The notes below the pieces were generated by a model. That model ran no database searches and was not told the DNA's origin. It was given only the letters and a program-made list of their open reading frames with translations. DNA of 25,983 nt from a virus. The translations under genes were made by a program, and so were the position numbers. Every line of letters begins with the position of its first letter. Positions within the stretch are counted from its first letter, which is position 1. Location: the IMG/VR virus record IMGVR_UViG_3300021370_000030, positions 1 through 25,983 of that record; one strand, written 5' to 3'. This document shows positions 1-25,983 of the stretch, one piece after another.

Positions 1-110
1 ACCGGCGATTTCAGCGAAGTATTGCGGGGCTGCCGAAGAAACGGCTGGCGAATTGTTACAAGGAGGGGCCGGTGGATGATCTTCACAAGGCCGTAAGGAG
101 GCAGGAATGA
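1..110 (+). CDS. 3' end of an upstream gene (partial, unknown)
   Basis: The frame beginning at base 3 is open from the window edge to a TGA at 108-110. That stop overlaps the ATG of the next gene as ATGA, the coupling used throughout this window. The visible C-terminus is short and basic (ends KAVRRQE). Function cannot be assigned from about 35 residues. The frame beginning at base 1 is also open, to a TAA at 94-96, and encodes an Arg/Trp-rich tail, so the frame choice is uncertain. I prefer base 3 only because of the stop-start overlap. Confidence 0.35.
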   Translation, partial: RRFQRSIAGLPKKRLANCYKEGPVDDLHKAVRRQE

Positions 111-310
111 GCGACAGATACCCATACCGCCATAAAGGGCCACCCGTTCACGGGTCCAAGCTGATAGATTTTCTAGTGAGTGAGGCCAACATGATCGACG
201 ACGGATTGCTGCCTGACCTTTCAGATATGGGGCCGCTTGGTTCTGAGTTTAATGAGGCTATATTTGACGATCTGGATAGCCTTTATATTACAGATAAGAA
301 GGCAGAATAA
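107..310 (+). CDS. Small acidic protein, unknown function
   Basis: A 67-residue protein with a strong Shine-Dalgarno sequence (GGAGG, 98-102) just upstream of its ATG. The N-terminus is basic and rich in His/Tyr/Pro. The second half is acidic, with several Asp-Asp/Asp-Leu pairs, and looks helical. There is no membrane segment, signal peptide or cysteine motif. Its stop overlaps the next start as TAATG, so it is translated as part of a coupled chain. I do not recognise the family. The position ahead of the terminase genes fits an early or middle accessory protein. Confidence 0.6.
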   Translation: MSDRYPYRHKGPPVHGSKLIDFLVSEANMIDDGLLPDLSDMGPLGSEFNEAIFDDLDSLYITDKKAE

Positions 311-696
311 TGATTTGCATAACACACAGAACAGAGAACCGCATGAAGTGGGCCGCAACCAGCGCATCGCATGTTGTCCCGGCGAAATCCAAAACGCCAC
401 CAGTCAACGAAGCGAACTTTGCAAACAAAATGCTGGAATTTGAGCAGAAGGGGCCAAACAAGCCAAAGCTACCATCTTCGCTGATAATTTGCCATAATGT
501 CGGTCTAAACGAAATGGTATATGACGCGCTGACCGAGCCAATGACTTCGCGGCAAATCGCGGCAAAGATCGGCAAGAAGGTCAACAGCGTTTCATCGGCT
601 GTCTCAGCACTTGCAGCACAGGGCAAGACGCAACGCCTCGAAAAGACGGGCCACACATACAAATGGGGCCGGGTGCCAGAGGTGGTAGAAACATGA
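310..696 (+). CDS. Winged-helix-like DNA-binding protein (putative)
   Basis: 128 residues. The N-terminal half is basic and probably disordered (Lys/Pro-rich, residues 12-60). The C-terminal half (about 70-125) reads as a small winged-helix fold: a helix, then a helix-turn-helix-like stretch (MTSRQIAAKIGKKVNSVSSA), then a short wing (TQRLEKTGHTYKWGRV). This pattern is typical of MarR/LexA-like wHTH domains that distinguish single from successive modules. I infer DNA binding, probably as a phage regulator, but no specific family is recognised. The start at 310 is favoured by a GAAGG motif upstream and by overlap with the previous stop. A second in-frame ATG occurs at 343. Confidence 0.55.
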   Translation: MICITHRTENRMKWAATSASHVVPAKSKTPPVNEANFANKMLEFEQKGPNKPKLPSSLIICHNVGLNEMVYDALTEPMTSRQIAAKIGKKVNSVSSAVSALAAQGKTQRLEKTGHTYKWGRVPEVVET

Positions 697-944
697 ATGG
701 GCCTGATGAATGCACCGGCTGTGTTGTTTTCGCCATTTTAGTTACAGCTATGGTTGTCGGTATACCTTTTTTGATGTGGAACCATATAAAGCAATTGGAT
801 AGGCTTGAGCAAAGGTGTGAGGTGGCTGGAGGCTTTCCGATTGTTGGCCATAAGGGCAGCTTCATAGCTTGCGTTGATAGTTCGTCTATAATCGAGTTGA
901 GCCGGGTTCAAGAGGACGAACAGAAGGCCATGGGGGTGAAGTGA
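693..944 (+). CDS. Small single-pass membrane protein
   Basis: 83 residues from the ATG at 693, which overlaps the previous stop as ATGA. An in-frame ATG at 663 has no such coupling. Residues about 8-30 form one hydrophobic segment (VVFAILVTAMVVGIPFLMW), followed by a basic helix and a soluble tail with two cysteines. This predicts an inner-membrane protein with one transmembrane helix. There is no signal-peptidase site or holin-like double span. Function is unknown. It is followed with a TGATG overlap by another tiny membrane protein, suggesting the two are made together. Confidence 0.5.
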   Translation: MNGPDECTGCVVFAILVTAMVVGIPFLMWNHIKQLDRLEQRCEVAGGFPIVGHKGSFIACVDSSSIIELSRVQEDEQKAMGVK

Positions 945-1084
945 TGTGGCGTGACGTGCTTTTCGTGGTGATGTTTGCCCTTGTTTTTGAGGTGGCATAT
1001 AATGCGAGAGAGGCACACAGGCACCTTCACGAGATAGCCTGTGAAGACGGCAAGGTCGGGAATTGCAAATATGTTAACCGATAG
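944..1084 (+). CDS. 46-residue membrane-associated microprotein
   Basis: A short ORF whose ATG overlaps the preceding TGA (TGATG). It begins MWRDVLFVVMFALVFEVAYN, a hydrophobic helix with one acidic residue at each end, followed by a His-rich, charged tail containing two cysteines (IACEDG, GNCKY). The size and hydrophobic N-terminus suggest a single-pass inner-membrane peptide. The two cysteines could form a disulfide if the tail is periplasmic. No family is recognised. Support comes from translational coupling on the upstream side and from the gap it fills before the 1095 start. Confidence 0.45.
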   Translation: MWRDVLFVVMFALVFEVAYNAREAHRHLHEIACEDGKVGNCKYVNR

Positions 1085-1094
1085 GGGCAGGCAG

Positions 1095-1607
1095 ATGACA
1101 AGCAAGAGACAGCGCAGGCAGGCAAAGAGGCAGTTCAAGGCAGAGCCTATCGAGACAGACATTGCCGTAATGCCAGCGCCAAGGGAAAGCAGAACCGCGC
1201 GACCAACGCCGGAACGCTTAGCCCAAGGCACATGGGCAACACCACAGGGAGTAGGGAAACACATGCAGCCCATGGTGGATCTGGCAAGCGACATGATTGG
1301 CGTCCTATACCAGACAAAGCAGATCAACACGTCACAGGAGCAGGCAGCGCGGCTATTCCAAGAACTGCGCGCAGCCTATCTAAGCGAACTAGGGACAAAG
1401 GGATACGGATCTTGCCTCGCCGACAACCAGACAGGATATGACGGGGGCGACGGCAATCCAGAGGTCATAGCAGCCTATCGCAAACTTGAGGGCAGGATAG
1501 GGCGCATCAACACGGCTTGCCTGATCCTTGAGTGCGACAGGGGGCCAACAGACAGGCCGATCAGTATGCGGGCAATCAAGGTAGCATTAAACGAGGTGTC
1601 GAAATGA
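1095..1607 (+). CDS. Basic protein upstream of terminase, possible late regulator
   Basis: 170 residues from the ATG at 1095, preceded by an AGGGGCAGG ribosome site. In-frame GTG 1041 and ATG 1071 overlap the previous gene and lack one. The first 20 residues are very basic (Lys/Arg/Gln). Residues about 50-95 are helical. A GYGSCLAD...GYDGGDG segment follows, and the C-terminus (about 125-168) is helical with a final MRAIKVALNEV. The arrangement (basic N-terminus, helical C-terminus, immediately upstream of terS) resembles phage late-gene regulators and the DUF6456-like helical domain of alphaproteobacteria. This is only an impression, not a demonstrated match. Confidence 0.6.
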   Translation: MTSKRQRRQAKRQFKAEPIETDIAVMPAPRESRTARPTPERLAQGTWATPQGVGKHMQPMVDLASDMIGVLYQTKQINTSQEQAARLFQELRAAYLSELGTKGYGSCLADNQTGYDGGDGNPEVIAAYRKLEGRIGRINTACLILECDRGPTDRPISMRAIKVALNEVSK

Positions 1608-1891
1608 GGTTTTGGAGATTTATAAAAGAGGCGTTTCCGCAGTTCGGGCTTAAGATGCCTATGGAAGCGCAGGAGGCAGCATATAGAGAAGCTGTCAGGG
1701 TGCAGCGGGCGATTTATGAACAGGCCCGCGCCATTAATGAGAGCATTGCGAAAGAACAGGAGGGCGTTTCTAGCCACGTTCATTTTGCCTTTAACAGAGA
1801 GCCACAATTCTCGCCTGATGTTGTAAAAAAGGCAATGGAATCACACGTTGAAGCGTTGGAGGTAAACCGGTTGACGATCATTCTAAAATAG
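1604..1891 (+). CDS. Small helical protein, unknown function
   Basis: 95 residues from the ATG at 1604, overlapping the previous stop as ATGA. An in-frame start at 1532 lies inside the upstream gene. The N-terminus is aromatic and basic (MRFWRFIKEAF). Residues 20-55 form a long amphipathic helix rich in Ala/Glu/Arg, and another helix occurs near the C-terminus. There is no transmembrane segment or recognisable catalytic motif. As the last of the small coupled genes before a 106-base gap and the terminase genes, it closes the left operon. The family is not recognised. Confidence 0.55.
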   Translation: MRFWRFIKEAFPQFGLKMPMEAQEAAYREAVRVQRAIYEQARAINESIAKEQEGVSSHVHFAFNREPQFSPDVVKKAMESHVEALEVNRLTIILK

Positions 1892-1997
1892 CATATCCCT
1901 AGAGGGGAAGAATTGCGCCTATGGGAAACCGTATGGTGCTTTTCCATTATATACAACAGACAGCAAGAGGACGCGCCCATGACGGCGTGAAATTGCT

Positions 1998-2348
1998 ATG
2001 GCAGCGACAAAGCGTATTCCAACCAAACTACAGCAGGAGCAAACAAGGGCTGCGATCCAGACCACCCAGCTTGTAAAACGCTTGCAGGGTTTTGCTTTAG
2101 GCGAAAAAGAAGCGCGCGGTAAGGATGATGAGGATCCTAGATTAATTGAACTTGATACAGGTAGGCTAAAGGCTATCGAAATCCTTCTGCGCAAGTCATT
2201 GCCAGACCTTTCAGCAGTGACGCTATCGGGCGACCCTGAAAGCCCAATCAAAACAGAGGAAGTTGGCGCAGGTGCAACCAAACTCTCAGCATTCATCGAA
2301 GCCCTTGCAGAGCGTAGCGGAACAACTGGCCAGTCTGACGGCGAATGA
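1998..2348 (+). CDS. Terminase small subunit (putative)
   Basis: 116 residues directly upstream of, and overlapping by 86 bases, the large terminase gene. The predicted structure is helical: residues 1-40 are basic and Gln/Thr-rich, and the segment LKAIEILLRKSLPDLSAVTL (about 55-75) is a motif common in short phage small terminases. The C-terminal tail is acidic. The protein would recognise packaging sites and recruit the large subunit. Assignment rests mainly on synteny and the LRKSLPDLS segment, as no HTH is obvious. The ATG at 1998 has no clear Shine-Dalgarno sequence. A GAGGA motif lies farther upstream, ahead of a three-codon ORF at 1979. Confidence 0.7.
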   Translation: MAATKRIPTKLQQEQTRAAIQTTQLVKRLQGFALGEKEARGKDDEDPRLIELDTGRLKAIEILLRKSLPDLSAVTLSGDPESPIKTEEVGAGATKLSAFIEALAERSGTTGQSDGE

Positions 2349-3639
2349 GCGTCAGGCCGCGCTATCGGAGCTTACCGATGCGGAGGCGCGCGCCTTGCTT
2401 TACAATTGGCGCGGATTCCTTGCGAGAAAGGATCAGATCGCACCGGATGGCGATTGGGACGTATGGCTTGCACTGGCAGGACGTGGTTGGGGTAAGACAG
2501 AGACGGGCGCGCGCTGGGTAAAGGAGCAGGTAGAGGCTGGCGTTAAGTCAATCGCGCTTGTTGCTGAGACACAGAAAGACCTTGAAGAGGTTATGGTTGC
2601 GCGGCTATTGGCAATCTATCCGCCGGGCGAAGGGCCAAAGGTCAGATATAAGCCTGTTCGCGTCACATGGCCGAACGGTGCAACTGCATTGGGATACAAT
2701 GGAACAGAACCGCAACAGCTACGCGGTCCAGAGTTCGAGGCCGCTTGGGTCGATGAGTTGGCGAAATACAGATACGCCCGTGAAACTTGGGACATGCTGC
2801 AATTCTGCATGAGGGCGGGCGACGATCCCCGGCAGCTTGTCACGACAACACCGCGCGCAACTGAACTGATCAAGGCAATCGTAAGCGGGCAGGAGGGTAA
2901 GGTTCACGTCACGCGCGGCCGAACGCAGGACAACAAGTCAAACTTAGCACCGCGCTTTTTGGAAAAGATCGTCGCACGGTACGAAGGCACGCGCCTTGGG
3001 CGGCAGGAGTTGAACGCTGAAATCCTCGGTGATCTTCCCGGCGCATTATGGGCGCAGGCAACGCTAGACACTTACCGCGTGTCTGAGGCCCCGGAAATAG
3101 GCCGCACTGTGGTCAGCATTGATCCGGCGGTGACGAACACCGAGAACAGCGATAAACACGGGCTTATAGTGGCTGGCATGGGGCCAGATCAGACGGGATA
3201 CCTCTTAGAGGATGCTTCCCTATCAGGTTCTCCATTGGATTGGGCGAAGGCGGCAATAACTCTTGCGAAGAAATACGACGCGGATGGCGTTGTGGTCGAA
3301 GTGAACCAAGGTGGCGATATGGTGGCGCACACGCTGCGCAGTATCGCGCCGAACTTGAACATTATTGAGGTGCGAGCAACCAAGGGCAAGCACGTCAGAG
3401 CAGAGCCCATCGCGGCCTTGTATGAACAGGGGCGCATTCGCCACGTTGGCCAGTTCCCCGCAATTGAGAACCAAATGACGCAAATGACGACAGAAGGCTA
3501 CCAGGGCGACAATTCGCCGGATGAACTGGATGCGGTGGTTTGGGCATTCACTGAATTATTCCCCGACATGACCGAGGTCGTGCCGGACGCATCAAAATAC
3601 ATGAACAGCTACAGTGGTGGCGGATGGATGGGCAGATGA
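2263..3639 (+). CDS. terL: Terminase large subunit (ATPase-nuclease)
   Basis: 458 residues: the motor that packages and cuts phage DNA. The ATPase domain has Walker A GRGWGKT (residues 73-79, Lys78), Walker B AAWVDE (160-165, with Asp164 and Glu165) and a coupling motif VTTTPR. The RNase H-like nuclease domain has three acidic residues in the expected places: Asp287 (VVSIDPAV), Glu346 (GVVVEVNQ) and Asp423 (ELDAVVWA). The lead-in DWDVWLALAG and the overall length match the terminase type seen in alphaproteobacterial phages and gene transfer agents rather than P22 gp2. The start is ambiguous: TTG 2263 or GTG 2272, both inside terS. The stop overlaps the portal start as ATGA. Confidence 0.93.
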   Translation: MAQVQPNSQHSSKPLQSVAEQLASLTANERQAALSELTDAEARALLYNWRGFLARKDQIAPDGDWDVWLALAGRGWGKTETGARWVKEQVEAGVKSIALVAETQKDLEEVMVARLLAIYPPGEGPKVRYKPVRVTWPNGATALGYNGTEPQQLRGPEFEAAWVDELAKYRYARETWDMLQFCMRAGDDPRQLVTTTPRATELIKAIVSGQEGKVHVTRGRTQDNKSNLAPRFLEKIVARYEGTRLGRQELNAEILGDLPGALWAQATLDTYRVSEAPEIGRTVVSIDPAVTNTENSDKHGLIVAGMGPDQTGYLLEDASLSGSPLDWAKAAITLAKKYDADGVVVEVNQGGDMVAHTLRSIAPNLNIIEVRATKGKHVRAEPIAALYEQGRIRHVGQFPAIENQMTQMTTEGYQGDNSPDELDAVVWAFTELFPDMTEVVPDASKYMNSYSGGGWMGR

Positions 3640-5618
3640 ACAACGAAGATATCATCAAGACGGCCAGAATCCGCATGTCGGAATCCGTGACCGCTGATCT
3701 AAAGAACCGCGAAGACGGACTGAATGACCTTGAGTTCGCGGCTGGCCTTCAATGGCCACCGACTGAAAAGGAAGCGCGCGAAACCGCAGGCCGTCCATGC
3801 CTAACCATGAACCGGATGCCCCGATTTGTGCGACAGGTAACGGGCGATATTCGCAAGCTGAACCCATCGGTTAAGGTTCTTGCAGCAGATCAAGAAGCAA
3901 ATGAGCAAACGTCAGAGCTGAACGAAGGCATCATTCGTAATATTGAGTACATCAGCGATGCTTCGTCAGTTTATGAGGGCGCGGCAGAAAGTGCAGCGCA
4001 GTGCGGAATCGGCAACTTTCGCATTCTGACTGATTACGAAAGCGACACATCATTCAATCAGGAAATCAAGGTAGAGCGCATCCGCAATCCTTTTGCGGTT
4101 TATTGGGATCCAGACGCGCGCGCGCCGACACGCTCCGACGCCGGATATTGCTTTATCACGGACAAAATGAGCGCCGATGATTTCAAGAAGGCATACCCTG
4201 GCAAAGACGGTGTTGATGCTGAACATGATGGCAATACGGATGGCCTCGAAAACTGGTCCGAAGCTGGCGATGTTATCGTTGCGGAATACTACTGGAAAGA
4301 GCCTCGTAAGGTGAGGCTCGGCTTGATGGCTGACGGCAGCACGATTGAAAACCCAACAGCAGCGCACAACACGGTCAAAATCAGAACCGTAAACACGCAC
4401 ACGGTCAAATGGGCCAAGCTTAGTGGGCAGGATGTATTAGAGGGGCCAAAGGACGTGCCTTCTATGCACATTCCAGTTGTTGCGGTTGTCGGTGAAGAAA
4501 TTCACGTTGGGGACAGGATCGTTCGCACATCGGTTATCCGGTTCGCCAAAGACCCACAGCAGCTTTACAATTATTACGCCAGTGCTGACGCCGAAGTTGT
4601 CGCATTGCAGCCTAAAGCGCCGTATCTTGTCACGATCAAGCAAGTCGCGGGCATGGAAGCGATTTGGGCGGCCGCAAACGATGGCAACAAGGCTTATCTG
4701 CCATACACGCCAGATGAGAAAGCACCACCACCGCAGCGCATTCCGCCGCCGGTTTCGTCTAACGCCATGCAGACGGGCATGATGCGCGCCGAAGACGATA
4801 TGAAGGCAACCACTGGCATCTATGACGCTGCCCTTGGTGGTCGATCAAATGAACAATCTGGCATTGCTATCCGCCAGAGACAGCTTGAAAGCGATATCTC
4901 AACCTCGATCTATACGGACAACCTCGCCAAATCCATTGAACACGCAGGCCGCATCATGGTTGATATGATTCCGCGTGTTTACGATACTGATCGTATGATG
5001 CTCATTGTGGGCGACGATGACGATCAGAAAATGGTGCGGGTGAATGGTCAGGAAGTGACTATTGGGCCGGACGGGATGCCACAGGCAACGCCGGTCAATA
5101 ACTTATCAAGCGGCAAGCATACTGTTCGCGTATCTGTTGGCCCTAATTACACCACGCGCCGTCAAGAGACTGCCGAAAGTATGATGCAGTTTGTTCAGGC
5201 ATTTCCTGCGGCGGGCCAAGTGGCGGGTGATCTGATTGCCAAGTCTATGGATTGGCCGGACGCTGACAAGCTGGCCGAGCGCCTCAAGAAGATATTGCCA
5301 CCCGGCATGATATCGCCCGAAGATTTGCCGCCCGAAGAGCAGCAGGCCATGCGGCAACAGCAGCAGCAGGCGCAGGCGGGCGAACAAGAGCAGAAGCAGA
5401 TACAGCAGGCCATGATTAGCGCCGAGATACGCAGTAAAACAGCCAAGGCGTATGAAGATGAAGCCGACGCGGCTAAGGCAGGCGCAGAGGCGCAGAAAAC
5501 ACAAGTCGAGACAGCGATTATGTCCGGCGAATTGAATGACGCGATTGCGCAGATTGTGCAACAGCAAGTCATGCTCGCGCTACGAGGCGCGGGGCAACAG
5601 GGCTTCGGCCCACTCTAA
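3636..5618 (+). CDS. Portal protein, P22-like
   Basis: 660 residues, a little shorter than P22 gp1. The portal forms the dodecameric DNA entry ring at one capsid vertex and binds terminase and tail. Recognisable features are the N-terminal DLEFAAGLQWP and GRPCLTMNRMPRFVRQVTGD segments, IRNPFAVYWDPDARAPTRSD, and a central TGIYDAALGGRSNEQSGIAI segment, all typical of P22-type portals. The C-terminal 100 residues are Gln/Ala/Glu-rich and predicted coiled coil, matching the portal barrel region. The ATG at 3636 overlaps the terL stop. An ATG at 3624 is possible but lies inside terL. Scaffold and coat genes follow, as in P22. Confidence 0.92.
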   Translation: MNNEDIIKTARIRMSESVTADLKNREDGLNDLEFAAGLQWPPTEKEARETAGRPCLTMNRMPRFVRQVTGDIRKLNPSVKVLAADQEANEQTSELNEGIIRNIEYISDASSVYEGAAESAAQCGIGNFRILTDYESDTSFNQEIKVERIRNPFAVYWDPDARAPTRSDAGYCFITDKMSADDFKKAYPGKDGVDAEHDGNTDGLENWSEAGDVIVAEYYWKEPRKVRLGLMADGSTIENPTAAHNTVKIRTVNTHTVKWAKLSGQDVLEGPKDVPSMHIPVVAVVGEEIHVGDRIVRTSVIRFAKDPQQLYNYYASADAEVVALQPKAPYLVTIKQVAGMEAIWAAANDGNKAYLPYTPDEKAPPPQRIPPPVSSNAMQTGMMRAEDDMKATTGIYDAALGGRSNEQSGIAIRQRQLESDISTSIYTDNLAKSIEHAGRIMVDMIPRVYDTDRMMLIVGDDDDQKMVRVNGQEVTIGPDGMPQATPVNNLSSGKHTVRVSVGPNYTTRRQETAESMMQFVQAFPAAGQVAGDLIAKSMDWPDADKLAERLKKILPPGMISPEDLPPEEQQAMRQQQQQAQAGEQEQKQIQQAMISAEIRSKTAKAYEDEADAAKAGAEAQKTQVETAIMSGELNDAIAQIVQQQVMLALRGAGQQGFGPL

Positions 5619-5630
5619 GGAAAACCATAA

Positions 5631-6479
5631 ATGACCGATAATCTTGAAGCTGCCCCTGTGGCGGTCGAAGAAATCGTGCAAACTGAGGCCGAGCAGGTCG
5701 AAGCGCCGGAAGCGGCGGATAGCACAGAAGGCGAACCCGTTGAGGTTGCCGCCGATGATGACGCAGACGGCGAAAAGCCAGATGTCGAATCTGAGGAAAA
5801 AGCCAAATCTCGGAGCGAACGCCGCCGCGAAGCTAAGGAACGGATGCAGGAAGAACTGCGCACCACCGAAGCTGCAAGGCGTGATCTTGAGGCCAAGCTA
5901 GAACAGCACAAACAGGCCGCTAAATCCCTGCCAAAACCAAGGCAGGAAGATTACGACGACTATGAAGAATTCCAAGCCGCCAATAGCGCCTATTATTCAG
6001 TTCAGGCGCTGGACGGCAGGGAAGCGCAAAGGTTGGAGAGCGAAGCCGCAGACCGGTTCAAGCAATCCCAGCACATCCAGCAACAGCAGGCCGCAGAGGA
6101 TGCCCAAAACTGGGCGGACCAAGTGGCAGAAGCTAAGGGCCGATACGCAGATTTTGAGCAAGTTGCGATGAGCGACAATGTTAGGATTTCGCAGGAAATG
6201 GCCCGCCAAATCGTACAATCTGATGTGGCGGCGGAACTTGCCTATCACATCGGGAAAAACCCTGCGGTTGGCGATGCAATGGCTGCAATGCAGCCTATCG
6301 ACGTTGCCCGCGCGCTTGGACGGCTGGAAGCAACACTTAGCGCCCCGAAACCAAAGACAGTCACAACAGCCCCAGATCCAATCACACCCGTTAGAGGCAA
6401 ATCATCATCGGCAAAAGACCCCGGTGATATGAGCCCCTCAGAATATCGGGCGTGGGTGGATAAGGGCGGAACTTTTTAA
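5631..6479 (+). CDS. Scaffolding protein (putative)
   Basis: 282 residues between portal and coat genes, the P22 gene 8 position, and close to the length of that protein. Residues 1-65 are highly acidic and Ala/Val/Glu-rich. Residues 65-110 are strongly charged with a predicted coiled coil (RSERRREAKERMQEELR). A second helical Gln-rich segment lies around 130-180. The C-terminus has a MSPSEYRAWVDKGGTF tail. This charged, helical, low-complexity make-up is typical of scaffolds that template procapsid assembly and then exit. It has an AAGGAA ribosome site. Assignment is by position and composition, since scaffolds show little conserved sequence. Confidence 0.75.
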   Translation: MTDNLEAAPVAVEEIVQTEAEQVEAPEAADSTEGEPVEVAADDDADGEKPDVESEEKAKSRSERRREAKERMQEELRTTEAARRDLEAKLEQHKQAAKSLPKPRQEDYDDYEEFQAANSAYYSVQALDGREAQRLESEAADRFKQSQHIQQQQAAEDAQNWADQVAEAKGRYADFEQVAMSDNVRISQEMARQIVQSDVAAELAYHIGKNPAVGDAMAAMQPIDVARALGRLEATLSAPKPKTVTTAPDPITPVRGKSSSAKDPGDMSPSEYRAWVDKGGTF

Positions 6480-6491
6480 GGAGCCAATCAG

Positions 6492-7724
6492 ATGGCCAAC
6501 ACGTTTCTAACCCCATCAGTTTTCGCAAACGAAGGTCTGCGCCAACTTGAAAACGAGCTTGTTTTGGGTAACAAGGTCCACACCGACTATTCCAAAGAAT
6601 TTGCGATGAACGGCGACACGATCAGCATTCGCCGCCCGACGCAGTATTTGGGTCAAGATGACAACCTGGATGTGTCTTCGTATTCCGAAGATATCACACA
6701 GGGCAAAACCACCATCAGCATGAACAAGACCGTTTCTATCAAGGTCGATGTTGGCGCGCTGGATGCAACCCTGTCTTTTGAGCGCGTACAAGAAGACGTG
6801 ATTAAGCCAGTCGTGATCAAGATGCGTGACCGGATCGAAACCGAACTGGCTGGCCTTTACAAAGATTTGTATTGGCATACCGGCACCCCCGGCACTGTCC
6901 CAAGCACGTTCTTGGCTCTTGGTGAAGGTGGCGCGATTATGACCGACGCTGCGATCCCTAACTCGGATCGCTTCGCGGTTCATGGCACCAACGCATCCCT
7001 GCAACTCGCGGATGGCCTCAAAGGCGTCTATGTCCAAGGCAAAGCGAAGACCGCATTTGAAGAGGCCGAAATCGGGCGCTATGCCGGGTTCAACAACTAT
7101 GAATCTGTCCATGCTCCTACGCACACGGTCGGTGTTGCAACTGGTACGCCACTTGTGAATGGCGCTGCTCAAGGCGTGACCTATGCGGCGTCTAAAGACA
7201 CATGGACGCAATCGCTGGTAACGGATGGCTGGACCAACAGCACGGCGGGCATTCTGCTTCAAGGCGACGTGTTCACGATTGCTGGCGTGTTTTCTGTCAA
7301 TCCTGTTTCGAAGGAAAGCACGGGGCGCTTGCAAACGTTCGTTGTCACCGCCGACGCTGCGTCTGGTGCCTCAACCGGACCATCTACTCTGACAGTATCG
7401 CCACCAATGATCACGTCAGGAGCATATCAGACGGTTACAGCAGCACCGGCAGACAATGCGGCCATTGTGGTCAAGTCAGGCACGGGCGGCACGGGATACA
7501 AGCAGTCTTTGCTTTTGCATCCGAAGGCGTTTACGCTGGTTACTCGACCGCTCAAGATTGCATCAGGCGCTGGTCTCAAGACCTCCACCAAATCCGGCAA
7601 CAAGGTCACGATTTCATGTTCCGAATGGGTGGACGGCAACACGCTTCAGCATAACATGCGCTTTGACATGCTGTTCGGCGTGAAGTGTCTCGATCCTCGC
7701 TTGGGTATGCGTCTCACTAACTAA
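6492..7724 (+). CDS. Major capsid (coat) protein, P22-like
   Basis: 410 residues, near the 430 of P22 gp5. The N-terminus MANTFLTPSVFANEGLRQLE, then the RRPTQYLGQDD and GKTTISMNKTVSIKVDV segments, closely follow the P22-coat family pattern. The protein adopts the HK97 fold with an added domain. The central region (about 210-330) is Thr/Ser/Gly-rich, fitting the inserted I-domain and beta-rich P domain. The C-terminus ends with a short MLFGVKCLDPRLGMRL segment. A strong AAGGAG ribosome site precedes the ATG, and a hairpin with a T-rich tail follows the stop, both as expected for the most abundant virion protein. Confidence 0.93.
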   Translation: MANTFLTPSVFANEGLRQLENELVLGNKVHTDYSKEFAMNGDTISIRRPTQYLGQDDNLDVSSYSEDITQGKTTISMNKTVSIKVDVGALDATLSFERVQEDVIKPVVIKMRDRIETELAGLYKDLYWHTGTPGTVPSTFLALGEGGAIMTDAAIPNSDRFAVHGTNASLQLADGLKGVYVQGKAKTAFEEAEIGRYAGFNNYESVHAPTHTVGVATGTPLVNGAAQGVTYAASKDTWTQSLVTDGWTNSTAGILLQGDVFTIAGVFSVNPVSKESTGRLQTFVVTADAASGASTGPSTLTVSPPMITSGAYQTVTAAPADNAAIVVKSGTGGTGYKQSLLLHPKAFTLVTRPLKIASGAGLKTSTKSGNKVTISCSEWVDGNTLQHNMRFDMLFGVKCLDPRLGMRLTN

Positions 7725-7732
7725 AACCATGG

Positions 7733-7762
7733 CGGGGCTGTAATGGCCCCGTCTCTTTCTTT
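7733..7762 (+). terminator. Rho-independent-like terminator after coat gene
   Basis: A six-base perfect stem CGGGGC (7733-7738) / GCCCCG (7746-7751) with a seven-base loop is followed by a T-rich run (tctctttcttt). It sits between the coat gene and the gp4-like gene, with no other gene between. It would cut read-through so that coat protein is made in excess over head completion proteins. Two flanking wobble pairs could extend the stem. Confidence 0.55.
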
Positions 7763-7777
7763 GCAAGGGGCGTTTAT

Positions 7778-8164
7778 ATGGCAACTGTTCTTGATATCGT
7801 CCAGCGGGCTTTGCGTAAGGCAAAGGTCTTGGGGCATGGCGCGAATGCCACGGCTGAGGACGCGGCCCCCGCGCTAGAAGATTTGAATATGATGCTTGCG
7901 GCTTGGACGCTTGCCGCCGTTGATATCACGCATACGGCGCTTGATCTTACCGACGCATTCCCTCTGGCTGATGAGTTTGAGGAAGGCACTGTTTACATGC
8001 TGGCGTCTCGCATTGTGGTTGACTTCGCATTTCCTGCGCAATTTGATGCTGATGATTTTTTCCGCAGGATACAAGCGGCATATGCTGTTGTTCCTGACAC
8101 GACTATCCCCGCCGCTCTTACCTGCACAGTTTCGCAGGGCGGCACGACGAGACGGTTTATCTAA
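7778..8164 (+). CDS. Head completion / tail accessory protein, P22 gp4-like
   Basis: 128 residues, somewhat shorter than P22 gp4 (166). The opening TVLDIVQRALRKAKVLGHG and the LEDLNMMLAAW helix are typical of the gp4-like family, which binds under the portal, seals packaged DNA and starts tail assembly. The remainder is helical with a beta-rich tail ending TTRRFI. The start has an AAGGGGCG ribosome site. The gene directly precedes the gp10-like gene with a TAATG overlap, exactly the P22 order. The known P22 gp4 also has a lytic activity, but I see no catalytic motif here that would show it. Confidence 0.85.
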   Translation: MATVLDIVQRALRKAKVLGHGANATAEDAAPALEDLNMMLAAWTLAAVDITHTALDLTDAFPLADEFEEGTVYMLASRIVVDFAFPAQFDADDFFRRIQAAYAVVPDTTIPAALTCTVSQGGTTRRFI

Positions 8165-9504
8165 TGCCCCTTATCCCATTCGCCACCAAATCAAGCGGGA
8201 ACCGTGGCTATAGCGGCGAGCGGCTTGTAAACTTATTTGCTAGACCTGCGGACGGCGTGACAGAGGTGCCATTGATCGGGCGTGGCGGGGCTGTTGTGAA
8301 TGCTGACGTGTCGGGATCTGTTCGGGCCGTCTATGGCTTCAATGGCGCTGGATATGCTGTTGCCAATGGCAATCTTGTCCATGTGGCGGGCGGCGTTGTC
8401 ACGGTTATCGGCGCGGTTGGCTCGAGCGAAAGCGTTAGCTTTGCATCAAATGCCACGCAAATGGCGGTTCTTGTCGGATCAACCTATTATGTGAGCGATG
8501 GCGTTACCGTGGCGAGCTACAGCACGGGCGCAATAACAACTCCGGTTTGGATCACGTCACTTGACGGCTATATCATTGTTGGCGGGTCTGGGCAGGGGCG
8601 TGACGACTTGATCACGGTTTCAGGGCTTGATGACGCAACCACATTCTCTGGTCTGGACTTCGCAGCGGCAGAGGCGTCTTCGGACGCTATTGTATCGGTG
8701 CTGGCAGACCACAGTGAATTGTGGGTGTTTGGCGAAAAGACAATTCAGGTATTCTACAACAGCGGTGACGCAGATTTCCCATTTGCCCCAAATGCGGGCG
8801 CTATGGTTGAGCGCGGGCTGCATAAGGCAACAACGGTTGCCAAGGAAGACAATGCTGTCTTTTTCGTTGGTGACGATCTGGTGGTGTATCGGGCAACTGG
8901 TGTAGCGCCGGTGGTCATTAGCACCCGCGAGATTGAGGAAAAGCTTCGGGCCAATACGGTACACTCTGCCATCACGTTCGAAGAGCGCGGGCATAAGTTT
9001 TACGCAATCCGCATGATCGATGCCCCGACGCTTGTTTTCGATATGACGACGAGCTTATGGCATGAACGCACAAGCGGAACAGAGGAACAGCCTTGGTTTA
9101 TCGTTTGCGGCGGGCGGATTGGCTCAACGCAGTATTTCGGAACAGACACGGGCAAGATTGTCACGATCGACAAGAACACATATGACGATGATGGCCAGAC
9201 CATTGTTGCCGAGGCGGTATCATCGCCGGAATACAGGTCTGACCACTTCAGCGTGTCGCGCATCCATTTGAACGTTGAGGGCGGAATTGGCGGCATTGGC
9301 CGGACCCCGCGCATTGCTTTGGAAACGTCAAGGGACGGGCGCAACTGGTCGCAAGAGCGGTGGCGTGATCTTGGCGGGCTTGGAGAGTTCAGGCAGGTTG
9401 TTGAATGGCACGGGCTGGGGGCTTTCAGGCGCTTTCAGGTTCGTATCAGGATTACAGACAGGGTAGGCCGTGACTTGTACGGGGTGAAATATGACGTCGC
9501 GTAA
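8164..9504 (+). CDS. Packaged DNA stabilisation protein, P22 gp10-like
   Basis: 446 residues against 472 in P22 gp10. The N-terminus PLIPFATKSSGNRGYSGERL followed by VNLFARPADG is the family signature. The rest is beta-rich, with repeated short Gly/Val strands consistent with a propeller-like hub, including LWVFGEKTIQVFYNSGD and RGLHKATTVAKEDNAVFFVG segments. The protein forms the tail hub ring below gp4 and plugs the portal channel. It begins at the TAATG overlap with the gp4-like gene and overlaps the next gene by 14 bases, indicating tight co-translation with the tail tip protein. Confidence 0.9.
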   Translation: MPLIPFATKSSGNRGYSGERLVNLFARPADGVTEVPLIGRGGAVVNADVSGSVRAVYGFNGAGYAVANGNLVHVAGGVVTVIGAVGSSESVSFASNATQMAVLVGSTYYVSDGVTVASYSTGAITTPVWITSLDGYIIVGGSGQGRDDLITVSGLDDATTFSGLDFAAAEASSDAIVSVLADHSELWVFGEKTIQVFYNSGDADFPFAPNAGAMVERGLHKATTVAKEDNAVFFVGDDLVVYRATGVAPVVISTREIEEKLRANTVHSAITFEERGHKFYAIRMIDAPTLVFDMTTSLWHERTSGTEEQPWFIVCGGRIGSTQYFGTDTGKIVTIDKNTYDDDGQTIVAEAVSSPEYRSDHFSVSRIHLNVEGGIGGIGRTPRIALETSRDGRNWSQERWRDLGGLGEFRQVVEWHGLGAFRRFQVRIRITDRVGRDLYGVKYDVA

Positions 9505-10321
9505 TATCCCTAGCCTTGCCCCGCGCGGTGACACTGAAATAGGATTTGTCGAGGGCAAAAAGGTTAAGATTGCTCCGCAGTTCATGCGGTGGTTGGACGC
9601 CTTTCGAATCCGAGTACAGGATAGCGTAGAGCCTGCGGGAATTGTGAAAATGACGCTTGGCTCTACTGAGCCGGAGGGATGGTTACTTTTAAACGGGCAG
9701 ACAGTCACAGAGCGGCTATACCCGGATCTTGCTGAGATATTCGGAGCGACAGATGGGATTGTAACGCTTCCTGATTACTCAGGCCGAATTGCGATGGGCG
9801 CGGGGAGCTTGGTTTCTCTTATGGGAATATCTGGCGCTTCAACGGCAACGCTAACGGTTGAGCAAATGCCACGCCATAGCCATGCCATCACTGATCTCGG
9901 CCACACCCATGGCGCAAGCGACCGTGGTCATAGCCACGATTTACAAATGGATAGCCACACACATGAGGCGCAAGAGGATCCAGACAATAAGCATACCCAC
10001 GCCATAAATGACCCCGGCCACTTCCATGGTGATGTGAGTGTTCGCGGTGGTCTAGTGAGCGGGTCGGGCGCAAATCGCTATCAGCCCGGCGGGAACACCG
10101 CCACGACAACCGAGACAACGGGCATTGTCATTGAGGAAAGCCCAGACGACATAAGCCTGATCGTTGACAGCGCGGAGGTGAGTGGTTCTGCCTTAATGTC
10201 CAGTGCTGATATCCGCGTCCATAAGGCAAGATCAAATATTTCCATTGATGACAATGGCGATGGCGCATCCTTTAGCATCCTGAACCCCGTCTTCGGGGTC
10301 AATTATTTGGTGAAAACATAA
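9491..10321 (+). CDS. Tail collar-domain protein with HxH metal-binding tip
   Basis: 276 residues. Residues about 53-100 match the phage tail-collar pattern (GSTEPEGWLLLNGQTVTERL, then TLPDYSGRIAMGAGS). Residues 129-179 carry six HxH pairs (HSH, HTH, HSH, HTH, HTH, HFH). In T4 gp37-type fibre tips such histidines bind metal ions inside a trimeric needle. The C-terminal region is beta-rich. The gene lies directly after the gp10-like gene, where P22 encodes its tail needle gp26, so it may form the central tail tip. Needle function is inference. A side-fibre role is the alternative. Confidence 0.8.
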   Translation: MTSRNIPSLAPRGDTEIGFVEGKKVKIAPQFMRWLDAFRIRVQDSVEPAGIVKMTLGSTEPEGWLLLNGQTVTERLYPDLAEIFGATDGIVTLPDYSGRIAMGAGSLVSLMGISGASTATLTVEQMPRHSHAITDLGHTHGASDRGHSHDLQMDSHTHEAQEDPDNKHTHAINDPGHFHGDVSVRGGLVSGSGANRYQPGGNTATTTETTGIVIEESPDDISLIVDSAEVSGSALMSSADIRVHKARSNISIDDNGDGASFSILNPVFGVNYLVKT

Positions 10322-10635
10322 TGGGAACAGCAGCGGTTTTATACGAGGGACAGCCAACAGCATCTCTTGCGACGGTGGTGACGGGCGCGGCGGACACCAC
10401 AACTAAGATCACCTTTGCAGAGGCGTGTAACGTCTCCGGCGATGTGGTCACGCTTGATTGCTATTTTGGAACGCTTCAAACCATTAAGGGGCTGACGTTT
10501 CAGCCGAATGAGACAAGAACGCTTTTCGGAGTGGTCGGCGGCGTTCTTGAGGCTGCGGACACGCTGCAAATGCAGGCATCGGCGGCAACATCTATCAGCG
10601 TAAAGGTTGATGGGTATCAGGTAAGCGCCGCATGA
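10321..10635 (+). CDS. Small beta-rich structural protein, unknown
   Basis: 104 residues with alternating short Val/Thr/Gly strands and almost no long helices, suggesting a compact beta-sandwich. The ATG overlaps the preceding TAA (TAATG), and the stop overlaps the next ATG. It has no cysteine pair motif, although two cysteines are present (AEACNVSGDV, LDCYFG). Its position between the tail tip and the ejection proteins suggests a minor virion or tail-attached decoration protein. No named family is recognised. Confidence 0.6.
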   Translation: MGTAAVLYEGQPTASLATVVTGAADTTTKITFAEACNVSGDVVTLDCYFGTLQTIKGLTFQPNETRTLFGVVGGVLEAADTLQMQASAATSISVKVDGYQVSAA

Positions 10636-11042
10636 TTAGACATGCTGAAACTTCGGATTTGCCGCGCATTTTAGAAATGGGCCTAAAGTTCCATGATGCC
10701 GGCGGCGTAAAGGCACCATATAGCAAGGACGCCACGGCGCGGACGGTTCAGGGGTTGATCGACAGCCCAGACGGCGTGGTCCTTGTTTCTGAGACTGGCA
10801 TGATCGGCGGCGCGGTTATGGCCGCATATTGCTCAGACAGCTGGAAGATTGCGGTCGAGTTGTTTTGGTGGGCGGAGGACCGGCAAGGGTTGAAGCTGTT
10901 GCGCGGGTTTGAACAGTGGGCTGCATCCGCTGGGGCCAATGAAATTCGAATGACAACGATTCATAGCTTAGATGGCGCTGATCGTATTTTATCCAGGCGC
11001 GGGTATGCGCCATCCGAAATCAGTCACGGAAAGGTGATTTAA
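10632..11042 (+). CDS. GNAT-like N-acetyltransferase-fold protein
   Basis: 136 residues. The opening IRHAETSDLPRILEMGLKFH is the classic first strand and helix of GNAT enzymes. A central strand (GVVLVSETGMIGGAVMAAYC) and a region resembling the acetyl-CoA-binding loop and helix (WAEDRQGLKLLRGFEQWAAS) follow. The end ILSRRGYAPSEISHGKVI fits the last GNAT strands. The usual acetyl-CoA loop Q/RxxGxG/A is only loosely present (DRQGLK). It would transfer acetyl from acetyl-CoA to an amine, substrate unknown. Lying between virion genes it may be a virion-associated or host-modifying enzyme. ATGA overlap supports the start. Confidence 0.7.
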   Translation: MIRHAETSDLPRILEMGLKFHDAGGVKAPYSKDATARTVQGLIDSPDGVVLVSETGMIGGAVMAAYCSDSWKIAVELFWWAEDRQGLKLLRGFEQWAASAGANEIRMTTIHSLDGADRILSRRGYAPSEISHGKVI

Positions 11043-12056
11043 ATGGCACTTGGAACAATGGCAATTCTGGGCTTGGCTACGGCAGCGGGTGGTGTTGCGC
11101 AGGGCATGGCGGCAAAATCAGCGGCGGATTCACAAGCTGAAGCGGCAAGCAATGCCAACGATACAGAGCGCTATATCTATGACAACAACGTTGCGCTAAC
11201 AGAACCCGCGCGCGCAATTGGTAACAATGCGCTTTCTGCGCTTGCATTTGAGAGCGGGCTTGGACCTGCCCCCACGTTCGGTGGAACCGCTCCTTATCAG
11301 ATTCAGGAAATCACAACGCCGGGAACAGCGGCGGGATCTGCATATAACCCATATGCGGGGCCGCAGGGCGGCGGTGTGTATGCTGGCGACGGATTGAACC
11401 TTGGTGAAAGCAGGCAGACAGGACAGGCGGCGCAAGGCAGCACAAGCTACGTCGTCAACGGCCAGACATTTGGAACCCGTGAAGAGGCGCAATCATATCT
11501 TGACGGATTGCCACAGCAAGGCGGAACGCAATATCAGGGCGTAAATCTGCCTGATCCGAACCTTGATCTGTCAACAAGCGCTTTTGAGGCATCCCCCGGC
11601 TATCAGTTCCGGCTGGACGAAGGTAACAAGGCCCTTGAGCGGATGGCATCTGCGCGCGGTATGCGTTTCTCAGGCGCTGCGGCAAAAGACGCGATGCGGT
11701 TTGGGCAAGGCATCGGGTCGCAAGAGTATGGCAATTTCGTTGGGCGTGAGACTGATCAATTCAATCGAAGCTATGGCGTTGGGCAGGACAAGCTAAACGC
11801 TCTGCGCGGCCTTTCAGGTGTTGGGCAGACTGCGACACAGGCACAGATTCAGGCGGGTAATAACTACGCAAGCGGCACAAGTAATAACCTATTCAACATG
11901 GGGCAGGCTCAGGCGCAGGGCGCAATCGGGACAGGTAATGCTATCTCAGGTGGGATCAATTCACTGTCTAACATTTACGGGATGGCGCAATCAGGGTATC
12001 TTGGACAAAACCCCGGCTTTGGCATCAAGCCCCTCGCAAACCCATTCGGGAGCTAA
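11043..12056 (+). CDS. DNA ejection / transfer protein (P22 gp7-like position)
   Basis: 337 residues, rich in Gly, Ala, Gln and Asn. The N-terminus has a hydrophobic glycine-rich stretch (ILGLATAAGGVAQGMAAKSA), then a helical ANDTERYIYDNNVALTEPAR segment. A conserved-looking block SPGYQFRLDEGNKALERMAS and SARGMRFSGAAAKDAMRFGQ is typical of phage ejection proteins. The C-terminal half is Asn/Gly/Gln-rich with repeated helices. Such proteins are packed inside the head and ejected first to form a conduit through the envelope. It is the first of three long genes in the slots of P22 genes 7, 20 and 16. Confidence 0.75.
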   Translation: MALGTMAILGLATAAGGVAQGMAAKSAADSQAEAASNANDTERYIYDNNVALTEPARAIGNNALSALAFESGLGPAPTFGGTAPYQIQEITTPGTAAGSAYNPYAGPQGGGVYAGDGLNLGESRQTGQAAQGSTSYVVNGQTFGTREEAQSYLDGLPQQGGTQYQGVNLPDPNLDLSTSAFEASPGYQFRLDEGNKALERMASARGMRFSGAAAKDAMRFGQGIGSQEYGNFVGRETDQFNRSYGVGQDKLNALRGLSGVGQTATQAQIQAGNNYASGTSNNLFNMGQAQAQGAIGTGNAISGGINSLSNIYGMAQSGYLGQNPGFGIKPLANPFGS

Positions 12057-12059
12057 ATC

Positions 12060-13310
12060 ATGCAGCAAACACAAACAAACCCCGGTCAGAATTTCCTTGC
12101 AGGATTGACGGGCGGGTTGCAGGCGGGCGGTCAGATCCGGCAGATGCAAGATCAGAACGCGCTTGCTGGTTTTATGAAGCAGAACGGCGCGGCCCTTGCC
12201 CAAGGTGATCAGACGGCGATTAACGGTTATGCTGCATTCGATCCGCAAGGCGCGTTCAATATGCGCCGGCAGGGGCAGTCGGATGCGCGGGCGATGGAAC
12301 AGCAGCAATATCAGCGTGAACGCAATCAGAACACAGATTTGCGGGCCGAGGAATCGTTTCGCCAGCAGACCACTCTTTTCGATGCCAAAATGAAGGAAGC
12401 GGCCGCACAGATGAACGCAAACGAGCGCGCGGCGGCGGCGGCTCAGTTCCGGCAGGGTTTGATGCCTGCGGTTGTGTCGCACAGGCAGGGACCAGACGCA
12501 TTCAACGCATTTGTCATGCAGAACCAAGGCGAGGTCGCACAGACGCTTGAAGCCATGGGGTTGAGCATTTCCCAGCTTACCTATGAGAATGCGCCGCAGG
12601 TATTCGCGCGGATCGATGGCGCTGCCAAGATGTTTGAAGCGGCGGATAGCATTTTGCCAGAGGAGCCGAAACCGCTTACCGATGCTGGCAAGGCTGGTCT
12701 GGACGCGCGCAATGGCTTTATCGACTTGGATATCCCGCAGGTTGATTTTGAGACTGAGCAAAAGCTTCGTAAGGAGTTCTTGGGCATTCCGCAGGTTAAG
12801 GCGTTCTCTGAACAGTCGCAGGCATATGAGCGGATCGTTAATTCTGCAAGAGACCCAAGCCCGGCTGGTGATCTGGCATTGATCTTTAACTTTATGAAGG
12901 TTCTTGATCCCGGTTCGGTTGTGCGTGAGAGCGAATTTGAAACGGCGGCGCAGGCAACGGCATGGCTGCAAAACAGCGAAGAGCTCGGCATTAATGTTCC
13001 CCAGCCAATTTCCAGCGCTATCCGCAAGATGGCGTCCGGTCAAAGGCTCGCGCCTGAGCAGCGTCAAGACTTCCTTGGCCGCGCAGAAAGCCTGTATGAC
13101 GGCGCAGAGCGTGGGTTTATGAATCTTAAAACCCAATATGAGGGCAAGGCAAAGGCTTACAATCTTGATCCTGAGCGCAGTCTTGCTGATTTCCGCAGGG
13201 TTGACGATCCGGCTGCGACGATTGCGGCCCCTGCCGGTGGTGGTGTTCCTGACGTTTCTCAGATGAGTGATGAAGAGCTTCAAAAACTTATTGATGGGGG
13301 CGGGCAATGA
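12060..13310 (+). CDS. Internal virion / ejection protein (P22 gp20-like position)
   Basis: 416 residues, second of three consecutive ejection-gene candidates. It opens with a Gln/Gly-rich stretch (NFLAGLTGGLQAGGQIRQMQ), followed by a long charged coiled-coil segment (about residues 75-150, rich in Arg/Glu/Gln/Ala). The rest is predicted helical, with a YERIVNSARDPSPAGDLALI segment that recurs in many podoviral internal proteins. There is no membrane span. The start has a GGGAG ribosome site, and the stop overlaps the next start as ATGA. A 438-residue ORF runs antisense to it almost completely but looks like a shadow. Confidence 0.65.
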   Translation: MQQTQTNPGQNFLAGLTGGLQAGGQIRQMQDQNALAGFMKQNGAALAQGDQTAINGYAAFDPQGAFNMRRQGQSDARAMEQQQYQRERNQNTDLRAEESFRQQTTLFDAKMKEAAAQMNANERAAAAAQFRQGLMPAVVSHRQGPDAFNAFVMQNQGEVAQTLEAMGLSISQLTYENAPQVFARIDGAAKMFEAADSILPEEPKPLTDAGKAGLDARNGFIDLDIPQVDFETEQKLRKEFLGIPQVKAFSEQSQAYERIVNSARDPSPAGDLALIFNFMKVLDPGSVVRESEFETAAQATAWLQNSEELGINVPQPISSAIRKMASGQRLAPEQRQDFLGRAESLYDGAERGFMNLKTQYEGKAKAYNLDPERSLADFRRVDDPAATIAAPAGGGVPDVSQMSDEELQKLIDGGGQ

Positions 13311-14911
13311 ATGCGGTAGAGGCGGCTAAGGCTGAATTGCAGCGCAGGCAGACCGTTCGCGCGGCTAAGGCTGAACTTGAGGCGCGACGTGCTGACCCTA
13401 GCGCAGCTATGCGAGCCCGCGTGGCGTCTGCGAAGGATGGCACATTGGTAGCGTCACCTGAAAGCCTTGCGCGGGCGAATGCGGCCAATCAGATCGCGTC
13501 TCCGGGTATGCCCGAACCTGATAACGCCATGATCCAGTCACAGATTGACGCAAGCAAAGAGCGCGGTGCTACGGCTGCGGCTCTGATGAACAAAGCGGGC
13601 GAAAGCATGACGCTTGGCATTGTGGGCGATGAGGCGGCGGCAAAAGCCGACCAGCTTATCGGACGCGGCGGCGGATATGATGAGCGGCTAAAATTCTACC
13701 GCGATCAAGAGACGCAACTTGAAACAGATCATCCGCTTATGTCTATGGCGGCAGAGATAGCCCCTGCATTCATTCCTGGCGCTGGCGCGGCTGGGGCTGT
13801 TTCCAAGCTTGGTACGATTGCTGGCAAGACAGCAGCCGGTGCGCTCACGGGCGCGACTGCGGGCGGCATCTATGGTTTTATGGAAGGCGAGGGCGACGAC
13901 AGACTGCGCAACTCAGCAACCACTGCCATTCTAGGCGGCGTATTGGGGGCCGCTGCGCCCAAGGTCACAGATTTCGCAGCGTCCGTACCGTCACGGGTTC
14001 GCAGCATGTTCATCAAGTCGGCCAAGCGCCCAACGATAGGGGCTCTAAAGGAAACGAAGAATGCTGCATACCGCGCAGTAGATGAGTCCGGCGAGGTGTT
14101 CGACGGCGACACCATGAGCCAACTTGCAACGCATGTTCGGAGCGTCTTTGATGATGGAAACTATGTTGAGGAAACCGACAACGCGCTAAAGGCGACCTTG
14201 ACCCTTTTGGACCGCAGGGCGGGGAAGCCAACAACTATCACGCAGCTAGACAGCATTCGAAAGAACCTTTGGAAGCGTTATGCATCGGCAAAGGACCAAC
14301 CACAGATCCTAGATGCAATTGCTTCAATTGATCACGTTATCGAAAAGCGCGGCGCGACAAGCGAGCTTATGGACGTGGCGCGGGCGGCAAACTCTCGGTT
14401 CTCCAAGTCTCAACTTCTTGACGACGCATTTACAAAAGCAACAGACCAGACGGCGGCTACCGGATCGGGCGGCAATATCCTGAACAAATACCGGCAGGCG
14501 GTTACGTCGATCATAAACAACGAGCGCAAAGCTAAGTTCTTTTCATCAGGCGAGATTGAAATGATGCGTGAATTTGTCAGAGGAAGCACGAGCGAAAACA
14601 TGAAACGCCTTGTTGGCAAGCTATCCCCATCCGGCAATGGTTTAATGATGGCGCTGCATGTGGTCGGTGGCGTTGCATCTAACGGAGCTTCATTGCCTCT
14701 TATGGCGGTTGGTGCTCTTTCCAAGGGGTCTGCTGATAAGTCGGCAATGCGCGGTGCAACGGCTATACAAGACTTTGTGGCGGGTGTCCCTAAGTTGGTT
14801 CGGCCATCATCTACCGGTGCGGCTCTTGCAACGGGCGCGGCCCCAGCCGTAGAGAAATTGCAAAGCGGTGCGCGAAATATGCTGTCCCCAATCCAATTAA
14901 ACCGCCAATGA
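13307..14911 (+). CDS. Internal virion / ejection protein (P22 gp16-like position)
   Basis: 534 residues, third of the ejection cluster. Residues 1-75 are Ala/Arg/Lys/Glu-rich helices. Residues about 145-200 are glycine/alanine-rich and hydrophobic (IAPAFIPGAGAAGAVSKLGT, AAGALTGATAGGIYGFMEGE), a segment that in such proteins may insert into membranes. Residues 250-480 are helical with charged surfaces. A second hydrophobic stretch (GLMMALHVVGGVASNGASLP) comes near the C-terminus. This organisation matches large phage injection proteins that cross the envelope. Function is by position and composition. Its stop region is overlapped by a possible antisense gene. Confidence 0.65.
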   Translation: MNAVEAAKAELQRRQTVRAAKAELEARRADPSAAMRARVASAKDGTLVASPESLARANAANQIASPGMPEPDNAMIQSQIDASKERGATAAALMNKAGESMTLGIVGDEAAAKADQLIGRGGGYDERLKFYRDQETQLETDHPLMSMAAEIAPAFIPGAGAAGAVSKLGTIAGKTAAGALTGATAGGIYGFMEGEGDDRLRNSATTAILGGVLGAAAPKVTDFAASVPSRVRSMFIKSAKRPTIGALKETKNAAYRAVDESGEVFDGDTMSQLATHVRSVFDDGNYVEETDNALKATLTLLDRRAGKPTTITQLDSIRKNLWKRYASAKDQPQILDAIASIDHVIEKRGATSELMDVARAANSRFSKSQLLDDAFTKATDQTAATGSGGNILNKYRQAVTSIINNERKAKFFSSGEIEMMREFVRGSTSENMKRLVGKLSPSGNGLMMALHVVGGVASNGASLPLMAVGALSKGSADKSAMRGATAIQDFVAGVPKLVRPSSTGAALATGAAPAVEKLQSGARNMLSPIQLNRQ

Positions 14912-15125
14912 GGTCGTGCTTAATGCTTTCAATGAATGGGGAACCTATCGCCTCAGACGCCAGCATCGCAAGACCGATTGAGCAAAGCGTAAGGGTGAAA
15001 TATGTAGAGCCTTTTGGTTCTGTCCCGGTTCTGACTTCTTGTCGAGAAAGTCTTATCCCCCATACTGCAAGGGAGAAGATTATCCAGCTTGATACAATTG
15101 CGGCGGGAAAGGCTATCGCGTCCAA
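14811..15125 (-). CDS. Possible antisense three-span membrane protein
   Basis: On the minus strand, in the one real gap of the late operon, an ORF runs to 14811, overlapping the end of the ejection gene by about 100 bases. The first ATG is at 15194, but a TTG at 15125 has GGAG seven bases upstream (15133-15136), so I favour a 104-residue product. It has three clear hydrophobic helices: AIAFPAAIVSSWIIFSLAVW, YFTLTLCSIGLAMLASEAIG, and LIGGLIGLGTAYFAH. A charged loop containing RQEVRTGTEPKG lies between the first two. It is unlike a random ORF, but antisense shadows can be hydrophobic too. Function is unknown. The plus-strand ORF at 14908-15156 is the competing interpretation. Confidence 0.42.
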   Translation of the reverse strand: MDAIAFPAAIVSSWIIFSLAVWGIRLSRQEVRTGTEPKGSTYFTLTLCSIGLAMLASEAIGSPFIESIKHDLIGGLIGLGTAYFAHRFAISLRLGPRPLQEPHR

Positions 15126-15156
15126 ATTTATGCTCCAAAATAGATTTCCACAATAG
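14908..15156 (+). CDS. Competing small plus-strand ORF, doubtful
   Basis: 82 residues starting at an ATG that overlaps the upstream stop as ATGA, and filling the gap before the transglycosylase gene. It lacks a Shine-Dalgarno sequence and shows no domain, membrane span or helix pattern that looks selected. The composition is scattered, with several Ser/Cys/Pro residues. The minus-strand ORF across the same bases gives a more coherent protein. I keep this entry because coupled starts are the rule in this operon. Both cannot be taken as certain. Confidence 0.22.
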   Translation: MRSCLMLSMNGEPIASDASIARPIEQSVRVKYVEPFGSVPVLTSCRESLIPHTAREKIIQLDTIAAGKAIASKFMLQNRFPQ

Positions 15157-15192
15157 CATTTTTCTGCTAAATTCGCAACCTTGTGAGGCCAC

Positions 15193-15852
15193 ATGAAACA
15201 AATTCAAGCAGACCCAGCCGGGGCATTCATGCAGGGGCTTATGCCTCGCAATGCGTTTTCTGAGTATCAGCCACAGCAACAGAATAATGCGTTTGCGGCG
15301 ATGGCACAACACGGCGGGCCAACGGTAGCGGCGGCGCAATCATTGAAGCCCTACAACGCTCTGGCGTCCAATGGTGGGCCGACAAACGCAGCGGCTTCGC
15401 AGATGAGTGCGGATGCTGGCGGATTGGCCGGGGGGATTGTCGAGGCAGCGCAAGAGTTGGGCATGGACCCTGTTGATCTGGCGACGATCATATCCTACGA
15501 AACCGCAGGCACGTTTGATCCTGCGAAGGCTGGGCCTACAACACAATGGGGCCAACATCGCGGGCTGATCCAGTTCGGCGAGCCACAGGCGCAGCAATAC
15601 GGCGTAGACTGGAAGGATCCGGTTGGCAGCCAGCTTGGGCGCGGAGGGGCAGTTGTCCGATACTTCAAAGACGCAGGATTCCGGCCTGGTATGGGCCTGC
15701 TTGACGCCTATTCCGCAGTGAACGCGGGCAGCGTGGGGCGTTACAACGCCAGCGATGCGAACAACGGCGGCGCGCCCGGTACAGTGCGCGATAAGGTGGA
15801 AAACCAAATGAGCGCCCATCGCGCAAAGGCCATTTCGCTTCTAGGCGGCTAA
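15193..15852 (+). CDS. Virion-associated lytic transglycosylase-like protein
   Basis: 219 residues. The first 75 residues are Gln/Asn/Ala/Gly-rich and disordered, like ejection proteins. Residues about 75-190 form a lysozyme-like SLT domain: helix AAQELGMDPVDLATIISYET, with Glu103 in ISYETAGTF as the likely catalytic acid, then GLIQFGEPQAQQYGVD and a helix LLDAYSAVNAGSVGRYN. These match the goose-lysozyme/SLT layout. It would cut peptidoglycan during DNA entry rather than host lysis, since it sits with ejection and tail genes. There is no signal peptide. The start ATG overlaps the antisense ATG at 15194 within CATG. Confidence 0.75.
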   Translation: MKQIQADPAGAFMQGLMPRNAFSEYQPQQQNNAFAAMAQHGGPTVAAAQSLKPYNALASNGGPTNAAASQMSADAGGLAGGIVEAAQELGMDPVDLATIISYETAGTFDPAKAGPTTQWGQHRGLIQFGEPQAQQYGVDWKDPVGSQLGRGGAVVRYFKDAGFRPGMGLLDAYSAVNAGSVGRYNASDANNGGAPGTVRDKVENQMSAHRAKAISLLGG

Positions 15853-15880
15853 ATTAAACTCAAACTGAAAAGGGGGCCAC

Positions 15881-18355
15881 ATGGCTGCTTTACTAAATCC
15901 ATTTGTTCGCGCACTTGACGCTAACGGAGACCCTGTAAGCGGCGCGTTGCTTTACGTGTTCGAGGCGGGAACTACAACGCCTGTGACGACATACAGCGAT
16001 AGCAGCCTGTCGGCAGCGCAGGCGCATCCTCTTGAGGCAAATTCAGCAGGCGAATTTGAGCAATCATTTCTTGAGAGCGGATCGTATAAAATACGTGTTT
16101 CCGATGCTGACGAAGTTACGCTAAATGAAACAGACAATGTGCGAATGGCAGCGCGCCCAGACGACCCAGTGTTTTTGCCAGATCAGGCAAGCATCTTAGC
16201 CGACACGTCAAGTTATGATGATGGAACCTATATAATCTCCCAAGCGGATGGCAGTCGGTTTCTCGTTTTATCGTCAGGCGCTACAGATTATGACGTGACG
16301 AATGCTGGCGGCGAAAAGTTGCAATATGTGAACCGCGATTATTTGACTGTTTCTGAGCTTCTTTCCAGCAACGAACAGGCGCGGGGGGCGGGGGCTTCAT
16401 GGTCGGCTGCTGGCTTTGGTTATGTAGAGGCGGAAAGCGCTGCCACAGATCATCACATCACAATCGGGTCCGGCGTGAAGCTGTATGCTAATTGTAAAAA
16501 TGGCTCTGTTAACGTCATGGCGTTTGGCGCGATTTCTGATGCCACCAGCAGCGGAGACGGCACCGACAACGCGACATTTTTCCAATCGGCCATAGATACG
16601 GGCTGTTCCGTTTTTGTCCCATCTGGCGATTTTCGGGTTTCTTCTGTTACAATAAGCACATCGGGTCAAAAGATTTTTGGCGATGGAATGGGGTCTAGCT
16701 TAGTTTATCCGATTGATACTTATTCATGTTTTATCGTCGCGCGCGACAAGATCGAAGTTTCAGACATTGAGTTCATCGGAAAGACTGGCAGCGACCAATA
16801 CGATGCGACAGGCGATTGCATTAAATTCGACGCCGTAACGAATGACGCGACATTTACCCGTCATATGGAGGGGTGCAAGGTTGAGCGCGTGGGCTTCCGA
16901 AACCTCAAAATGAACGGGATTTACGTCCCGCACCTATTGCGAGAAAGCCATATTCGTGAATGCCGTTTCGTTGGCGTTGGCGATGCCGCCACTAATCGTC
17001 ACGGGATTAAGTTTCTGAACAGCATTGGCACCGGATCCAACATCAACAATATTTGGATTGATAGTAATATGTTCTATCGGTTCAATTCCGCAGCGATCAA
17101 AGGCTATCGATCCACAGTTCTAGCCGGATCCGCCGGAAGCTTCGCAGATATCCGGTTGACCAATAACTTGATTCACGGGCAATTGATAGACGAAACAGGT
17201 GGCGGCGTTGAGCCAGAACCTACAAGCCACGTCCGCTTTCAGGACGCCAATACGTTGTTTGTTATTGGCAATAAATTCACATCTGTTCACCCGCTGCACT
17301 ACGGTCTCTATGTGACAAATACCGGGACTTACGGCAAAGTCGCGACTGTAATCGGGAACCACTTCGCAACCAAAACGACTGTAGATGGCGTGACTTATAG
17401 CCGCGACGGTGCAAATCTGGCTACGGGCGGATATGTCAATATCATCGGCACCGAAGCAATAAGCATCAACAACAACGAAATGGCCGCCGGGACATTTGTC
17501 AACGATATCACTTTATCGAATGGCGATTATACGTCCAAGATAAGCGTTTGCTGCACTGGCAACACGTCTGAGGCCGGGGCCGTTGCTGTGAGCCATTCTT
17601 CACTTGGGGCAATCAATTCTGGCTGGGCTGGAACAATTGAGCAAGATGATTTGATTGAGACGACAAACGATCTCGATATGTATGCGTCTTTAAATGTAAC
17701 TGCTGACGCGGTTTCAGAGTTCATCAGGACCGGCAACGGATTGGCGCTTCGGTTTAAATATGATGACGCGACTAGCGGGGCCTTCATAGGATCACCGGGT
17801 GCGAACCAATTCCAAGTCGCGTCAAATGGTGGCTCTCCACTGTTTGTGGTTGATAGCGTGAGCTCCACCCGCCCTGGCGCTGACAATTCATATTCTCTCG
17901 GTTCCGCGTCATACAGATGGTCTGATGTGTATTCGGTAAACGGCACAATCAATACATCTGATGAACGCGAAAAGCAGGATGTTGAGGAATTATCCGACGC
18001 AGAAATGGCTGTTGCTTCGGATTTGAAAGGATTGATCCGCAAGTTCAAGTGGCGGAACTCTGTCGCAGAGAAAGGTGACGCGGCCCGAATTCACGTTGGC
18101 GTCATGGCCCAAGAGGTTGTCGCGGCGTTTGCATCGCAGGGGCTGGATGCCCACGCCTATGGCGTTCTTTGCTTTGATGAATGGGAAGACCAATTCGAAG
18201 ACATTTATGAACAGCAGCCGGTATTGAACAAGGCGGGAGAGGATACCGGAAAAACGCAGCCCGTAAAGGTCGGCGAGCGACTATCCAGACCAAAGGGCAA
18301 TCTCTACGGCGTTCGCTATGAGCAGTTGTTTGCGTTTATAATCGCTGCAATGTAG
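15881..18355 (+). CDS. Tailspike with beta-helix and S74 autochaperone domain
   Basis: 824 residues. Residues 1-90 (NPFVRALDANGDPVSGALLY...) are a podoviral head/tail-binding module. From about residue 210 (VNVMAFGAISDATSSGDGTD) a pectate-lyase-3-like right-handed beta-helix begins, with DGTDNATFFQSAID and repeated short Asn/Gly/Val coils to about 600. The last 130 residues form a Peptidase S74 intramolecular chaperone: TSDEREKQDV places Ser693 and Lys698 at the spacing of the known Ser-Lys cleavage dyad. It then ends RYEQLFAFIIAA. The chaperone trimerises the spike and cuts itself off. The spike would bind and perhaps degrade surface polysaccharide; no catalytic residues can be assigned. Confidence 0.9.
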   Translation: MAALLNPFVRALDANGDPVSGALLYVFEAGTTTPVTTYSDSSLSAAQAHPLEANSAGEFEQSFLESGSYKIRVSDADEVTLNETDNVRMAARPDDPVFLPDQASILADTSSYDDGTYIISQADGSRFLVLSSGATDYDVTNAGGEKLQYVNRDYLTVSELLSSNEQARGAGASWSAAGFGYVEAESAATDHHITIGSGVKLYANCKNGSVNVMAFGAISDATSSGDGTDNATFFQSAIDTGCSVFVPSGDFRVSSVTISTSGQKIFGDGMGSSLVYPIDTYSCFIVARDKIEVSDIEFIGKTGSDQYDATGDCIKFDAVTNDATFTRHMEGCKVERVGFRNLKMNGIYVPHLLRESHIRECRFVGVGDAATNRHGIKFLNSIGTGSNINNIWIDSNMFYRFNSAAIKGYRSTVLAGSAGSFADIRLTNNLIHGQLIDETGGGVEPEPTSHVRFQDANTLFVIGNKFTSVHPLHYGLYVTNTGTYGKVATVIGNHFATKTTVDGVTYSRDGANLATGGYVNIIGTEAISINNNEMAAGTFVNDITLSNGDYTSKISVCCTGNTSEAGAVAVSHSSLGAINSGWAGTIEQDDLIETTNDLDMYASLNVTADAVSEFIRTGNGLALRFKYDDATSGAFIGSPGANQFQVASNGGSPLFVVDSVSSTRPGADNSYSLGSASYRWSDVYSVNGTINTSDEREKQDVEELSDAEMAVASDLKGLIRKFKWRNSVAEKGDAARIHVGVMAQEVVAAFASQGLDAHAYGVLCFDEWEDQFEDIYEQQPVLNKAGEDTGKTQPVKVGERLSRPKGNLYGVRYEQLFAFIIAAM

Positions 18356-18371
18356 CCCGCCCCCGCAACCC

Positions 18372-18400
18372 TTAACAGGCCGCAGCGTTTATGCTACCAA
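18372..18400 (+). promoter_or_regulatory. Possible promoter for the lysis region
   Basis: TTAACA (18372-18377), one base from the TTGACA consensus, is followed 17 bases later by TACCAA (18395-18400), a weak -10. It lies in the 73-base gap between the tailspike and the next gene, where a new transcript would be useful. A repeated GGCCGC occurs in the same gap. Evidence is sequence resemblance only. Confidence 0.22.
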
Positions 18401-18428
18401 TGGCCGCAAACAAACAAAGGACTACACC

Positions 18429-18659
18429 ATGACAGCAGACGAAATCCAAGCAATGATCGACAAAGACACGGTTCGTGTGGGCAAGATGATCAAGCACTAT
18501 GGAAGCCTTGCAGACAAGCTCTGTGCCGAAGGTCAAGACGAAGCCTCGTCAAACGTGCGTGAGACAGTCGGTCACCTAAATTTCGTGATTGCCATCGGCC
18601 GGCGTACAACGTGCGAGATTGACGGCGTAACGATTAAACCGCTGGGTGGCGGCAAGTAA
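18429..18659 (+). CDS. Small soluble protein, unknown function
   Basis: 76 residues with an AAAGGA ribosome site. Residues 1-60 are helical and charged (TADEIQAMIDKDTVRVGKMI, then AEGQDEASSNVRETVGHLNF). The end forms a short beta segment with GVTIKPLGGGK. There is no membrane span or motif. It is the first gene after the tailspike, and its stop overlaps the next start (TAATG), so it belongs to the accessory and lysis transcript. I do not recognise it. Confidence 0.6.
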   Translation: MTADEIQAMIDKDTVRVGKMIKHYGSLADKLCAEGQDEASSNVRETVGHLNFVIAIGRRTTCEIDGVTIKPLGGGK

Positions 18660-19183
18660 TGTGGTGGACGGTGTGGCTCATCCTTGCGGGCGTTCTTGCT
18701 GCTCTGAATGATGGGCCGCGCCGCCGCGCTTTGCTGACAATCTGCACTGCCTTGTTGGTGGTGCAGATATTCAAGTTCTTACCAGTCGGTGACCTCATAT
18801 GGCTTTGCTTTGCTGCATCATGGGTGACCGTTGGCGGAATGATTTTGACAACATCTCCTAAAAGTTCAACCCTAGCGATAATCTCGGCGGCATGTTACGC
18901 TATAGGCGAGTGGATGGGGTTCGATTTCGCAGCCGGTTCAAACCATATGTGGGAAAGCCCTTTATTCTACGCAGATATGGCCTTAGTGGCCTCGATTCTT
19001 GTGCTAGGGGGCAGCGACGCGTGGAGATATATCAGGCGGTCAGTCGAGAAGTTAGCGACGCACTCAAGCCCTTCGTATGGTCACTCATCATCGCTCAAGG
19101 GACATTTACAGTCGCCCTCGCAATCTTCTACGTCAAAGAAAAGATTTGCAACCGCAGAAAGTGACGGGGGCCGAAATGCCTAA
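18659..19183 (+). CDS. Multi-span membrane protein, unknown function
   Basis: 174 residues. Hydrophobic segments lie at about 1-17 (WWTVWLILAGVLAALNDG), 24-40, 42-65 (VGDLIWLCFAASWVTVGGMI), 70-85 and 98-118. The protein is thus mostly membrane up to about residue 120. The last 50 residues change abruptly to Ser/His/Lys-rich low-complexity sequence. This tail coincides with the nested frame at 19021-19164 that encodes a coherent small membrane protein, so the tail may be a by-product of the overlap or a frameshift may join the frames. The TAATG overlap and GGTGG ribosome site support the start. Confidence 0.55.
   Translation: MWWTVWLILAGVLAALNDGPRRRALLTICTALLVVQIFKFLPVGDLIWLCFAASWVTVGGMILTTSPKSSTLAIISAACYAIGEWMGFDFAAGSNHMWESPLFYADMALVASILVLGGSDAWRYIRRSVEKLATHSSPSYGHSSSLKGHLQSPSQSSTSKKRFATAESDGGRNA
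19021..19164 (+). CDS. Nested 47-residue single-span membrane protein
   Basis: Encoded in the -1 frame relative to, and entirely inside, the membrane-protein gene at 18659. GTG 19021 has GGGGG about nine bases upstream. The product has an amphipathic N-terminal helix (EIYQAVSREVSDALKPF), one hydrophobic helix (VWSLIIAQGTFTVALAIFYV) and a basic end (KEKICNRRK), a textbook single-pass topology. The alternative is a -1 shift at CTAGGGGGC (about 19010) fusing the frames. The reading frame is open from 18892, but earlier residues are Arg-rich and not membrane-like, so I favour the GTG. Confidence 0.4.
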   Translation: MEIYQAVSREVSDALKPFVWSLIIAQGTFTVALAIFYVKEKICNRRK

Positions 19184-19658
19184 CTCATTTGCATATGAAG
19201 AAACCGGATCAGTCAGCCTCACGAAGATAGACTATCTTGCCTCGACATATTTCACGGGCTTTGGTTTATGGATCTTGGCTTGGGGCGAGGGCGGCGCAAT
19301 ATCCGCCAAGGCGTTTGAGCACGTCAGGGACAATATCCACGCAACCGGGCTAGGCGCACCATATGCCGTTGTCGGACTTGCCTGCGTGTTCCTTGGCTTG
19401 TTCTATGCCATCGCTGTGAGGATCAACGGACATGGGATGTATTGGACGCCCATCGCGCGCGGTGGCGCTTGTGTAACGATTTCAATTTTTATGCTGCATT
19501 TCTCCGCATCTATCGCAGCAACGCAGGGGAGTAGCTCTGGCGTGTTCACATATTTTGCAGCGGGCGTTGTTTACTTTTCAATTTTCATTGCCCACTTGCC
19601 CCGCATATCCCGAGCCTTGATCCTGATATGGGAGCGACTCAGTGGAGTGGGTGCCTGA
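19176..19658 (+). CDS. Four-span membrane protein, unknown function
   Basis: 160 residues from the ATG at 19176, preceded by GGGGG; an in-frame start at 19077 lies within the previous gene. The soluble N-terminus (SFAYEETGSVSLTKIDYL) is followed by hydrophobic segments near 26-40 (FTGFGLWILAWGEGG), 60-82 (APYAVVGLACVFLGLFYAIA), 95-115 and 125-145 (GVFTYFAAGVVYFSIFIAHL). It is an inner-membrane protein of unknown role. Placed among small membrane proteins upstream of endolysin, it could affect holin timing or superinfection exclusion, but no family is recognised. Confidence 0.6.
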   Translation: MPNSFAYEETGSVSLTKIDYLASTYFTGFGLWILAWGEGGAISAKAFEHVRDNIHATGLGAPYAVVGLACVFLGLFYAIAVRINGHGMYWTPIARGGACVTISIFMLHFSASIAATQGSSSGVFTYFAAGVVYFSIFIAHLPRISRALILIWERLSGVGA

Positions 19659-19950
19659 TGCGATAACAGCCGCAGGCATTGCTTACGAGAAGATCGGGTT
19701 TGCAGGGCTTTTGGTTTTGCTATCGTTTTTCATGGTTGGGTTTTCAGTATGGCGGCAATTGAAGTCTGACGATGGGCCGAAGATAATAGACCCGCCAAAC
19801 CTGAAGTGTGGCGCGAATGAGTTCGTAGAAGTGCTAAACGATTTGAGCCGGTCCAACCATGAGGCGGTCAAAAATCAGGTTGAGATCGTGGCAACAATTC
19901 GGGACATTCGGGAAGATATCATCATTCTAAAAGACAGAATTCAAAGGTAG
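19642..19950 (+). CDS. Single-span membrane protein with coiled-coil tail (holin-like)
   Basis: 102 residues from GTG 19642, overlapping the previous gene by 17 bases, with GGGAG upstream. Residues 18-42 form one strong membrane helix (IGFAGLLVLLSFFMVGFSVW). A Pro-containing linker with one cysteine follows, then a charged coiled coil to the end (EVLNDLSRSNHEAVKNQVEI..., ending DIIILKDRIQR). It lies 10 bases before the endolysin gene. Small one-helix proteins with a coiled coil next to lysins are often holins or holin regulators. That role is inferred from position. The 50-residue protein at 20605 is the other candidate. Confidence 0.6.
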   Translation: MEWVPDAITAAGIAYEKIGFAGLLVLLSFFMVGFSVWRQLKSDDGPKIIDPPNLKCGANEFVEVLNDLSRSNHEAVKNQVEIVATIRDIREDIIILKDRIQR

Positions 19951-19960
19951 GAGGCAGCAG

Positions 19961-20605
19961 ATGGCAAAGATTTACAAAAACTGGAAAGATTACCCGACAG
20001 AGCATTGGCGCTGGCCCGATTTCAGCCCACAGGAAATGGCTTGTCGCGGCACGGGGCGTCTGATGATTGTCCCTGCGGCCATGGATAAGCTACAGGCGCT
20101 CAGGGACAAGTTAGGGCGTCCTATGATCGTCAACAGTGCCTATCGGTCCCCAGAACACAACGCAGCCGTTGGCGGGGCTGAAGACAGCGAGCACATGAAA
20201 GGCACAGCCTTCGACGTGAAGATGGATAACCACGATCCGGCGCACTATATCAAGACTGCCAAGTCGGTTGGGTTTCAGGCTATCGGGACTTACCCGCGCC
20301 AGAACTTTGTCCATGTGGATGATCGAGGCTCTGCGGCAAGCTGGGGTAAACCGTTTCCCAAGCGCGCAGCAACACCTGAATTTGCGACGGAGGAAAAGCG
20401 GCCTGAAACCAATCCAGTCAAAGATCCACAGGTTCAGGGTATCGTTGCAGGTATCACGGGCGCAGCGACGGCATCGCCAGCAATCCTGAAAGGCGTGTCT
20501 GACCTCGATCCGATTGCTCAATACATCGCCATTGGCGGCATCATGGTTGTTGTGGTGGTCCTGCTCTGGCTCATGGTCCGCCGCATCGGATGGCTGGCCC
20601 AATAA
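19961..20605 (+). CDS. Peptidase M15 endolysin with C-terminal membrane anchor
   Basis: 214 residues. The N-terminal ~140 residues are an M15-type D-Ala-D-Ala-like zinc peptidase: YRSPEHNAAVGG, then SEHMKGTAFDV with His78 and Asp85, and NFVHVDDRG with His118, giving the His-Asp-His zinc site. It cuts peptide cross-links in peptidoglycan. A Pro/Lys-rich linker (about 140-160) leads to Gly/Ala-rich residues and a hydrophobic helix YIAIGGIMVVVVVLLWLMVR near 188-207, with a basic end. No N-terminal signal is seen. A C-terminal anchor is unusual for an endolysin and could hold the enzyme at the membrane until holin action. Confidence 0.88.
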   Translation: MAKIYKNWKDYPTEHWRWPDFSPQEMACRGTGRLMIVPAAMDKLQALRDKLGRPMIVNSAYRSPEHNAAVGGAEDSEHMKGTAFDVKMDNHDPAHYIKTAKSVGFQAIGTYPRQNFVHVDDRGSAASWGKPFPKRAATPEFATEEKRPETNPVKDPQVQGIVAGITGAATASPAILKGVSDLDPIAQYIAIGGIMVVVVVLLWLMVRRIGWLAQ

Positions 20606-20757
20606 TGGGCTTTGTTTATCTTGCAATATTTTTCGGGATCATCGGCGTTGGGGCCGGTGTTCTCGCGGGATGGCTTACGCCGGCCGATTCAATGCCTGAG
20701 ATTTTGGGCGTGGCTGGCGTGGGCTTTGGCCTATGGCTTGGGAGAAACTGGAAATGA
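20605..20757 (+). CDS. 50-residue two-span membrane protein, holin candidate
   Basis: Starts in the TAATG overlap with the endolysin stop and ends in an ATGA overlap with the inner spanin. Two hydrophobic segments, FVYLAIFFGIIGVGAGVLAG and EILGVAGVGFGLWLG, flank a short TPADSMP loop, and the end is basic (RNWK). Small, two-helix, glycine-rich and placed between endolysin and spanin, it fits a class II-like holin or pinholin that releases or depolarises the membrane. Function is inferred from size, topology and context. Confidence 0.55.
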   Translation: MGFVYLAIFFGIIGVGAGVLAGWLTPADSMPEILGVAGVGFGLWLGRNWK

Positions 20758-21089
20758 TCGGACTTCTGACAGGCGTATCGCTTCGCACATGGCTCATTGT
20801 GGCCACTGTGGCGGGTGCTGGGGCGTTTATCGGCTGGAATAGGTGGGATGCTGTACGGGACGCACGACAGGCCGCAGAGGCGGACGCGTTGCGGGCAACC
20901 ATTCGGATAATCAAGGAACAACAGGAGCGCAGGAATGACATTGAGAAATTGGATGATTGCGAGTTGCTGCGTGATGCTATTAAGCGGCTGTCCGGGGATG
21001 CAGCCCGAGCCGCTTCCGAATTTCAGCGATGTGGTGAGGAAACCGCCAACGGTTCCGCCGAAAACGGTGACGTACCTAGCGAAGAATGA
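20754..21089 (+). CDS. Inner-membrane spanin (Rz-like)
   Basis: 111 residues from the ATG at 20754, coupled to the holin candidate by ATGA. Residues about 12-28 (TWLIVATVAGAGAFIGW) are a membrane anchor. Residues 30-80 are a charged Ala/Arg/Glu coiled coil with ARQAAEADALRATIRIIKEQ, and the C-terminus is Asn/Gly/Glu-rich. This is the i-spanin layout: an anchored helix crossing the periplasm to meet an outer-membrane lipoprotein. The outer-spanin gene begins inside it at 20935 in another frame, as in lambda Rz/Rz1. Together they would fuse the membranes in the last lysis step of a Gram-negative host. Confidence 0.82.
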   Translation: MIGLLTGVSLRTWLIVATVAGAGAFIGWNRWDAVRDARQAAEADALRATIRIIKEQQERRNDIEKLDDCELLRDAIKRLSGDAARAASEFQRCGEETANGSAENGDVPSEE

Positions 21090-21153
21090 CGCGGGTTTGC
21101 TGCGTTGGGTTTTGGAAGTCGCGCAGGCTTGCGACGAATACGGGTGCGCGTGA
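20935..21153 (+). CDS. Outer-membrane spanin lipoprotein (Rz1-like)
   Basis: 72 residues, in the +1 frame relative to the inner spanin, overlapping it by 155 bases and extending 64 beyond. The N-terminus has a basic start, a hydrophobic stretch and a lipobox LLSGC, making Cys19 the likely lipidation site. The mature part is proline-rich (PEPLPNF, KPPTVPPKTV) as in Rz1 proteins, and ends with a CDEYGCA segment. An AGGAG motif precedes the ATG. It would sit in the inner leaflet of the outer membrane and bind the inner spanin. The partially embedded arrangement is known in phages. Confidence 0.85.
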   Translation: MTLRNWMIASCCVMLLSGCPGMQPEPLPNFSDVVRKPPTVPPKTVTYLAKNDAGLLRWVLEVAQACDEYGCA

Positions 21154-21203
21154 TCTCGGAAAAGGCCAGCGTTGAAGTTTGGCGCTTCGGTGTCTGGAGG
21201 ACT

Positions 21204-21290
21204 ATGACCAACCGACACTCACCAACGCGCGCTCCATATGAATTTAAGGCGTTGGAATGTGAACGATTGTGCTGGCCTTATCGGAGATAG
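21204..21290 (+). CDS. 28-residue ORF with a strong ribosome site (doubtful)
   Basis: ATG 21204 is preceded by TGGAGGA, the best Shine-Dalgarno match in this gap. The product (MTNRHSPTRAPYEFKALECE..., ending RR) is hydrophilic with two cysteines. It lies between the outer spanin and the convergent minus-strand gene. It shows no recognisable fold, and at this length chance cannot be excluded. A second open frame with a GTG at 21269 overlaps its end. Confidence 0.25.
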   Translation: MTNRHSPTRAPYEFKALECERLCWPYRR

Positions 21291-21293
21291 CCG

Positions 21294-21314
21294 CCCGCGC
21301 CCGTGTGACGCGGG
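21294..21314. terminator. GC-rich hairpin between convergent genes
   Basis: A perfect six-base stem CCCGCG (21294-21299) / CGCGGG (21309-21314) with a nine-base loop lies ten bases before the end of the minus-strand gene at 21324 and after the plus-strand lysis genes. There is no T-run on either side, so it is not a classic intrinsic terminator. It could stop transcription from both sides with Rho, or be incidental. Confidence 0.28.
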
Positions 21315-21323
21315 ATGGCGTGT

Positions 21324-21830
21324 TTAAGGCTGGCCACCTTGGGCGATGCGATCAAACTGCGGTGCTGTGGATCTGCCATTCATGCGCTGATCAACAATCG
21401 CGGATCCTGCGATCATTCCCCCAACAATTGCGAACGGTCCACCGCCTGCGAATACAAAGGCAGCATTTGCAAGGCCAGTTGATCCAGCAGAGTCGGAAAC
21501 AGTTTCAATCTCAAACTGAGTTGCGCCATTTGCTCGCATTGCATGGCATATTCCAAGCTTAACAAGAACGCCGACAAGTGGTGACGCCGCATTGCCCGCC
21601 GCTCCAATGACAGGATTTGCCTCTTCCGCCACACCCGTTGCGATGGCCAATGCGCTTGCCCCGATATCGCCTGCCCCGTGCCACCCAATGCAACGCTCTG
21701 CCTTTGGTGTGACGCCAGACCCCGGCACCATTTCAATCATGATTTCTTGCGCCATACAGGCGACAGTTGTTGCCACGGCGAAAACCGATGCAAGCCCGAG
21801 GGCGTATGCTGTTGATGTTTTGAAGTTCAT
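21324..21830 (-). CDS. Exported or membrane protein, unknown function
   Basis: 168 residues on the minus strand with an AAAGGA ribosome site. Residues 1-29 look like a signal peptide (basic NFK, hydrophobic core, ACMAQ end) with possible cleavage near residue 28. Two later hydrophobic, Gly/Ala-rich stretches lie at about 55-95 and 118-147. The segment with Asp55 and EEANPVIG (69-76) vaguely resembles small DUF5658-like membrane proteins. Cys47 and Cys95 could pair in the periplasm. It is transcribed away from the recombinase with the 79-residue gene upstream. It may be a lysogenic-conversion or exclusion factor, inferred from context only. Confidence 0.6.
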   Translation of the reverse strand: MNFKTSTAYALGLASVFAVATTVACMAQEIMIEMVPGSGVTPKAERCIGWHGAGDIGASALAIATGVAEEANPVIGAAGNAASPLVGVLVKLGICHAMRANGATQFEIETVSDSAGSTGLANAAFVFAGGGPFAIVGGMIAGSAIVDQRMNGRSTAPQFDRIAQGGQP

Positions 21831-21842
21831 TGTGTTGGTCCT

Positions 21843-22082
21843 TTATCGTTGCGTTTCGACAAGGCGAATTGCCATGCCTTCGATCGTGTCGCCGGGTGTG
21901 TCCGGCTTTTGCGCTTTGCGACCTTCATATCCCGCCACCCCAAGCGCCCATAGGCACTCGCGGGCCATCCGCTCAGACCAGTCTCTTGATGTGGGCGAGA
22001 GGTTGTGCCGCGCGTGACTATCAAAGAACGCATATGCGAGCCGTAGCACGTTGTCCTTTTCCGCTTTGGTCCGGTTCACCAT
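21843..22082 (-). CDS. Small soluble protein, unknown function
   Basis: 79 residues, first gene of a two-gene minus-strand operon, ending 12 bases before the exported protein gene. An AGGA motif lies upstream of the ATG. The sequence is helical with aromatic residues (NVLRLAYAFFDSHARHNLSP, DWSERMARECLWALGVAGYE). It has no recognisable motif or membrane span. Given its position facing the recombinase across a divergent regulatory region, it might be a regulator, but no HTH is clear. Not recognised. Confidence 0.55.
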   Translation of the reverse strand: MVNRTKAEKDNVLRLAYAFFDSHARHNLSPTSRDWSERMARECLWALGVAGYEGRKAQKPDTPGDTIEGMAIRLVETQR

Positions 22083-22109
22083 TAGTCAGACGGTCCTATC
22101 TTTGTTTCG

Positions 22110-22212
22110 CTACATAGCAGATAGCATAGCATATATGGTCGCGCAAGCACAAAAGCATTTTGTACCAGAATTATTTAGCACCTTTACATATACGGGATTA
22201 TTCCTTATGTAG
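22110..22212. promoter_or_regulatory. Divergent control region with repeated TAGCA motifs
   Basis: This AT-rich intergenic region separates the minus-strand pair from the recombinase. TAGCA occurs at 22115, 22122, 22127 and 22176. CTACATA (22110-22116) and TATGTAG (22206-22212) form a seven-base inverted repeat 89 bases apart, one at each promoter side. This could be operators or recombinase-binding (res-like) sites. No protein is known to bind here. Confidence 0.35.
22183..22211 (+). promoter_or_regulatory. Possible promoter of the serine recombinase
   Basis: TTTACA (22183-22188, five of six bases matching TTGACA), a 17-base spacer, then TATGTA (22206-22211). The recombinase ATG at 22218 is only six bases after the -10, so the mRNA would begin at or near the start codon (leaderless). 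No strong Shine-Dalgarno sequence precedes that ATG, which is consistent with this. Confidence 0.3.
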
Positions 22213-22217
22213 AAGAT

Positions 22218-22871
22218 ATGAAAACTTATGGATATATGCGCGTCTCGACAGACGATCAGGACTTCAAACTCCAAGAGGATGCCCTCAACCGCTATGGCGT
22301 TGATCACATCTTCTCTGACAAAATGACTGGGGCGCGAATGGACCGCCCCGGCTTAAAACGTGCCGTCAAGGTGATGCGTCCCGGTGATAAGCTGGTGGTG
22401 TGGCGTCTTGACCGGTTGGGCCGATCTACAATGGGTGTACTGGACGCTGTTCAGAGCATGGAAGCGGCTGGTATTGAGCTGGTATCCATGACGGAAAGCA
22501 TCGACACATCGAGCCCAATGGGGCGCATGTTCCTTACGATCTGCGCTGCATTCGCCCAAATGGAGCGTGACCTTATCTCAGAACGCACCAAGGCTGGTAT
22601 TGCGGCGCACAAGGCTCGTGGTGGCACGATGGGCAAGAAGCATTTCGTAAAGGACCACCCTGCTCGACTGGCCAAGGCGCGTGAGATTGCCGATATTGTG
22701 ATCGGCGGCGGCATCACGGGCAAGGAGTTCGTTGCGCTTATGCACGAGGCGCAGCCAGAACCGCGCATTAAGTCGGTGCAGAGCCATTATAATTGGAAAG
22801 CCAAGGGGTTTGACGGGCTGTTGCTCGATGTACCACTGGCCGATGTTGAAGTTGATGAGGAGCAAGGCTGA
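22218..22871 (+). CDS. Small serine recombinase (resolvase/invertase family)
   Basis: 217 residues. The N-terminal catalytic domain (1-135) is clear: YMRVSTDDQ with nucleophile Ser10 and Arg8, then RLDRLGRST with Asp65, Arg66 and Arg69, and the long E-helix FAQMERDLISERTKAGIAAH. The enzyme would cut DNA through a phosphoserine link and rejoin it, resolving dimers or inverting a segment. The C-terminal 80 residues lack the usual GRP...LT HTH and instead show GGGITGKEFVALMHEAQPEP followed by a possible helix-turn-helix. It is far too short for a large serine integrase. It is the first gene of a three-gene plus-strand operon with TGATG couplings. Confidence 0.88.
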   Translation: MKTYGYMRVSTDDQDFKLQEDALNRYGVDHIFSDKMTGARMDRPGLKRAVKVMRPGDKLVVWRLDRLGRSTMGVLDAVQSMEAAGIELVSMTESIDTSSPMGRMFLTICAAFAQMERDLISERTKAGIAAHKARGGTMGKKHFVKDHPARLAKAREIADIVIGGGITGKEFVALMHEAQPEPRIKSVQSHYNWKAKGFDGLLLDVPLADVEVDEEQG

Positions 22872-23050
22872 TGATAAAATCAGTAAGGTATGCAAAGATT
22901 ATGAGCGCCGTTGGATTTTTTGTCGCTGATCTGGGGCATTGGGTGGCGGGGCATGAGTGGGGCGTTGACCTATATGCTACGGGCATCAAGCACGGGTTGG
23001 AGTTCCCCGCCGATGCTTACGACTACATCAAAGATATGGAGGATACCTGA
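22871..23050 (+). CDS. 59-residue protein coupled to the recombinase
   Basis: The ATG at 22871 overlaps the recombinase TGA as TGATG, and its own TGA overlaps the next ATG the same way. The N-terminus is basic (MIKSVRYAKIM). A moderately hydrophobic, aromatic middle contains His and Trp residues (GFFVADLGHWVAGHEWGVDL), and the end is acidic (DYIKDMEDT). The function is not recognised. Its size and tight coupling suggest it is co-produced with the recombinase. Confidence 0.5.
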   Translation: MIKSVRYAKIMSAVGFFVADLGHWVAGHEWGVDLYATGIKHGLEFPADAYDYIKDMEDT

Positions 23051-23337
23051 TGGATATCGTGGGGCTACTTCGGGACAGTGAGTTCAGTGCCGCCAACAAC
23101 CGCTTCAAGGCCGCTGACGAAATTGAAAGGCTGCGCGCGGCAGTGTCCGTTGCCGACGCCTTTCTTGGCAATTTGCAGCAAGTGAACTCTGAACCCTTAA
23201 ACTCTATCAACGGGGGAGACCGCAAGACCCGCGCCCACTTCACCGCAGAGTTGCGGAATGATGCAAGACTCGCTTGGGCCAATGTGGGAAACTTGGTGAA
23301 CGGTCACATCGACGTAGCACCAAAGGAGCCTGACTAA
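23050..23337 (+). CDS. Small helical protein, last gene of recombinase operon
   Basis: 95 residues starting in a TGATG overlap. Residues 1-45 are helical and charged (GLLRDSEFSAANNRFKAADE, then IERLRAAVSVADAFLGNLQQ). A Ser/Asn/Pro-containing linker and another helix (RAHFTAELRNDARLAWANVG) follow. The DEIERLRAAV stretch recalls small phage proteins with leucine-rich helices, but no function can be named. It ends with a four-base overlap with the convergent minus-strand operon. Confidence 0.55.
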   Translation: MDIVGLLRDSEFSAANNRFKAADEIERLRAAVSVADAFLGNLQQVNSEPLNSINGGDRKTRAHFTAELRNDARLAWANVGNLVNGHIDVAPKEPD

Positions 23338-23594
23338 CCGCCCGCTCGCCACTTAGCCACAGCGGGGCAGTCTGACTTGATTGCCCCGTCTGGACATCCG
23401 CATTTTGGCCAGTCGCACAGCTTGAAGTCTGGGCCGCTTTCGATTTCCAACTCCAACGCCTTCCCGTATGTCTCCAATATCTCGGCAAGAACAATCGCGC
23501 TATCCGGTTCAAGCGTGATCTGTGACCGCATTCCAGCAGCTGCGCCCGCTCTGAGCGTTGACGCCATGCCGTCGAATGTTTTGAAATTAGCCAT
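23334..23594 (-). CDS. Small cysteine-containing protein of recombination operon
   Basis: 86 residues, last gene of the minus-strand operon. Its start overlaps the upstream stop by one base (23594). The N-terminal 60 residues are helical (MASTLRAGAAAGMRSQITLE and AIVLAEILETYGKALELEIE). The C-terminus has a cysteine cluster CDWPKCGCPDGAIKSDCPAV, possibly a small metal-binding knuckle. No family is named. It converges with the plus-strand gene at 23050, overlapping it by four bases. Confidence 0.55.
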   Translation of the reverse strand: MANFKTFDGMASTLRAGAAAGMRSQITLEPDSAIVLAEILETYGKALELEIESGPDFKLCDWPKCGCPDGAIKSDCPAVAKWRAGG

Positions 23595-24016
23595 TAGTAA
23601 TCCCCGCCCAACATATCTATCATTGAATTTGTGTCTTCAAGGTAACCAAAATCAGGGCCATATGCGGCTTCCCATGTTTCTTGCCCTTGGTGGTATGCGA
23701 TCTTGCTTTTGTCCCGGTCAAACCGCAGCCCCTGGTGGTGGCACATGCAAAGCGGGATCGTATTGATATCGTCCTCGCGCGCCGAAGAAAACCGCCCGCT
23801 TTTGCAGTGGTGTGCTTCGGTCTTGCTGGTCTGCACCGTTCCGAACTTGACGCAGATGCAGCACGGCAATCGGCGAACCTTTACCATGCGGGCTAGATCC
23901 GCCTGCCCCGCGTCTGACTTGCGGTAATCGGCGCGCTTCTTTGATATCTGCCGCATCCATTTGCGTTTATTCTTTTCGGGCTTCGGTTGCTTTTGTCCGA
24001 GCGGGCCGCGCATCAC
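23594..24016 (-). CDS. HNH-type nuclease, Ref-like (RecA-dependent) candidate
   Basis: 140 residues. The N-terminus is very basic (Lys/Arg/Gln to residue 50). The rest fits the compact HNH-type zinc nuclease of phage P1 Ref and related NinX/NinG-like proteins: CCIC (52-55), EAHHCKSGR (68-75 with His69 and His70), then IPLCMCHHQGLRFD with Cys90, Cys92, His93 and His94, followed by FxxxYG-like WEAAYG. This layout suits a DNA-binding nuclease. RecA dependence is known for Ref and only presumed here. Its neighbours NinB and the annealing protein support a recombination role. Confidence 0.68.
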   Translation of the reverse strand: MMRGPLGQKQPKPEKNKRKWMRQISKKRADYRKSDAGQADLARMVKVRRLPCCICVKFGTVQTSKTEAHHCKSGRFSSAREDDINTIPLCMCHHQGLRFDRDKSKIAYHQGQETWEAAYGPDFGYLEDTNSMIDMLGGDY

Positions 24017-24384
24017 GTTTCCACCTCTGCGTTTGATAGGGCGGAAGCCTCATAGTGATCTGGCCATTCTAGTTGGTGTGTTAGAGGATCATCCGATGCC
24101 GCTTTTGCGTCAGAGGTAGAGAACTTTTCCTCTGAGTTATCGACCGCTGCGGATCGTGCAGACACGTCTAGGACGCCCTCGGAATAAGCTAACCCCACCA
24201 GAGACTTTTGCCGTCTGGCTTCGCGTTCAAGAGCCTTCGCGCTCACCTCTTGCTGCGGAATGGCGGCTATGGCGGCACGGGCTTGCATCCGGTAAAGTTC
24301 GCGCTGCGTTTTTGGATCATCCCAATTTCGACACATTGCCACAGCTATCGCCTTTGCCACCCGCTCTATCGTTTCATCAGTCAT
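24013..24384 (-). CDS. Unknown protein of recombination operon
   Basis: 123 residues, overlapping its neighbours by four bases on both sides. Residues 1-45 are helical and contain VAKAIAVAMCRNWDDPKTQR and a segment with MQARAAIAAIP, a pattern common in small phage proteins of unknown function. Residues 50-110 are Ser/Ala/Asp-rich and probably disordered. There is no catalytic motif. Its place between a coiled-coil protein and the Ref-like nuclease implies co-expression with recombination genes. Confidence 0.55.
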   Translation of the reverse strand: MTDETIERVAKAIAVAMCRNWDDPKTQRELYRMQARAAIAAIPQQEVSAKALEREARRQKSLVGLAYSEGVLDVSARSAAVDNSEEKFSTSDAKAASDDPLTHQLEWPDHYEASALSNAEVET

Positions 24385-24926
24385 GTTGTTCCCTTTGCTA
24401 TGAGTGCTTCAACTGCGTCTCGGCAATCGTGCGTTGCGTTCAACCCGTGGCCGTTAGCCCGCTCGGCACACTTCTTGCGAGGGCCATGCCATATTGCATT
24501 CATGGCGTCCGTTAGCGCGTCTTCCCGTACCGTTTTAAGCGCTGCCTCTAGCTCTGCAATGCGTTCGACAGCCTTCCCGAACTCGTCCAGCTTTTCTTTC
24601 ATATGCTGGTATGCCGCGTCAGCGGTTACGCCGTCGGGATCACTCCATCCGTCGAAGCCAGTCGCTTCAAGTAGCGCGCGCATAGATACCCAGCAGTCAC
24701 CTTCGAAGTCCGCAGACACCTTAGTTTGGTGTTCGTCGTATTCCATTTGCAGGTCTTCAAGGTCCGCTTCCAGCGATTGCTTTTGCGCCTCTAGCTCTGC
24801 AATGCGGGCCGCTTGGGCGAGGAGGGTTTCAGACACATCCTGACCTTCGTGTACTATGCCACCAAGGTTGGCGGCTATTCCTTTAGCCATATCCTCAACC
24901 GCTTCTTTGCTAATATCAGTCATCAT
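24381..24926 (-). CDS. Coiled-coil protein with duplicated repeat
   Basis: 181 residues, starting 11 bases inside the NinB-like gene. Two coiled-coil blocks, AQAARIAELEAQKQSLEADL and VERIAELEAALKTVREDALT, flank a middle region with the FEGDCWVSMRALLEATGFDG segment. The RIAELEA block is encoded by the same 20-base sequence twice. The C-terminus contains WHGPRKKCAERANGHGLNAT, a His/Cys-containing tail. No family is recognised. It might bridge or scaffold proteins, based on the coils only. Confidence 0.55.
   Translation of the reverse strand: MMTDISKEAVEDMAKGIAANLGGIVHEGQDVSETLLAQAARIAELEAQKQSLEADLEDLQMEYDEHQTKVSADFEGDCWVSMRALLEATGFDGWSDPDGVTADAAYQHMKEKLDEFGKAVERIAELEAALKTVREDALTDAMNAIWHGPRKKCAERANGHGLNATHDCRDAVEALIAKGTT
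24544..24806 (-). repeat. Two in-frame copies of a 20-bp repeat
   Basis: GCCTCTAGCTCTGCAATGCG (plus-strand reading) occurs at 24544-24563 and again, identically, at 24787-24806. The copies are 243 bases apart, an exact multiple of three, and both encode RIAELEA within the coiled-coil gene. The identity at all positions, silent ones included, suggests recent duplication or gene conversion. Confidence 0.85.
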
Positions 24927-25371
24927 TCATCCCTTCATATTTCTGCAAACTCGGGTCTATAAGCCGAACGCCAGCTTCCGCAAAATGTTGCATCATGGCG
25001 TCCATGTACTCACCGAGTTGCTTTGTGTTCATCTTCGACGTTATCGCCGGGTCCAGAACCTCGAACATTTTGCGCTTTGTTTCGTATGGCAGCGGCTTGA
25101 ACGTGGCGTCATAGTCCGCTTTGAATGCGGCATCATCGCGGCGCAGAATCGGAACGCCAAAGATCAGCTTGCATTCAGCCCGAACCTTTGCAAACGTAGT
25201 ATCGCCCATTTCGCGCTCGATCTGAGCATACCACATATGAATCGTGTCATTCTGCGGGTTTGTCCGCTTTGCCCCTCTGACATAGGACACCGTGAGCGGG
25301 AACGGTTGAGACTGCAAAGCCCTCTCCCATCCCCGCAGGTCTTCCGGTGTTTTGATCACACGGCTAGGCAT
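24916..25371 (-). CDS. NinB-like recombination protein
   Basis: 151 residues. RTNPQNDTIHMWYAQIEREM (RxxPQN...W....EI pattern) and the end of the domain with ITSKMNTKQLGEYMDAMMQH leading to AGVRLIDP are characteristic of the NinB (PF05772) family, whose lambda member modulates Red recombination. The central CKLIFGVPILRRDDAAFKAD segment is helical. Its start overlaps the upstream annealing-protein stop by one base (TAATG). It sits with a Ref-like nuclease and a putative single-strand annealing protein, so a phage recombination role is well supported by context. Confidence 0.72.
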   Translation of the reverse strand: MPSRVIKTPEDLRGWERALQSQPFPLTVSYVRGAKRTNPQNDTIHMWYAQIEREMGDTTFAKVRAECKLIFGVPILRRDDAAFKADYDATFKPLPYETKRKMFEVLDPAITSKMNTKQLGEYMDAMMQHFAEAGVRLIDPSLQKYEGMNDD

Positions 25372-25983
25372 TACCCGTCAGCGCTTTCTGCGTCCGCTGC
25401 TTTTTGACCCGCCTTAGCAAACTCAGCCTTTATCTCTGTGAAATGCTCATCTGTTAGGCTCTCCAAGGTTTGCTTTTCTTCCTTCCAATAATCACTCAAC
25501 GCCTGCTTGGTTGTGATCGAATTGATTGCAACAAGCATATCATCACGAGCCTGCGCGCTATTAAATGGCGGGCCACTCTCTGCCTCACGATAGGCGGCGT
25601 TTACGTCCTCAACATACTTTTGATCATCCCAACGTCCCAAGAAGATATTTGCTGCAATCCCCAAGTGAGACGCGGCCTTGATAATTGCATCCGTCAGACT
25701 TTTCTTTGGGGCGTCTTCGTCAACAAGAGCCTTGCCTCCTGATGTGGTGTATGCGGCGCGCGTCTGGCCATAGCTGTCGAATGTATTGGCGCGATCTGTA
25801 TGCCAGAACTTTATGCGACACCAATGGATCGTCTCAGCCCCGATAGCCTCCCAAGATTCGGCCACAACATCCCAGCCGAACCCCTGCCCAACAGGCCCGA
25901 ATATCTCTGTCAGGCACTTTATGACGTATTGCGGATTTGGGGAAGTTCCCCTGTATGCCTTCCCTGTCATCGGCTTGGTGAAT
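25371..25983 (-). CDS. Putative single-strand annealing protein, 5' end off the window
   Basis: The visible 203 codons include four upstream of the first internal ATG at 25970, encoding FTKP. The frame is open to the window edge, so the true start is probably outside. The segments YRGTSPNPQYVIKCLTEIFG, GFGWDVVAES, FDSYGQT and DEDAPKKSLTDAIIKAASHL fit a phage family placed with Rad52-like annealing proteins (Sak-type). The C-terminal 50 residues are charged and helical. It would pair complementary strands during recombination. The fold assignment is inference; the NinB-like and Ref-like neighbours support it. Confidence 0.5.
   Translation of the reverse strand, partial: FTKPMTGKAYRGTSPNPQYVIKCLTEIFGPVGQGFGWDVVAESWEAIGAETIHWCRIKFWHTDRANTFDSYGQTRAAYTTSGGKALVDEDAPKKSLTDAIIKAASHLGIAANIFLGRWDDQKYVEDVNAAYREAESGPPFNSAQARDDMLVAINSITTKQALSDYWKEEKQTLESLTDEHFTEIKAEFAKAGQKAADAESADG

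Follow-up and report, generated by a model that had tools for sequence, protein, structure and literature searches.

The presence of a small serine recombinase at the junction between the late and early genes of a phage raises the question of which DNA site this enzyme acts on, and what such a reaction would achieve for the phage. The window analysed here, a stretch of 25,983 bases, is a linear virus record that represents a partial genome, with approximately 10 kb of the early region missing. From left to right, the window encodes packaging, portal, coat, injection and fibre functions, followed by a lysis cassette reaching to near 21.1 kb and, from approximately 23.3 kb, an early operon on the minus strand (names assigned partly by inspection). 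The recombinase module is located at the junction after the lysis genes, and not beside the fibre gene. The only named phages with DNA similarity to window positions 20000-25983 are Sulfitobacter phages, over the exonuclease gene only, which makes a roseobacter host likely; the host group is probably the marine alphaproteobacteria. Within the lysis region, ORFs 20733-21089 and 20935-21153 overlap in different frames (20733-21153), a pair resembling an inner-membrane spanin in which an Rz1-type lipoprotein (LLSGC lipobox) is embedded. On the minus strand, an HNH protein (23594-24016) matching the RecA-dependent nuclease family (Ref-like, PF16786) is encoded, with NinB (24916-25371) and a protein annotated as an exonuclease (25371-25970) nearby. 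The early region of the close relative of the window phage (L228, G395 26024-27960) encodes a ParB-like protein followed by a PAPS-reductase-family protein. The fibre N-terminal region (15869-16183) is 73% identical to positions 1611-1925 of L186, from an otherwise unrelated phage (L005, see below), an arrangement that by sequence is typical fibre mosaicism.

The recombinase is encoded by an apparently intact ORF on the plus strand (22218-22871, 217 aa), and a match of 151 bits to the Pfam Resolvase family (PF00239) bears out its assignment as a small serine recombinase by the sequence-only reading. The top PHROG is PHROG_125, DNA invertase (208 bits), and the best PDB matches are Gin structures (142-144 bits), followed by full-length Tn3/gamma-delta resolvase (83-96 bits) and Sin (approximately 50 bits). 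The N-terminal, Gin-like catalytic domain (aa 1-140) contains the catalytic serine and arginines, with S10, R8, R66 and R69 invariant in 8 homologues. Homology thus places the enzyme within the small serine recombinases of the resolvase/invertase superfamily. No Pfam helix-turn-helix (HTH) model matched the C-terminus, which had already been singled out as atypical. An AF2 model (mean pLDDT 79; mostly ~80-91 in the C-terminus, with the last ~14 residues unreliable) nevertheless predicts a diverged three-helix HTH at aa ~148-195 (helices 148-156/158-162, 168-178 and 188-195). The top Foldseek matches of the whole protein are Tn3/gamma-delta resolvase-DNA complexes, with alignments of approximately 200 columns, and the predicted structure is thus that of a recombinase with a small C-terminal HTH DNA-binding domain. 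The turn ahead of the last HTH helix is long, and the helix itself varies by subgroup, reading 'KSVQSYYNWK' in the window group as opposed to 'ETVRRW'-like sequences in distant relatives. In a sample of alphaproteobacterial genomes, matches to the recombinase were mainly over the catalytic domain; the C-terminus of the window group was therefore not recovered in that sample.

The recombinase was originally described as facing a two-gene unit that includes an exported protein. Two minus-strand ORFs do indeed face it: a 79-aa ORF (21843-22082), the first gene of the leftward unit, and a 168-aa ORF (21324-21830), the latter with a signal-peptide-like N-terminus. The range considered at the time (21324-23337) also contains two further plus-strand ORFs downstream of the recombinase, of 59 aa (22871-23050) and 95 aa (23050-23337). 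The 59-aa ORF start overlaps the recombinase stop codon (TGATG), and both ORFs are probably co-transcribed with the recombinase. The 59-aa ORF had no family match, and the 95-aa ORF no convincing one, in Pfam, PHROG and NCBIfam. The 79-aa ORF was likewise without a match in these three collections, and shows weak similarity over 51 aa to Agrobacterium phage Milano (E=2e-3). The 168-aa exported-type protein did not match phages, plasmids, Pfam, PHROGs or NCBIfam, and has one relative in IMG/VR.

The intergenic region contains, as reported, four TAGCA motifs (22115, 22122, 22127 and 22176, all on the plus strand) and a CTACATA/TATGTAG inverted repeat (22110 and 22206). Taken alone, these repeats are weak evidence, because the probability of four TAGCA in 135 bp is 0.003 for a word fixed in advance but 0.07 for any 5-mer, and some exact 7-bp inverted repeat is found in 32% of dinucleotide shuffles. 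What makes the upstream region convincing is its conservation in three other phage contigs. In these relatives, TATGTAG is kept as TATGT[A/T]G and CTACATA as a core only. The TAGCA words fared unevenly: 22127 is conserved in two of the three relatives and 22176 in one, while 22115 and 22122 are conserved in none.

We compared the region across four independent phage contigs (the window, L003, L004 and L005), the only four independent sites known; a fifth record, L058, derives from the same phage as L005. The recombinases of the three other contigs are 77-85% identical to that of the window. The comparison defines a conserved ~110-bp site (22106-22217, plus strand), a candidate res/operator with divergent promoters. 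Pairwise identity of the site is 60-69%, compared with 38-56% at fourfold-degenerate positions of the recombinase gene. Invariant columns number 50 of 106 in the site and 14 of 81 at the fourfold-degenerate positions (p=1.3e-5), these site figures being somewhat inflated by alignment freedom. Conservation extends over the left part (22106-22140, 15/30), the middle (19/41, p=8e-4 against fourfold-degenerate positions) and the rightward promoter (15/30), such that 34 of 71 columns outside this promoter are invariant, again as compared with 14/81. The left motifs a/b (CTACATAGC... and TAGCATATATGG, 22110-22138) align in L003, L004 and L005. The middle motifs c/d (22141-22182) consist of an A-rich AAAAGCA followed by CAGAATTATTTAGCA, and are a candidate accessory binding/bending or UP-type region.

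Measured from the recombinase ATG, the motifs occupy near-constant positions, with the left motif at -104 to -108, the second at -91 to -95, the -35 element at -35/-36 and the -10 element at -12/-13. With leave-one-out profiles, the omitted site was recovered every time (E = 8e-9 to 3e-18), with nothing else significant in its contig, and the full site profile found nothing else significant in the ~2.2 Mb of loci collected. The site is single copy in each of five contigs, and among the sequences compared it was never seen apart from the recombinase. Using L005 and the C-terminal peptide as queries brought no further independent locus. When IMG/VR was scanned for the TTTACA...TATGT dyad, there were 15 matches at the wrong spacing (N10) and 18 at the right spacing (N11), four of the latter being the known records L003, L004, L005 and L058; a dyad this short is therefore of no use for searching by itself. 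A phage recombinase/site system of this kind was not described in titles and abstracts from a partial coverage of the literature, and as far as that search goes the ~110-bp site is undescribed.

The site follows the recombinase and not the neighbouring genes. The genes on its far side are unrelated in each phage, encoding 79- and 168-aa proteins, a 154-aa protein, a DNA cytosine methyltransferase (the leftward neighbour in L004, by inspection) and a 92-aa protein; site conservation therefore tracks with the recombinase. The window and L003 share only the recombinase and its site, the other window ORFs being without a convincing protein match in L003. In the case of L003 and L005, the lysis region is 93% identical and the sequence beyond 85-94%, whereas the modules are only 78% identical and lie between different genes on both sides. 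The module has therefore been exchanged separately from its flanks, and the recombinase and site evidently move between otherwise unrelated tailed phages as one block.

Two divergent promoters would account for much of the site pattern. The rightward promoter, TTTACA-N17-TATGTA(G) on the plus strand (22183-22212), has identical spacing in four phages, and TATGTAG is likely to be the -10 element of the recombinase promoter. The promoter elements also form an inverted pair, TTTACATA/TATGTAG; this dyad pattern has a single match in the window at a tolerance of 3 mismatches, compared with 0 expected. Distant homologues (L009 and L066) have a similar layout by inspection, with TTGCAA-N17-TATGT followed by the ATG. 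In the window, the -10 element ends 6-7 nt before the ATG at 22218, so that transcription is predicted to begin on or immediately beside the start codon. The recombinase gene also lacks a Shine-Dalgarno sequence, in contrast to the good ones of the exported-protein gene (AAAGGA) and the 59-aa (GAGGAGC) and 95-aa (GGAGG) ORFs, and these two features together make a leaderless recombinase mRNA probable. On the minus strand, TGCTA words look like extended -10 elements of a leftward promoter. A consensus promoter scan gave no excess of promoter-like sites in the intergenic region, and the promoter assignment therefore rests on the comparison between phages. LexA-type boxes (GTTC-N7-GTTC) were not seen by eye upstream of the recombinase.

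It is possible, though less likely than not, that the upstream region is a divergent promoter/operator only, made up of two sigma-70 promoters whose upstream elements are AT-rich and perhaps served by a further regulator of the phage, and that the recombinase acts on a different, unseen site. The TTTACA-N17-TATGTA and TGCTA words cover many of the conserved columns. Furthermore, the -35/-10 spacer (22189-22205), which lies between the putative inner half-sites, has 3 of 17 columns invariant, no more than neutral sites, and no symmetrical crossover core is conserved. The TACATA/TATGTA dyad is centred on a base, and the 2-bp staggered cleavage of serine recombinases prefers a centre between bases. 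In addition, the recombinase of the Phaeobacter plasmid pP66_i is only 47 bp from the preceding gene and therefore has no such upstream site. However, with unrelated leftward genes there is no reason for a leftward promoter to be kept in register with the recombinase, the conserved middle block lies outside both core promoters, and the spacing at which the repeats recur is almost constant. Given a core that is odd-centred and unconserved, and promoters that read well, some of the pattern may nevertheless serve transcription alone. The earlier suggestion of a res-like site is compatible with a conserved, multi-repeat, single-copy region that always directly adjoins the recombinase gene, but finds no counterpart in a conserved crossover core, and the symmetry is imperfect.

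Gin/Hin invertases act on two inverted recombination sites flanking a segment, with a recombinational enhancer to which Fis binds. An invertase of this type, flipping a segment for tail-fibre switching or gene expression, for example, would agree with Gin as the closest solved structure and 'DNA invertase' as the top PHROG, and the window enzyme shares with phage Mu Gin both the catalytic domain (~49% identity over aa 5-177) and an architecture of ~200 aa with a C-terminal HTH. We consider it highly improbable, given that each of the five contigs has one copy of the site, that the window (albeit a partial contig) has no convincing inverted repeat pair or invertible segment, that no duplicated or silent fibre segment was seen, and that the gene follows the lysis genes. 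The diverged HTH also sets the window enzyme apart from Gin/Hin, its turn being longer and its helix reading 'KSVQSYYNWKRKGF'. A scan for long inverted repeats in the window as a sign of inversion gave 16 weak pairs, none of which was compelling. The idea of a switch controlling orientation is thus not supported, there being neither a second site in five contigs nor a convincing long inverted repeat in the window.

A comparison with L225, a close relative of the window phage, delimits the module. The two ends of this 37.6-kb record overlap by 1.2 kb at 91.5% identity, and L225 therefore spans nearly the whole genome. Similarity by blastn stops at window position 21844 and resumes at 23323 at 93% identity, with other genes in between in L225; by this comparison 21845-23322 is a swapped segment specific to the window phage, and the 79-aa ORF is absent from L225. 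The 168-aa exported-type gene is kept in the same position (81% protein identity). As regards the plasmid-like prophage suggested earlier, L225 yielded neither a serine recombinase nor a tyrosine integrase, and none of its genes was recognised as a partition or repressor gene. The presence of the exported gene in a phage without any recombinase places the exported protein in the phage backbone, outside the recombinase module, and indicates that the recombinase function is dispensable. The sequence-only reading had joined recombinase and exported protein in one unit, which the comparison contradicts; its notion of an inserted cargo unit holds for the recombinase segment but not for the exported protein. 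L225 carries one full exported-gene copy (3984-4513, 81.6% identical to the window) and one partial copy (3449-3627), the latter corresponding to the 5' end (179 bp, 97% identical to the window). Each copy lies behind a different upstream gene, which points to the locus as a local rearrangement hot spot.

That the recombinase itself swaps or inserts neighbouring genes at its site (cassette exchange) would account for the differing neighbours on either side of this locus in related phages, and for the window-specific segment relative to L225. We assign this very little probability, as ordinary mosaic recombination suffices, the breakpoints relative to L225 (21844 and 23323) do not fall within the site, and the genes of L225 at this place differ just as much without a recombinase. 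Least probable of all is a role as phage integrase: tyrosine integrases are absent from both the window and L225 and serine recombinases can be integrases, but large serine integrases have ~450-600 aa with zinc-ribbon and coiled-coil domains, the 217-aa recombinase has no Pfam domain beyond Resolvase, and the L003, L005, L006 and L007 contigs, as well as pP66_i, carry a tyrosine integrase as well as this recombinase or a homologue.

We therefore favour a module that resolves phage genome multimers and autoregulates, with a probability of approximately 0.5. The recombinase would be transcribed, probably as a leaderless mRNA, from the promoter inside the site, and would bind the repeated TTACATA/TAGCATATACGG motifs. 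Bound recombinase would repress both the rightward and leftward promoters. A phage DNA multimer would join two copies of the site in direct orientation, and recombination between these would yield monomer circles, as for Tn3- and Sin-type resolvases. One site per contig is as expected, because the two copies would come from the multimer. Resolvases such as Tn3 and Sin autorepress, and a single multi-motif site between divergent promoters, together with the need for two copies, fits multimer resolution with autorepression.

Among the known systems, Tn3/gamma-delta resembles the window in layout: one multi-motif site of ~100 bp lies between divergent promoters, immediately ahead of the recombinase gene. 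The window enzyme also matches the fold of full-length resolvase-DNA complexes. In contrast, the window catalytic domain is more distant from Tn3/gamma-delta (83-96 bits, as opposed to 144 for Gin), the module is without a transposase and resides in phages, and its site is a candidate res with putative subsites. At approximately 105 bp, the window site is longer than Sin res (86 bp) and shorter than Tn3 res (114 bp; PMC2428073). The candidate site has an inverted motif pair close to the gene and direct repeats at a distance of ~60-70 bp, with an A-rich stretch in the middle, a layout that recalls the site I, bend and site II arrangement of Sin/beta (PMC2428073), although the sequence relation is weak (50 bits) and the spacing differs. 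In the case of pP66_i (Phaeobacter phage/plasmid), a roseobacter record with a complete complement of phage structural genes, the recombinase is 44% identical to that of the window over aa 5-193. This 33.8-kb Phaeobacter inhibens plasmid (L179/L189) encodes the Gin-like recombinase, then a PrtN-type regulator, then a tyrosine integrase, and may be a circular prophage or phage-plasmid.

A more far-reaching proposal, which we regard as unlikely, is that of a phage-specific class of Gin-derived resolvases, with a diverged HTH, a new ~105-bp res/operator and a leaderless mRNA, forming a self-contained module for genome monomerisation that is exchanged among unrelated marine phages and functions whether or not an integrase is present. 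The comparison with L225 corrects the idea of the exported protein as cargo of the recombinase. If the conserved site is the enzyme's own res, these phages carry a dedicated system for making DNA monomers that travels as a unit. This would be informative on the maintenance of circular phage genomes, and would add a compact recombinase/site pair to those known.
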